This document shows, in pieces, positions 1 to 60,000 of a DNA stretch of 60,000 nt. The notes under the pieces are model-generated. The model saw only the letters and a program-made list of their open reading frames with translations, was not told where the DNA came from and ran no database searches. The stretch is taken from positions 1-60,000 of the forward strand of contig CP021371.1 in the NCBI GenBank assembly GCA_002600635.1. The letters are read 5' to 3'. Both the position numbers and the translations under genes were made by a program. Within the stretch, counting starts at the first letter, position 1. Each line of letters opens with the position of its first letter. This DNA comes from Rhizobium sp. ACO-34A. Its GTDB lineage: Bacteria; Pseudomonadota; Alphaproteobacteria; Rhizobiales; Rhizobiaceae.

Positions 1-401
1 CGGTCAGCCCTTTCAAAAAAGAAATGATATATGAATCTTCTTCTATTTCTAAGAGTCTCTGACTATCAAGGATTAATCCCGATACACAGGTTTCCCGGCC
101 CCTTTGGCAAATCATCGTTTTCAGCGAATGAAATCCTGAGCGTTTGACGAGAAATCGCGCTTATTTCGATAAGTGCTTTAGAGTCAAAGTGATAGGTGAA
201 ATGACGGAAGGGCATGGCTTGTGGATAAGCTGTGAGTCATTTGGCAAGACTGCGGCGTCTTACCACAATCCACAGACCTCTCTTTCGCGTGTCCTCGCTG
301 GTGTCATTTGTGGATAAATCGGCATTTTTCCCCTTGCCTCCCACGCCTGCTGATCGCTACCTCTCTTACTCCCGAATTATCAACAGGCGGCCGAGAACAA
401 C
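1..401. other. oriC: Putative chromosomal replication origin (oriC) region
   Basis: About 400 bases without a convincing gene. Two perfect DnaA boxes (TGTGGATAA, the complement of TTATCCACA) lie at 220-228 and 309-317. A one-mismatch box (TTATCAACA) is at 377-385 and a weaker one (CAATCCACA) at 266-274. The first 80 bases are AT-rich and could serve as an unwinding element. GANTC (CcrM methylation) sites occur at 33-37, 53-57, 181-185 and 234-238. In Caulobacter and Rhizobiales the origin lies next to hemE on one side and the ppsR-maf-aroE-coaE-dnaQ-secB run on the other, which is exactly the run that follows here. hemE itself is outside the window. The call is inference from box clustering plus conserved synteny. 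Confidence 0.75.
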
Positions 402-1223
402 GTGGAGAACCGAAAAAGCTTCTTCCATCTCCACCTGATTTCTGACTCAACCGGAGAGACTCTGATCTCGGCGGGTAGGGCAGCTGCGGCCCAGTTCAAT
501 TCCTATAGCGCCATCGAGCATGTCTATCCGCTGATCCGCAGCAAGCGGCAGTTACTCCCTGTGCTGGAAGCGATCGATGAGGAACCGGGCATCGTGCTCT
601 ACACGATTGTCGATCGCGAACTGGCCAACCTGCTCGAGGCTGGCTGCCGCGATATGGGCGTGCCGAGCGTCAATGTGCTGGAACCGGTGATCGACAAGTT
701 CCAGTCCTATCTCGGCGCTTCGTCGCGCGGGAGGGTGGGCGCCCAGCATGCTCTTAACGCGGAATACTTTGCCCGTATCGAGGCGCTGAACTACACGATG
801 GATCACGACGACGGTCAGGCGCCGGATGGATATGACGATGCCGATGTCGTCATCATCGGTATCAGCCGCACGTCCAAAACGCCAACCAGCATCTATCTCG
901 CCAATCGAGGCATCAAGACCGCGAACATCCCGATTGTCTGCGGAGTGCCGCTGCCGGACAGTTTGTACCGGGCCAGGAAGCCGCTGATCGTCGGCCTGAT
1001 CGCAACATCGGATCGGATCTCCCAGGTCCGCGGCAATCGCGAACTCGGCGTCACTCCCGGTTTCAATGTCAGCGACTATACGGACAGGGCCTCGATTGCG
1101 GAGGAACTGAAATATGCCCGCAGCCTCTGCTCGCGCAACAACTGGCCCCTGATCGACGTGACCCGCCGCTCGATCGAGGAAACGGCGGCGGCTATCGTTG
1201 CCCTGCGTCCGAAGGTGCGTTAA
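402..1223 (+). CDS. ppsR: Pyruvate, phosphate dikinase regulatory protein (PPSR/DUF299 family)
   Basis: 273 aa, the usual length for the DUF299 kinase/pyrophosphorylase family that inactivates and reactivates pyruvate, phosphate dikinase (or PEP synthase) by ADP-dependent phosphorylation and Pi-dependent dephosphorylation. Visible family signatures are the N-terminal [10 protein letters not shown] segment and the mid-protein nucleotide-binding stretch [18 protein letters not shown], followed by [10 protein letters not shown]. The start is GTG at 402, which gives the expected N-terminus MENRK; the last good DnaA box ends only 17 bases upstream, so promoter and RBS lie within the origin region. 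It is the first gene of the rightward origin-proximal run. Family assignment is secure; which target enzyme it modifies is not shown by the sequence. Confidence 0.95.
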
Positions 1224-1263
1224 GGCGAATCTCCTTATATGACCCGGTTGGAGAAGATGCCTC

Positions 1264-1863
1264 ATGGCAGGAAAGCTGATGCTTGCTTCGGCAAGCCAGT
1301 CACGTCGGATGCTGATGGAGAATGCGGGCCTTCGGTTTGAAGCCGAGGCGGCGCAGATCGATGAGCGCGCGGCTGAGGCCGGATTGGGCGGTGACCCGTT
1401 GTCTCCCGATCGGCTGGCACTGGCGCTTGCCCGGCTGAAAGCGCTCGATGTCGCTTCCAGGCATTCAGGCGCACTCGTGGTCGGATGCGACCAGACCATG
1501 TCCCTCGGTGAAGTCGTCTTTCATAAGCCTGATGATATCGAAGAAGCCCGGCGCAATCTGAAGACCCTGCGCGGCAGAACCCACCGTCTGAACAGCGCTG
1601 TCGTTCTGGTCAGGGACGGTGAGGTTCTCTGGGAAAACGTGTCGATTGCAGAGTTGACGATGCGGGCATTCACCGACGAGTTTCTCGATGGCTATCTGCA
1701 GAGGACCGGGGATGCGGTGTTGAAAAGTGTCGGATGCTATCAGCTGGAGGCTGAAGGAATCCGGCTATTTAATGCGATAAGCGGCGACTATTTCACCATT
1801 CTCGGTTTGCCGTTATTGCCGCTGCTGGAGGAGCTGCGGGTCCTGGGGGAGATTGATGGCTGA
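1264..1863 (+). CDS. maf: Maf-like nucleotide pyrophosphatase
   Basis: 199 aa Maf/Ham1-fold protein. The N-terminal signature [17 protein letters not shown] is a variant of the family LAS.SPRR motif; GCDQTMSLG and KPDDIEEAR follow, then the later conserved [17 protein letters not shown] segment. Maf proteins hydrolyse non-canonical or modified NTPs and have been linked to septum inhibition. It lies 40 bases after ppsR and its stop overlaps the start of aroE by 8 bases, so it is probably co-transcribed with aroE-coaE-dnaQ. The exact nucleotide substrate cannot be read from the sequence. Confidence 0.93.
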
Positions 1864-2716
1864 TTCACGTGAAACATTTGTTAACCAAGCTTTCGTTGTC
1901 GGCTATCCGATAAAGCATTCCCGGTCTCCGCTCATTCACCGACACTGGTTGAAGAGCTTCGGGATCGAAGGCAGTTACGAGCGCGTGGCGGTCAGCCCGG
2001 AAGATTTCGAGGCATTCATTGCCGCATTGAAGACCGGTGCCTCCGGTTTTTGTGGAGGCAATGTGACCATCCCGCACAAGGAAGCCGCATGTCGGCTCGC
2101 CGATGCGCCGGATGCCCTGGCCGAGGAACTCGGAGCCGCCAACACACTCTGGATGGAGGAGGGCAGGCTGAATGCAACCAATACTGACGGTATCGGTTTC
2201 ACCGCCAGTCTCGATGCAGGTCATCCCGGATGGGAGAATGTCGATCGGGCAGTGATCCTGGGTGCCGGTGGCGCCAGTCGTGCCGTGGTTCAGGCGGTGC
2301 GGGATCGCGGTATCGGGGAAATCAACATCGTCAATCGTTCTATGGAAAGAGCGGTGGAACTGGCTGACCGGTTCGGTCCCGCGATCCATGCCCATCCGAT
2401 GGCGGCGCTTGGTGAGGTATGCGAAGGCGCCGGTCTGTTTATCAACACAACGTCGCTTGGCATGGATGGTGAAGCCGTCGATGAAATGCCTTTCGAACGG
2501 CTTCTGTCATCGGCCGTAGTGACCGACATCGTCTATGTTCCGCTGATGACACCGATCCTGAAGCAGGCGGAGGCAAAAGGTCTGGCGACGGTCGATGGTC
2601 TGGGCATGCTGTTGCATCAGGCCGTTCCCGGTTTCGAGAAGTGGTTCGGCCGCAGACCTGTGGTGGATGAGGAATTGCGCAATCTCGTTATCGCCGACAT
2701 GGAGGCGCATGCATGA
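1856..2716 (+). CDS. aroE: Shikimate dehydrogenase (NADP+)
   Basis: 286 aa; reduces 3-dehydroshikimate to shikimate in aromatic amino acid synthesis. The substrate-binding domain is N-terminal ([23 protein letters not shown] with the catalytic Lys, NTDGIGF) and the Rossmann domain follows ([20 protein letters not shown]). GLGMLLHQ near the C-terminus is also typical. I chose ATG 1856 over TTG 1853. The start overlaps the end of maf by 8 bases and the stop overlaps coaE as ATGA. Unusually, a 15/16 match to the parS consensus (1861-1876) lies in codons 2-7, so the N-terminal residues are partly set by a chromosome-segregation site. Confidence 0.96.
1861..1876. other. parS: Putative parS (ParB-binding) site 1
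   Basis: TGATTCACGTGAAACA matches the broadly conserved chromosomal parS consensus TGTTTCACGTGAAACA at 15 of 16 positions (only the third base differs). It lies in the 5' end of aroE, about 1.5 kb from the presumed origin, and the same 16-mer recurs at 10648-10663. Origin-proximal parS sites are bound by ParB for chromosome partitioning; parA and parB are not in the window. Confidence 0.85.
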
Positions 2717-3312
2717 TCGTCATCGGGCTCACCGGATCGATCGGCATGGGCAAATCGACCACGGCGAAAATGTTTGCCGACGCCGGTATCTCGGTGAACG
2801 ATTCCGATCGGGTCGTGCATGAGCTTTATCGTGGCGAAGCGGTTATACCGATCGAGGCGGCGTTTCCCGGGAGCGTCCGCAATGGTGAGGTGGACCGTTC
2901 CGAGCTTTCACGAAATCTGGCGAAGAATCCGGCTAATTTCAAACTTCTCGAATCCATCGTTCATCCGCTTGTACGCGAACGGGAACTTGCATTCCTGAAA
3001 GCAGCGCGCGAATCTGCCGCGGACATGGTCGTTCTCGATATTCCGCTGCTTTATGAAACGGGCGCCGAAAAACGCGTTGATGTCGTTGTGGTCGTGAGCT
3101 GCGATCCGGAGATACAGCGCAAGCGGGTTCTGGAGCGACCGGGCATGACACCGGAGAAATTCGAGATGATCCTCGGGCGGCAGGTGCCGGATGCCGAAAA
3201 GCGCCGACGGGCCGATTACGTGATCGATAGCGGGCGTGGGCTTGATGTCGCACGAAAACAGGTTCAGGACATTATAGAGAGCCTGCGTCGGCAGGCGAAA
3301 GCGGAGGCGTGA
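2713..3312 (+). CDS. coaE: Dephospho-CoA kinase
   Basis: 199 aa; phosphorylates the 3'-OH of dephospho-CoA, the last step of CoA synthesis. The P-loop is near the N-terminus ([13 protein letters not shown], residues about 5-17). DSD (residues 31-33), [12 protein letters not shown] (about 106-117) and the C-terminal ADYVIDSG are family motifs. It starts on the aroE stop (ATGA at 2713) and is followed directly by dnaQ at 3313 with no spacer, so it sits inside a tightly packed operon. The pantothenate kinase of the same pathway (coaA) is also in this window. Confidence 0.96.
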
Positions 3313-4014
3313 ATGCGCGAAATCGTATTCGATACGGAAACCACCGGCCTTGAATTCAAGAATGACCGGGTCATCGAAATCGGCGGGATCGAGCTCGTGA
3401 ACCATTTCCCGTCCGGGCGAAGCTTTCACGTCTATATCAATCCCGGTGACCGGAAAGTGCACCCTGACGCTCTCGCGGTCCACGGGATCACCGATGAGTC
3501 CCTGAGGAACAAGCCGCCCTTCGCCGATATCGTCAATGACCTCATCGAGTTTTTCGACGGTGCAAAGTGGGTGGCGCACAACGCAACCTTCGACATGAAC
3601 TTCATCAATGCCGAATTCGATCGGCTCGGTCTTCCCCCGGTGCCGGGTGAAATGGTAATCGATACGCTGGCGCTCGCGCGCCGCAAGCATCCCATGGGAC
3701 CGAACTCGCTTGATGCGCTTTGCCGTCGATACGGTATCGACAACTCGCATCGTACGAAGCACGGCGCGCTTCTCGACTCCGAACTTCTCGCCGAAGTCTA
3801 TATCGAGATGCTGGGAGGCCGTCAGGCCGCGTTTGGTCTGGTGCAGTCCGAAATGCAGGGCAGCGCAAGCGGCGGCAGCGAAACCGAAATCGTCGAGGTT
3901 TCCTATCAACGCCCGCGACCGCTTGCGGCACGCGTGAGCGAAGCCGAAGCGGAGAAACATGCGGGCTTGCTCGGTCGTCTCGGGGGCAAGGCGATCTGGT
4001 CTAAATACAGTTGA
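3313..4014 (+). CDS. dnaQ: DNA polymerase III epsilon subunit (3'-5' proofreading exonuclease)
   Basis: 233 aa, the usual size. The DEDDh exonuclease motifs are all present: Exo I FDTETTGLE at residues 5-13, Exo II WVAHNATFDMNF, and Exo III with HRTKHGALLDSELLAEVY. The C-terminal tail (from about residue 175) should carry the polymerase alpha-binding segment. It begins immediately after the coaE stop and is the last gene before a strong hairpin shared with the convergent secB. Its place next to the origin is conserved in alphaproteobacteria. Confidence 0.96.
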   Translation: MREIVFDTETTGLEFKNDRVIEIGGIELVNHFPSGRSFHVYINPGDRKVHPDALAVHGITDESLRNKPPFADIVNDLIEFFDGAKWVAHNATFDMNFINAEFDRLGLPPVPGEMVIDTLALARRKHPMGPNSLDALCRRYGIDNSHRTKHGALLDSELLAEVYIEMLGGRQAAFGLVQSEMQGSASGGSETEIVEVSYQRPRPLAARVSEAEAEKHAGLLGRLGGKAIWSKYS

Positions 4015-4017
4015 ATG

Positions 4018-4046
4018 AAAAAGGCCCGGTTTTACCGGGCCTTTTC
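4018..4046. terminator. Bidirectional rho-independent terminator between dnaQ and secB
   Basis: A-tract, then the perfect stem aaggcccggt/accgggcctt with a short TT-containing loop, then a T-tract. It sits 4 bases after the dnaQ stop and 28 bases after the secB stop on the other strand, so it can serve both genes. Confidence 0.88.
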
Positions 4047-4073
4047 AATTCCATCATCGATCGTATCCGAAGA

Positions 4074-4550
4074 TCAGTTCGGAACAGCCTGAACCTTGGC
4101 GCGAGCCTGTTCTTCGGCAACGCGCTGGGTGAACATCTGCGCGAAGTCGATCGGATCGATCATCAGCGGCGGGAAGCCGCCATTGCGGGTCGCGTCAGCA
4201 ATGATCTGGCGTGCGAACGGGAACAGAAGGCGCGGGCACTCGATGAAGAGGACCGGCAGCATGTGTTCCTGCGGAAAACCGGTGATACGGAAGACGCCGC
4301 CATAAACCAGCTCGGCTGCGAATACGACCTTGTCGCCGTCCTTGGCTTCCGCGCTGAGCGACAGAACGACGTCGAAGTCGGACTCGGTCAGCGGGTTCGC
4401 GTTGACGTTGACATTGATGTTGATGGCGGGAGCCTTGTCACGCGCCTGCAGCGACCGCGGTGCGCCGGGGTTCTCGAAGGACAGATCCTTGATGTACTGG
4501 GCAAGTATGTTGAGGGAAGGACTTGCGGTTCCCTGATTTTCGTTGGCCAT
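4074..4550 (-). CDS. secB: Protein-export chaperone SecB
   Basis: 158 aa homotetrameric chaperone that keeps preproteins unfolded and delivers them to SecA. Family features: [16 protein letters not shown] at residues about 19-34, then [12 protein letters not shown], the VFRITG beta strand, and [13 protein letters not shown] with the helix after it. I set the start at ATG 4550 (MANENQ); the open frame extends 14 codons further upstream but that part has no family character. It converges on dnaQ, and fxsA lies about 100 bases upstream on the same strand. Confidence 0.95.
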
Positions 4551-4652
4551 TGGGGCTTCCTCACGCATTGAATTGCTATGGCCGTCTATCATTTCGACCC
4601 GATGCTTACAACCCTTACGCCATGAGCTGCCCGCGGCCTTTTCGGGGTTGGG

Positions 4653-5147
4653 TCATTGATCCTTTCCGAGCGACCAGGGAGACTGCCGGTTCGCGTCGCG
4701 CCGGAAATCGTCTTCGTCCAGATCGATGATCGGACCATCCTTCGCGCGGGGTGTTTCCGCGCCGGCGCCCTGGTAACTGAAGCTGCTGGTTCGAAAGACG
4801 GTAACGCGGGGACCGATGAAGGACCAGATGAAATCGCGCACGAAGGGAACGAAAAGCAGGATACCGACGACGTCGGTCAGGAAGCCCGGAATGATCAGCA
4901 GGATTGCCGCCACGACGATCATCGCCCCATGGACGATTTCGCGTCCCGGATTCTGGTTTGTCTGGGTGTCTTTCTGCAGGCGCTGAAGAACACCCGCTCC
5001 CTGGATGCGCAAAAGCGCAAGTCCGGCAAAGACCGCAAGAAGCGTCAATCCGAGTGTCGCGAGGACGCCGATAGCCTTTCCGACCAGCACGAATGTGGCA
5101 ATCTCGGCAAAAGGCATCAGCAGTAGAATGGCGAGCGGCACGCGCAT
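4653..5147 (-). CDS. fxsA: FxsA family membrane protein
   Basis: 164 aa inner-membrane protein. Hydrophobic segments lie at about residues 4-24, 26-48 (GVLATLGLTLLAVFAGLALL) and 74-100 (MIVVAAILLIIPGFLTDVVGILLFVP); the last is the family core PGFLTD.GILL. The C-terminal third is polar and cytosolic. E. coli FxsA (YtjA-type) overproduction suppresses F-plasmid exclusion of phage T7; the physiological role is unknown. It sits upstream of secB on the same strand. Confidence 0.88.
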   Translation of the reverse strand: MRVPLAILLLMPFAEIATFVLVGKAIGVLATLGLTLLAVFAGLALLRIQGAGVLQRLQKDTQTNQNPGREIVHGAMIVVAAILLIIPGFLTDVVGILLFVPFVRDFIWSFIGPRVTVFRTSSFSYQGAGAETPRAKDGPIIDLDEDDFRRDANRQSPWSLGKDQ

Positions 5148-5299
5148 CGGTGATCCTTTATCCTTCCTTGAGGCTTTCGGTATCCATCGTCCGGAATGGT
5201 TTCAAGCGGAAGTGAAAGCACTTCGCTATTTGAATCATTGGCATATGCAGACTATATGGGTCTCACAAGCAGGAATTTAAACAGGGCCGACGGATTGCC

Positions 5300-5998
5300 A
5301 TGGGATCGAACGACTTTGTGACTATCTTTTTTCTGGTGGCGGCAGTCCTGATTTTCCTGCAGCTGCGCAGCGTGCTCGGTCGCCGTACGGGTAACGAGAA
5401 GCCACCCTTTGATCCTTATTCGCCTCGTGATCTTGCCAAGGGCCCCGGCAGCGATGATGGCAAGGTCGTCACCCTGCCGCGTCGCGACGAGCAGGGCGCC
5501 GATGAACGCTTTGCTGTGGTGGATGCCTTTGCTGCTCCGGGCAGCGAACTGAACGAATCTCTGCGCGAAGTGGTCAAGCAGGACCCGAGTTTCAATCCGA
5601 AGGAATTCCTCAACGGAGCCCGCATGGCTTACGAGATGATCGTTATGGCCTATGCCGATGGCGACCGGAAGACCCTGAAGAGCCTGCTTTCCCGCGAGGT
5701 GCTGGAAGGTTTCGAGGCCGCGATCTCCGAACGCGAAGCGCGCGGCGAAGTCGTGAAGTCCACCTTCGTCGGCATCGAGAAGGCGGATATCCTCCAGGCG
5801 GCCATGAAGGACAGCGAGGAGCAGGTGACCGTTCGCATCGTCTGCCAGCTGATCACCGCAACCTATGACAAGGCCGGCAAGCTGATCGATGGCGATGCCG
5901 AAGCCGTTTCCGAGGTCAACGATCTCTGGACCTTTGCCCGTGACATCCGTTCGCGCGATCCCAACTGGAAGCTGGTCGCAACTGAATCCGAACTATGA
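5300..5998 (+). CDS. Tim44-like domain protein
   Basis: 232 aa. A single hydrophobic anchor sits at about residues 5-22 (FVTIFFLVAAVLIFLQLR), followed by a proline/charged linker and then the Tim44-like fold from about residue 85 (FLNGARMAYEMIVMAYADGDRKTLKSLLS). This resembles alphaproteobacterial TimA proteins, relatives of mitochondrial Tim44; their bacterial role is not settled but is tied to the inner membrane. It is divergent from fxsA and its stop overlaps mltA as ATGA, so it leads the Tim44-mltA-smr-XRE chain. The link with envelope enzymes suggests a membrane or export function (inference). Confidence 0.88.
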   Translation: MGSNDFVTIFFLVAAVLIFLQLRSVLGRRTGNEKPPFDPYSPRDLAKGPGSDDGKVVTLPRRDEQGADERFAVVDAFAAPGSELNESLREVVKQDPSFNPKEFLNGARMAYEMIVMAYADGDRKTLKSLLSREVLEGFEAAISEREARGEVVKSTFVGIEKADILQAAMKDSEEQVTVRIVCQLITATYDKAGKLIDGDAEAVSEVNDLWTFARDIRSRDPNWKLVATESEL

Positions 5999-7119
5999 CC
6001 GGCGCGTCGGCATCGTCGTTCAGGCTTAAGCCGGTCGCTTTCGCTGATCTGGAGGGCTGGACGTCCGACGACCCGTCCCCACTATTTGATGCGCTGGCGG
6101 CCTGTCGCCGGCACATAAGGGATGTGAAGCCCTATCGTACGGGCACGACGGGCCTGTCTTCCAGCGACCTTTTGCCGCTTCTCGACAGTGCCGCCGAATT
6201 CTCTCCATCGAGCGCTGCGGAAGCACGCAGTTTTTTCGAAGCGGAATGTCGGCCCTTCCTGATCGAGCCGGAAAACGGTGGGCGGGGTTTCGTCACTGCT
6301 TTCTACGAGCCGGAAGTCGAGGTTCGGGCCGAGCGGGACGATGAGTTCCGCTTTCCTTTCTACAGGCGTCCCGACGATCTCATCGATCTTGATGATGGCA
6401 ATCGCCCCGCCGATATGGACGCGAGCTATATGTTCGCGCGTTCGGAGGGTGGTGTTATTTCACCCTATCCCGATCGCCGGACCATCGACGAAGGCTATCT
6501 TCAAGGCAAGGGTCTGGAGATAGCCTGGGCGCGATCGAAGGTGGATGTCTTCTACGTTCACGTTCAGGGCGCTGCCCGGCTTCGTTATGCCGATGGTCGT
6601 ATCGGCCGCGTCACCTACGCCGCCAAGGCCGGTCATCCTTTTTCCGGCATAGGCAAGCTGCTGGTCGACACCGGCGAACTGCCGCTTGCCGGAATCTCGA
6701 TGCAGTCCATTCGCGCCTGGCTCGCAGATCACCCTGAACGGGTGGACGAGATCCTCTGGCACAATCGCTCCTACATCTTCTTCCGCGAAGTCGAAGTGCC
6801 CGACACGAACCTCGGTCCAATTGCAGCGGCCAAGGTGCCGCTGGTCGCAGGCCGTTCGCTGGCGGTCGACAGGCTGATCCACAGTTTCGGCTTTCCATTC
6901 TTCATCCGCTCCGAGACCCTGACACGCCTCGATGATGGACAACCCTTCGCCCGGCTGATGCTGGCGCTCGATACCGGGTCCGCCATCGTCGGCCCGGCGC
7001 GGGGCGACATCTTTACCGGCTCAGGTGACGATGCCGGAGAACGCGCCGGCGCCGTGCGAAATGCCGCGGACTTCTATATACTCGTCCCGAAAGAGGCGGC
7101 GTCGAGGTTCGGTTGGTGA
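5995..7119 (+). CDS. mltA: MltA-type lytic murein transglycosylase
   Basis: 374 aa. MltA cleaves the MurNAc-GlcNAc bond of peptidoglycan, forming 1,6-anhydroMurNAc. The MltA core spans about residues 90-270 (GFVTAFYEPEVEV near the start, VDVFYVHVQGAARLRYADG in the middle) and the C-terminal 3D domain follows (LMLALDTGSAIVGPARGDIFTGSGDDAG), holding the Asp cluster of the family. The start ATG overlaps the Tim44-gene stop. No signal peptide or lipobox is visible at the N-terminus (MTGASASSFRLKPVAFADL), although the E. coli enzyme is an outer-membrane lipoprotein; see findings. The products would feed the murU/amgK-like recycling genes elsewhere in the window. Confidence 0.93.
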   Translation: MTGASASSFRLKPVAFADLEGWTSDDPSPLFDALAACRRHIRDVKPYRTGTTGLSSSDLLPLLDSAAEFSPSSAAEARSFFEAECRPFLIEPENGGRGFVTAFYEPEVEVRAERDDEFRFPFYRRPDDLIDLDDGNRPADMDASYMFARSEGGVISPYPDRRTIDEGYLQGKGLEIAWARSKVDVFYVHVQGAARLRYADGRIGRVTYAAKAGHPFSGIGKLLVDTGELPLAGISMQSIRAWLADHPERVDEILWHNRSYIFFREVEVPDTNLGPIAAAKVPLVAGRSLAVDRLIHSFGFPFFIRSETLTRLDDGQPFARLMLALDTGSAIVGPARGDIFTGSGDDAGERAGAVRNAADFYILVPKEAASRFGW

Positions 7120-7676
7120 AGGGCAAGGGAAAACTCAGCGCGGAAGATCGTATACTCTGGGGTAAGGTCGCCCGGTCGACGAGGCCCATGCCCGGCCGCC
7201 TCGAGGAACTGGCCGAGTTCGAGGAGATATTCGTCGAGCCGACACCAGAGAGCAAAGGAATATCTTCGGCTTCGTCAGGTCCTGTTGGCGATGCAGTTGA
7301 AACCCAGGCCGCGCAGAAAAAGCCCGGCGGCATCCATCATCCGCTCGAAAAGCCGGTCAAGCGCAAGCTCTCGCGCGGTCACCTCGCGCTTGAGGCCCGC
7401 ATCGATCTTCATGGCATGATCCAGAGCGAGGCGCACGGCATTCTCCTCGACTTTCTCCTGCGCGCCCATGACCGGGGGCTTCGGCATGTGCTGGTAATCA
7501 CCGGCAAGGGTCGCTCGATGGGTAGCGACGGCGCGCTGAAGCGTTCGGTACCGCTGTGGTTTTCCAAACCGGAATTCCGCTTCCTCATCTCGTCCTATGA
7601 GACGGCTGCGCGCCAGCATGGTGGCGACGGTGCGCTCTATGTTCGTCTGTCGCGGGGCAGGGGAGACCGCGGATGA
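7116..7676 (+). CDS. Smr-domain protein (putative nuclease)
   Basis: 186 aa from GTG 7116, which gives the same 4-base overlap (GTGA) with mltA as the neighbouring junctions; a TTG one codon upstream is also possible. The N-terminal half is low-complexity and charged. The C-terminal Smr domain (about residues 85-186) carries the signatures ARIDLHGM and HVLVITGKG. Smr domains of MutS2 and stand-alone YdaL/SmrA/SmrB proteins have endonuclease activity on DNA or RNA; SmrB acts on collided ribosomes in E. coli. The target here is unknown. Its stop overlaps the XRE regulator as ATGA. Confidence 0.88.
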   Translation: MKGKGKLSAEDRILWGKVARSTRPMPGRLEELAEFEEIFVEPTPESKGISSASSGPVGDAVETQAAQKKPGGIHHPLEKPVKRKLSRGHLALEARIDLHGMIQSEAHGILLDFLLRAHDRGLRHVLVITGKGRSMGSDGALKRSVPLWFSKPEFRFLISSYETAARQHGGDGALYVRLSRGRGDRG

Positions 7677-8038
7677 CGCCATTCGGCGAGGCTCTGCGAC
7701 GCTTGCGGGAAAGGAAGGGCGTCTCCCAGAAGGAGATGGCGGCAGCGATCGGAGTCTCTCCCGCCTATCTTTCCGCGCTCGAACACGGCCGCAAGGGCAA
7801 GCCGAATTTCGATTTCCTCCAGCGTGTCGCCGGCTATTTCAACATCATCTGGGATGAGGCGGAGGAGCTCTTCGCCATTGCCGGCGTGTCTCATCCTAGG
7901 GTGGTCGTGGATACGGCGGGATTGCCTGCGGAATATACGGTTTTCGCCAATGAACTGGCCCGCAGGATTCGCACCCTACCGCCCGATGTGCTAAAGCAAC
8001 TCAATGAAGTCCTCGAAGCCGCAAAAAAGCCGGCTTGA
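7673..8038 (+). CDS. XRE-family helix-turn-helix regulator
   Basis: 121 aa. A lambda-repressor-type HTH fills residues 6-60 (RRLRERKGVSQKEMAAAIGVSPAYLSALEHGRKG in outline), with recognition helix around PAYLSALEHG. The remainder (about 75-121) is a short helical tail that may dimerise. It is the last of four genes joined by 4-base overlaps and lies 138 bases upstream of gyrB. No target operator could be assigned. It may autoregulate the chain or control gyrB, but that is only suggested by position. Confidence 0.85.
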   Translation: MTPFGEALRRLRERKGVSQKEMAAAIGVSPAYLSALEHGRKGKPNFDFLQRVAGYFNIIWDEAEELFAIAGVSHPRVVVDTAGLPAEYTVFANELARRIRTLPPDVLKQLNEVLEAAKKPA

Positions 8039-8176
8039 AACGCTCTATGGCCGCCATATCCACGGGTTTCGCGCGGCCTGCCTTTGGAACTTGCGTCAAA
8101 CCTCCTATAGTCGATGCGCTCGATGGCGCTGATTCGATATCGACGCTTTGAACATCCTGACTGGAAAGATTGCTGA

Positions 8177-10612
<2,436 letters not shown>

Positions 10613-10647
10613 TAGCGAAAAAGTTTTGCGTGAATCCGGCTAAGAAA

Positions 10648-10663
10648 TGATTCACGTGAAACA
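10648..10663. other. parS: Putative parS (ParB-binding) site 2
   Basis: Same 16-mer as site 1 (TGATTCACGTGAAACA), 15/16 to the parS consensus, in the intergenic space 36 bases after gyrB and about 10 kb from the presumed origin. Two identical near-consensus palindromes this close to a putative origin are very unlikely by chance. Confidence 0.85.
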
Positions 10664-10680
10664 TTCGGTTAATGTTTGCC

Positions 10681-10722
10681 AAGGCCCCGTGCGTCAGGAT
10701 GGACACACGGGGCTTTGATTTT
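10681..10722 (+). terminator. gyrB: Rho-independent terminator after gyrB
   Basis: Stem gccccgtg (10684-10691) pairs with cacggggc (10706-10713), loop of 14 bases, followed by the T-rich tttgattttg. It lies about 70 bases beyond the gyrB stop and downstream of the parS-like site. Confidence 0.75.
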
Positions 10723-10784
10723 GTGAATCTACATCTCAAACCCGCCAGAAATCCTCACCGCTTTCCTGGACGATGTGCTGACGT

Positions 10785-11381
10785 TCAGGCCTTGAAGCCG
10801 CCGCTGAAGGTAACTGCGGAAAGCGGTTTGCGCTGGTTGGGAACCTCCCGTTCCTGAAGAGCCGTCGGCAACAGCAACTTGTCACCACGATGGCCGATGG
10901 CGACGGCCGCCTCGGCGCGATAGCCAGCCGGCGCCCCGAGAACCTCGACGGCCCGCTCGAAATCGACGCCGCCCATGGCATGTGCGGCATATCCCGAATG
11001 CATCGCCTGCAGTGCCAGCATGGCCCATGCCGCACCGGTGTCGAAGCTATGGCTGCGGAAGGGACGGGGCTCGGAGCCGTCATCGCGTCGGCTCAACGTA
11101 TCGGAAAACAGGAAGACCAGCGCCGACGCGGACTTGGCCCACACCTGGTTCGACTCGACCAGCAGGCCGAGAAACGTCTCCCATTCGGGAGCGGTGTTCA
11201 GCGCATAGACGAAGCGCCAGGGCTGATAATTGCTCCCCGATGGCGCCCAGTGCGCCGCCTCCAGAATGGTCAGAAGATCCGCCTCCGACATCGCCTCGCC
11301 GGTAAAGGCGCGGGGCGACCAACGGTCGAGGAACATCGGGTGGATGGGATATTCGGAGTGGCGATCGTTACTGCTCGTCAT
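10785..11381 (-). CDS. Nitroreductase-family flavoprotein
   Basis: 198 aa. The fold is seen from the N-terminal RWSPRAF (family R.S.R.F), then ILEAAHWAPSGSNYQPWRFVY for FMN binding, HSFDTGAAWAMLALQAMHSGYAAHAMGG in the middle, and AEAAVAIGHRGD near the end. These FMN enzymes reduce nitroaromatics, quinones or related compounds with NAD(P)H; the substrate cannot be told here. The start at ATG 11381 gives a typical length. It converges on gyrB and is divergent from phaZ across a 342-base gap. Confidence 0.88.
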   Translation of the reverse strand: MTSSNDRHSEYPIHPMFLDRWSPRAFTGEAMSEADLLTILEAAHWAPSGSNYQPWRFVYALNTAPEWETFLGLLVESNQVWAKSASALVFLFSDTLSRRDDGSEPRPFRSHSFDTGAAWAMLALQAMHSGYAAHAMGGVDFERAVEVLGAPAGYRAEAAVAIGHRGDKLLLPTALQEREVPNQRKPLSAVTFSGGFKA

Positions 11382-11723
11382 CGGGAAACCTGTCTAGGGA
11401 AGGAGGCCAGCGGAAGAGGCCAACGGAAGAGGAATGTGCCTTGCGGCGGATTGAGAAGATATTGCGATGATCGGTACTGGCAAGTGCAGCCGGCGGATTT
11501 CCTGCCGGCCCTTCCTCTGCGGCACCGGCGGGAGATAGGATCGATAACCGTCCTGCCCCATGAAACATTAATCCCTCCCAGGCATTCTGAGCCTGGAGAA
11601 TGGACTTTCCCGCCACCAAAGGACGAGTTCACAAAGCAGTTTCCATTGCGGCAAACTCTGTTAGTTTTTAACGATTGAAGCGCAACATTGCAGGAAGACG
11701 GCAGCGGAAAGGCGATCGCCCCT
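11382..11723. other. Intergenic region between divergent nitroreductase and phaZ genes
   Basis: 342 bases without a credible gene. At 11398-11435, close to the nitroreductase start, lies a degenerate short tandem repeat of about 13 bases (unit like gaagaggccaacg, about three copies). An inverted repeat ccaggc/gcctgg is at 11578-11583 and 11591-11596. The last 60 bases are AT-rich and hold a purine-rich gcaggaag upstream of phaZ. Both promoters must lie here, but I could not pick confident -35/-10 boxes. Confidence 0.6.
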
Positions 11724-13004
11724 ATGTTCTATCAACTCTACGAACTGAACCATGCGGCCATGGCCCCGTTCAGGGCAAGCGCCGACATGATGCGCCTTGC
11801 CTATAGCAGTCCGCTGAACCCGCTCTCCCACACCGTCCTCGGCCGAACGATGGCGGCCGGTTTCGAAGTCTTCGAGCGTGTCACACGGCGCTACGGAAAA
11901 CCGGAATTCGGCCTGCCGACCACCACGGTCGACGGTCACACGGTGGACGTGACCGAGGAAATCGTCTGGAAGAAGCCGTTCTGCAATCTCATCCATTTCA
12001 AGCGCGATCTGCCACCGTCGGTGGAGAAGGGACCGCGCATCCTGATCGTAGCACCCATGTCCGGCCACTATGCCACCCTGCTGCGTGGAACGGTCGAGGC
12101 GCTGATCCAGAATGCGGACGTCTACATCACCGACTGGATCGACGCCCGCACCGTGCCGGTCACGGATGGCAATTTCGATCTGGACGATTATATCGACTAC
12201 GTCATCGAGATCCTGCACCATCTGGGCAAGGGCACCAATGTCGTGGCCGTCTGCCAGCCTTCGGTTCCGGTCCTCGCCGCCGTTTCCGTCATGGAAGGCA
12301 ATGACGATCCGCTGGCGCCTGCGTCCATGACCCTGATGGGCGGCCCGATCGACACCCGTATCAATCCGACCGCCGTCAACGAACTGGCGCAGAACAAGCC
12401 GATCGACTGGTTCCGCGACAATGTCATCATGAATGTGCCCTGGCCGCTGCCCGGTTGCATGCGCGCAGTCTATCCGGGCTTCCTGCAGCTTTCCGGCTTC
12501 ATGTCGATGAACCTTGACCGGCACATGATCGCGCACAAGGACTTCTACATGCACCTCGTCAAGAACGACGGTGACTCGGCCGAGAAGCACCGCGATTTTT
12601 ACGACGAATATCTCGCCGTGATGGACCTGACCGCTGAGTTCTACCTGCAGACGGTCGATACCGTGTTCATCAAACATGCCCTGCCGAAGGGCGAGATGAC
12701 CCACCGCGGCACGCCTGTCGATCCGACCGCTATCCGCAAGGTGGCCCTGCTGACGGTGGAAGGGGAAAACGACGACATCTCCGGCGTTGGCCAGACCAAG
12801 GCTGCCCAGACGCTCTGTGTCAACATTCCGGAAAACATGCGCATGCACTACATGCAGCCGGATGTCGGCCATTACGGCGTTTTCAACGGTTCGCGTTTCC
12901 GTCGGGAAATCGCGCCCCGGATCATCGCGTTCGCGAAGCAGCATACGCCCGCCACAAAGACGGGACCGGTCAAGAGGGTCATCAAGGGCGGCAAGTCGAC
13001 CTGA
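11724..13004 (+). CDS. phaZ: Intracellular poly(3-hydroxybutyrate) depolymerase
   Basis: 426 aa from ATG 11724 (MFYQLYELNHAAMAPFRA), the N-terminus typical of alphaproteobacterial PhaZ; the frame is open 12 codons further up but those residues lack family character. The enzyme mobilises stored PHB granules to hydroxybutyrate. The alpha/beta-hydrolase fold has a Cys nucleophile elbow (VVAVCQPSVPVLAAV, Cys177) in place of Ser, as in this family; ITDWIDARTVPV, GGPIDTR, TVEGENDDISGVGQT (acid region) and PDVGHYGVFNGSRFR (His region) follow. No signal peptide, consistent with a cytosolic granule enzyme. It stands alone between the nitroreductase and a DUF2852 gene. Confidence 0.93.
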   Translation: MFYQLYELNHAAMAPFRASADMMRLAYSSPLNPLSHTVLGRTMAAGFEVFERVTRRYGKPEFGLPTTTVDGHTVDVTEEIVWKKPFCNLIHFKRDLPPSVEKGPRILIVAPMSGHYATLLRGTVEALIQNADVYITDWIDARTVPVTDGNFDLDDYIDYVIEILHHLGKGTNVVAVCQPSVPVLAAVSVMEGNDDPLAPASMTLMGGPIDTRINPTAVNELAQNKPIDWFRDNVIMNVPWPLPGCMRAVYPGFLQLSGFMSMNLDRHMIAHKDFYMHLVKNDGDSAEKHRDFYDEYLAVMDLTAEFYLQTVDTVFIKHALPKGEMTHRGTPVDPTAIRKVALLTVEGENDDISGVGQTKAAQTLCVNIPENMRMHYMQPDVGHYGVFNGSRFRREIAPRIIAFAKQHTPATKTGPVKRVIKGGKST

Positions 13005-13139
13005 CGGGGCTGTCGATTTTCCCCGGGTGATTCAGGCTCTTGCCCGAATTGCCGGGACCTCGTCTTGAAGGCGGGGAGGGCATTTACCACATCGATTTCA
13101 TCGGGCGGCATGTCGCCCCCGTGCAAAAGCGAAGGGTAA

Positions 13140-13574
13140 ATGATGATGAACCAGTCAGCATTGCTTCGTCCGGACTGGACGCCGGCAACCGTCGCGCTGA
13201 TGGTGATCGGCTTCGTGGTCTTCTGGCCACTGGGTCTGGCCATGCTCGGCTATATCCTGTTCGGCGATCGCTTCCGCGATTTCAAACGGGAGGCGAACCG
13301 CTCCGCCGATGGTATCTTTTCGAAATGCCGCAGTGGCCGCTACGGCCGCAGCCACTTCTCGACCGGCAACGTCGCCTTCGACGATTGGCGCAAGGCCGAG
13401 CTTGACCGGATCGAGGAAGAACGCCGCAAGCTCGACGAGATGCGGGCGGAATTCGACAGCTATCTGCGTGAACTTCGTCGCGCCAAGGACCAGGAAGAGT
13501 TCGACCGCTTCATGCGCGAGCGGGCCAACGCCCGCAAGGATGACGGTGCGGCCTCCGGTTATTCCGGCGTCTGA
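13140..13574 (+). CDS. DUF2852-family membrane protein
   Basis: 144 aa. One hydrophobic segment spans about residues 14-38 (VALMVIGFVVFWPLGLAMLGYILF), then a highly charged C-terminal half (about 75-135) rich in Glu, Arg and Lys that looks helical or coiled coil (LDRIEEERRKLDEMRAEFDSYL). This is the pattern of the rhizobial DUF2852 family; function unknown. ATG codons at 13140, 13143 and 13146 are all possible starts. A strong hairpin follows it. Confidence 0.8.
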   Translation: MMMNQSALLRPDWTPATVALMVIGFVVFWPLGLAMLGYILFGDRFRDFKREANRSADGIFSKCRSGRYGRSHFSTGNVAFDDWRKAELDRIEEERRKLDEMRAEFDSYLRELRRAKDQEEFDRFMRERANARKDDGAASGYSGV

Positions 13575-13602
13575 CGACGCCTTGGCATTGCCGCGGACAA
13601 CA

Positions 13603-13634
13603 GCCGGCACCCCCCGAGGGTGCCGGTCTTTTTT
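13603..13634 (+). terminator. Rho-independent terminator after the DUF2852 gene
   Basis: Perfect stem gccggcacc/gggtgccggt with a short cccga loop, followed by a run of six T (ctttttt). It lies about 30 bases beyond the DUF2852 stop and 40 bases before the next gene. Confidence 0.88.
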
Positions 13635-13672
13635 GTAGAGCGAGAAACGCTCGAATCGGCTAGAAAGAGGCC

Positions 13673-14431
13673 ATGTTTCCTTTCCTGAAAAAACCGGCAG
13701 GCAAGACGAAGCCGATAGCGACCTCGACGCGCCAGCTTGCGGTCGACGGGCGGGAAATGCCGCTGACCATTCGCCGCAATGCCCGCGCGACCCGCATCAC
13801 GTTGCGGATCGAACCCGGTGGCCGCGCCCTGAAGATGACGGTGCCGCCGGGTCTCAAGGAACGGGAGATCGCTGACTTCCTCGATCGGCACCAGGGCTGG
13901 CTGAAGGCAAAGCTTTCGCGCTACTCGGATTCTCCGCCGATTGCCGATGGCGGCGAGATCTCGCTGCGCGGCGTGCCGCACCGGATCATTCATTCCGGTC
14001 ATCTGCGCGGGCTGACCGAGGCGCTGGATTCCGAGATCGGCCCGGTCCTCAGCGTCAGCGGCATGGAGGAACATCTCGGCCGGCGCGTCGCGACCTTCCT
14101 GAAGAAGGAAGCCCGGCGCGATCTCGAAGCATTGGTCTCCACCTATTCAAAGAGGGTGGGACGACCGGTCAAGTCGCTGACCATGAAGGACACCCGTAGC
14201 CGCTGGGGCTCCTGTTCCTGGGACGGCAATCTAAGCTTTTCCTGGCGCATCGTCATGGCGCCGCCGCCGGTGATCGATTATCTCGCCGTCCATGAGGTCG
14301 CGCATCTGAGGGAAATGAACCACGGTCCGGCCTTCTGGGCGCTCTGCCGGGAGCTTTGCCCGCATATGGATGAAGCCAAGGCCTGGCTGAAACGGCATGG
14401 CGCCCGGCTCCATGCGATCGATTTCGATTGA
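13673..14431 (+). CDS. YgjP-like M48-family metallopeptidase-fold protein (DUF45)
   Basis: 252 aa. The C-terminal domain carries the zinc motif AVHEVAHLREMNHGPAFW (HExxH...H); TRSRWGSCSWDGNLSFSWRI just before it is the DUF45/WLM-type signature. The N-terminal half (about residues 20-120) is the usual beta-rich region. Family members are annotated as metallopeptidases; E. coli YgjP has been reported as a UTP pyrophosphatase, so proteolysis should not be assumed. The stop lies 74 bases upstream of trpF. Confidence 0.85.
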   Translation: MFPFLKKPAGKTKPIATSTRQLAVDGREMPLTIRRNARATRITLRIEPGGRALKMTVPPGLKEREIADFLDRHQGWLKAKLSRYSDSPPIADGGEISLRGVPHRIIHSGHLRGLTEALDSEIGPVLSVSGMEEHLGRRVATFLKKEARRDLEALVSTYSKRVGRPVKSLTMKDTRSRWGSCSWDGNLSFSWRIVMAPPPVIDYLAVHEVAHLREMNHGPAFWALCRELCPHMDEAKAWLKRHGARLHAIDFD

Positions 14432-14505
14432 GGGCGGAGAGAGCGGGATCTGCTTTGTCGCAATTTGGCTCGACTCTTTTGCATTTTCGTGTCACTTCCG
14501 CTGCC

Positions 14506-15180
14506 ATGAAACCGGATATCAAGATCTGTGGGCTGACGACGGCGGAAGCCGTGGATCGCGCCGTCGAGCGCGGTGCGTCCCATGTCGGCTTCATCTTCTT
14601 CGGCAAGAGTCCCCGCAACATCGAGCCCGACATCGCCGGCAAGCTGGCGGACCGGGTGAGGGGCAGGGCGAAGATCGTCGCCGTCACCGTCGATGCCGAC
14701 AATGACGATCTCGACGAAATCATCGCGCTCCTGAAGCCCGATATCCTTCAGTTCCATGGCAAGGAAAGCCCGGAAAGGATGCTGACCGTCAAGGCGGTCA
14801 CCGGCCTGCCGATCATGAAGGCATTTTCCATCCGCGAGCCTGATGACCTGAAACGCGTCGAGCCCTATATCGGTATTGCGGATCGTTTTCTTTTCGACGC
14901 CAAGCCGCCGGTCGGATCGGACCTGCCGGGTGGCAACGGCGTAACCTTCGACTGGCGTCTTCTGCGCACGCTTGACGCGAGCGTGGACTACATGCTTTCC
15001 GGAGGCCTGAACAGGGACAACATCTCCGACGCCCTGAGGGAAACCGGCGCGCGCGGCATCGATGTGTCGTCCGGCGTGGAGAGTGCTCCGGGCGTCAAGG
15101 ATCTGAACAAGATGGACGAGTTTTTTGCCGCGGTCGAAGGCGCTTCGATCCGCGAGCCGGCATCAGGGAGCGCAGCGTGA
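14506..15180 (+). CDS. trpF: Phosphoribosylanthranilate isomerase
   Basis: 224 aa (beta/alpha)8 barrel; Amadori rearrangement of PRA to CdRP in tryptophan synthesis. Motifs: [14 protein letters not shown] (catalytic Cys) at residues 6-19, [32 protein letters not shown] (catalytic Asp) and LSGGLN near the phosphate site. I use ATG 14506 (MKPDIKICG); the frame is open 26 codons upstream, over the end of the metallopeptidase gene, without family character. The stop overlaps trpB as GTGA, so trpF-trpB-trpA are one unit. Confidence 0.96.
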
Positions 15181-16397
15181 ACGAGTCACCCAAGCCCAAT
15201 TCCTTCCGGGAAGGTCCCGACGAGGACGGTCGTTTCGGTATTTTCGGCGGACGTTTCGTCGCCGAGACCTTGATGCCTTTGATCCTGGACCTGCAGGCGG
15301 AATGGGAAAAGGCCAAGACCGATCCCGAATTCCAGGCTGAGCTGAAGTCTCTGGGCGCTCATTACATCGGCCGCCCGAGCCCGCTCTATTTCGCCGAGCG
15401 CCTGACCGAACATCTCGGCGGCGCCAAGATCTATTTCAAGCGGGAAGAGCTCAACCATACGGGCTCCCACAAGATCAATAACTGCATCGGCCAGATCCTG
15501 CTCGCCAAGCGCATGGGCAAGACCCGCATCATCGCGGAAACCGGCGCCGGCCAGCATGGCGTTGCCTCCGCAACCGTCGCAGCCCGCTTCGGTTTCCCCT
15601 GCGTGGTCTACATGGGCGCGACCGACGTCAAGCGTCAGGCTCCGAACGTCTTCCGCATGAAGCTGCTCGGTGCCGAGGTGAAGCCGGTAACCGCCGGCGT
15701 CGGTACGTTGAAGGATGCCATGAACGAGGCATTGCGTGACTGGGTCACCAATGTCGAAGATACCTATTACCTGATCGGTACGGCTGCCGGTCCGCATCCC
15801 TATCCGGAAATGGTGCGCGAGTTCCAGGCCGTGATCGGCCGCGAGGCCCGCGAGCAGATGCTCGAAGCCGAAGGCAAGCTGCCTGACCTCGTGGTCGCGG
15901 CTGTCGGCGGCGGCTCCAACGCCATCGGCATCTTCCACCCGTTCCTCGACGACAAGGACGTGAAGATCGTCGGCGTCGAAGCGGGTGGCAAGGGCCTTTC
16001 CGGCGACGAGCACTGTGCATCCATCACCGCCGGTTCGCCGGGCGTCCTGCATGGCAACCGCACCTACCTCCTGCAGGATGCGGACGGACAGATCAAGGAA
16101 GGCCACTCGATTTCCGCCGGTCTCGACTATCCGGGCATCGGCCCTGAACATGCCTGGCTGAGCGATATCGGCCGGGTCGAATATGTGCCGATCATGGATG
16201 ACGAGGCGCTGGAAGCCTTCCAGCTCCTGACGAAGCTCGAAGGCATCATTCCGGCGCTCGAGCCGTCCCATGCCGTGGCCGAGGTCATCAAGCGCGCCCC
16301 GAAGATGGGCAAGGACGAGATCATCCTGCTGAACCTTTCCGGTCGCGGCGACAAGGATATCTTCACCGTCGGCAACATCCTCGGCATGGAGCTCTGA
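15177..16397 (+). CDS. trpB: Tryptophan synthase beta subunit
   Basis: 406 aa PLP enzyme joining indole and serine. PLP-lysine motif [15 protein letters not shown] (residues about 88-102), glycine loop [10 protein letters not shown] (about 243-252), and C-terminal [11 protein letters not shown] start at 15177 in a 4-base overlap with trpF. The gap to trpA is one base, so the alpha and beta subunits are made together for the alpha2beta2 complex with its indole tunnel. trpD, trpC and trpE(G) are not in the window. Confidence 0.98.
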
Positions 16398-16398
16398 A

Positions 16399-17238
16399 AT
16401 GACCGCACGCATGGACAAACGCTTCGCCGATCTCAAGGCGGAAGGTCGCCCCGCGCTGATCACCTATTTCATGGGCGGCGATCCGGATTACGAAACGTCG
16501 CTGGCGATCATGAAGGCTTTGCCGGAAGCCGGCGCCGACGTCATCGAACTCGGCATGCCCTTTTCCGACCCGATGGCCGATGGTCCGGCGATCCAGGTTG
16601 CCGGTCAGCGCGCGCTGAAATCCGGCCAGACGCTCAAGAAGACGCTGGAACTCGCCCGCGAATTCCGCAAGGGCGATCAGGCGACCCCGATCGTCATGAT
16701 GGGCTACTACAATCCGATCTACGTCTTCGGCGTCGAGCGCTTCCTCGACGAAGCGCTGGAAGCCGGTATCGACGGACTGATCGTGGTCGATCTTCCGCGC
16801 GAGATGGATGACGAACTCTGCCTTCCGGCCCGCAAGCGGGACATCAACTTCATTCGCCTCGCCACGCCGACGACGGATGAAAAGCGCCTGCCGGCGGTTC
16901 TGCAGAACACGTCCGGTTTCGTCTATTACGTCTCGATGACCGGTATCACCGGCTCGGCGTTGCCGGATCCGTCGAAAGTTTCCAGCGCCGTCCAGCGTAT
17001 CAAGGAACATACTGACCTGCCTGTCTGCGTCGGCTTCGGCGTCAAGACGGCGGAACATGCGCGCCTGATCGGTGCGAATGCCGACGGCGTTGTCGTCGGG
17101 ACGGCAATCGTCAACCAGGTTGCCAACAATCTGACGCCTGCCGGGGAGGCAACTGCCGATACCGTGCAGGCCGTCGTGACCTTCGTAAGCGGCCTTGCCG
17201 GCGGCGTGCGTTCCGCGCGCCTTGCCGCTGCCGAATAA
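16399..17238 (+). CDS. trpA: Tryptophan synthase alpha subunit
   Basis: 279 aa TIM barrel that cleaves indole-3-glycerol phosphate to indole and G3P. Catalytic Glu lies in [19 protein letters not shown] (residues about 45-63), the second catalytic residue in [19 protein letters not shown] is loop 6, and VGFGVKT is the phosphate-binding part. ATG one base after the trpB stop. The 38-base gap to accD leaves room for little more than an RBS, so accD-folC may be read from the same transcript. Confidence 0.98.
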
Positions 17239-17276
17239 TCTTCCGATATTGGCTTTTTCAGTCAGGAGTTAGTCAG

Positions 17277-18185
17277 TTGAACTGGATCACCAACTATGTG
17301 CGGCCTCGGATCAATTCCATGCTTGGCCGCAGGGAAGTTCCGGAAAATCTCTGGATCAAGTGCCCCGAAACCGGCGAGATGGTCTTTCACAAGGACCTCG
17401 AGGAAAACAAGTGGGTCATTCCCGCTTCCGGCTATCACATGAAGATGCCGGCCAAAGCCCGTCTGCTCGATCTCTTCGACGACGGAAAATACGAGGCGCT
17501 GCCCCAGCCGAAGGTCGCTCAGGATCCGCTGAAGTTCCGCGATTCCAAGAAATATACCGACCGCCTGAAGGACAGCCGCACCAAGACCGAGCAGGAAGAC
17601 ACGATCCTCGCCGGCGTCGGCACCGTCGAAGGCCTCAAGCTGGTCGCCGTCGTGCATGAGTTCAACTTCATGGGCGGCTCGCTCGGCATTGCCGCCGGCG
17701 AGGCGATCGTCAAGGCGTTCGAACGTGCACTGGCTGAAAAGTGCCCGCTGGTCATGTTCCCGGCATCGGGCGGTGCCCGCATGCAGGAAGGCATCCTGTC
17801 GCTCATGCAAATGCCGCGCACCACCGTCATGCTCGACATGCTGAAGGAAGCCGGCCTGCCTTACATCGTCGTGTTGACCAACCCGACCACGGGTGGCGTC
17901 ACCGCGTCCTACGCCATGCTGGGCGATCTTCACATCGCTGAGCCCGGCGCGGAAATCTGCTTCGCCGGTAAGCGCGTCATCGAGCAGACCATCCGCGAAA
18001 AGCTGCCGGAAGGCTTCCAGACTTCGGAATACCTGCTGGATCACGGTATGATCGACATGGTCGTCAAGCGTCACGATATTCCGTCGCTGCTGGCGCGTGT
18101 CCTGAAGATCATGCTGAAGCGCCCGGCCAATACCGACATTGCCCCGGAAACACTCCCGGCTGTCGCGGAAAAGCCGGCGGCCTGA
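17277..18185 (+). CDS. accD: Acetyl-CoA carboxylase carboxyltransferase beta subunit
   Basis: 302 aa; with AccA transfers CO2 from biotin to acetyl-CoA, making malonyl-CoA. TTG start at 17277, supported by caggagtt just upstream and by the expected N-terminus [10 protein letters not shown]. The crotonase-like carboxyltransferase core is clear ([61 protein letters not shown]). The N-terminal zinc ribbon has lost three of its four Cys (only Cys29 remains). The trpFBA-accD-folC order is common in alphaproteobacteria. Confidence 0.96.
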
Positions 18186-18189
18186 ACGA

Positions 18190-18260
18190 CAGAGCAATTC
18201 CAGCAAAAGTGCGCAGCGGTTTTGCGCCCGGAATTGCGTCAAAACAAAGAGATAGAGCAT
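18190..18260. repeat. Rhizobial-type intergenic palindromic repeat
   Basis: Outer arms gcaattcc (18194-18201) and ggaattgc (18230-18237), inner arms gcaaaa (18203-18208) and ttttgc (18220-18225), then the tail gtcaaaacaaagagatagagc. The layout and tail resemble a small dispersed palindrome that I recall as common in Rhizobium and Agrobacterium intergenic regions. It occupies the accD-folC gap (141 bases). Confidence 0.7.
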
Positions 18261-18326
18261 CGAAGGCGATTCCATTTTCACCTGTGATGGTCTTGCACCG
18301 AGCCGAAGCTGCGGAATCGAAATATC

Positions 18327-19670
18327 ATGACTGAGCCCGCCTTCAGTGAGGCAGAACAGGTAATCGACAAGCTCATGGGATTGCATCCCAAGGGCTTCGA
18401 TCTTTCTTTGAACCGTATTCGCCGGTTGCTCGAAATCCTCGGCAATCCGCACCTGCGGCTTCCTCCGGTCATCCACGTCGCCGGAACCAACGGCAAGGGT
18501 TCGGTCACGGCTTTCTGCCGCGCGCTTCTGGAAGCGCAGGGTCTGAGCGTGCACGTCCATACGTCGCCGCATCTGGTGCATTGGCACGAGCGTTACCGCA
18601 TCGGATCCAAGGGCGGGCAGGGCCAGCTCGTGGACGATGCCGATTTCGCCGATGCTCTGCGCCGCGTCGCCGAAGCCAATGGCGGCCAGCAGATCACGGT
18701 GTTCGAGATCCTGACGGCGGTCACCTTCCTGCTGTTTTCCGAAAAGCCGGCGGATGTGGCGATCATCGAGGTCGGTCTCGGCGGCCGTTTCGATGCGACC
18801 AACGTCATCGAAAAGCCGGCCGTCTCGGTCATCATGCCGATCTCGCTCGACCATCAGCCCTATCTCGGCGACCGCGTCGAACTGATCGCCGCCGAAAAGG
18901 CCGGCATCATGAAGCGTGGGCTTCCGGTGGTGATCGGCCATCAGGAATATGAATCCGCCCGTGACGTGCTGGTGACGACGGCCGAGCGGCTGGGCTGTCC
19001 GCACGTCGTCTACGGACAGGATTTCTCCGCCCATGAGGAATTCGGCCGTCTCGTCTACCAGGACGAATTCGGCCTGATGGACCTTTCCCTTCCGCGATTG
19101 CCGGGGCGTCACCAGTTCGCCAATGCGGCGGCTGCAATCCGCGCCGTCAAGGCTGCCGGTTTTCCGATGACCGAGGCCATCGCGGAAAAGGCGATGACCA
19201 GCGTCGAATGGCCCGGTCGTCTGCAGCGCATGACGGAAGGCCGGCTGATGACCCAAGCGCCCGAAGGGGCGGAGATCTGGGTGGATGGCGGACACAATCC
19301 CGGTGCCGGCGAAGTCATTGCCGAAGCCATGGCCGGCTTCGAGGAACGCCAGTCCCGGCCGCTCTATCTCGTCACCGGCATGATCAACACCAAGGACCCG
19401 GTCGGTTACTTCCGGGCCTTTGCCGATATCGCCCAGCACGTCTACACGGTGCCGATCCGCGGTACGGATGCGGCAATCGACCCCGTCGTGCTCGCTCATG
19501 CCGCCTTCGATGCCGGATTGGTCGCTTCACCGGTTTCTACCGTTGCCGAAGCGCTGGAAGAAATCCGCGAGCAGGTCGACACGGATCTGCCGGCTCCGCG
19601 AATTCTGATCGGAGGATCGCTTTATCTCGTCGGCAATGTTCTTGCGGACAATGGCACTCCGCCCAAGTGA
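18327..19670 (+). CDS. folC: Bifunctional dihydrofolate/folylpolyglutamate synthase
   Basis: 447 aa Mur-ligase-fold enzyme adding Glu to dihydropteroate and folates. Folate/FPGS signatures: GLHPKGFDLSLNRIRRLL near the N-terminus, P-loop VAGTNGKGSVTAFCRALL (residues about 50-67), TSPHLVHWHERYRI, VGLGGRFDATN, and ATP/Mg region SLDHQPYLG. C-terminal domain: VDGGHNPGAGEVIAEA. It follows the palindromic repeat after accD and is closed by a shared terminator with trxA. Confidence 0.96.
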   Translation: MTEPAFSEAEQVIDKLMGLHPKGFDLSLNRIRRLLEILGNPHLRLPPVIHVAGTNGKGSVTAFCRALLEAQGLSVHVHTSPHLVHWHERYRIGSKGGQGQLVDDADFADALRRVAEANGGQQITVFEILTAVTFLLFSEKPADVAIIEVGLGGRFDATNVIEKPAVSVIMPISLDHQPYLGDRVELIAAEKAGIMKRGLPVVIGHQEYESARDVLVTTAERLGCPHVVYGQDFSAHEEFGRLVYQDEFGLMDLSLPRLPGRHQFANAAAAIRAVKAAGFPMTEAIAEKAMTSVEWPGRLQRMTEGRLMTQAPEGAEIWVDGGHNPGAGEVIAEAMAGFEERQSRPLYLVTGMINTKDPVGYFRAFADIAQHVYTVPIRGTDAAIDPVVLAHAAFDAGLVASPVSTVAEALEEIREQVDTDLPAPRILIGGSLYLVGNVLADNGTPPK

Positions 19671-19685
19671 CCATAATGGTCAAAT

Positions 19686-19718
19686 GAAAAAAGCCCGGCA
19701 TTGCCGGGCTTTTCTTTT
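19686..19718. terminator. Bidirectional rho-independent terminator between folC and trxA
   Basis: Run of A, perfect stem aagcccggca/tgccgggctt with a minimal loop, then tttctttt. It starts 15 bases after folC and ends 17 bases from the end of trxA, so it can close both convergent units. Confidence 0.9.
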
Positions 19719-19735
19719 GTTCTTTGACGAGCGGA

Positions 19736-20056
19736 TCAGGCTGCGTTCGAAATCCAGCTTGCGAGCGCCGTCTTGGGAGCGGCGCCGACCTTGATGTCAG
19801 CCACTTCGCCGCCCTTGAACATGGCGAGCGTCGGGATCGAGCGAACGCCGAACTGGGCGGCCAGTTCCGGGTTTTCGTCGATGTTGAGCTTTGCGACCTT
19901 CACCTTGCCAGCCATTTCGGTGGCGATCTCTTCAAGGCTCGGAGCAATCATCTTGCACGGGCCGCACCATTCGGCCCAGAAATCGACGACCACCGGTTCT
20001 ACGGAATTGAGAACTTCGGCCTGGAAATTGGAGTTATCGACTTTTACGGTAGCCAT
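19736..20056 (-). CDS. trxA: Thioredoxin
   Basis: 106 aa cytosolic dithiol oxidoreductase. Active site WCGPCK (Cys31, Cys34), cis-Pro region [12 protein letters not shown] (residues about 71-82) and the buried Asp25 in VVDFWAEW. Length and motifs are those of canonical Trx1. It is the last gene of the leftward block divL to trxA; the gap to addA is 75 bases, so it may be read with addBA or from its own promoter. Confidence 0.97.
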
Positions 20057-20131
20057 GGGGCTGCTCCTTCAGGGGTGCTTAAGTTGCAACATATCTGATG
20101 TCGGTGCCCGACATTTTCAATATCTTGTATC

Positions 20132-23100
20132 TCACGATGTCTTGAGCTCGGCAAGGGATTGCGACAGCAGTGTGTCGGGAAGTGTGACGACCGAACCGTT
20201 TTCAGTGTAGACGAGCAGGCATTCGAAATCCTTGCCCGGATAGAGCGGCCGCAGGATTTCCCGGTAGATCGCGAGCTGAGCGCGATGCGACAGTGGCACC
20301 TGCGACAGCGAGGCAGGAGGGGTGCGGTTGGTCTTGTAATCCACCAGAATGACGCGGTCGCCGGTCACTGCCATGCGGTCGATCCGGCCGGAAACGGCGC
20401 GTTCCTCGCCGTTCAGCACGAAGGTTCCCATAACCGAGACTTCGGCTTCACCGCGAGAGGAGTAGACCGGCTTGAGATCCGGGTTGTCGAGAACCGAAAG
20501 GATCGTGTCGAGCAGGCGTTCCCGCTCCTTCTGCGGCCAGAAGCGCGCAGCCCTTTCCACATAGCGTCTGGCAGCCGCGGGGCGTTCCGCCTCTGCAATC
20601 GCCGGGAGCGCCTGCAGCATGCGGTGAACGAGGCGGCCCTTCTGGAGCGCGATACCGGCCGATTCCTTCTCGCCGAACAGCGGCGAAGTCACCAGCGCGT
20701 CGTCCGTATCGTCGATGACGATCGTGCCGGCTCCCGAGGGGCTGAGCGGCCTCGGCAGGCTCGCCTGCGGCGGCAGTGGCCGAAGCAGCGCGTCAGGGAG
20801 GCTTTCGCTCGGCGTCTCGACCGAACCTTCCGCGCCTTGAGGAAATGCGGTCTCGCTGCCCGGCAGACGCCAGGAAAGACCCTCCCACTCGCCATCCGGG
20901 CCGTTGAACGCGACCTCGCGGCAATGGGCTTCGTCGCCACGCAGCGCGCTTTCGATCATCCGGTGCCAGATGTCGCCGGGATCCTGCACGCCGCGGTAGC
21001 CGCAGACGATCAGGCGGTCCGCGGCCCGCGTCATCGCCACATAGAGGAGACGCCGGTATTCTTCTTCCGCGAGCTGCTTGCGACGGTCGGTATCGGCGGC
21101 GACAAGCGAGTTGCCCAGCGCCTTGACCGGCACCCAGACAGGCAGGGCCGGCAGGGTCTCGTCGGTCTCGATCAGCCGGAATTTGGCGAGGTGGCTGTGA
21201 TTGAAGGATTTCGATCCGCCATCGACCAGAAAGACCACCGGCGCTTCAAGACCCTTGGAGGCATGCACGGTCATGATGCGGACTTCGTCGCGATCCTTGT
21301 CCTGTTCGCGCTTGACCTCTGGTCCTTCCATTTCAAGCGTCGAGACGAAGGCCTGAAGTCCCGGCAGTCCGGCAGTCTCGAAGGACAGCGCGAAGGTCAG
21401 GAATTCGTCGAGAATATCGCTGACCTCGCTGCCGAGGCGGCCGAGATAGGCACGGCGTCCGCCATGGGGACCGAGCACGCGGGCATAGAAATCATGCACC
21501 GGCATGTTCTGCGACAGCAGGCGGAATTCGCCAAGGCGTTTCGCGGTCGATTCCCATATGGAGCCCGGCTCCGCACACACCGCCAGCATGTGTTCCCAGA
21601 GACCCTGCCCTTCCGGGCGACGAGCCGCAAGCTCGAACAACTCGTCTTCGCTGTGGTTGAACAGGGGGCATTTGAGAAGCGCCGCTAGCGAAAGATCGTC
21701 TGCCGGCAGCAGCGCGAAGCGCCCGAGCGCAAGGAGGTCCTGCACGGCGATATGGGAGGTGAGTTTCAGCCGGTCGGCGCCGGCGACGGGGATATTGTCG
21801 AGCCGTTTCAGTGCACGCGTCAGCGCATTGACGAAGCTGTCGCGCTTGCGCACCAGAACGAGGATATCGCCGGCGCGGATCGGCCGTTCCTTGCCCTTTT
21901 CGATGATGGTCTGCCGGCCGATCATCTGGTCGATCACGGAGGCGATCCGGCGGGCCAGTATGGCGGATGGCGCGCTTTCCGGCGTCGCGTCGAAAGGTGC
22001 CGTCCAGTCCTCGCTCTTTTCATTGGCCTCGGCGACGATCATCGACCAGAGATCGACGGCGCCCGGATGGCCGCTGCGGCTCGACATGTGCACGACGGGA
22101 TCGCCGGCAGCGCTGAGGCCACGGATATTCTCCTCGACCGAAAACACCTGATCGACCGCGGCGAGAACCGTGGAGGTGGAACGGAAGGAAAGCGGCAGCC
22201 TGACGGAGCTGAACAATTGCCCGCCCCGGTCCACTTCGCGCGCGGTCTGGTTTGCTTCCTGCGAGAAACGTTCCGGCCGGGCGCCCTGGAAGGAGTAGAT
22301 CGACTGCTTCTCGTCGCCCACCGCAAAGAAGGTCCGCAACACGTCTCGCGCGCCGCTACCGGTGAAGAAGTCGCCGCGCAGCGAGCGGATGACCGACCAT
22401 TGCAGCGGACTGGTATCCTGCGCCTCGTCCACAAGGATATGGTCGATGCCCTGATCCAGCTTGTAATGCACCCACGGGCCGGCATCGCTGCGGATCAGCA
22501 GTTCGGCTGCGCGCGCGATCAGATCTTCGAAATCGAGCTGGCTGCGTTTCTTCTTGAGCTCCTCGTAATCGGCGTCGAACCGCAAGGCCAGGGTCAGGGC
22601 TGCCTTCGTCGCCGTATACATGCGGAAGATCTGCAGCCGGTCGCGGCAGGCGAGTACATGCTCGCGCGCGGCGATCACCGCATCCTTCAGTTCCGGTGCC
22701 GCCTTGTTCATCGCAGCCGCGATCAGTGAACTGTCGGCCTTCGGTGTTTCGGATGCGGTAAGGAAAGCCGAATCGAGCATGCGGGCGCGTTCGAGCGGGG
22801 CGTCGGTCTGGCGGACTATTGAAAGTGCATCGGCAACGGCCTTGACCTTCTCGCCGCCCTTTTCTTCGGCAAGGCGGATGTAGAGCGCCAGCATCCCGCC
22901 GTTCAGCCCCGCCAGCGGCCAGTATTCGTCTGCAAGCGAAGCTTCCGAGGCATCGTCGGAGAGGCCGAAGCCGCGTTTGAGTGTCTGGTCGATGCCGCCG
23001 AAACGTTCCGAGGCGCGGGAGAACTGCCGGATGGCATGACGGTTGGCGACGACTTCGCCCAGCAGTGCTTCAAGACCGCTCTCGTCCGAAATGCCAAGGA

Positions 23101-23686
23101 CATCGGCAAAGGCTGCGGCGAGATCGGCATCTTCCTCCGAAGACGTTGCGGTCAGAAGCAGGCGCTTTGCTTCGGCCAGAACCGCGACGGAGGCCCGGTC
23201 ATCGAGAACGTTGAAATGACCGGCGACATTGGCCTCCAGCGGAAACTGGTGCAGCAGCGCTTCGCAGAAGGCGTGGATCGTCTGGATCTTCAGCCCACCC
23301 GGTGTCTCCAGCGCCTTGGCGAACAGCCGGCGTGCATCCGCAAGTTTCTGCCTGTCAGGCCGTTGCCGTTCGATGTCGTAGATGCGGTCGGATAGCGCTT
23401 CGTCGGATAGCGTTGCCCAGTCGGACAGGCGTGCGAAGACGCGGTTCGACATCTCCGAGGCCGCGGCCTTGGTGTAGGTCAGGCAGAGAATGGAGGAAGG
23501 ACGCGCGCCGCCGAGCAGCAGTCGGATGACGCGCTGCGTCAGCACATGGGTCTTGCCGGAGCCGGCATTGGCCGACACCCAGGCGGAGCGCTCAGGATCC
23601 GAGGCAAGCGACTGCTGCATCGTCGTCCAGTCGAGCCAGGTACGGGGATCGTCTCCCGTCGGCAGCGCAAGCGGATCACTCGTCAT
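20132..23686 (-). CDS. addA: AddA helicase-nuclease subunit of the AddAB double-strand-break repair enzyme
   Basis: 1184 aa SF1A helicase with C-terminal nuclease; with AddB it resects DNA ends and loads RecA (the RecBCD equivalent of alphaproteobacteria). Helicase motifs: Walker A SANAGSGKTHVLTQRV (residues about 38-53), Ia LCLTYTKAAASEM, II VDEAQDTSPLQW, III VGDEKQSIYSFQG, and IV-VI in RIMTVHASKGLEAPVVFL and RLLYVAMTRAADRLIVCG. The nuclease domain ends with GRIDRMAV..VDYKTNR. I chose ATG 23686 (MTSDPLAL); the frame is open another 57 codons but those overlap addB and lack homology. The start overlaps the end of addB by 11 bases. Confidence 0.96.
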   Translation of the reverse strand: MTSDPLALPTGDDPRTWLDWTTMQQSLASDPERSAWVSANAGSGKTHVLTQRVIRLLLGGARPSSILCLTYTKAAASEMSNRVFARLSDWATLSDEALSDRIYDIERQRPDRQKLADARRLFAKALETPGGLKIQTIHAFCEALLHQFPLEANVAGHFNVLDDRASVAVLAEAKRLLLTATSSEEDADLAAAFADVLGISDESGLEALLGEVVANRHAIRQFSRASERFGGIDQTLKRGFGLSDDASEASLADEYWPLAGLNGGMLALYIRLAEEKGGEKVKAVADALSIVRQTDAPLERARMLDSAFLTASETPKADSSLIAAAMNKAAPELKDAVIAAREHVLACRDRLQIFRMYTATKAALTLALRFDADYEELKKKRSQLDFEDLIARAAELLIRSDAGPWVHYKLDQGIDHILVDEAQDTSPLQWSVIRSLRGDFFTGSGARDVLRTFFAVGDEKQSIYSFQGARPERFSQEANQTAREVDRGGQLFSSVRLPLSFRSTSTVLAAVDQVFSVEENIRGLSAAGDPVVHMSSRSGHPGAVDLWSMIVAEANEKSEDWTAPFDATPESAPSAILARRIASVIDQMIGRQTIIEKGKERPIRAGDILVLVRKRDSFVNALTRALKRLDNIPVAGADRLKLTSHIAVQDLLALGRFALLPADDLSLAALLKCPLFNHSEDELFELAARRPEGQGLWEHMLAVCAEPGSIWESTAKRLGEFRLLSQNMPVHDFYARVLGPHGGRRAYLGRLGSEVSDILDEFLTFALSFETAGLPGLQAFVSTLEMEGPEVKREQDKDRDEVRIMTVHASKGLEAPVVFLVDGGSKSFNHSHLAKFRLIETDETLPALPVWVPVKALGNSLVAADTDRRKQLAEEEYRRLLYVAMTRAADRLIVCGYRGVQDPGDIWHRMIESALRGDEAHCREVAFNGPDGEWEGLSWRLPGSETAFPQGAEGSVETPSESLPDALLRPLPPQASLPRPLSPSGAGTIVIDDTDDALVTSPLFGEKESAGIALQKGRLVHRMLQALPAIAEAERPAAARRYVERAARFWPQKERERLLDTILSVLDNPDLKPVYSSRGEAEVSVMGTFVLNGEERAVSGRIDRMAVTGDRVILVDYKTNRTPPASLSQVPLSHRAQLAIYREILRPLYPGKDFECLLVYTENGSVVTLPDTLLSQSLAELKTS

Positions 23687-26600
23687 TGCCGGTCTCCTCG
23701 CGATCCGCGGTCGACCATTCGGCAACCCGGGCCAGATGATCGTATTCGCCGCCGAAATCGTTCTGCTGCGCCGGTATGAGCCGCGAAACGAAGCCGCGCT
23801 CGCCCGCCTGCAGGGCCGCGACGAAACGGCCGAGTTCGGCGACCGATTGCGCCGCAAGATCGAGCGAAGACTTCTTGTTGTCGCTGCGTCCGGTGAGTTC
23901 GTTGTTCACCTGATCGGTCTGGAAGCGGTCGCCGGGCCGCAACCGGACATAGATGAGGTTTTCGGGATGAAGCCGGCCAGCGTCGCGGAATGCTCCTTCC
24001 ATAAGGGCCGCGGCCTCCAGCGCGAGTTGAGGGTCGAGCAGGCTGCGCGCCTGCGCGGGACTTGGGTTGAGACCCGTCTTGTAGTCGATGATATCGGCAT
24101 GGCCGCCGCCCTTGATGTCGATCCGGTCGGCAACGCCGGTCAGGCGAATGCCGACGGGCGCCAGATCGACGCCGCCACGAGCCTCGGTCAGGGTCTGGCG
24201 GATTTCGGGCCGGCGCTTGCCTTCCCAGCGAAGGAAGGCGTCTCCGACCGCCCTGAACCGCTGCCGCCAGACGATGTCGATATGGGTGGGAAGACCCTGT
24301 TCGTCGAACAGCCGGTCGGTGATCGCGCGCATCGCGGCGGCACCGGCCGGTGTCAACGGATCGTGACCCTCGCTGACGAAGCGTTCGATGATCTTGTGAT
24401 AGAGCGTGCCGCGCTCGGCAGCACCCGGATCCTGATTGAATGGATCGACGGGATCGAGCCGCAGGATGCGGCGGGCATAGATGGAATAGGGATCGCGGCG
24501 AAAGCGGCCGACCTCGCTGAACGAATAGCTGCGCGGCTGAAGCTCGGCCGGCGGCTTTGGCGCGGGCCGTTGTGCCAGCGGCTGGCTCTCACCCTTGTCG
24601 AGCAGTTCGACATAGTGGCGAAAGATATCGCCGCGCTCCTTTAGCCGGCTCTCGAAATCGCCGCCGCCAAGTGCAAGGAGGCGCTGCAGCCAGCGGGAAG
24701 CAACGGTCGGAGCGGAGCCCTGACGAAGCGCGCGCGAGAAGATCAGCTGGCGCGTGCCGCAGGCCATCTCGAAATCGTGGGCGAGCTGGCCGATACGTTT
24801 TTCCGGCGGCTCCAGCCCGATCTCCGTCTTCATCATGCGCGACAGGAACGGATTGTTGGTGGTCTGGCCGGGCCACGAACCTTCGTTCAGCCCGCCGATG
24901 ATGACGGTATCGACATTCTGCAGACGGGCTTCCAGCGTCCCGAAGATGAAGACCCGCGGATGGCGCATCGCCTTAGGCTTGACCGCCACACCGGTCATCA
25001 GCGCCGCCATGATATCGATCCACTGGGGACCATCTGCCTCGATCTGTCCGTCCGCGCTCATGATTTCCGCCAGCAGGTCGGCGAGCCTGTCGCCGGCCTC
25101 ATCGGACCAGAGAAGCGAGAGGTCGCCCTTGTCGTCGCCGCAGACCGCTTCCAGCGTCCGTCCCGTTCGCTCGGCCCATTGGCCGACTGGAAGCCTGTCC
25201 GAAAGGCGCCGCTCGCCAATCTTCACCACAAGGGCCGAAACGAGCGGCTCGGCAGCCGCGGATATACGCGATGCGAGCTCTCCCGCGGCGTCGAGTGTTT
25301 CACGGGAAACGCCAATCCGCCATTGCGGTGGATGGCGATCAGTTGCCTGTTCCTCAAGCCGTTGCCGGAAGAGAACCGATAGCGTCGCAAGATCGACGGG
25401 CTGAACGCCGCCACGCAGCGCAATCGTCTCCAGCGCATCGGCAGCAGTCCGGTAAGTCTCCGCATCGAAGCCGAACCGGGCGAGCGGATGCTTGAGCAGC
25501 GAGACGATCGCCACGGGATCTCCCGGTCGCAGCGCTGCCTCGAGCAGAAGCTGGACCAGCATGCCCTGCGGCGTGGCGGTGAAGGGTGTGCCGGCCGAAT
25601 CGTCGGCGATGATGCCGAAGCGTGCCAGTTCCGCCGTCACACGCCGCGCCAGCGTACGGTCCGGCGTAATCAGCGCCACCCGGCTTTCACTGCCCTCACG
25701 CTGCTTTTCGAGACCGAGCCGGAGCGCGATGGCGATGGCGGTTGCCTCTTCACGCTCGTTTGATGCCTCGATGAGACCGACATCGGCGAAGGCAGCTTCC
25801 ATTCGCGCGGTGCCGAAATCGTCGCGCCAGGTTTTCCAGCCGTCCGTTGCGCCCGCAGGTGCCATCGCCCGCGACAATACCTCGGCGCGATCCGCAAGGT
25901 CGGAAGGTGCCTCCGCAAGCGTTTCGACATCCCGGCGCTCGACGCGCATGCGCCGAAGCAAATGAAAGAGACCGTATTGCGGATGGCCGCGCGAGGCGGG
26001 ATCGGAGATGCGTTCCGCTGCAAGCCCGATCCGCGTCCAGTCATCGTCCGGCATGCTCGTATCGAGGCCCGGCAGGACCACCGTTCCTTCGGGACGGGCG
26101 GCGATGGCGGCGATAAGGTCGGCCGCCGCGGGAATGGAACCGGTGGAACCCGCAACGATGACCGGGTCGCTGGACGTCAAGCGGGAAAGCCGCTCCGCCT
26201 CGCCACGCAACACGGCGTCGCGGTGCCGTGCCGGCGAGGAGCGGGTCAATTCCTCCAGGCGTGCGGGCCAGAACTGGGTGGCGATACCCAGGAATTCCGT
26301 TGTGAGCTGCCACCATGTGGCGAAATTCGACGTGTCGAGTGTCTTGAGCGACGCCCAGTCGCAGCCTTCCGTTTCCGCCGCATCGATCAGTTCCGTCAGC
26401 GCCCGGGCGAGCCAGATGGCGTCCGCCGGACTTGCCGGCGCGACCAGTGGCGTGTCGGAATGAATGCTGCGCACCACGTTCGGCAACTGGTTGCGCCACG
26501 CAAGGATGAGGCGGGCCAGTTCGAGCAGCATGACGATGCCGCTGACCGGTGGGGCGAGGTCGAGCAGGAAAGGCGCATCTTCCTCGAAGAAACCGCTGTC

Positions 26601-26858
26601 GTCATCGGTTTCGCCAAGCGGCCGGATCACCGGCAGAATGGCCGAGCGTCCCCCAAGCAATTCCACGAATTCCGAACGCAGCACACGGGCGGCACGCCGG
26701 GTCGGCACGAGGATGGTCACTCTCGCCAGCGAAAGCGGGTCCTGCGGATCATATCGATATCCGGGTGCGAGCCTCCCATCAAGGAGCGATGCCGCAAGCT
26801 CCCTCAGGAAGGACAGACCTGCAGGGATGGTCAGGACACGCGGTTGATGAGGCCGCAT
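23676..26858 (-). CDS. addB: AddB nuclease subunit of the AddAB enzyme
   Basis: 1060 aa. The inactivated-helicase body covers most of the length (VATTILV-type N-terminus RVTILVPTRRAARVLRSEFV, SRMMKTEIGLEPPEKRIGQLAHDFE). The C-terminal RecB-like nuclease has RGTLYHKIIERFV, RLTGVADRIDI and ADIIDYKTG with catalytic Asp/Lys. I see no four-Cys iron-sulfur cluster, in contrast to B. subtilis AddB. Start at ATG 26858 (MRPHQPRV), only 4 bases after the murU-like gene; an upstream in-frame ATG at 26927 overlaps that gene and is not preferred. A parS-like palindrome with two mismatches lies inside at 25296-25311. Confidence 0.95.
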   Translation of the reverse strand: MRPHQPRVLTIPAGLSFLRELAASLLDGRLAPGYRYDPQDPLSLARVTILVPTRRAARVLRSEFVELLGGRSAILPVIRPLGETDDDSGFFEEDAPFLLDLAPPVSGIVMLLELARLILAWRNQLPNVVRSIHSDTPLVAPASPADAIWLARALTELIDAAETEGCDWASLKTLDTSNFATWWQLTTEFLGIATQFWPARLEELTRSSPARHRDAVLRGEAERLSRLTSSDPVIVAGSTGSIPAAADLIAAIAARPEGTVVLPGLDTSMPDDDWTRIGLAAERISDPASRGHPQYGLFHLLRRMRVERRDVETLAEAPSDLADRAEVLSRAMAPAGATDGWKTWRDDFGTARMEAAFADVGLIEASNEREEATAIAIALRLGLEKQREGSESRVALITPDRTLARRVTAELARFGIIADDSAGTPFTATPQGMLVQLLLEAALRPGDPVAIVSLLKHPLARFGFDAETYRTAADALETIALRGGVQPVDLATLSVLFRQRLEEQATDRHPPQWRIGVSRETLDAAGELASRISAAAEPLVSALVVKIGERRLSDRLPVGQWAERTGRTLEAVCGDDKGDLSLLWSDEAGDRLADLLAEIMSADGQIEADGPQWIDIMAALMTGVAVKPKAMRHPRVFIFGTLEARLQNVDTVIIGGLNEGSWPGQTTNNPFLSRMMKTEIGLEPPEKRIGQLAHDFEMACGTRQLIFSRALRQGSAPTVASRWLQRLLALGGGDFESRLKERGDIFRHYVELLDKGESQPLAQRPAPKPPAELQPRSYSFSEVGRFRRDPYSIYARRILRLDPVDPFNQDPGAAERGTLYHKIIERFVSEGHDPLTPAGAAAMRAITDRLFDEQGLPTHIDIVWRQRFRAVGDAFLRWEGKRRPEIRQTLTEARGGVDLAPVGIRLTGVADRIDIKGGGHADIIDYKTGLNPSPAQARSLLDPQLALEAAALMEGAFRDAGRLHPENLIYVRLRPGDRFQTDQVNNELTGRSDNKKSSLDLAAQSVAELGRFVAALQAGERGFVSRLIPAQQNDFGGEYDHLARVAEWSTADREETGNDE

Positions 26859-26862
26859 GGCG

Positions 26863-27594
26863 TCATGCCCCGCCGGAGAGGCGCCGGATGACCTTCTCGG
26901 CCTCGTCGAGCGCCTCGGGGGTTCCAACCGTCATCCAGTGACCAACCATTTCGAAACCCGCCAGACGGCCCTTTGCTATGGCCCGGTCGAAATAGATGTT
27001 GAGGTTGAAGGCATCCTCGGGCGCATCGTCGAGAAGCGAGGGCTGCATGGCGATTGCGCCTGCATAAACCACAGGTTTCGGCAGCTCGTCGGAATATCGC
27101 ACAAGGCGGCCGTCCTCGCCGAGCGAGAAGTCCTTCTTGCCGTTATGCCCCGTGGTGTTCTCCATGGGCACGCAGAGAAGCGCCATGTCCATGCTGCCGG
27201 GATCGAAGAAGCGCGCGAGACGGCGCAGATTGGAAGCTTCGCCTGTTTCGTCTTGCAGCCAGAAAAGATCGGCATTCATCACATAGACGGGAGAGCGATC
27301 GAGAAGCTTCAACCCCTTGGCCAGCCCGCCGCCCGAATTCATCAGCCTGTCGCGTTCGTCGGAGATGACGATCTCGAGCTTTTCATAGCGGGACAGATGC
27401 TCGACCATCTGGTCGGCAAGATAGTGCACGTTGACGACGGCCCGCTCCACGCCGGCATCGGCCAGCGAATCGAGCACATAGTCGATCATCGGCTTGCCGC
27501 CGACAGGCACCAGAGGCTTCGGGATCGTATTCGTGATCGGCCGCAGCCGGGCTCCGAGCCCCGCTGCCAGCACCATCGCCTGGGTGATCTTCAT
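26863..27594 (-). CDS. murU: MurNAc-1-phosphate uridylyltransferase (MurU-like) nucleotidyltransferase
   Basis: 243 aa. Nucleotidyltransferase signature AAGLGARLRPITNTIPKPLV (residues about 9-28), then NVHYLADQM, SGGGLAKGL, and the metal-binding MNADLFW. The neighbouring upstream gene encodes an AmgK-like sugar kinase domain; AmgK and MurU act in sequence in the Pseudomonas cell-wall recycling shunt that turns MurNAc into UDP-MurNAc, bypassing fosfomycin-sensitive MurA. The gene could also be read as a hexose-1-P guanylyltransferase, but the context favours MurU. addB starts 4 bases after its stop. Confidence 0.85.
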   Translation of the reverse strand: MKITQAMVLAAGLGARLRPITNTIPKPLVPVGGKPMIDYVLDSLADAGVERAVVNVHYLADQMVEHLSRYEKLEIVISDERDRLMNSGGGLAKGLKLLDRSPVYVMNADLFWLQDETGEASNLRRLARFFDPGSMDMALLCVPMENTTGHNGKKDFSLGEDGRLVRYSDELPKPVVYAGAIAMQPSLLDDAPEDAFNLNIYFDRAIAKGRLAGFEMVGHWMTVGTPEALDEAEKVIRRLSGGA

Positions 27595-27614
27595 GGCAAG
27601 CCGCTACGCTGATT

Positions 27615-27664
27615 AGAGTTTGTCAGGGAAAAGTGGATACCGGTTTTCCCGAAAAGACAAACGA
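27615..27664. repeat. Intergenic imperfect palindrome (rhizobial palindromic element)
   Basis: Outer arms gtttgtc (27618-27624) and gacaaac (27656-27662) with an inner imperfect pairing of gggaaaa and ttttccc around ggataccgg. It has the layout of the accD-folC repeat but a different sequence. It lies upstream of the murU-like gene and downstream of the 17-bp hairpin on the reading strand. Confidence 0.65.
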
Positions 27665-27678
27665 AAACAAAAGAATTC

Positions 27679-27715
27679 AGAGTGTGTCAGGTTCAGTATG
27701 AACCTGACACACTCT
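27679..27715 (-). terminator. Perfect 17-bp hairpin at the end of the tsaE/kinase gene
   Basis: Arms agagtgtgtcaggttca (27679-27695) and tgaacctgacacactct (27699-27715) pair perfectly around the 3-base loop gta. On the minus strand the hairpin is followed by gaattcttttgttttc, a T-rich stretch, so it fits an intrinsic terminator. It overlaps the TAG stop (27714-27716) of the gene. Stem and loop are unusually perfect. Confidence 0.75.
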
Positions 27716-29228
27716 AGACCGAGCCGATCCCAACCCGTGTGCACCAGTCGCGCAAGGGGGCGAGAGCCTCATGTTCGAAGGCGACGGACAGATGCCACAG
27801 GGTTCTCGGCATATGCTTCATATAGCCCGGCTTGCCGTCGCGTTGAAGAAGGCGGATCCACAAACCGTTCAGCTTGCAGGCCCGCTGCGCCGACATGATC
27901 GCCCAGCTCTTGAGGAAATTCGCCTCATCGAAGGCCGGGTTCTTCCGGCGCAGCGAAAGGTAGTCTTCCATCAGCCGCTCGACGAGAGGCCGCTCGACGG
28001 TAACGCGGGCGTCCTGAACGATGGAGACGAGATCGTAGGCCGTCGGCCCGATCATGGCATCCTGAAAGTCGAGAAGGCCGATCCGGTCGCTTGCCTGCCT
28101 GTCTCCGCGCCAGATGATGTTGGGCGAATGGAAGTCCCTGAGAACCAGCGACTTCTCCGCATCCACAAGCGCATCGATCAGCCCGTCCCAGATCGCCAGA
28201 TATTCCGTCCGTTCTTCCGTCGTCGCAGGCTTGCCGTCGCGTTTCCACGGAAGGTGCCAGTCGATCAGAAGCTCCGCTTCCATTTTCATGGCGGTGCGGT
28301 CGTAGTCGGGAATGCGATGCACCAGCCCGCCATTGAAGGCGATTTCGCGGGGGAAGGATATCTCGTGCAGGGCGGCGAGGCATTCGACGCTCGCCTGATA
28401 ACGTTCCGGTATCGGAACCCCGTTGCGGTCGAGAACGGTTTCCGGGCCGAAGTCTTCAATCAGCAGAATGCCGTTGTCGCAATCGCTTTCGTAGATTTCC
28501 GGGGCGGCGAAACCCTTGTCCCGCAGGGCGCCGGCGATGGCGACGAAGGGATAGACGTCCTCCGCCAGATGCACGATCTGCGAATAGGGCTTGCCATCGC
28601 GGATCGGCGGACCATCCGGCTGGCGCGGCGAATCCATCAGGATCTTTCGCGGCCCTTCTGCCGGGTAGATATATTCATAGGCGCGCGTGGAGGCGTCGCC
28701 CGTCAGGTGTCGGCGACGCGCGCCGGCCAGACCGTGGCTGTCGAGGAAGCCCCTGATGGACAGCACCCGCGAGATTCTTGCGAGTTTGGTGCCCTCGGCC
28801 TCGATGATGATCTGTCGGCCGCCGCTGGCCTCGAAGGCAAAACGGATATCGATCCGGCGGGCGGGCAGGGCGCTTCCCGCCTTTTCCGGCCATTCCACCA
28901 GACACACCCCGTCTTTCAGGGCGTCCTCGAAACCGAGTTCGTCCAGTTCGCCGGGATCGCTGAGCCGGTATAAATCGAAATGCGCGACCGGAAGGCGAAG
29001 ATCGTAATTCTGCACCAGCGTGAAGGTCGGGCTCGGAACCTCGAGTTCGCTGTCATCGGCCATGGCCCTGAGCAGGGCGCGGCAAAGCGTCGACTTGCCC
29101 GCGCCAAGGTCGCCCCAGAGTGCCACGCAGTCGCCGGGCTTCAGGGCAAGCGCGAAATCTTCGCCAAGTTGCTGGGTGGCTGCTTCGGAGGGCAGGAAGA
29201 GAGAAATACTGTTCTGGCTGTCGGTCAT
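27714..29228 (-). CDS. tsaE: Fusion of TsaE (tRNA t6A synthesis ATPase) and AmgK-like sugar phosphotransferase
   Basis: 504 aa. Residues 1-155 are TsaE: P-loop GDLGAGKSTL (39-48), VPSPTFTLVQNYD, and HFDLYRL. TsaE helps TsaBCD place threonylcarbamoyl on tRNA A37. From about residue 165 the rest is an aminoglycoside-phosphotransferase-fold kinase: VLRDFHSPNIIW replaces the usual HGD..N loop, followed by LLDFQDAMIGPTAYDLVSIV. These match AmgK, the anomeric MurNAc/GlcNAc kinase of Pseudomonas. The gene starts on the divL stop (ATGA) at 29228. The neighbouring murU-like gene fits the kinase half. I take the fusion as real because there is no stop or frame change between domains. Confidence 0.9.
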   Translation of the reverse strand: MTDSQNSISLFLPSEAATQQLGEDFALALKPGDCVALWGDLGAGKSTLCRALLRAMADDSELEVPSPTFTLVQNYDLRLPVAHFDLYRLSDPGELDELGFEDALKDGVCLVEWPEKAGSALPARRIDIRFAFEASGGRQIIIEAEGTKLARISRVLSIRGFLDSHGLAGARRRHLTGDASTRAYEYIYPAEGPRKILMDSPRQPDGPPIRDGKPYSQIVHLAEDVYPFVAIAGALRDKGFAAPEIYESDCDNGILLIEDFGPETVLDRNGVPIPERYQASVECLAALHEISFPREIAFNGGLVHRIPDYDRTAMKMEAELLIDWHLPWKRDGKPATTEERTEYLAIWDGLIDALVDAEKSLVLRDFHSPNIIWRGDRQASDRIGLLDFQDAMIGPTAYDLVSIVQDARVTVERPLVERLMEDYLSLRRKNPAFDEANFLKSWAIMSAQRACKLNGLWIRLLQRDGKPGYMKHMPRTLWHLSVAFEHEALAPLRDWCTRVGIGSV

Positions 29229-31825
29229 TCTGCGGCAACGGATTGGGGCATGACGGCTGTCGGTATACGGCACGCAACAGTCGTACCGCGCCCGGGCGTG
29301 CTGTCAATGGAGACCTGGCCGTTGTGGAGGTTGACGAAGCTTTCCACGATGGAAAGACCGAGGCCCGCGCCGCTGCGCCGGCCGCCCTTGCCGTTGGTGG
29401 AGAAGCGGTTGAACACCGTCGCCAGCATGTCCGGCGTCATGCCGCAGCCATTGTCGTGAACGGTGAAGACGAAATCGCTGTCTTCCCGCCAGCACTTCAT
29501 TTCCACGGCCGATCCTTCCGGCGCGAAATTGACGGCGTTGGTGAGGATCTTGATGAGGATCTGCTTCAGTCGCTGCTGGTCGGCGACGATGTGGCCGAGC
29601 TGGGCCGCTGCCGCGATCTCCAGCGTCACATTGCCTTCCTGTAGGCGGTCGGTCATCTGCATTGACACGTCGTCGAGCAGGTCGTTGAGATCGATATCGG
29701 AATAATCGAGCCGCATGATGCCGGCATCGACCGTCGCCAGATCGAGAATGTCGTTGACGATGGTCAGCAGCACCGAAGACGAGGTCGAGATATGGTCGAT
29801 ATATTCAGCCTGCCGGTCATTGAGCGAGCCGATCGCCGGCGTCTTGAGAAGGTCGGTAAAGCCGATGATGTTGGTCAGCGGAGAACGCAGTTCGTAAGAG
29901 ACGTGCTGCACGAAATCGTTCTTCAGCTCGTCCGCCTTGCGCAGTGCTTCGTTCTTTTCCTTCAGCGCCCGTTCTGCCCTGACGCTGTCGGTGATGTTGA
30001 CGAAGGTCAGCATAGTCTGGGCGTTCGGCAGCGGCGTTACCGCATAGTCGAGCACGAGGCCGGAATAGAGTTCCAGCGTGCCCTGGCTGGAGGGACGCTC
30101 GTCCTCGAAGCTAGTGATGATCTTGCTGAAACCCTTCCAGCCGTCCGGCTTGTCGTAGGAAGGCGCGCAGGCCGTTTCGATGGCGCGGATATGGGTCCCA
30201 TGCCGCGCCTCGGCTTCCGTGATGCCCCAGAGCGCCCGGAATGCCGGATTGGAAAGCTGGATGCGGCCATCCGGGCCGAACACAGCAACACCTTCGGAAA
30301 GGTGATCGATGGTTTCGCCCTGAACACGCAGCAGCGTATTGTAGCGCGTTTCCAGGTCGACCTGTTCGGTCAGGTTTTCGAAGACCCAGGTGGCGCCGCC
30401 CTGCGGATGCGCCGAGGCGATGACGCGAAGCGTCTGGCCGTTCGGCAGGTGCCAGAGTTCCGTCTGCGTATCGAGCGAACGGTAGACCGCAAGCGTATTT
30501 TCCTTCCAGGCCTTCCAGCTCAGCTGTTCCGGCAGCTTGTGCGCCGAACGCAGCCTGTCGAGCAGTTCCGCGTGGTCGGGCCGGGCTTCGAGGAACGCAT
30601 GGTCGAGTTCCCAGAGCTGCACGAAGGCCTGGTTGAAGAATTGAAGACGCCGGTCGCCGTCGAAGATCGCAACTGGCGTCGCCAGATGATCGAGCGTTTC
30701 CGCATGGCTCTTCAGCGTGCGCTTCAGTTCCTCGCGAAGTGCTTCCTTCTGGGAAACGTCGATGGCCATGCCGCAGGAGCCCGCGGGACCGCGCACATCG
30801 ACCACGTCGAAGAAGGTCCTGTTGCCCCTGACGGCCGTGGAGACGGTGTCGTGGAACGGGGATTCCGGGGTGACGCTTGCCTTGATCTTCTCGCGGGTCA
30901 GGCTGGTCAGAACCTCGCGGCTTTCGCGCACGGCCTGATCGGGAGAGCCGGCCTCGACCGCTTCGCTATAGGCATGGTTGACCCAGAGCAGCCGGCCGTC
31001 GGCGTCCCTTTGCCATACGGGCTGTTCGATGGCGTCGAGCAGCGCTTCGAAGGTGGCGATGGAGGTCTTCAGACGGTTGCGTTCGATCTTCAGCTCGGCA
31101 AGCTCGGCGCGCAGGTTGTTAAGGGCGACGAAATGGGCGAAGGCGCGTCCGCCGGAAAGCCGGCCCTGTACCTCCAGCACTTCTCCGCGCTGGGTCTCGA
31201 CGATGAGATCGAAGCTGTTGGCGTCGAAGCGAAGCTTCTCGATCGCCTTTTCAAGCTCGCCCGCTGACGACGGCTTCAGCCATCGGCCGAAGGCGAGGAA
31301 ATCGCTGTCTGCCGGCGGAGCGCCGGTCTCGACCGGCAGCTGTCCGAGGAATTCCGGCCGGTTCTGTCCGTCCCAGATGACGATCCGGCGGTTCTTGTCG
31401 GCAATCAGCGCCTGGTAGCGCGAAATCTGCTGGTTGGCCTCGGACAGTGCGGAACGCATGTCCGCGCCCTCATTTTCCAGGCGCGCGCGCTGTCGGATCA
31501 GCCAGACGGCCGAAACGAGTGCTGCGGAGAGAATGCCGATGACGAGGGAATAGCCGACGGCTTCCACGGAGGTAAAAAGGCGCTCGGCCGGTGCCGCTGC
31601 CGCCTGCGCTCGGGCAAGCCCCGGTACGATCAGTCCCGTGAGCGCAGTGGCGCCCATGCAGACCGACCAGATCTGCAGAAGCTGGTATCGCTTGCGTCCC
31701 CGCGACGCCTTTGCAGGGCGCAGTTCTGCTTCGCCATGAGCCTGCTTCCTCGCCTGCCCGAAGCCGCTCAGGCCAAGGCGGGCAACCGTTTCCCGCGCGA
31801 GCGGGCCGCTATCATTTACCGACAT
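29225..31825 (-). CDS. divL: DivL-type PAS sensor kinase with Tyr at the phosphoacceptor site
   Basis: 866 aa membrane-anchored PAS kinase. Two hydrophobic segments lie at about 50-72 and 90-110, followed by PAS modules at about 255-350, 370-480 and 500-610. The DHp core reads FVQHVSYELRSPLTN: Tyr644 (codon 29894-29896) stands where histidine kinases have the phosphorylated His. The catalytic domain keeps the N box (ILTNAVNFAPEG), G1 (VHDNGCGM), F box (FNRFS) and G2 (GAGLGLSI). Tyr at this site is the hallmark of DivL, which in Caulobacter and Agrobacterium tunes the CckA-ChpT-CtrA pathway in response to DivK. It heads the tsaE/murU/addBA block and is divergent from nothing nearby. Confidence 0.92.
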   Translation of the reverse strand: MSVNDSGPLARETVARLGLSGFGQARKQAHGEAELRPAKASRGRKRYQLLQIWSVCMGATALTGLIVPGLARAQAAAAPAERLFTSVEAVGYSLVIGILSAALVSAVWLIRQRARLENEGADMRSALSEANQQISRYQALIADKNRRIVIWDGQNRPEFLGQLPVETGAPPADSDFLAFGRWLKPSSAGELEKAIEKLRFDANSFDLIVETQRGEVLEVQGRLSGGRAFAHFVALNNLRAELAELKIERNRLKTSIATFEALLDAIEQPVWQRDADGRLLWVNHAYSEAVEAGSPDQAVRESREVLTSLTREKIKASVTPESPFHDTVSTAVRGNRTFFDVVDVRGPAGSCGMAIDVSQKEALREELKRTLKSHAETLDHLATPVAIFDGDRRLQFFNQAFVQLWELDHAFLEARPDHAELLDRLRSAHKLPEQLSWKAWKENTLAVYRSLDTQTELWHLPNGQTLRVIASAHPQGGATWVFENLTEQVDLETRYNTLLRVQGETIDHLSEGVAVFGPDGRIQLSNPAFRALWGITEAEARHGTHIRAIETACAPSYDKPDGWKGFSKIITSFEDERPSSQGTLELYSGLVLDYAVTPLPNAQTMLTFVNITDSVRAERALKEKNEALRKADELKNDFVQHVSYELRSPLTNIIGFTDLLKTPAIGSLNDRQAEYIDHISTSSSVLLTIVNDILDLATVDAGIMRLDYSDIDLNDLLDDVSMQMTDRLQEGNVTLEIAAAAQLGHIVADQQRLKQILIKILTNAVNFAPEGSAVEMKCWREDSDFVFTVHDNGCGMTPDMLATVFNRFSTNGKGGRRSGAGLGLSIVESFVNLHNGQVSIDSTPGRGTTVACRIPTAVMPQSVAAE

Positions 31826-31957
31826 ATTCGGTCTGTCTCCGTCCTATGTGCCGCATTGCCGACAAGACATCCCATTTCGCATCGCGCCGTCCGGCCGCGC
31901 CACGAATCAAGTTCTAAAACAATACTGCCTAAGGGAATCTCCGGGAAGGCCGGAGGC

Positions 31958-31995
31958 CAAAAAAGAGGCCGCGCCCTTTGTCAAGGACGCGGCCA
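31958..31995 (-). terminator. ahcY: Rho-independent terminator after ahcY
   Basis: On the minus strand the stem ggccgcg/cgcggcc (31967-31993 region) with a loop around ttgacaaag is followed by a T-run (ctcttttttt). It lies about 30-65 bases beyond the ahcY stop. The rest of the ahcY-divL gap (31826-31957) shows no gene. Confidence 0.85.
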
Positions 31996-32024
31996 CTATA
32001 TCTTGTGGATAGATTGTTGGCTAA

Positions 32025-33425
32025 TTAATAGCGATAGTGTTCGGCCTTGAACGGACCAGCCTTTTCGACGCCGATATAGCTTGCCTGATCTTCAGACAGT
32101 TCGGTGAGCTTCACGCCGAGCTTTTCGAGATGCAGGCGCGCGACCTTCTCGTCGAGGTGCTTCGGCAGGATGTAGACGTCGTTCTTGTATTCGCCTGGCT
32201 TGGTGAAGAGCTCGATCTGGGCAAGCACCTGGTTGGTGAACGAAGCCGACATCACGAAGGACGGATGGCCGGTTGCGTTGCCGAGGTTGAGCAGGCGGCC
32301 TTCCGAAAGAAGGATCATGCGGTTGCCCTTGGCGAACTCGATGATATCGACCTGCGGCTTGACGTTGGTCCACTTCAGGTTACGCAACGCGGCAACCTGG
32401 ATTTCGTTGTCGAAGTGACCGATGTTGCCGACGATCGCCATGTCCTTCATCTCGCGCATGTGCTCGATGCGGATAACGTCGCGGTTGCCGGTGGTGGTGA
32501 TGAAGATGTCGGCCGAGGAGACGACGTCTTCCAGCGTCACGACTTCGAAGCCGTCCATGGCAGCCTGCAGGGCGCAGATCGGGTCGATTTCGGTGACCTT
32601 CACGCGGGCGCCGGCGCCGCGGAGCGAAGCAGCCGAACCCTTGCCGACGTCGCCATAACCGCAGACCACGGCGACCTTGCCGGCCATCATGACGTCGGTG
32701 CCGCGGCGGATGCCGTCGACCAGCGATTCCTTGCAGCCATACTTGTTGTCGAACTTCGACTTGGTGACCGAGTCGTTGACGTTGATGGCCGGGAAGGGCA
32801 GGAGGCCCTTCTTGCTGAGTTCATAGAGGCGATGAACGCCGGTTGTGGTTTCTTCGGTGACGCCCTTGATCGCGTCGCGCTGCTTGGTGAACCAGCCCGG
32901 GGAAGCCTTGAGGCGCTTCTTGATCTGGGCGATGAGGATTTCTTCCTCTTCCGAACCCGGGTTCGACAGCACGTCCTCGCCGGCTTCGGCGCGTGCGCCG
33001 AGCAGGATGTACATGGTGGCATCGCCGCCATCGTCGAGGATCATGTTGGAAACGCCGCCATCGGTCCACTGGAAGATCTGGTCGGTATACTGCCAGTAGT
33101 CCTCGAGCGACTCGCCCTTGATCGCGAAGACCGGAATGCCGGCAGCGGCAATCGCCGATGCAGCATGGTCCTGGGTCGAGAAGATGTTGCAGGAAGCCCA
33201 GCGCACTTCGGCGCCGAGCGCCACCAGGGTTTCGATCAGCACGGCGGTCTGGATCGTCATGTGCAGCGAACCGCTGATGCGGGCACCCTTCAGCGGCTTG
33301 CTTTCACCGAACTCGGAACGGCATGCCATGAGGCCCGGCATTTCGGTCTCGGCGATGTTGATTTCCTTGCGTCCGAAATCGGCGAGGCCGATGTCGGCGA
33401 CGTCGTAGTCCTTGTGTGTGCTCAT
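32025..33425 (-). CDS. ahcY: S-adenosylhomocysteine hydrolase
   Basis: 466 aa. Splits SAH to adenosine and homocysteine, relieving product inhibition of methyltransferases. Typical motifs: [23 protein letters not shown] in the substrate domain, NAD-binding [43 protein letters not shown], and the C-terminal [12 protein letters not shown] that closes the partner's NAD site. Length matches the long proteobacterial form with an insertion. It follows the HPr gene on the same strand across a 173-base gap that holds a strong inverted-repeat operator candidate, so it likely has its own promoter. Confidence 0.98.
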
Positions 33426-33557
33426 GAATCTCTCCGGCTGAAACGAGGTCTGTGTTCAGTCTTTTCAATGGACGCGCACGTCCATACGTGCCCGATCATC
33501 GCATTGAACGGGTCTCCGGGAGAGCATCTAGCAGGGAATGGCGCCTGAGGCAACAGG

Positions 33558-33585
33558 ATATAAAGAAGTCTTTATGTCTTTATAT
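33558..33585. promoter_or_regulatory. Candidate operator upstream of ahcY (SahR-like)
   Basis: Half-site ATATAAAGA (33558-33566), two bases, then TCTTTATGT (33569-33577), overlapping a third half-site TCTTTATAT (33577-33585). The first two form a palindrome and the first and third a second, wider one. It lies about 130-160 bases upstream of ahcY and 14 bases past the end of the HPr gene. ArsR-family SahR proteins are known to control ahcY and methionine-cycle genes in proteobacteria; assignment of this site to SahR is inference. Confidence 0.6.
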
Positions 33586-33598
33586 GTCTACTGAAATA

Positions 33599-33871
33599 CT
33601 AGGCTTCCTCGCCGAACTTGTCGCCGACGAGGTGGGTGAGGGCGTTGAGCACGACTTCGGCGTCGGTGCCGGTGGCCGTGACGAGGATGCTGCAGCCCGG
33701 GCTTGCGGCCAGCATCATCAGACCCATGATCGAGGTACCGCCGACCGTCGTTCCGTCCTTGGTGACGTGAACGATCGCGTCGAAACCGCTGACGGTCTGG
33801 ACGAACTTGGCGGAAGCACGGGCATGCAGGCCGCGCTTGTTGGTGATCAGCATTTCTCGGGAGAGTGACAT
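33599..33871 (-). CDS. HPr phosphocarrier protein of a nitrogen-type PTS
   Basis: 90 aa. Phospho-acceptor His16 in RGLHARAS; the regulatory Ser47 lies in GGTSIMGLMML, the target of HPr kinase, whose gene is two places upstream. In rhizobia this HPr acts in a regulatory PTS (with EI-Ntr and EIIA proteins) and not in sugar uptake, as no sugar-specific EIIB/C is present. The gap to manX is 20 bases; ahcY follows after 173 bases. Confidence 0.94.
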   Translation of the reverse strand: MSLSREMLITNKRGLHARASAKFVQTVSGFDAIVHVTKDGTTVGGTSIMGLMMLAASPGCSILVTATGTDAEVVLNALTHLVGDKFGEEA

Positions 33872-33891
33872 GGTGACTGCTCTCCGGCCGG

Positions 33892-34293
33892 TTACTTGCC
33901 GCTCAGCACGCGGCTGGCGACATTGATGTACTTGCGGCCGGCTTCCGATGCATCGACCAGCGCCTTTTCCATGTCGTTGTCGCCCCGTACCCCGGCGAGC
34001 TTGATCAGCATCGGCAGGTTGACGCCTGCGATGACCTCGATGCGACCGCTGTTCATCACGGAGATCGCGAGGTTGGACGGGGTGCCGCCGAACATGTCGG
34101 TCAGGATGATGACGCCGTGCCCGTCATCGGCGCGCATGACGGCGTCGAGGATATCCTGCCGACGCTGGTCCATGTCGTCCTCTGGACCGATCGACACCGT
34201 TTCGATGAATTTCTGGGGGCCAACCACATGTTCCACTGCGTGATGAAACTCTTCAGCCAGCTTGCCATGAGTGACAAGCACTAGTCCGATCAT
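33892..34293 (-). CDS. manX: PTS EIIA component of the mannose family
   Basis: 133 aa from ATG 34293 (MIGLVLVTHGKLAEEF); nine residues of open frame upstream are not family-like. The phosphorylation site is His9 in VTHG. IILTDMFGGTPSNLA is the conserved middle motif, and GVNLPMLIKL the later one. It is the typical orphan EIIA-Man of alphaproteobacteria and takes phosphate from HPr; it lacks EIIB/EIIC partners. It sits between hprK (123-base gap) and HPr. Confidence 0.94.
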   Translation of the reverse strand: MIGLVLVTHGKLAEEFHHAVEHVVGPQKFIETVSIGPEDDMDQRRQDILDAVMRADDGHGVIILTDMFGGTPSNLAISVMNSGRIEVIAGVNLPMLIKLAGVRGDNDMEKALVDASEAGRKYINVASRVLSGK

Positions 34294-34416
34294 ACTTCTA
34301 CTGCCCCCTTGCCTGCGCAAACAGCCGGCCAGATACCCTAACGTTCAAGCCGCGTCCATCGGTGGGACGCCATCTTGGCGATGAAAAACGGAAGTTCAAG
34401 CGCAAACTGCGATGCC

Positions 34417-34884
34417 TCATGTTGGGCGGGCGGCGACTTCAGCCGCAATCAGGGCCTTTATAAAGGCAAATGGCATGCGAGCGCCAGTGGGCACGCGCAG
34501 GGCCGGAAGCGTTATTTCGGCCGCAAGTGTCGCGGTTTCGCGTTCCGGCGGCAGCCTTTCTCCGCCTTGGATGGGCAGGATGGCATAGTGCAGCAGGGCA
34601 TGCGGCACACTCTCGACCCTGACGATGCCGGCGTGGCGAAGCTCGATAAGACCCTTGATAGGCTCCGGTCGCCGGGCAAGGACGTAAGGGCCGCGCCTTG
34701 AGACGAAGACCTGATCGTCGGAAATCAGCGCCGCGAAATCGCCCGCGAGGCGGGCCTCCGCCATGCAGTCGAAGGCAAGGGCCGATTTGCCCGCACCTGA
34801 GAGACCGAGGAAGATCAGGCCGGTGGTCCCGACGACGATGGCCGTGCCGTGAACATTGCTCTCGGCCGGTCCACGCACAGTCAT
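34417..34884 (-). CDS. hprK: HPr kinase/phosphorylase, short alphaproteobacterial form
   Basis: 155 aa. Only the C-terminal catalytic domain is present, about half the size of Firmicute HPrK/P. P-loop FLGLSGAGKSALAF (residues about 25-38), ISDDQVFV with the Mg-binding acids, and ARRPEPIKGLIELRHAGIVRV (HPrK signature region) are visible. It phosphorylates and dephosphorylates Ser of HPr. The start overlaps the chvG stop as ATGA, which couples PTS and ChvG output in expression. The short form is typical for the class. Confidence 0.93.
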   Translation of the reverse strand: MTVRGPAESNVHGTAIVVGTTGLIFLGLSGAGKSALAFDCMAEARLAGDFAALISDDQVFVSRRGPYVLARRPEPIKGLIELRHAGIVRVESVPHALLHYAILPIQGGERLPPERETATLAAEITLPALRVPTGARMPFAFIKALIAAEVAARPT

Positions 34885-36662
34885 GGGGTGTTTTCCGCCG
34901 GCAGCGAAAGAATGAAGCGCGCGCCGCGCAGTCCGCCGCTTTCGGGATCGACGATGTTCTCGGCCCTCAGCGTGCCCCCATGAGCCTCGGCGATCTGCCG
35001 GCTGATCGACAGGCCGAGACCGGAATTCTGCCCGAAGCCCTCTCGTTCCGGACGGTCGGTATAGAATCGCTCGAAGATGCGGTCGATGTTTTCCGCCTGG
35101 ATCCCGGGACCGTTGTCCTCCACCTGGATCAGGCAGCGTCCGCGGGTACGGGAAAGCCGCACGGTGATCTTGCCGCTGACATCGGGAACGAAGGAGCGGG
35201 CGTTCTCGATCAGGTTGGTCACGATCTGGCCGAGCCGCAGGTCATGGCCGTTGACCATGAAGCGCTGTTTCGCGCCCGGCTTCTGGTCGATGATGTAGTC
35301 GATTTCGACCGGCTTCTTGCTGCTGCGGATCTGTCGCGAGACATCGACGAGGCTCGAGAGCAGGATTTCGAGATCGAGCGGCTTTGCATCGCTACGTGCA
35401 AGCTCCGCGTCGAGGCGGGATGCGTCCGAAATATCGCTGATCAGGCGGTCGAGACGACGAACGTCATGCTGGATGACGTCCATCAGTCGCTGCCGGGAAT
35501 TGTCGTTCTTGGCCAGCGGCAGCGTTTCGACGGCGCTTCGGAGTGAAGTAAGCGGGTTTTTCAGTTCGTGGCTGACGTCGGCGGCGAAGCTCTCGATGGC
35601 GTCGATCCGGTCGTAGAGCGCGGTCGTCATCTCGCGCAACGCGATGGAAAGATTGCCGATTTCGTCCTGACGGGCGGAGAAATCAGGAATTTCCTCGCGT
35701 TCCTTGGCCCCGCGCCGCACGCGGATCGCCGCCGCCGCAAGTCGCCGCAGCGGATTGGCAATGGTGGATGACAGAAGGAGCGACAGCACGATGTTGACCA
35801 GCGTCGCGACGCCGAAGACCCTGAGAATGGCAAGGCGCTCGGCATGCACGATCTTGTCGATATCGCCGGCCTGCGTGGAAAGAAGCAGGACGCCGAGCAC
35901 GGCCCGCGAACGCTGCACCGGAACAGCGACGGAAACGATGAGCTCTCCGCCTTCGGTGACGCGCACCACCGCGCCGCGCACCCCGGTCAGCGCATTCATC
36001 ACTTCCGGATAGATCGAGCCGTCGCCGCCGGGTGCTTCCTTGTAGACCGGCAGGTTGCTCGGCTGCAGCATCGAGTTGAAGGTTCGCGCGGCCCAGTCGG
36101 TCAGGCCGGAGCTTTCACCGTCCACCGGCGGCAGATCGAATCGCAGCACCTGTCCGCGGGAATACAGGTGGCGCGAATCGAGCAGCAGGTTGGCGTCGGC
36201 GTCGAACAGCCGTGCCCGGGTGCGGGTGGGGGAGATCAGTCGCCGCAGGACGGGCGCCACGCGCTCGGGATTGATCGGGAAATCCAGATCCTCGTCGCTC
36301 GGCACCGGCGTGATGCTCTGTCCGGCCTGCAGCTCAAGCAGTTTCTGCGGGTCGATGGTGATCGAATTGGTGTCGACCGATGCCGAGGCGGAGATCGCGC
36401 CTGCGATGATTTCACCCTGGGTGAGCAGGCTTTCCACGCGGGCATCGATCAGTCCCTCGCGGAACTGGTTGAGATACATGATGCCGCCGACCAGCACGAT
36501 GATGGCCGCGAGGTTGAAGAAGACGATCCGCCGCGTCAGGCTGGAAAAGAGCGCGTGACCGAAGATGCGGCGGATAATCGTGAAGGGATGCACCAGGAAG
36601 CGACGTGGTTCGGTCAGGCTTTCCAGTTCATCGAGATTTCCGTTGGCAACCTGCTTGGCCAA
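34881..36662 (-). CDS. chvG: ChvG/ExoS membrane sensor histidine kinase
   Basis: 593 aa. TM1 at about residues 45-64, a periplasmic sensor domain (about 65-265) rich in family-specific segments (SLLTQGEIIAGAISASASV, SPTRTRARLFDADANLLLDSRH), TM2 at about 275-300, then HAMP (NPLRRLAAAAIRVRRG). DHp: FAADVSHELKNPLTSLRSAVE with the phosphorylated His. ATPase: NLIENARSFVP, DNGPGI, RFYTDRP and SGLGLSIS. ChvG/ExoS/BvrS senses acid or envelope changes (with ExoR) and phosphorylates ChvI; it is needed for host interaction in Agrobacterium, Sinorhizobium and Brucella. It is 74 bases downstream of chvI. Confidence 0.96.
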   Translation of the reverse strand: MAKQVANGNLDELESLTEPRRFLVHPFTIIRRIFGHALFSSLTRRIVFFNLAAIIVLVGGIMYLNQFREGLIDARVESLLTQGEIIAGAISASASVDTNSITIDPQKLLELQAGQSITPVPSDEDLDFPINPERVAPVLRRLISPTRTRARLFDADANLLLDSRHLYSRGQVLRFDLPPVDGESSGLTDWAARTFNSMLQPSNLPVYKEAPGGDGSIYPEVMNALTGVRGAVVRVTEGGELIVSVAVPVQRSRAVLGVLLLSTQAGDIDKIVHAERLAILRVFGVATLVNIVLSLLLSSTIANPLRRLAAAAIRVRRGAKEREEIPDFSARQDEIGNLSIALREMTTALYDRIDAIESFAADVSHELKNPLTSLRSAVETLPLAKNDNSRQRLMDVIQHDVRRLDRLISDISDASRLDAELARSDAKPLDLEILLSSLVDVSRQIRSSKKPVEIDYIIDQKPGAKQRFMVNGHDLRLGQIVTNLIENARSFVPDVSGKITVRLSRTRGRCLIQVEDNGPGIQAENIDRIFERFYTDRPEREGFGQNSGLGLSISRQIAEAHGGTLRAENIVDPESGGLRGARFILSLPAENTP

Positions 36663-36736
36663 GTCTCACCCTTTCGCGCATACACGTCCGTCTTCCCGCA
36701 TCGACGAGGATGGAAGGGAAAACGGACCGGCGCACC

Positions 36737-37459
36737 TCACGCTGCTTCGCGGAAGCGGTATCCTACACCGTAGAGCGTTTCAATCATGTCGAACTCGACA
36801 TCGACCATCTTGAACTTCTTGCGAAGCCGCTTGATGTGACTGTCGATGGTGCGATCGTCCACATAGACCTGTTCGTCATAGGCGGCATCCATCAGCGCGT
36901 CGCGGCTCTTGACCACGCCGGGGCGCTGCGCAAGCGACTGCAGGATCAGGAATTCGGTGACGGTCAGGGTAACCGGATCGCCCTTCCACGTGCAGGTGTG
37001 ACGCTCCTGGTCCATCACCAGCTGGCCGCGCTCCAGCGTCCGGGCCGCCACTTCGGCGGCGTTCTTGACCGCACCACCGGCAGCGAGGCTTTCGCGGCTT
37101 GCAGCGCGGCGAAGGATTGCCTTGACGCGCTCGACCAGCAGGCGCTGCGAGAACGGCTTGGTGATGAAGTCGTCGGCTCCCATCTTAAGGCCGAACAGCT
37201 CATCGATTTCCTCGTCCTTGGAGGTAAGGAAGATCACCGGCAGGTCGGACTTCTGCCGGAGGCGGCGAAGCAGTTCCATGCCGTCCATGCGCGGCATCTT
37301 GATGTCGAAGATCGCCAGGTGCGGAGGCCGCGCCAGGAGACCGTCGAGCGCCGAGGCGCCATCTGTGTAGGTCTCGACCTTATATCCTTCCGCTTCGAGT
37401 GCGATGGACACCGAAGTGAGAATGTTGCGGTCGTCGTCTACGAGGGCGATCGTCTGCAT
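36737..37459 (-). CDS. chvI: ChvI response regulator (OmpR family)
   Basis: 240 aa from ATG 37459 ([11 protein letters not shown]); an upstream in-frame ATG at 37480 gives seven extra residues. Receiver: acidic pocket VDDD (7-10), phospho-Asp52 in [11 protein letters not shown], Thr/Lys switch in FLTSKDEE and [12 protein letters not shown]-terminal winged helix: [26 protein letters not shown] and [14 protein letters not shown]. It is the partner of ChvG and regulates acid-response, exopolysaccharide, motility and virulence genes in Rhizobiaceae. First gene of chvI-chvG-hprK-manX-HPr and divergent from pckA. Confidence 0.97.
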
Positions 37460-37801
37460 ACTGTTTGTCTCCGTCATCATGAAGCACGGCTCCTGGTATC
37501 ATTCCCAGCCCAGGTGGTGGCGGTATTCAGGATGCGCTTAATGGGGATAAAGGTGGAACAAATTGTGGCAAAGATAAAGGGTGTCGGTGTCGCACATCGC
37601 CGGCACTGACGCCGACGATCTGCCATTTGTCGTTTCCAGCCCCGCATGCAAACCGATTTAAAAATGAAGATTTCCATTTAAATCGATTAATTATTTGAAA
37701 TTATTGAATGATTTCGAATTGCTATCTTGCGTTTTCGAAAATCGAACACTAGGTTCCCCGCCATTCGAACCTAACGGCCCCATAGTAGAGGAAGCGTGCT
37801 C
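37460..37801. promoter_or_regulatory. Divergent chvI/pckA regulatory region
   Basis: 342 bases with no credible gene. The centre is markedly AT-rich (about 37640-37740). A perfect 9-bp inverted repeat, CGATTTAAA (37654-37662) and TTTAAATCG (37677-37685), is spaced by 14 bases, and AATCGATT overlaps the right arm as a palindrome with a central CG. The CG-centred palindrome is the style of LacI-family operators (S. meliloti pckA is controlled by the LacI-type PckR), so it may be a pckA control site; this is inference. An AG-rich RBS (agaggaag) precedes pckA at 37786-37793. Confidence 0.55.
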
Positions 37802-39412
37802 ATGGAGGAAATCGGTGTAAACAATCCCCTGGTAGGGGTAGCGGCGATCGGATTGGGTGATGCTTCGCGCGTCCATTACAATCTGCTGGAACGCGATCTC
37901 TATCAGGAAGCGATTCGCCGTGGCGAAGCCGAGCTCACCGCTGACGGAGCGCTTTGCGCCGTTACCGGCCAGCACACCGGCCGTTCCGCAAAGGACAAGT
38001 TCATCGTTCGCGACGGCAACACCGACGGCGTGATCTGGTGGGACAACAACAAGCCGATGTCGCCCGAGCACTTCGGCGTCCTCCACAAGGACATGCTGGC
38101 CCATGCCGCCGGCCGCGAATTCTTCGTGCAGGATCTCATCGGCGGTGCCGATGCCGAAAACGCCCTGCCGACCCGCGTCATCAGCGAATTCGCCTGGCAC
38201 TCGCTGTTTATCCGCAACCTGCTGATCCGTCCGGAACGCTCCGCTCTCGCAGGCTTCCAGCCGAAGCTGACGATCATCAACCTGCCGAGCTTCCGCGCCG
38301 ATCCGGCCCGCCACGGCTGCCGCACCGAGACCGTGATTGCCTGCGACTTCACCAACGGCATCGTGCTGATTGGTGGCACCTCCTACGCCGGCGAAATGAA
38401 GAAGTCGGTCTTCACCGCCCTCAACTACCTGCTGCCGCCGAAGGGCGTCATGCCGATGCACTGCTCGGCAAACGTCGGCCCGGCCGGCGATGCCGCAGTC
38501 TTCTTCGGCCTTTCCGGCACCGGCAAGACCACGCTTTCGGCCGATCCGAGCCGCACGCTGATCGGCGACGACGAGCATGGCTGGGGCGAAGACGGCATCT
38601 TCAACTTCGAAGGCGGCTGCTACGCCAAGACCATCCGTCTGTCGGCCGAAGCCGAGCCGGAAATCTACGCGACCACCAAGCGCTTCGGAACCGTCCTCGA
38701 AAACGTCGTTCTCGATGAAGCCGGCGTCCCCGACTTCAACGATGCGTCGCGCACGGAAAACACCCGTTGCGCCTATCCGCTGCACTTCATCCCGAATGCA
38801 TCGGAAACCGGCATTACCGGCCATCCGAAGACGATCATCATGCTGACGGCAGACGCCTTCGGCGTTCTTCCTCCGATCGCCCGTCTGACGCCGGAACAGG
38901 CCATGTACCACTTCCTCTCCGGTTACACCGCCAAGGTGGCCGGCACGGAAAAGGGCGTGACCGAGCCGGAAGCGACCTTCTCGACCTGCTTCGGCGCTCC
39001 GTTCATGCCGCGTCACCCGGCTGAATACGGCAACCTGCTGCGCGACCTGATCGCCAGGCACAATGTCGATTGCTGGCTGGTCAACACCGGCTGGACCGGC
39101 GGTGCCTACGGCGTCGGCAACCGCATGCCGATCAAGGCCACCCGCGCCTTGCTCACCAGCGCGCTGAATGGCGAACTGAAAAAGATCGAAACCCGCGTCG
39201 ATCCGAACTTCGGTTTTGCTGTACCGGTTGCCGTCGAGGGCGTCGACACCAAGATCCTCGATCCGCGTTCGACCTGGGCCGATGCTGCGGAATACGATGC
39301 GCAGGCCAAGAAGCTGGTGGCGATGTTCATCACCAACTTCGCCAAGTTCGAAGACCACGTGGACCACAAGGTTCGTGCGGCTGCTCCGAGCGCCAATATC
39401 GCTGCGGAATAA
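37802..39412 (+). CDS. pckA: Phosphoenolpyruvate carboxykinase (ATP)
   Basis: 536 aa. Converts oxaloacetate to PEP for gluconeogenesis on organic acids. Motifs: [11 protein letters not shown] near the N-terminus, [14 protein letters not shown], the P-loop-like [16 protein letters not shown], and [22 protein letters not shown] with the Mn/ATP site. I prefer ATG 37802 over GTG 37796 because the AG-rich RBS is then at normal distance. It is divergent from chvI and closed by a strong hairpin. Confidence 0.97.
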
Positions 39413-39435
39413 TCGCAGAGCGAATGAATGACGAA

Positions 39436-39466
39436 GACCCGGCGGTTTCACCGCCGGGTTTTTGTT
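39436..39466 (+). terminator. pckA: Rho-independent terminator after pckA
   Basis: Stem acccggcggt/accgccgggt with a TTC loop, then tttttgttttt. It starts about 24 bases after the pckA stop. Confidence 0.9.
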
Positions 39467-39510
39467 TTTCGGCGTCATCGATTATGAGGGGGGTCGAACG
39501 GAGACCGACC

Positions 39511-39945
39511 ATGGCCAGCGACGCGCTCTACATCAGCAACCGGATCACCATCGCGGGATGGGAACTGACCGAACAGTTCGTGCTGGCCGGCGGGCCGGGT
39601 GGGCAGAACGTCAACAAGGTTTCGACCGCAGTCCAGCTGTTTTTCAATATCTCCGGATCACCGTCGCTCAATGATCGCGTCAAGGAAAATGCGCTGAAAC
39701 TCGCCGGTCGTCGCGCCTCCAAGGAAGGTGTGCTGATGATCGAGGCAAGCCGTTTCCGCAGCCAGGAGCGCAACCGGGAAGACGCGCGCGAGCGGTTGAA
39801 GGAACTCATTCTCGCCGCCGCCGCCCCCCCGCCGCCGCCCCGCAAGAAGACCAAACCGACAAAGGGTTCGGTGGAGCGTCGTCTGAAAGAGAAGTCCGGG
39901 CGATCCGAGGTCAAGAAAATGCGGGGACGTCCCGGTGGCGATTGA
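39511..39945 (+). CDS. arfB: Alternative ribosome-rescue factor ArfB (class I peptide-release factor family)
   Basis: 144 aa. The GGQ loop is in VLAGGPGGQNVNKVSTAVQL (residues about 24-43), the catalytic motif for peptidyl-tRNA hydrolysis. The C-terminal tail is Lys/Arg-rich (KKTKPTKGSVERRLKEKSGR), as in ArfB/YaeJ/ICT1, where it enters the empty mRNA channel of stalled ribosomes. Start at ATG 39511 (MASDALYIS), with ggaga six bases upstream. A short Ala/Pro run (residues 99-109) links domain and tail. It stands alone after the pckA terminator. Confidence 0.93.
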   Translation: MASDALYISNRITIAGWELTEQFVLAGGPGGQNVNKVSTAVQLFFNISGSPSLNDRVKENALKLAGRRASKEGVLMIEASRFRSQERNREDARERLKELILAAAAPPPPPRKKTKPTKGSVERRLKEKSGRSEVKKMRGRPGGD

Positions 39946-40033
39946 TAAAGAGTGACATGTTTTAGATAATTGCTTGTGTTTTGATGCCTGGTGGTTTCAT
40001 CTTGCAATTGCAAAAGGATAACAGGAGGTACAC

Positions 40034-40507
40034 ATGGGTCTTTTCAGCTTTATCAAGAGCGCCGGCAAAAAGCTCGGCATCGGCGGCGATGAAGAAGCGC
40101 CGGATGTCGAAGCGGTCAAGAAGGAGCTTGCCTCCCATGATCTCGGGACAGACAAGGTCGACGTGGAAGTCGTGGACGACAAGATTGTCCTGAAGGGCGT
40201 GGTCAAGGACCAGTCCATCTTCGAAAAGGCCGTGGTCGCCGTCGGCAACACGCTCGGCGTTTCCAAGGTCGAGGCCGGCGAACTGAAGATTGCCGAGACA
40301 CCGGCTGCGGCGCCCGCACCCGCCAAGGAGCCGGTTTTCTACACCGTGAAGAAGGGCGACAATCTCTGGAAGATCGCCGAGGCGCAGTACGGCAAGGGCA
40401 AGGGTGTCAAGAACACCCTGATCTTCGAAGCCAACAAGCCGATGCTCACCCATCCCGACAAGATCTATCCCGGCCAGGTCCTGCGCATTCCGGAACTCGT
40501 CGACTGA
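40034..40507 (+). CDS. BON and LysM domain protein (Kbp/YgaU-like)
   Basis: 157 aa. An N-terminal BON domain (about 20-90; KVDVEVVDDKIVLKGVVKDQ) is joined by an Ala/Pro linker (AAAPAPAKEP) to a C-terminal LysM domain (about 103-155; YTVKKGDNLWKIAEAQYG). E. coli Kbp (YgaU) with this layout binds potassium. No signal peptide is visible, as in Kbp. A textbook RBS (aggagg) lies at 40022-40027. A hairpin without T-tract (cggcagcc/ggctgccg, 40518-40537) separates it from alkB. Confidence 0.9.
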   Translation: MGLFSFIKSAGKKLGIGGDEEAPDVEAVKKELASHDLGTDKVDVEVVDDKIVLKGVVKDQSIFEKAVVAVGNTLGVSKVEAGELKIAETPAAAPAPAKEPVFYTVKKGDNLWKIAEAQYGKGKGVKNTLIFEANKPMLTHPDKIYPGQVLRIPELVD

Positions 40508-40537
40508 TAGGCCAAGGCGGCAGCCTCCGGGCTGCCG

Positions 40538-41173
40538 ATGACGGAAATGGCAGAAAACAACAAGCGCAGCCTGCCTGATGGGCTGCGCTATCACCCCGAT
40601 TTCATCGAGCGGACCGATCAGGAAAAGCTGGTCGAAATCATTCGTGGCATCGTCGCGGAAGCGCCGCTCTTTGTCCCGGCCATGCCCGGAACGGGAAAGC
40701 CGATGTCGGTCAGGATGACCAATTGCGGCCCGCTCGGCTGGGTCACGGACAAGGAACGCGGCTATCGTTATCAGTCGACCCATCCGGTGACCGGACAGCC
40801 ATGGCCGCCGATCCCCGACATGCTGCTCCATATCTGGAAACGGGTATCCGGCTATGATGGTGAACCCGAGGCCTGTCTGGTCAACTTTTACGACGATGCG
40901 GCTCGCATGAGCCTCCATCAGGACCGCGACGAGAAGGAATTTTCCGCACCCGTGGTGTCGATTTCGCTCGGCAATAGCTGCCTGTTCCGGGTGGGCGGCA
41001 TCAATCGCACCGATCCCACCATGTCGCTGAAGCTGAAGAGCGGCGACGTCTTCGTCATCGGAGGGGAGGGACGCCTTTGTTTCCACGGCGTGGACCGCAT
41101 CTATCCCTCGACCTCGACCCTCCTGAAGAACGGCGGTCGGATCAACCTGACGCTGCGGCGGGTCAATCCCTGA
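40538..41173 (+). CDS. alkB: AlkB alpha-ketoglutarate-dependent DNA repair dioxygenase
   Basis: 211 aa. Oxidatively demethylates 1-meA and 3-meC. Fe(II) ligands: His127 and Asp129 in SLHQDRDE, and His183 in CFHGVDRI; 2-oxoglutarate is held by Arg201 (GGRINLTLRR), with Arg207 for specificity. NFYDDAARMSLHQD and LGNSCLFRVGG are AlkB subfamily motifs. ATG 40538 or ATG 40547 are possible starts; an 8-bp hairpin abuts the first, which could hinder translation from it. No ada gene is nearby. Confidence 0.95.
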   Translation: MTEMAENNKRSLPDGLRYHPDFIERTDQEKLVEIIRGIVAEAPLFVPAMPGTGKPMSVRMTNCGPLGWVTDKERGYRYQSTHPVTGQPWPPIPDMLLHIWKRVSGYDGEPEACLVNFYDDAARMSLHQDRDEKEFSAPVVSISLGNSCLFRVGGINRTDPTMSLKLKSGDVFVIGGEGRLCFHGVDRIYPSTSTLLKNGGRINLTLRRVNP

Positions 41174-41209
41174 CGAGATAACAACGCTTCGTCTGCCGGA
41201 AAACTGAGC

Positions 41210-42205
41210 CTAGAGCTTCCGGAGAGCGACCTTTTCAACGAGGTGGTTGTCACCCTTGCGCAGGATGAGATCGGCGCGCGGGCGGGTCGGCAGGATGTTT
41301 TCCCTGAGGTTCTTCAGGTTGGTGTTCTGCCACAGGCCCTCGGCGATTTTCAGCGCCTCTTCCTCGCTGATGGCGGCATAGCGGTTGAAGTAGGAGTTCG
41401 GATCGCGAAACGCCGTCTGTCTGAGCCGCATGAAGCGGTCGACATACCAGCGGTGGATCAGGTTCTCGTCGGCGTCGATATAGATCGAGAAGTCGAAGAA
41501 GTCCGAGACGATCGGCACGATCTTGCCGTCGGCCGGCAGATCGCGCGACTGCAACACGTTGATGCCCTCGAAGATGAGGATATCCGGCCGGTCGATGACC
41601 TTGAACTCGTCGGGCAGCACGTCATAGGTCAGGTGAGAATAGCTCGGCGCCTTGACGTTCGGCAGGCCTGCCTTGATCGCGGACAGGAAGCGCAGCAGCG
41701 CGCCGATGTCGTAGCTCTCCGGGAAGCCCTTGCGGTTCAGCATGTTGTGCCGAATGAGATGGGCGTTCGGATAGAGGAAACCGTCGGTCGTGACGAGATC
41801 CACCTTCGGGCTGGAGGGCCAGCGCGCCAGAAGCTCCTTCAGGATACGGGCGGTCGTCGACTTTCCGACGGCGACCGAACCGGCGATCCCGATCACGAAC
41901 GGGGTCTTCGCCACGTCCGAGGTGCTGAGAAAGCGGTTGCGCTGTTCGAAAAGAAGCTGCGAGGATTCGACATGCGCCGAAAGAAGACGCGACAGCGACA
42001 GGTAGATGCGGCGCACTTCGTGCAGATCGATCGGATCGTCGATCGAACGCAGCCGGTGAACCTCGTCTGCCGTCAGCGTCAGCGGTGTGTCGGCGCGGAA
42101 CCGGGCCCACTCCTCTGAATCGAAGAAGAGATAGGGCGAATAGCCATTCGCCTCGAAATGATCGAGCATTTCTGGCGTTTCGGATTCCCGGGGCGCTGTT
42201 GTCAT
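41210..42205 (-). CDS. coaA: Pantothenate kinase type I
   Basis: 331 aa; phosphorylates pantothenate, the first committed step of CoA synthesis, and is feedback-inhibited by CoA. P-loop: [18 protein letters not shown]. Also [29 protein letters not shown] and FEGINVLQ as in E. coli CoaA. I place the start at ATG 42205 (MTTAPRESE), overlapping the hisE stop as ATGA; the frame is open far upstream but only as a shadow of hisE. It is the last gene of hisBHAFE-coaA. Confidence 0.96.
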
Positions 42206-42525
42206 GGATCCTGCCGGCTGGCCTTTTCGCTCAGGCCTGTCTGGGCTGTACGCCGCTGAAGCTCCTGCATCACCGCTTCTAGCGGGATATCGGCAATTTT
42301 CAATACGACCATAAGATGATAGAGCAGGTCCGCACTCTCGTAGACGAGGTTTTCCCGGTCGTCCTTGATCGCGGCGATCACCGTTTCCACGGCTTCCTCG
42401 CCCAGTTTCTTGGCGGCTTTCGACTGTCCGCCGGCCACCAGCTTTGCCGTCCAGGACTCGTCGGGCCGCGCCGTGGCGCGCTTTGCGACGATGCTCTCGA
42501 GATCGGTCAGGGTAAACTCGGTCAT
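42202..42525 (-). CDS. hisE: Phosphoribosyl-ATP pyrophosphatase
   Basis: 107 aa all-alpha NTP pyrophosphatase; hydrolyses PR-ATP to PR-AMP, second step of histidine synthesis. Family motif [28 protein letters not shown] in outline (residues about 25-52), then [13 protein letters not shown], with the Mg-binding acids. The stop overlaps coaA, and the gap to hisF is 17 bases. hisI (the cyclohydrolase) is not in the window. Confidence 0.96.
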
Positions 42526-42542
42526 GATCCTTGCGTGTCCTG

Positions 42543-43331
42543 TCAGTCGAGCCGCATGGCAATGCCATGCTGCGCCATATATTGCTTGGCCTCGGTTATC
42601 GAATAGGTACCGAAGTGGAAGATGGAAGCGGCGAGAACGGCGGTCGCGTGACCTTCGCGGACGCCTGCCACCAGATCGTCAAGCGTACCGACGCCGCCAG
42701 AGGCGATGACCGGAACGCGCACGGCGTCCGCAATGGTCCGTGTCAGTTCGAGGTCGTAGCCGGACTTGGTGCCGTCGCGGTCCATCGAGGTAACCAGCAG
42801 TTCGCCGGCGCCGCGTTCGACAACCTGCTTTGCGAATTCGACGGCATCGATGCCGGTCGGGTTGCGGCCGCCATGGGTGTAGATCTCCCAGGCGCTCATG
42901 TTGTCGCCGCCGGCAGCCTGTGTGCGCCGCCGCTTGGCGTCGATCGAGATGACGATGCACTGGTCGCCGAACTTGTCGGCAGCCTCGGCAACGAAATCCG
43001 GGTTTTTCACGGCGGCGGAATTGATCGCCACCTTGTCGGCGCCGCAGAGCAGCAGCTTGCGAATGTCGGCGATGCTGCGCACCCCGCCACCGACGGTGAG
43101 CGGCATGAAGCAATGCTCGGCGGTGCGGGTCACGACGTCGAAGATCGTGTCGCGCCCGTCGGAGGAGGCGGTGATGTCGAGGAAACAGAGTTCGTCGGCA
43201 CCGGCGGCGTCATAGGCCTTGGCCGCCTCGACGGGGTCGCCGGCATCGATCAGGTCGACGAAGTTCACGCCTTTGACGACGCGGCCGTCCTTGACATCCA
43301 GACAGGGAATAACGCGGGCTTTCAGCGTCAT
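42543..43331 (-). CDS. hisF: Imidazole glycerol phosphate synthase cyclase subunit
   Basis: 262 aa (beta/alpha)8 barrel that uses ammonia from HisH to form IGP and AICAR. N-terminus [19 protein letters not shown] with catalytic Asp11, the second catalytic Asp in ISIDAKRR (about residue 130), and the two phosphate sites in GGGVRSI and [10 protein letters not shown]. It sits 14 bases after hisA. Confidence 0.98.
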
Positions 43332-43345
43332 CGGTGGTTCCTCGT

Positions 43346-44080
43346 TCAGGATCTTGCGGCGCGGATCAGCGCCAGCGCTTCCGCGGGATCGATCCGGCCA
43401 TCATAAAGCGCGCGGCCGGAAATCGCACCTTCGAGTTTTCGGGCATCCGGTTCCAGCATGCGGCGGATATCGTCGAGCGATGCAAGTCCGCCGGACGCGA
43501 TCACCGGGATGGAAACGGCATCGGCAAGCGCCAGCGTCGAAGGCCAGTTGATGCCGGCGAGAATGCCGTCGCGGTCGATATCCGTGTAGATGATCGCCGC
43601 GACGCCCGCGCCTTCGAATTTCCTGGCAAGCTCGATCACGCCGAGTTCGGAGGCTTCCGCCCAGCCCTCGACGGCGACCTTGCCGCCCTTGGCATCGATG
43701 CCGACGGCGATCTTGCCGGGAAAGAGCTTGCAGGCCTCGATGACGAGTGCGGGATCGCGCACCGCCACCGTGCCGAGGATGACGCGGGAAAGTCCGCGCG
43801 AAAGCCAGTTCTCGATATGCTCGAGCGTGCGGATGCCGCCGCCGAGCTGGACCGGGTTCTTCGTCGCCCTGAGGATCGAATCGACGGCGCCGCCGTTGAC
43901 GCTTTCACCGGCGAAGGCACCGTTCAGGTCGACCACGTGCAGCCATTCGAAGCCCTGGTCCTCGAAGGCTTTCGCCTGCGCGGCGGGATCGGCGTTGTAG
44001 ACGGTTGCCTGCTCCATGTCGCCGAGCTTGAGACGCACGCACTGGCCGTCTTTCAGATCGATTGCGGGAAAGAGGATCAT
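43346..44080 (-). CDS. hisA: ProFAR isomerase
   Basis: 244 aa barrel, paralogous to HisF; converts ProFAR to PRFAR. N-terminus [15 protein letters not shown] with catalytic Asp8; [18 protein letters not shown] is the first phosphate site and [11 protein letters not shown] the second; IYTDIDRDG carries the catalytic Asp of the other half-barrel. The gap to hisH is 31 bases. Confidence 0.98.
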
Positions 44081-44111
44081 GCGAATTGTCCGATACTGGA
44101 TGAAATGAGGA

Positions 44112-44762
44112 TTACGGAGCCCAGGCGAGGAAGTTCGCGATGAGCTTCAGGCCGAGCTTCTGGCTCTTTTCCGGATGGAACTGGGCGCCCACCATGTTGT
44201 CGCGACCGACGAAAGCCGTCATCGGGCCGCCGTATTCGGTGGTGGCGATGACATCGTCGGGGTTCTCAGCGGCGAGATGGTAGGAATGCACGAAATAGGC
44301 GTGCAGGCCATCGGGGCCGGTCTCGATGCCGTCGAACAGCGGATGCGGACGATTGAGCGTCAGCGTGTTCCAGCCGATCTGCGGGATCTTCAGCGTCGGA
44401 TCGCTCGGCGTCATCTCGACGACATCGCCCTTGATCCAGCCGAAGCCCTGCGTGACGGTCTTTTCCAGCCCGCGCGAAGACATGAGCTGCATGCCGACGC
44501 AGATGCCGAGGAACGGCCGCGCCTTCTTCTCGACCGCATCGACAAGGGCCTCATGCATGCCGGAGACGGCGTCGAGACCGCTGCGACAATCGGCATAGGC
44601 GCCAACGCCGGGAAGCACGATGCGGTCGGCCGATGCCACCCGCTCCGCCTTGTCCGTCAGGTCGATTTCAGCGTCGATGCCGCTTTCCCGGGCTGCGCGC
44701 TCGAAGGCCTTCGTCGCGGAACGCAGATTTCCCGAACCATAATCGATGATCGCAACGCGCAT
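44112..44762 (-). CDS. hisH: Imidazole glycerol phosphate synthase glutamine amidotransferase subunit
   Basis: 216 aa class I amidotransferase that supplies ammonia to HisF. Start: [15 protein letters not shown]. Nucleophile Cys in [11 protein letters not shown], oxyanion strand VLPGVGAY, and catalytic His/Glu in GAQFHPEKS. The 96-base gap upstream to hisB contains no gene. Confidence 0.98.
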
Positions 44763-44858
44763 CGTCGAATATCCTTTCTATCGGAGCTGGAGGCCGGGGA
44801 TCAACGAAACGCCGCTTTCGCGGTCCGGTGACCGGCCATCCGCCCCTGTCGTTTGCTG

Positions 44859-45467
44859 TCAGACCAGCGTGCCCTTGGTGGAGGGAACGCGGCTCGCCTG
44901 CCGGGGATCGATTTCGACTGCGGTTCGCATTGCCCGCGCCACGGCCTTGAAGCAGGTCTCCGCTATATGGTGATTGTTGGCGCCATAATGGTTGAGCACA
45001 TGCAGCGTGATGCCGGCATTCTGCGCCAGCGCCTGGAAGAATTCGCGAACGAGTTCGGTGTCGAAGGTGCCGATCTTCGGCGCGCTGAACGATACGTTCC
45101 AGACGAGGAACGGCCGCCCCGAGACGTCGATTGCCGCCTTCGTCATGGTTTCGTCCATGGCCAGATCGATCGATGCGTAGCGGGTGATGCCGCGCCGCTC
45201 GCCGAGCGCCTTGGAAATCGCCTGGCCGATCGCGATGCCGGTGTCCTCGACGGTGTGATGGTCATCGATATGCAGGTCGCCCTTCACCTCGATGTCCATG
45301 TCGATGAGCGAATGTCGGGAAAGCTGGTCGAGCATATGATCGAAGAAACCGACGCCCGTGGAAATCTTCGCCTTGCCGGTGCCGTCCAGGTTGACGGAAA
45401 CGGAAACGGAGGTTTCGTTGGTCTTGCGGGAAATGCTTCCCGAGCGCGGGGTGGCTGCTTCGCCCAT
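44859..45467 (-). CDS. hisB: Imidazoleglycerol-phosphate dehydratase
   Basis: 202 aa Mn-dependent enzyme, the monofunctional form. Metal-binding His motifs [27 protein letters not shown] and the second copy [17 protein letters not shown] are present. I use ATG 45467 (MGEAATP); the frame is open to 45530 through two other ATGs, including MEQTL, without family character. It is the first gene of the his-coaA unit and is divergent from hslV across about 209 bases. Confidence 0.96.
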
Positions 45468-45676
45468 TAAGGTCTGCTCCATGCTGAGGACCGGGAACCC
45501 GAGCCCTGATGAGCGCTCCTTATCAGGCACGGCGGTAAATATCCAGCAAAAGCAGGCATAGGCTGCCGGGCTTGGCAGCGAGATTGTATTCGACGGCGCT
45601 TCACCTACATAGGGCTCAACGGGGCCTTGTCGTGCCCCCAGGAAAACAGTCCCCTACGGGACCAGACAGGTGCCCA

Positions 45677-46204
45677 ATGACAACGATTATTACTGTACGA
45701 AAGGGCGGCAAGGTCATCATGGCCGGCGACGGGCAGGTGAGCCTCGGCCAGACCGTCATGAAGGGCAATGCCCGCAAGGTGCGGCGCATCGGCAAGGGCG
45801 AGGTGATCGCCGGTTTTGCCGGTGCTACGGCAGACGCCTTCACGCTGCTGGAGCGGCTCGAAAAGAAGCTCGAACAATATCCCGGCCAGCTCATGCGCGC
45901 CGCCGTCGAGCTTGCCAAGGACTGGCGCACCGACAAATATCTCCGCAACCTCGAAGCGATGATGCTCGTCGCCGACAAGTCGATCACGCTTGCCATCACC
46001 GGCAATGGCGATGTGCTGGAACCGGAGCATGGAACGATCGCGATCGGCTCCGGTGGCAATTACGCCTTCGCCGCAGCACGCGCCATGATGGACACGGACA
46101 AGTCGGCGGAAGAAGTGGCTCGCCGCGCCATGGCGATCGCTGCTGACATCTGCGTCTACACCAATGACAATGTCGTGGTGGAAACCCTCGACAGCGACAA
46201 TTGA
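45677..46204 (+). CDS. hslV: HslV proteasome-like peptidase subunit
   Basis: 175 aa. After removal of Met1 the N-terminal Thr ([11 protein letters not shown]) is the nucleophile. [22 protein letters not shown] and [17 protein letters not shown] are family signatures; [14 protein letters not shown] is near the C-terminus. It forms the dodecamer capped by HslU hexamers, and such operons are usually heat-shock (RpoH) controlled; I could not place a convincing RpoH promoter in the 209-base upstream gap. hslU starts 49 bases later. Confidence 0.97.
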
Positions 46205-46253
46205 CCGGCCCGATCCGTCATCATCAACCCATTCGACCCTTTGGAACATCGAT

Positions 46254-47561
46254 ATGACAACCTTTTCTCCCCGTGAGATCGTCTCGGAACTGGACCGCTT
46301 CATCATCGGCCAGCACGAGGCCAAGCGCGCAGTGGCGATTGCGCTGCGCAATCGCTGGCGCCGCCAGCAGCTCGATGAGACGCTGCGCGACGAAGTGATG
46401 CCGAAGAACATCCTGATGATCGGCCCGACCGGCGTCGGCAAGACGGAAATTTCCCGTCGCCTCGCCAAGCTTGCGGGCGCTCCGTTCATCAAGGTGGAAG
46501 CCACCAAGTTCACCGAAGTCGGCTATGTCGGCCGTGACGTCGAACAGATCATCCGCGATCTCGTCGAAATCGGCATCGGCCTCGTGCGCGAAAAGAAGCG
46601 TGCCGAAGTCCAGGCCAAGGCCCATGCCGGCGCCGAGGAACGGGTTCTCGACGCACTCGTCGGTTCCACTTCTTCGCCGGCAACCCGTGACAGCTTCCGC
46701 AAGAAGCTGCGCAGCGGCGAACTGGACGACAAGGAAATCGACATCGAGGTCGCCGATGGCGGCAGCGGCATGCCGGGCTTCGAAATCCCGGGCATGCCCG
46801 GCGCCAATGTCGGCATCCTCAACATCTCCGAAATGTTCGGCAAGGCCATGGGCGGCCGCACCAAGAAGGTGCGCACCACCGTCAAGGCATCCTATGCCGA
46901 CCTGATCCGGGATGAATCCGACAAGCTGATCGACAACGAGGTCATCCAGCGCGAGGCGGTTCGTTCCGTCGAGAACGATGGCATCGTCTTCCTCGACGAG
47001 ATCGACAAGATCGCGGCCCGTGAGGGCGGCGTCGGCGCCGGCGTTTCCCGCGAGGGCGTGCAGCGCGACCTGCTGCCGCTGGTCGAGGGCACGACGGTTT
47101 CGACCAAATACGGCCCGGTGAAGACGGATCATATCCTCTTCATCGCGTCCGGCGCCTTCCACGTGGCCAAGCCTTCGGACCTTCTCCCCGAACTGCAGGG
47201 CCGCCTGCCGATCCGCGTCGAGCTGAAGCCGCTGAGCAAGGAAGACTTCCGTCGCATCCTCACCGAGACCGAGGCCAGCCTGATCCGCCAGTACAGGGCG
47301 CTGATGGCAACGGAAGATCTCGATCTCGAATTCACCGAGGATGCGATCGATGCGCTGGCGGATGTTGCCGTCATGCTCAATACGTCTGTCGAAAACATCG
47401 GCGCGCGCCGCCTGCAGACGGTCATGGAACGCGTGCTCGACGACGTGTCGTTCAACGCGCCCGATCGCGCGGGTTCCTCGATCATGATCGACTCCGATTA
47501 TGTTCGCGAACATGTCGGCGGGATCGCGCAGGATCTGGATCTGTCGCGCTACATTCTGTGA
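46254..47561 (+). CDS. hslU: HslU ATPase subunit of the HslVU protease
   Basis: 435 aa AAA+ unfoldase. N-terminus [20 protein letters not shown], Walker [17 protein letters not shown] (residues about 58-73), pore loop [13 protein letters not shown], Walker [13 protein letters not shown], sensor 1 FIASGAFH, and sensor 2 in [18 protein letters not shown]; the C-terminal SRYIL inserts into HslV. The I domain spans about residues 110-240. I place the start at ATG 46254; the in-frame ATG at 46164 lies inside hslV. A gene for an acetyltransferase that I recall between hslV and hslU in S. meliloti is absent. Confidence 0.97.
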
Positions 47562-47576
47562 CGCGAGAGCATCTAT

Positions 47577-47607
47577 TTTCGTGCTTTTGCCCTGAAATCG
47601 CACGAAA
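47577..47607. repeat. Inverted repeat after hslU
   Basis: Arms tttcgtgc (47577-47584) and gcacgaaa (47600-47607), 15-base loop, starting 16 bases after the hslU stop. No clear T-tract follows on the plus strand, so it may be another intergenic palindrome, or a weak terminator. Confidence 0.5.
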
Positions 47608-47721
47608 GTGACGTATCTCCCGGTCGACAACGGCGGCTTCGCTTATGTAAGTGAAGTCGCCGCCCGGGCTTAATGCCCGCGGCAACCGATCGGAAAGTGA
47701 AGTCTGGAGGGCAAACGGATC

Positions 47722-48669
47722 GTGGCACGTATCATTTCGGCAATAGTTCTGGCGCTTCTTGTGATGGCGCCTGCTGGTCTGCAGGCTGCGCCTGTGACAG
47801 TGCCCGCGGGGAACCGCAATGCCGAACAACCTGCCATTCCCGGAGCTTCCGTCCGCCGTACCAAGGCGGGAAAGACCACGTTCGACGTCAAGTATGAAAA
47901 GGTGCGCGACCTTCTGGCCTCGGACAAGCGGCTGATGTCGAAGATCCGCAGCACGGCGTCTGCCTATGGCATCGATCCGATCCACATGATCGGGGCAATC
48001 GTCGGCGAGCACACCTATAATGTCGACGCCTACGACAATCTGCAGAGCTATTATGTGAAGGCGGCCTCCTATGCAGGCAACAGCTTCCGCTTCGCCTACA
48101 AGGGCGAGGATGTCGATGATTTCGTTGCCCGCCCGGAATTTGCCGAATGCGAGGGCAAGGATGACTCCTACGCGCTCTGGACCTGCCGCGAGGACGTCTG
48201 GAATGCCAAGTTCAAGGGCCGCTCGGTTGGCGGCAAGTCCTATCCCGACAATCGTTTCAGCGCGGTATTCTTCCAGCCTTTCTATGCCGGCCAGACCTTC
48301 GGCCTTGGCCAGATCAATCCGCTGACGGCGCTGATGATGTCCGACCTCGTGGCCCAGAAGTCGGGTTATGCCAAGCTGGACGAGACCGATGCGGCCGGCG
48401 TCTACAAGGCGATCATGGACCCGGATATCTCGCTTGCCTTCATGGCGGCGGTCATCCGCAAGTCGATCGATGATTACAGGTCCATTGCCGGCATGGATAT
48501 CTCGAACAATCCCGGTGTGACCGCGACGCTTTTCAATGTCGGCAATTCCCGGCAGCGTGCGCAGGCGCTGGCACGCAAGAATGCCGGCGGAGCCACGGTC
48601 TGGCCGGAGGAAAACTATTACGGCTGGCTGGTGAATGATCGGCTCGAGGAGCTGGAAAAGCTGCTCTGA
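47722..48669 (+). CDS. DUF1402-family secreted protein with transglycosylase-like motifs
   Basis: 315 aa from GTG 47722. A signal peptide covers residues 1-22 (cleavage near LQAAP). The rest has three spaced motifs that resemble soluble lytic transglycosylases: IGAIVGEHTYNVDAY with Glu96 in the place of the catalytic Glu, TFGLGQINPLTAL (residues 192-204) like the GLMQ..P.TA segment, and VTATLFNVGNSRQRA (about 266-280) like the AYNAG segment. The assignment to DUF1402 is by overall recognition and the enzymatic reading is my inference. It lies between hslU and the P450. Confidence 0.8.
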   Translation: MARIISAIVLALLVMAPAGLQAAPVTVPAGNRNAEQPAIPGASVRRTKAGKTTFDVKYEKVRDLLASDKRLMSKIRSTASAYGIDPIHMIGAIVGEHTYNVDAYDNLQSYYVKAASYAGNSFRFAYKGEDVDDFVARPEFAECEGKDDSYALWTCREDVWNAKFKGRSVGGKSYPDNRFSAVFFQPFYAGQTFGLGQINPLTALMMSDLVAQKSGYAKLDETDAAGVYKAIMDPDISLAFMAAVIRKSIDDYRSIAGMDISNNPGVTATLFNVGNSRQRAQALARKNAGGATVWPEENYYGWLVNDRLEELEKLL

Positions 48670-48700
48670 AACGGGCCGGAACGGCCTCCAAGGGTAAACG

Positions 48701-50035
48701 ATGACGGAGATGGCCGAGGACAGCGTAAATGACGGCTACGAGCCTCCGGCTCCCTTGCCGCGCAAGGTCCCGCCCTCACGTCTCGAAATCATCCGTACGG
48801 TGCTGCGCAATCCGCTGGAGCTCTGGGGCGACCCCTCCTATACGCTGCCCTGGATCGAAACCCGCTTCTTCGGTCGCACCACCATCATCGTCAACGACCC
48901 CGCCCTCATCCGCCATGTGCTCGTCGACAATGCCGGCAACTATCCCATGGACGTGGTGCGCCAGCTTGTGCTGCGGCCCATCCTGCGCGATGGCCTGCTG
49001 ACCGCCGAGGGCAATGTGTGGAAGCGCTCGCGCAAGGCCATGGCGCCCGTGTTCACGCCTCGCCATGCCTGGGGTTTCGCGCGGCAGATGCTGGAAAAAA
49101 GCGAAGAATTTGCCGCTCGCTATGTCAGCGCGGATATCCACGGCAGCACTCACGACATTTCCACCGACATGACGGAACTGACCTATCAGATCCTGTCCGA
49201 GACATTGTTTTCCGGCGAGCTGACATCGGAGAGCAGCGACGTCGCCGCCGACGTGGATGCGCTGCTGCACCGGATGGGACGTATCGATCCGCTCGACATG
49301 CTGGCGGCCCCCACCTGGCTTCCGCGGCTGACGCGCATTGGCGGACAGCGCGTGCTGGAGAAGTTCCGCAAGCTGGTGCGCGATACGATGGAACGTCGAC
49401 GCGCCGCGATTGCCCGGGATCCGGCGACGGCGCCCCGGGATTTTCTGACCCTGCTTCTGGAAATCGAAGGGCCTGACGGGCTGACAACCGAGGAAATCGA
49501 GGACAACATCCTCACCTTCATCGGTGCCGGCCACGAAACCACTGCCCGCGCGCTTGGCTGGACGCTATACTGTATCGCCCATCTGCCGGAATTTCGGGAG
49601 AAGATGGAGGCGGAGATCGATGAGGTCATCGCAAGCGGCGCCGATCCCGTGACCTGGGCCGATCGCATGCCACACGTTCGGGCCGCCTTCGAAGAGGCGC
49701 TTCGGCTCTATCCGCCGGCGCCGTCGATCAACCGGCGGGCTCTTGAAGACGACAGGTTCGTCGCGGCGGACGGCAAGGTTCTGGATATCCGCAAGGGTGC
49801 GACGATCCTCATCATGCCCTGGACGCTGCATCGCCATAAGCTGCATTGGGATCGTCCCCGCGTCTGCATCGGCGCAACCTTTGCATTGCAGGAGGCCGTC
49901 ATTGCACTTGCCGTCCTGATGCATCGTTTTCGTTTTACGCCAAAGGCCGGCAGACGGCCGTGGCCGGTGCAGAAGCTCACAGTTCAGCCGGCAGGCGGCT
50001 TGCCGATGCTCGTCACTCCGCGCGACAGATCATAA
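48701..50035 (+). pseudogene. Cytochrome P450, probably inactivated by in-frame loss of the heme-binding loop
   Basis: 444 aa. P450 hallmarks are intact up to the K helix: I helix FIGAGHETTARALGW (about 273-287), ExxR in EEALRLYPPAPSINRR (about 331-346) and the following LIMPWTLHRHKLHWDRP (about 369-386). Normally 30-40 residues holding the meander and FG.GPR.C.G follow. Here LHWDRP joins directly to RVCIGATFALQEAVIALAVL, so Cys389 is kept but the meander and the Phe-Gly-x-Gly part are missing, with the frame preserved (nucleotides about 49850-49862). ATG 48701 or ATG 48710 may be the start. The protein is unlikely to bind heme normally. Confidence 0.8.
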
Positions 50036-50127
50036 ATTGCCGTTTGTCAGCTAGCGCGGTGATTTCCGTGAGTGCATAAAGCGTAGGACCGTTTCTTGCG
50101 GTTTTTCTGGAATGCGGGGCATGGCGC

Positions 50128-52134
50128 GTGACACTTCATTACATGTTGGGCATCGATACCGGCGGCACCTATACCGACGCCGCGCTTTTCAGCGAGACGG
50201 ACGGACTGATCGCCAAGGCCAAGGCCCTCACCACAAGGCATGATCTGTCGATCGGGATTTCCGGGGCGCTGGAAAACGTGCTCTCCGCCTCCGGCCTGCC
50301 AGCAGACGCTATCGGTCTCGTGTCGCTCTCGACCACGCTTGCCACCAATGCGCTTGTCGAAGGGCAGGGCGGACGAGCCGCCATGGTGATGATCGGTTTT
50401 GGCCCGGAGGATCTGCGGCGAGACGGCCTTGCGGATGCGCTGGGTTCCGATCCGGTGATCTTCCTGCCGGGGGGCCATGATGTCCATGGCAACGAAACGC
50501 CGCTCGACATGACGGCGCTCGAAGCGATCCTGCCGGAACTGGCGGCAAATGTATCCTCCTTCGCCGTTGCCGGTTATTTCGCGGTCCGCAATCCCTCCCA
50601 TGAGATACGGGTGAGGGACTTCATCCGCGAGAAATCCCATCTGCCGGTTACCTGCAGCCACGAGCTTTCCTCCAAGCTCGGGGGGCCGAAGCGCGCGTTG
50701 ACGACGCTGCTCAATGCCCGGCTGGTGTCGATGATCGACCGCCTTGTCGGCGCCTGCGAGGATCACCTGAAACATCGCGGTATCCGCGCGCCGCTGATGG
50801 TGGTGCGTGGCGACGGTGCGTTGATTTCGGCGGCCGAGGCGCGGCTTCGTCCGATCGAGACCATTCTTTCCGGACCGGCTGCAAGCCTTGTCGGCGCGAG
50901 ATACCTGACCGGGCTCGAAGATGCCGTGGTTTCCGATATCGGCGGCACCACGACGGATGTCGCGGTAATGGAAAACGGCCGCCCGCGTCTCGATGCCGAT
51001 GGCGCGGTGGTCGGCGGTTATCGCACCATGGTGGAAGCGGTCGCCATGCGCACCTATGGTCTCGGCGGTGATTCCGAAGTCCGCTTCGACGACCGCGGGC
51101 TTGCGGCGCGTATCGATCTCGGTCCCCGTCGTTTCGTGCCCCTCAGCCTTGCCGCGACGTTGCACGGTGACGCGGTTATCAGCGCATTGGAACGGCAACT
51201 GCGCTCGGCCCATGTCGGTCGCCACGACGGGCGGTTCGCGGTCCGCACCGGCGTGCCGGACCATCTCTCCGCCGGGCTGCAGCCACAGGAAGCGACCCTT
51301 TTTGCCCGCATCACCGATGTCCCCATGGCGCTCGACCAACTGCTCACGGTGACGCAGCAGAAGGCGACGCTCGACCGCCTCGTCGCCCGAGGACTCGTGC
51401 ATATCTGTGGGCTCACTCCCTCAGACGCTATGCATGTGCTGGGCAGGCAGGGCCAGTGGAACCGGCAGGCAGCCGATCTCGGCATGCAGGTTGCCATGCG
51501 GCAGAAGGATGGCACAGGAAAGCCTATCGCCGGATCGCCGGAAGAACTCGCCCTGCGCATCGTCGAAAGGCTGACGCGGCAGTCGGCAGAAGCCATTCTG
51601 TCGGCCTGCCTTGCCGAAGATGGTCTTGCTGATATCGATCCGGCCCGTTCGATATTGATCGACCGCGCTTTGAATCGCACGACCGGCATTGCCCGCTTAG
51701 CCCTTTCCCTCGATCGTCCGCTCATCGGTCTCGGCGCTTCCGCTCCGGTCTACTACCCGGCGATTGCCGAGATGCTGTCAGCGACCTGTGCCGTGCCGGA
51801 AGCCGCCGATGTCGCCAATGCGGTCGGTGCCGTCGTCGGACAGGTCCGCTCCACCGTAACGATTTTCGTCACCTCGCCGGAAGAAGGTGCCTTCGTCGTT
51901 TCAGGCGGGGGAGACAACCGGCGTTTTGCGGAAGAGGAAGCGGCGCTGGCCGAGGCTGAAGAACGGGCTTCACGAAACGCGCTTGAGCATGCGCGGGCAA
52001 GCGGTGCTGCCGATGTCGTCGTGGTGCTCGCGCGTGAAATCGATGCGCCCGAGATCGAAGGACGGCGCAAGCTGATGGAAGCCCGGATCATCGCGACGGC
52101 AAGCGGCCGCCCCCGTGTATCGGCCAGTGTGTGA
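50128..52134 (+). CDS. Hydantoinase/oxoprolinase-family protein (HyuA-like)
   Basis: 668 aa. The N-terminal hydantoinase/oxoprolinase domain begins GIDTGGTYTDAALF; LSTTLATNALVEG, VVRGDGALISAAEARLRPIETILSGPAASLVGAR and ISDIGGTTTDVAV mark the ASKHA-type ATPase fold of HyuA and 5-oxoprolinase alpha. GTG 50128 or ATG 50143 may be the start. No hyuB partner lies next to it; downstream is glcB. ATP-dependent opening of a cyclic amide is the family activity, the substrate is unknown. Confidence 0.85.
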   Translation: MTLHYMLGIDTGGTYTDAALFSETDGLIAKAKALTTRHDLSIGISGALENVLSASGLPADAIGLVSLSTTLATNALVEGQGGRAAMVMIGFGPEDLRRDGLADALGSDPVIFLPGGHDVHGNETPLDMTALEAILPELAANVSSFAVAGYFAVRNPSHEIRVRDFIREKSHLPVTCSHELSSKLGGPKRALTTLLNARLVSMIDRLVGACEDHLKHRGIRAPLMVVRGDGALISAAEARLRPIETILSGPAASLVGARYLTGLEDAVVSDIGGTTTDVAVMENGRPRLDADGAVVGGYRTMVEAVAMRTYGLGGDSEVRFDDRGLAARIDLGPRRFVPLSLAATLHGDAVISALERQLRSAHVGRHDGRFAVRTGVPDHLSAGLQPQEATLFARITDVPMALDQLLTVTQQKATLDRLVARGLVHICGLTPSDAMHVLGRQGQWNRQAADLGMQVAMRQKDGTGKPIAGSPEELALRIVERLTRQSAEAILSACLAEDGLADIDPARSILIDRALNRTTGIARLALSLDRPLIGLGASAPVYYPAIAEMLSATCAVPEAADVANAVGAVVGQVRSTVTIFVTSPEEGAFVVSGGGDNRRFAEEEAALAEAEERASRNALEHARASGAADVVVVLAREIDAPEIEGRRKLMEARIIATASGRPRVSASV

Positions 52135-52257
52135 GATCGATGCGGACTTTTTCCTTTTTGGAATAAATATTTGTTATTCGTGCTCGATTGACACTTAATA
52201 AGATCAGGGCATGCTCCCAGCACGAATTTGATAATCGGATTGCGAGGAGAATTGGCG
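52135..52257. promoter_or_regulatory. Putative glcB promoter region
   Basis: 123 bases, AT-rich at 52150-52200. A perfect -35-like TTGACA lies at 52188-52193, but no good -10 follows at normal spacing. A purine-rich gaggaga (52244-52250) is the glcB RBS. No gene seen. Confidence 0.4.
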
Positions 52258-54429
52258 ATGAGCCGCATTGAGAGCCACGGACTGTCCATCGACACGGGCC
52301 TGTATGATTTCCTGATCGAAAAGGCGCTGCCCGGGACCGGCGTGGATCCCGAGCGCTATCTCGCCGGTCTCGCGGCGATCGTTCACGATCTCGCACCGAA
52401 GAACCGCGCGCTTCTTGCAAAGCGAGACGAACTGCAGGCGACGATCGATGCCTGGTACAAGGCAAATGGCGCACCCGTCGATATGGATGCCTATGAGGCT
52501 TTCCTGCGCGAAATCGGCTATCTCCTGCCGGAAGGTGGAGACTTCTCGGTAACGACGGCAAATGTCGACGCGGAGATCGCCGAGATTGCCGGACCGCAAC
52601 TCGTCGTACCGGTCATGAACGCCCGCTATGCGCTCAACGCCGCGAATGCCCGCTGGGGCTCGCTCTACGATGCGCTCTACGGCACCGATGCCATCCCGGA
52701 AACCGATGGCGCCGAGAAGGGCAAGGGCTATAACCCCATCCGCGGCGCGAAGGTCATCGCATGGGGTCGCCAGCTGCTCGACGATTCGGCGCCGCTCGCC
52801 GCCGGCAAATGGGCCGATGTCGCGGGCCTTTCCATCGACAGGGATGCGCTGTTCGTCACGCTTTCCGGCGGCCGCGTCACCGGGCTTGCCGATCCGGCAC
52901 AATTCGTCGGTTATCGCGGTGCGCCTGCCGCGCCGGAGGCGATCCTCCTGCGCCGCAACCGTCTGCATCTCGAGATCCTCATCGATGCGGAAGGCATGAT
53001 CGGGAAGACCGATGCTGCCCATATCGACGACATCCACCTTGAATCGGCGATTACCACCATCATGGACTGCGAGGATTCGGTTGCTGCCGTCGATGCCGAG
53101 GACAAGGTGGTCGTTTACGGCAACTGGCTCGGCCTGATGAAGGGCGATCTGACGGAGGAAGTCTCCAAGGGCGGCAAGACTTTCGTTCGTGCCCTCAACC
53201 CGGACAAGACATTCACCGCGCCGGGCGGCTCGGAACTCGTCCTGCACGGCCGTTCGCTGATGCTGGTGCGCAATGTCGGTCACCTGATGACCAACCCGGC
53301 GATCCTCAACCGCGACGGCAACGAGGTTCCGGAAGGCATCATGGATGCGGCTGTCACCGGGCTCATTGCCCTGCATGATGTTGGCCGCAGCGGTCGGCGG
53401 GCGAATTCCCGCGAGGGTTCGCTCTATGTCGTCAAGCCGAAGATGCACGGACCGGAAGAAGTCGCCTTTGCCTGCGAGATCTTCTCGCGCGTCGAGGAGC
53501 TGATCGGCATGGCGCCGAACACCATCAAGATGGGCATCATGGACGAGGAGCGCCGCACGACGGTCAACCTCAAGGAATGCATTCGCGCTGCCCGCGAACG
53601 CGTCGTTTTCATCAACACCGGCTTCCTCGACCGGACCGGCGACGAGATCCATACCTCGATGGAAGCCGGCCCGATGATCCGCAAGGGCGATATGAAGCAG
53701 GCAGCCTGGATCTCGGCTTACGAGAACTGGAACGTCGACATCGGCCTGGAATGCGGGCTTTCCGGCCATGCGCAGATCGGCAAGGGCATGTGGGCCATGC
53801 CGGACCTGATGGCCGCCATGCTGGAGCAGAAGATCGCCCATCCCAAGGCCGGCGCCAATACCGCCTGGGTTCCGTCGCCGACGGCGGCGACCCTTCACGC
53901 AACCCATTATCATCGCGTCAACGTCGCCGACATCCAGACCACGCTGAAATCCCGCCCGCGCGCCAAGCTTGGCGATATTCTTTCGGTGCCGGTTGCACCC
54001 CGTCCCAACTGGACGGCGGAGGAAATCCAGCGCGAGATCGACAACAATGCGCAGGGCATCCTTGGCTACGTCGTCCGCTGGATCGACCAGGGCGTCGGCT
54101 GCTCCAAGGTTCCGGATATCAACAATGTCGGCCTGATGGAGGACCGGGCAACGCTGCGCATTTCCGCCCAGCACATGGCCAATTGGCTGCATCACGGCAT
54201 CGTCACCGAAACGCAGATCGTCGAGACGATGAAGCGGATGGCGGCCGTGGTCGACGGCCAGAACGCGAGTGATCCCGCCTATATCCCCATGGCCGGCAAT
54301 TTCGACGGCTCTGTCGCCTTCCAGGCAGCGCTTGAACTGGTGCTCAAGGGGCGTGAACAGCCGAACGGCTACACCGAGCTGGTTCTGCATCGTCGCCGCC
54401 GGGAACTGAAGGCAAAGCTTGCCGGATAA
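52258..54429 (+). CDS. glcB: Malate synthase G
   Basis: 723 aa monomeric enzyme condensing glyoxylate and acetyl-CoA to malate. Characteristic segments: DYVLPEGG-like [96 protein letters not shown] (catalytic Arg region) and [25 protein letters not shown] 52258 follows a good RBS. The aceA partner (isocitrate lyase) is not in the window, so the gene may serve glycolate/glyoxylate use. A strong terminator follows. Confidence 0.97.
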
Positions 54430-54445
54430 GATCGGCTGAAGCCCA

Positions 54446-54481
54446 ACAAAAAAGCCGCCGGTGATCCCGGCGGCTTTTTTC
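54446..54481. terminator. glcB: Rho-independent terminator between glcB and the L,D-transpeptidase gene
   Basis: acaaaaaa, stem gccgccgg/ccggcggc with loop tgatc, then ttttttcat. It starts 17 bases after glcB and is 25 bases from the end of the convergent gene; A- and T-tracts on both sides make it potentially bidirectional. Confidence 0.9.
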
Positions 54482-54504
54482 ATATCTGATGCGGTCGATT
54501 AAGC

Positions 54505-55188
54505 TTACTGCTGGACGACCACGCGGGCGCCCTTGCCGGGACGAACGCGGTTGTAGAGGTCGATGACGTCCTGGTTCATCAGGCGAATGCAGCCCGAGGA
54601 AGCGGCGGTGCCGATCGAGGCCCATTCCGGCGTGCCGTGCAGGCGGAACAGCGTATCGTGGCCCTTGTCGTCGAACAGGTACATGGCGCGTGCGCCGAGC
54701 GGGTTGCTGAGGCCCGGGCCCATGCCCGCCTCGACATACTTGGCGATGTCCGGCTTGCGCTCCGCCATTTCCTTCGGCGGGTGCCAGGTCGGCCATTCCT
54801 GCTTCCAGGCGATATAGGCTTCACCCTGCCATGCAAAACCCTGCTTGCCGACGCCGATACCGTAGCGAACGGCCTTGCCGTTCGGCAGCACGTAGTAAAG
54901 GAAGCGTTCGCGGGTGTTTACGACGATCGTACCGGGCTTTTCCGTGGTAGAGTAATCGACGATCTGACGGTGGAACTTCTTGTCCACGCGGCTGATCGGG
55001 ATAGCCGGGAGAGCGAAGCCGGCATCGGTTACGCTGCCGTAGGAATCGCTGAAGATCTTGGTGGTGGTGGCTTCGGCGGCTTCCTTCGGTTCTTCGGAAG
55101 GGGTGGTCGTCGTGGAGGTGGTTGTGCAGCCGGCGAGGCCGAGTGTTGCGACAAGGCCGAACACGGTCAATGCATTGCGAAGGCGCAT
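54505..55188 (-). CDS. L,D-transpeptidase (YkuD family) lipoprotein
   Basis: 227 aa. Lipoprotein signal with lipobox LAGC (Cys21), then a Thr/Ser-rich linker. The YkuD catalytic domain spans about residues 85-225 (GTIVVNTRERFLYYVLPNGKAVRYGI in outline); catalytic His184 in RLHGTPEW and Cys200 in SSGCIRLMNQDVIDL. Such enzymes make 3-3 cross-links or attach lipoproteins to peptidoglycan, which matters in Agrobacterium-type polar growers that rely on L,D-cross-links. It converges on glcB. Confidence 0.94.
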   Translation of the reverse strand: MRLRNALTVFGLVATLGLAGCTTTSTTTTPSEEPKEAAEATTTKIFSDSYGSVTDAGFALPAIPISRVDKKFHRQIVDYSTTEKPGTIVVNTRERFLYYVLPNGKAVRYGIGVGKQGFAWQGEAYIAWKQEWPTWHPPKEMAERKPDIAKYVEAGMGPGLSNPLGARAMYLFDDKGHDTLFRLHGTPEWASIGTAASSGCIRLMNQDVIDLYNRVRPGKGARVVVQQ

Positions 55189-55367
55189 GGGGATGTCTCG
55201 TAGGGTTCAAGCTGAGAGATGGTGGGCTCAACCATCTTTGTTTATAGTTTATTTTTGATTAAGGTCGCCTTGGCAAGTAGCGCGGAAGGACCACGGGACT
55301 TCGGCAATGCAAAATGACTCCGCATTGCTTTTTTGCAACATGTCACAAGGGCAGGCCGGGCTTATAC

Positions 55368-55853
55368 ATGACGATTGTTTCTGTTGCCGTTAACAACCCC
55401 TTAATCGACGGACGCCAGTCGGATCGCGCCATGCTGGTGCGTCGCGGCGTGCAGGTGCTGCTGAACGAGATGCGGCTGGCCCTGCTTCCGGAAATGTCGC
55501 TCGCCAATGGCCGCAGGGCCGATCTGGTCGGCCTGACGGACAAGGGCGAGATCTGGATCATCGAGATCAAATCCTCGATCGAGGATTTTCGCGTCGATCG
55601 CAAATGGCCGGAGTATAGAAGTTATTGTGACCGGCTGTTCTTCGCGACCCACGGCGAGGTGCCGCTCGACATATTCCCGGAGGATTGCGGGCTTCTGGTC
55701 TCGGATGGTTACGGAGCGCATCTGTTGCGCGAGGCGCCCGAACACAGGCTGCCTCCGGCGACCCGCAAGTCGGTCACGCTGAACTTTTCGCGCACCGCAG
55801 CCCAGCGGCTGATGATGGCGGAATGGGCCGCGAGAACCCCCGCGACCGAATAA
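55368..55853 (+). CDS. mmcB: MmcB-family DNA repair protein (putative PD-(D/E)XK nuclease fold)
   Basis: 161 aa from ATG 55368 (MTIVSVAVNNP). The segment ANGRRADLVGLTDKGEIWIIEIKSS has the D...ExK spacing of PD-(D/E)XK nucleases (Asp then EIK). Caulobacter MmcB takes part in the damage response with the ImuB-DnaE2 mutagenesis pathway. It stands alone; the next gene is the convergent actR, 12 bases away. Confidence 0.85.
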   Translation: MTIVSVAVNNPLIDGRQSDRAMLVRRGVQVLLNEMRLALLPEMSLANGRRADLVGLTDKGEIWIIEIKSSIEDFRVDRKWPEYRSYCDRLFFATHGEVPLDIFPEDCGLLVSDGYGAHLLREAPEHRLPPATRKSVTLNFSRTAAQRLMMAEWAARTPATE

Positions 55854-55865
55854 TACCGGATTGTC

Positions 55866-56456
55866 TTATTTTGGAGCACGCTTGGCGAGAATGCGCTGCA
55901 GCGTGCGACGGTGCATGTTGAGACGCCGGGCTGTTTCCGAGACGTTGCGGTCGCAGCTTTCATAGACGCGCTGGATATGCTCCCAGCGTACCCGGTCGGC
56001 CGACATCGGGTTTTCCGGCACTTCGGCCTTCTCGCCCGGACGCTGGGTCAGCGCCAGGAAGATATCGTCGGCATCGGCAGGCTTGGAGAGATAGTCCAGC
56101 GCGCCGAGCTTCACCGCCGTCACAGCGGTCGCGATGTTGCCGTAGCCGGTGAGAACCACGATCCGCGTATCGCTCCGCTTCTCGCGAATGGCCTCGATGA
56201 CATCGAGACCGTTGCCGTCTCCGAGCCTCAGGTCGATCACCGCATATTTCGGCGGCGTGGCCTTCGACTTGGCAATCCCTTCCGCAACGGAAGCGGCCAT
56301 GTCGACGGCGAAGCCGCGGGTTTCCATGGCGCGCGCCAGACGACGGAGGAAGGGGGCATCATCATCGACGATCAGCAGGCTCGGATCGGGGCCGATGCTT
56401 TCATCGATATTGGTTGCGATGTCGCTCTTCGAGCCGGATGAAGCGAATTCTGTCAT
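55866..56456 (-). CDS. actR: ActR/RegA/PrrA-type redox response regulator
   Basis: 196 aa from ATG 56456 (MTEFASSGSKSD); upstream in-frame ATG at 56510 is less likely. Receiver domain: acidic pair VDDDAPFLRR, phospho-Asp in AVIDLRLGDGNGLDVI, VLTGYGNIATAV and the Lys in YLSKPADADD. A Pro-rich linker leads to the C-terminal Fis-type HTH (RVYESCDRNVSETARRLNMHRRTLQRIL). ActR/RegA controls respiration, CO2 and N2 fixation and acid tolerance in response to redox. 78 bases downstream of actS. Confidence 0.95.
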   Translation of the reverse strand: MTEFASSGSKSDIATNIDESIGPDPSLLIVDDDAPFLRRLARAMETRGFAVDMAASVAEGIAKSKATPPKYAVIDLRLGDGNGLDVIEAIREKRSDTRIVVLTGYGNIATAVTAVKLGALDYLSKPADADDIFLALTQRPGEKAEVPENPMSADRVRWEHIQRVYESCDRNVSETARRLNMHRRTLQRILAKRAPK

Positions 56457-56534
56457 GGTCTGCCATCCCTGCGGGGCATTCTGTTCATATTCTCGTCCGG
56501 TTATGGCCACTTATGACGGGCGGGTAAAGTCATT

Positions 56535-57839
56535 TCAGCGCCCTGCGTCCATCAGGCCGCGTGGCCATGCGATCCGCACGCGCGCGCCTGGTCGGTCCGG
56601 ACCGCCGTTTTCAAACCGGAGCGTCGCGCCGGATCGTTCCAGCAGCGTCTTGGCGATGAACAGGCCGAGGCCCAGTCCGCCCGCCTTGTCGTCCCGTTGC
56701 CGGCTCGTGACATAGGGCTCACCGATGCGTTGCAGAACGTCGGCGGAATAGCCTTCACCGTCGTCCTCGATGGTGATGACCACCTTCGAGGCGTCGTGTT
56801 CCACGGTAACCGTCACCTTGTCGCGGGCGAAATCGATGGCGTTTTCGACGAGGTTGCCGAGACCGTAGAGAATACCGGCATTGCGCACCCCGATCGGTTC
56901 CTTCGACCGGTCCGATTTCTCCACCAGCTCAAGCTTGACGCCAAACTCCCGGTTCGGTGCCAGCACCTCTTCGATCATCGAGGAAAGCGGCAGGCGCCGC
57001 ATGTGTTCCTCGTTTTCCGAAGGCAGGCTCGTCAGCCGGCGCAGGATGTCGCGGCAGCGCTCGCTCTGGCTGCGCAGCAGCTGAACGTCCTCCCCGAAGC
57101 GCTCGTCATTCCCCAGTTCGCGCTCCATCTCCTTGGCGACGACGCTGATCGTGGCAAGCGGAGTGCCGAGCTCATGGGCAGCGGCGGCGGCAAGGCCATC
57201 GAGCTGCGAGAGATGCTTTTCCCGCTGCAGGATCAGCTCGGTCGCCGAAAGCGCGTCGGCAAGCAGGGCCGCCTCTTGCGAGACACGATAGGCGTAGAAA
57301 GCCGCAAACGTCATCATCGAGGTGATGGAGAACCAGATGCCGAGCTGCATGACGGGATGGGTCGGCAGGGTCTCGCCGCTATGCCAGGGCAGGGGATAGG
57401 GCGTGAACGCCAGCGCGGTAATGAAAAACAGCGCGAACACCAGAAGCGCGATCGAAAGTCCCCGCGGCTGGGAGGCGAACGAGATGATCACCGGAACGCA
57501 GATCAGCGGCGCAAACGGATTGGCCAGCCCGCCGGTGATGAAGAGCAGAGCCGCAAGCTGGAACAGATCGAGCCCGAGCACGGCGAATGCGGCGAGCGGC
57601 TCCAGCCGATAGGTCGGCGGGAAGGTGACGGACAACAGGAAGTTTGCCGCCGCGAGCGCCCCGATCAACGCCACGCTCGTGGTGAATGGCAGCGGATATT
57701 CCAGAAGAAAGGCGACGATGAAGACCGTGATGCTCTGTCCCGCTACCGCCAGCCAGCGCAGGCGCACCAGTGTCTGCAGTCTCAACCTCCGGCTCGAGGG
57801 TCCGAAATGTCTCGCCACATCCTGCGTCGGCTTTATCAT
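56535..57839 (-). CDS. actS: ActS/RegB/PrrB-type redox sensor kinase
   Basis: 434 aa with about six transmembrane segments in residues 28-190. The quinone-binding motif GGLANPF (103-109) lies between helices 3 and 4. DHp: AAAAHELGTPLATI with phosphorylated His222; Cys262 in ERCRDILRRL is at the place of the redox Cys of RegB. ATPase: NLVENAIDFA, DDGEGY, GGLGLGLFIAKTLLER. It is 30 bases after hrpB and upstream of actR. Confidence 0.95.
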   Translation of the reverse strand: MIKPTQDVARHFGPSSRRLRLQTLVRLRWLAVAGQSITVFIVAFLLEYPLPFTTSVALIGALAAANFLLSVTFPPTYRLEPLAAFAVLGLDLFQLAALLFITGGLANPFAPLICVPVIISFASQPRGLSIALLVFALFFITALAFTPYPLPWHSGETLPTHPVMQLGIWFSITSMMTFAAFYAYRVSQEAALLADALSATELILQREKHLSQLDGLAAAAAHELGTPLATISVVAKEMERELGNDERFGEDVQLLRSQSERCRDILRRLTSLPSENEEHMRRLPLSSMIEEVLAPNREFGVKLELVEKSDRSKEPIGVRNAGILYGLGNLVENAIDFARDKVTVTVEHDASKVVITIEDDGEGYSADVLQRIGEPYVTSRQRDDKAGGLGLGLFIAKTLLERSGATLRFENGGPDRPGARVRIAWPRGLMDAGR

Positions 57840-57869
57840 GCAGGGTCTCTCCTTTGCTCTGTCACGGCA

Positions 57870-60000
57870 TCACGTACCACGCGGCTTTGCGCGTGTCGTC
57901 GGTGCTGCATCGGCCGGGTTTTCCGGCCAGGGGTGTTTCGGATAACGCCCGCGCATGTCGCTGCGCACATCCTTCCATGATCCGGCCCAGAAACCCGGCA
58001 GGTCCCGTGTCGTCTGGATCGGCCGGTGCGCCGGCGAGGTCAGCTCCAGCAACAGCGGAAGCCTGCCGCCGCCGATCGCCGGGTGGGATTTCAGGCCGAA
58101 CAGTTCCTGCACCCGGATCGCGAGCGTCGGTTCGTTTCCGTCGTAGCGGATCGGATGGCTCTGCCCGGTCGGGGCGGTGAAGTGTGTCGGAGCCAGCTTT
58201 TCAAGATCGCGCTGCACCTCGTGCGGGACGAGTGACATCAGCCCGTCGAAAAGGGAACCCGGTGCGATATCGTCGATACCGCGCACATTGGTCTGGAACG
58301 GGATAAACCAGTCGGCAAGTCGGTCAAGAAGTGCGTCGTCTCCGATATCCGGCCACGGCTCGCCGATGCTGCGGTGAAGGAAGCCGATGCGCTGCCGCAA
58401 TTGTTCCCCAGCCTTGGAGAAGGGCAGGGCGGACAGTCCAAGCTGCCTGACCCCATCGGCAAGCGCCCGGGCGGCTTCCGCACCGGCTGGCTTGGGGAGG
58501 GGTGTCTCGTCAAACACGATGGCGCCAAGCCGTGTTGACCGTCGGGCTCGCACCTGCCGGCTCGGCGGATCGAAGAAGCATTCGTCCGCGGTCCGGATAG
58601 CCTCCGGCATCAGTTCGTCGATATCATCGCGACGGATTTCGGCGGCTGCCAGCACCCGGCCTCGCGCCGCCTGGCCGGTCAGGTCGGCGATCACCAGCAT
58701 ACGCGAGCCGGCAAGCCGGTCGGTTTCCTCGATCTCGGCGCCACGGCCGTTCGCCATGACGAAACGCCCCCGCGCACCTCGGGAAAGGGCGATCCGGTCG
58801 GGATAGGCATGGATCAGCAGGCGACCGGCGGTCGTACGTGCACCCTGAGGCCCCGTGCTGCGCAGGCTGCCGGCGATTCTTTCGGCAAGTTTGCGGGCTG
58901 CCGAAGCACGTTCGCCCTTCTCCTGTTCGAAGCGGCGCAGGCGCTCTTCCAGATCGAGGCTGGAGCCGCCGAGCCCTTGTTCGGTGAGGAGCACGGCAAG
59001 ACGCGCGGCTTCCGCGGCCTGTCCATTCTCCGCAGCAGCAAGCACCATGGCGGAAAGTCGCGCGGGCAGGGCGAGATCACGCATCGTGCGCCCCTTGGCG
59101 GTGAGCGCTCCCGTCTTGTCAAGCGCACCCAGCATCTGCAGGAGGTTCTTCGCCTCGTTCCAGGCGGCGGCCGGCGGCGGATCGATGAAGCGCAGGCCAT
59201 CCGGCTCCAGAACGCCCCAATGCGCCATGTCGAGAACGAGGTTGGAAAGATCGCTTGCAAGGATTTCCGGCGGCGTAAATGCCGGGAGAGCAGCCGTTTG
59301 TCCCTGATGCCAGAGACGGATGGCGATGCCGGGTTCCGTTCGTCCGGCGCGACCGGCGCGCTGGTCGGCGGATGCGCGCGAAACCCTGACCGTTTCAAGC
59401 CGTGTAATGCCGGTCGACGGCTCGAAGACCGGCAGCCGCTGAAGCCCGCTGTCGATGACGATCCTGACGCCGTCAATGGTAATGGAGGTCTCGGCGATGG
59501 AGGTCGCCAGCACCACCTTCCGCGTGCCGGGCGCAGCCGGCCGGATCGCCTCGTCCTGTTCCTTCTGCGAGAGGTTTCCGTAAAGCGGTACGACATGGGT
59601 CGATGACGTGACCTTGCCGTCGAGCCGCTCGGCCACGCGGCGGATCTCCGCCTGTCCCGGCAGGAAGGCGAGGATCGAGCCCGTTTCCTGGTCGAGCGAA
59701 GTGGAAATGGCCGAGGTCACGGCATCCTCGATGCGCGTGCCGCCCGGCCTGTCCTGATGGCGGATGTCGATCGGGAAGCTTCGCCCTTCACTGATAATGA
59801 CGGGAGGATTGTCGAGAAGGGCCGCGACACGTTCGATGTCGAGGGTTGCCGACATTACGAGGATCCTGAGGTCGGGCCTCAGGGCAGCCTGGGCATCGAG
59901 CGCCAGCGCCAGACCGAAATCCGCATCGAGCGATCTTTCATGGAATTCATCGAACAGGACCGCAGCGATGCCTTCGAGTTCGGGATCCTCGAGGATCATG
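57870..60000 (-). CDS. hrpB: ATP-dependent helicase HrpB, partial at window edge
   Basis: At least 709 aa; the N-terminal about 110 residues, including the Walker A motif, lie beyond the window. DEAH/DExH helicase motifs visible: II VLFDEFHERSLDAD, III VMSATLD, IV-VI including VLATSIAETSITIDGV and ASADQRAGRAGRTEPGIAIRLW. HA2/winged-helix region and the HrpB C-terminal domain follow (WAGSWKDVRSDMRGRYPKHPWPENP). HrpB is an RNA-helicase-like protein of unclear role. The gene leads into actS-actR. Confidence 0.95.
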   Translation of the reverse strand, partial: MILEDPELEGIAAVLFDEFHERSLDADFGLALALDAQAALRPDLRILVMSATLDIERVAALLDNPPVIISEGRSFPIDIRHQDRPGGTRIEDAVTSAISTSLDQETGSILAFLPGQAEIRRVAERLDGKVTSSTHVVPLYGNLSQKEQDEAIRPAAPGTRKVVLATSIAETSITIDGVRIVIDSGLQRLPVFEPSTGITRLETVRVSRASADQRAGRAGRTEPGIAIRLWHQGQTAALPAFTPPEILASDLSNLVLDMAHWGVLEPDGLRFIDPPPAAAWNEAKNLLQMLGALDKTGALTAKGRTMRDLALPARLSAMVLAAAENGQAAEAARLAVLLTEQGLGGSSLDLEERLRRFEQEKGERASAARKLAERIAGSLRSTGPQGARTTAGRLLIHAYPDRIALSRGARGRFVMANGRGAEIEETDRLAGSRMLVIADLTGQAARGRVLAAAEIRRDDIDELMPEAIRTADECFFDPPSRQVRARRSTRLGAIVFDETPLPKPAGAEAARALADGVRQLGLSALPFSKAGEQLRQRIGFLHRSIGEPWPDIGDDALLDRLADWFIPFQTNVRGIDDIAPGSLFDGLMSLVPHEVQRDLEKLAPTHFTAPTGQSHPIRYDGNEPTLAIRVQELFGLKSHPAIGGGRLPLLLELTSPAHRPIQTTRDLPGFWAGSWKDVRSDMRGRYPKHPWPENPADAAPTTRAKPRGT

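Follow-up and report, generated by a model that had tools for sequence, protein, structure and literature searches.

Where does replication of this chromosome begin, and which part of the region would be opened first? The question is raised by the left end of the window (the whole stretch of 60,000 nucleotides analysed here, C1:1-60000), where 401 bp in front of ppsR had been described as origin-like from the letters (hereafter the original prediction). We found that the hemE border, the GC-skew switch, the DnaA boxes and a cluster of parS-like sites coincide at this place, which supports the description. Judged from this agreement, window 1-401 is most likely the chromosomal replication origin (oriC) of a Rhizobiaceae replicon, nearest to Ciceribacter. 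The origin itself and its layout are ordinary, being the known alphaproteobacterial oriC arrangement. The best conserved part of the origin, however, is not a DnaA box but a block at 39-77 beside hemE, and most of the analysis below concerns what this block might do.

Position and Borders of the Probable Origin

The genome consists of five contigs (6,284,736 bases in total), and contig C1, which begins with the window, is 4,754,916 bp long. The hemE TTG codon occupies the final three bases of C1, and its first base coincides with the final base of the contig. This TTG is the most upstream start possible for hemE, because a TGA two codons upstream across the junction bars an earlier one. In Ciceribacter sichuanensis (L047) the same junction lies within one contig, with identical letters over the compared stretch, so the best reading of C1 is a circle that was opened at the hemE border. 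With the start of hemE at the very end of C1, the 401 bp at 1..401 make up the entire hemE-ppsR spacer. The original prediction had expected hemE directly upstream, and the divergent hemE indeed begins at the end of C1.

The right border is ppsR (402..1223, + strand; PF03618, 296 bits). The gene order ppsR-maf-aroE-coaE-dnaQ-secB that had been read from the translations was confirmed by Pfam, which gives Kinase-PPPase, Maf, shikimate dehydrogenase, CoaE, an RNase_T exonuclease (dnaQ-like) and SecB. Leftward past hemE lie hemJ (UPF0093), rho, mnmE/thdF, gidA, gidB and parAB (hemE, UPF0093, rho and the ParA-type ATPase were named by Pfam, the other genes by reading of translations).

A scan with ppsR returned 56 named relatives, the nearest being Ciceribacter sichuanensis (97%), and hemE is divergent and adjacent to ppsR in 56/56 of them. 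Adjacency of hemE was also found in 64/70 loci of the order set and 80/90 loci of the class set. The order set comprises 70 loci from 69 of 71 ppsR-bearing genomes (one genome gave two loci; our own genome and one other were left out) and includes two genomes of our own family, while the class set covers 90 of 105 ppsR-bearing genomes (our own, one already included and 13 weaker or fragmentary matches were omitted). Within the family the spacer measures 400-406 bp in 51/57 sequences including our own and 347-427 bp in the remainder, with ends taken from tblastn matches extended to the query start and thus uncertain where a match began late (L100 above all). The ppsR start is GTG in 55/57 family sequences. 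Many of the relatives are near-identical, so family counts here and below are not independent.

A switch of GC skew had been proposed as a check on the origin, and the sign does change at the C1 junction. The 44 samples taken, about 0.87 of 4.75 Mb, comprise 40 stretches of 20 kb, three that divide up the window and one at the left end. From base 1 to 2.24 Mb the skew is positive in 21/22 samples (the remaining one is -0.000), and from 2.34 Mb to the end of C1 it is negative in 21/22 samples (the remaining one is +0.003), which places the second sign change near 2.3 Mb. A search for parS-like palindromes with at most two mismatches yielded six sites, of which three have one mismatch and the other three have two. 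All are within 79 kb of the junction, those on the left reaching out to 78 kb and those on the right to 25 kb; the pattern read backwards gave one match per strand. Two of the sites, at 1861..1876 (at the aroE start) and 10648..10663, are identical (TGATTCACGTGAAACA, one mismatch to the palindrome); the others are at C1:4750431, 4748451, 4676580 and 25296. The dnaA gene lies 565 kb from the origin, and a dnaA distant from the origin is not unusual in alphaproteobacteria.

Several further features of the region were recorded. A second, weaker Bac_DnaA match (37.9 bits; C1:81643-81939) was detected in a 210-codon frame, perhaps of an HdaA-like protein. The stretch just right of the window (C1:60001-80000) has a GC content of 44.5%, compared with about 60% in most other samples, and is likely a genomic island near the origin. 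No Rfam family matched positions 1-1300 at gathering scores, so an RNA reading of the region was dropped.

DnaA Boxes in the Spacer

The boxes of the original prediction were all recovered. Two perfect boxes with the sequence TTATCCACA lie in the same orientation at 220..228 and 309..317 (both - strand), a near-perfect box, TTATCAACA, lies at 377..385, though on the + strand, and a weak box with two mismatches, CAATCCACA, lies at 266..274 (+ strand). Conservation was measured in an alignment of 54/57 spacers (L098-L100 omitted). The best conserved box is that at 309-317 (at most one mismatch at the same place in 50/54), compared with 31/54 at the same threshold for 220-228; with at most two mismatches, the boxes at 377-385 and 266-274 are found at the same place in 48/54 and 37/54. 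Random places in 85-216 reach this looser level in 3%, so all four box places are above background. The last box had been said to end 17 bases before the GTG of ppsR, so near that initiation and ppsR transcription may interfere. In fact 16 bases lie between it and the GTG at 402-404, a distance that is normal for the family.

The perfect box is rare in the genome, with 10 copies of TTATCCACA in 6,284,736 bases compared with 33 for the backwards pattern. Two of the 10 fall within these 401 bp (expected 0.0006, Poisson P(>=2) ~2e-7). When one mismatch is allowed, the window contains 9 boxes where 3.7 are expected, and 3 of the 9 are within 1-401.

A Conserved Block on the hemE Side

The first 80 bases had been called AT-rich, and their AT content is 65%. 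The lowest-GC 60-mer among them, 10..69 (16 G+C in 60), belongs to the lowest 0.09% of the 60-mers of the window and is a candidate DNA unwinding element. Next to hemE there is also a near-invariant family block at 39..77 (+ strand), which is composed of the T-rich TTCTATTTCT at 41-50, a GAGTC and a degenerate box pair. Among the 54 aligned sequences, the modal base reaches 94% over 41-60 and 85% over 61-80, compared with 61% for the whole spacer, and the four DnaA box places are less strictly conserved than this block. The pattern of 52-76 is present once in our own genome, and in 51/57 family sequences CAAGGATTA is found at a distance of 62-71 bases from the start codon of hemE. The block is probably the strand-opening segment, the part that would be opened first.

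The exact family pattern, AGAGTCNNTGNNTANCAAGGATTAA, was found in 28/121 GTDB family genomes (our own included), once in each, and the backwards control gave one match overall. As a class-wide marker the pattern was rejected, since it occurs with at most two mismatches in 2/289 class genomes, one of which is our own; the other match adjoins respiratory-chain genes (named from translations) and was taken as chance.

The Same Place in Other Alphaproteobacteria and E. coli

Motifs shared by the spacers of other alphaproteobacteria were searched with a typed DnaA-box pair as seed. A model found in this way matches some DnaA box by construction, so the result is informative in how far it exceeds shuffles and in which E. 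coli box it picks, namely the one flanking the DUE. The order set gave the motif.c.gTGGAttac.gggATTa (12.1 bits compared with 7.0 for shuffled sequences with the same seed), and the class set gave.ctGtGaAtaacGGGGAT.a (15.0 bits compared with 6.8). Reversed sequences proved an unfair null, because the reversed element was recovered from them (14.8 and 11.7 bits), and shuffles were used instead. Counts of sites above 6 bits failed to discriminate (75/80 against 69 shuffled in the class, 60/64 against 55 in the order).

A site above 9 bits was present within 160 bases of hemE in 45/64 order spacers and 46/80 class spacers, and these sites consist of a DnaA-box pair adjoining a T-rich or GTN-triplet strand. 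Position profiles were built from these 45/64 and 46/80 spacers (best site >9 bits, 30-160 or 45-160 bases from hemE), a selection that favours well-formed modules, and from 51/57 spacers of the family. When the order and class models were crossed, they exceeded the shuffled 95% level in only 40/64 and 41/80 spacers; in the family, the order model did so in 55/57 spacers and the class model in 49/57. In our own sequence both models have their best place in 1-200 at 56..75 (+ strand, TCTCTGACTATCAAGGATTA), and this copy is marginal, with 8.4 bits (order) and 6.2 bits (class) at base 56 compared with 95% levels of 8.2 and 7.1. T runs are present beside the TGTGGATAA-sense place in the family.

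In 701 bp around the oriC of E. coli K-12, the best match of both models is CCTGTGGATAACAAGGATCC, the box after the DUE, which we take to be R1. It scores 17.2 and 17.6 bits, while the maxima of 100 shuffles are 13.7 and 15.1. Judging from these matches, the hemE-side block corresponds in place to the box that adjoins the opening strand in many other alphaproteobacteria and in E. coli.

GANTC Sites Beside the Module

The CcrM-type site GANTC is dense in the spacer (10 per kb, compared with 1.23 per kb for the genome in 869,917 sampled bases). It occurs as GAATC at 33..37 in the AT-rich stretch and as GAGTC at 53..57, inside the block, and at 181..185 and 234..238. The AGAGTC of the block is unchanged in 51/51 anchored family sequences (6/57 could not be anchored). 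In the first 110 bases on the hemE side, 96 sites were found in the order set, 65 in the class set and 91 in the family, where 37.8, 37.8 and 37.2 are expected; the rest of the spacer has no excess in the order (93 against 89.5), an excess in the class (154 against 115.4) and a slight one in the family (104 against 84.1). When gapped 4-mers of the form XYNZW are ranked over the 42 bases next to the module, GANTC comes out on top in the order set (34/45, where 4.0 are expected) and in second place in the class set (17/46, where 3.8 are expected). The order set suggested the idea, and the class set, which has no genome in common with it, served to test it. Several class spacers (e.g. L250 and L209) carry GANTC, as GTGAATC or GTGAGTC, within the half of the module formed by the DnaA box, and the bin from -5 to +9 of the module contains 14 GANTC sites in 46 class spacers.

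The presence of GANTC in such origins is not a new finding: the Caulobacter origin contains GANTC motifs according to excerpts of PMC3973325. In the literature searched we found no description of how high GANTC ranks and where it sits next to the opening module, and no paper that pairs GANTC with DnaA-trios. Methylation may have a role at these origin sites, but the enrichment may instead reflect sequence needs of an opening site that have nothing to do with the methylase, a reading to which we give somewhat under an even chance. It is favoured by the distribution of ccrM, which was sought in the 80/90 class genomes with a hemE-ppsR spacer and matched in 70/80 (G110, with a partial match of only 43%, was counted as lacking it). 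The first 110 bases contain one or more sites in 7/11 class genomes without ccrM and in 38/69 with it, so a GANTC-ccrM correlation is unsupported; in the order set ccrM is present in 70/70 genomes searched, so no contrast is possible. Consistent with this reading, Caulobacter without ccrM has a wild-type-like DNA content, and the authors consider CcrM dispensable for initiation control (PMC3973325, in excerpt); in Agrobacterium, depletion or excess of CcrM shifts ori2 and leaves ori1 without significant change (PMC11514494, in excerpt). Against it, shuffles that keep composition fail to reproduce the ranks of GANTC, all four letters occur at the middle base of the site in the order set (T16 G11 A20 C3), and the excerpted Caulobacter work reports extra chromosome copies under excess CcrM (PMC3973325).

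Is the Block a hemE Promoter?

The block is situated upstream of hemE, at 39-77 bases from the start codon, and a sigma-70-like match overlaps it on the - strand (51 to 24, 9/12), one of 2 such sites in 1-420 where shuffles give 0.5. The block could therefore be a hemE promoter that is kept for expression and is unrelated to strand opening. We regard this as unlikely, in view of the loci that lack hemE in the flank, of which 16 were examined (two with <450 bases of flank). The ppsR-side spacer of two such loci has a clear module (L150, 17.2 bits; L214, 22.2 bits), and that of a third a weak one (L242, 9.6 bits); the left neighbour in the three is rho, or a hemJ-like gene followed by rho (by translation resemblance). 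Among the remaining 13 loci, seven have no site above 8 bits and six have unconvincing sites of 8.2-18.4 bits, some on the opposite strand; some of these 13 spacers may not be origins. Furthermore, the same place in other orders bears DnaA-box letters, and the DUE-flanking box of E. coli is the best match there. A double use of the block, as promoter and for opening, is possible.

Proposed Mechanism and Significance

The best overall explanation, which we consider likely to be correct, is that 1-401 is the origin, that DnaA assembles on it and that the strands are opened at the module 39-77. It is highly improbable that the region is only a cluster for DnaA titration or regulation with the chromosome starting elsewhere, since the skew switch, the hemE-ppsR borders, the parS cluster and the rarity of the boxes coincide at 1-401, even though dnaA is distant and the skew comes from samples.

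In the preferred reading, DnaA would occupy the boxes at 377-385, 309-317, 266-274 and 220-228, and the complex would extend towards hemE, where the module 39-77 would serve as a dedicated opening site. We infer that DnaA could then touch the degenerate box pair (about 56-75) and capture the adjacent T-rich + strand, upon which 10-69 would melt, the helicase would be loaded and two forks would depart. Any part played by GANTC methylation would likewise be an inferred step. What the analysis itself shows is the location of the region with its borders, skew and boxes, the conserved block, the box pair that many other alphaproteobacteria have in the same place, and the enrichment of GANTC.

A broader proposal, which we advance tentatively and consider less likely than not, is that alphaproteobacterial origins share an inherited hemE-side opening module that corresponds in place to the joint of DUE and box in E. 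coli, with the CcrM site GANTC built in, as GATC is in E. coli. In Rhizobiaceae the box would have decayed into the family block, in which an invariant GAGTC separates the T-rich strand from the contact site, and methylation or a GANTC reader (GcrA) might tune melting and not whether initiation occurs.

The likely origin of this chromosome is now placed exactly, and a 39-bp block, whose conservation far exceeds that of the textbook DnaA boxes, indicates where strand opening in Rhizobiaceae might be sought. The puzzle of GANTC is also sharpened: the site is kept in the presumed opening part, yet CcrM loss is reported, in the excerpts cited above, to spare initiation control in Caulobacter and ori1 in Agrobacterium. 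The block offers a small, defined target for probing this puzzle.

Comparison With Known Origin Systems

The oriC of Sinorhizobium meliloti has reportedly been mapped to the same hemE-ppsR place. Our spacer resembles the alphaproteobacterial hemE-COG1806 origins in its borders, its length of about 400 bp, its several DnaA boxes and its AT-rich part; among these, the Caulobacter Cori and the origin of Rickettsia are both bordered by hemE and COG1806, and five CtrA sites together with one IHF site are described for Caulobacter (PMC1914354, in excerpt). Unlike Caulobacter as described there, our spacer has neither a CtrA full site (TTAA-N7-TTAA) nor an IHF match when exact patterns are searched. 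CtrA full sites are found in 22/64 order, 9/80 class and 1/57 family spacers.

A second comparison is with the basal unwinding system (BUS), which consists of a DnaA box and DnaA-trios, the rule being at least three 3'-NAN-5' triplets within 16 bp of the box (PMC8287927, in excerpt). As in the BUS so described, a box or tandem boxes adjoin repeated triplets next to an AT-rich part. Beside the module, GTNGT is present in 35/46 class sequences (8.9 expected), while our own order has T runs and our own family TTCTATTTCT. The trio rule holds in 0/51 anchored family sequences, our own included (box taken at the module place, + strand read), in 4/45 order and in 12/46 class sequences, compared with 30.4, 11.9 and 15.9 in shuffles. 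T-phase runs of at least three, on the other hand, occur in 51/51, 42/45 and 32/46 sequences (shuffles 22.5, 24.6 and 20.0). A strict DnaA-trio reading of our block was rejected on the count of 0/51 and on its degenerate box. Our own family thus differs from the BUS in having T runs instead of the required trios at the module place, and because the trio rule does not hold in the family we do not class the block as a BUS; at most, it may function like one.

The third comparison is with the DUE and flanking box of E. coli. The box of our sequence is degenerate (CTGACTATCAAGGATTA), and GANTC is found here where E. coli has GATC. The two may share their arrangement, in which CAAGGAT comes after a TGTGGATAA-sense box and the T-rich strand lies on the 5' side of that box.
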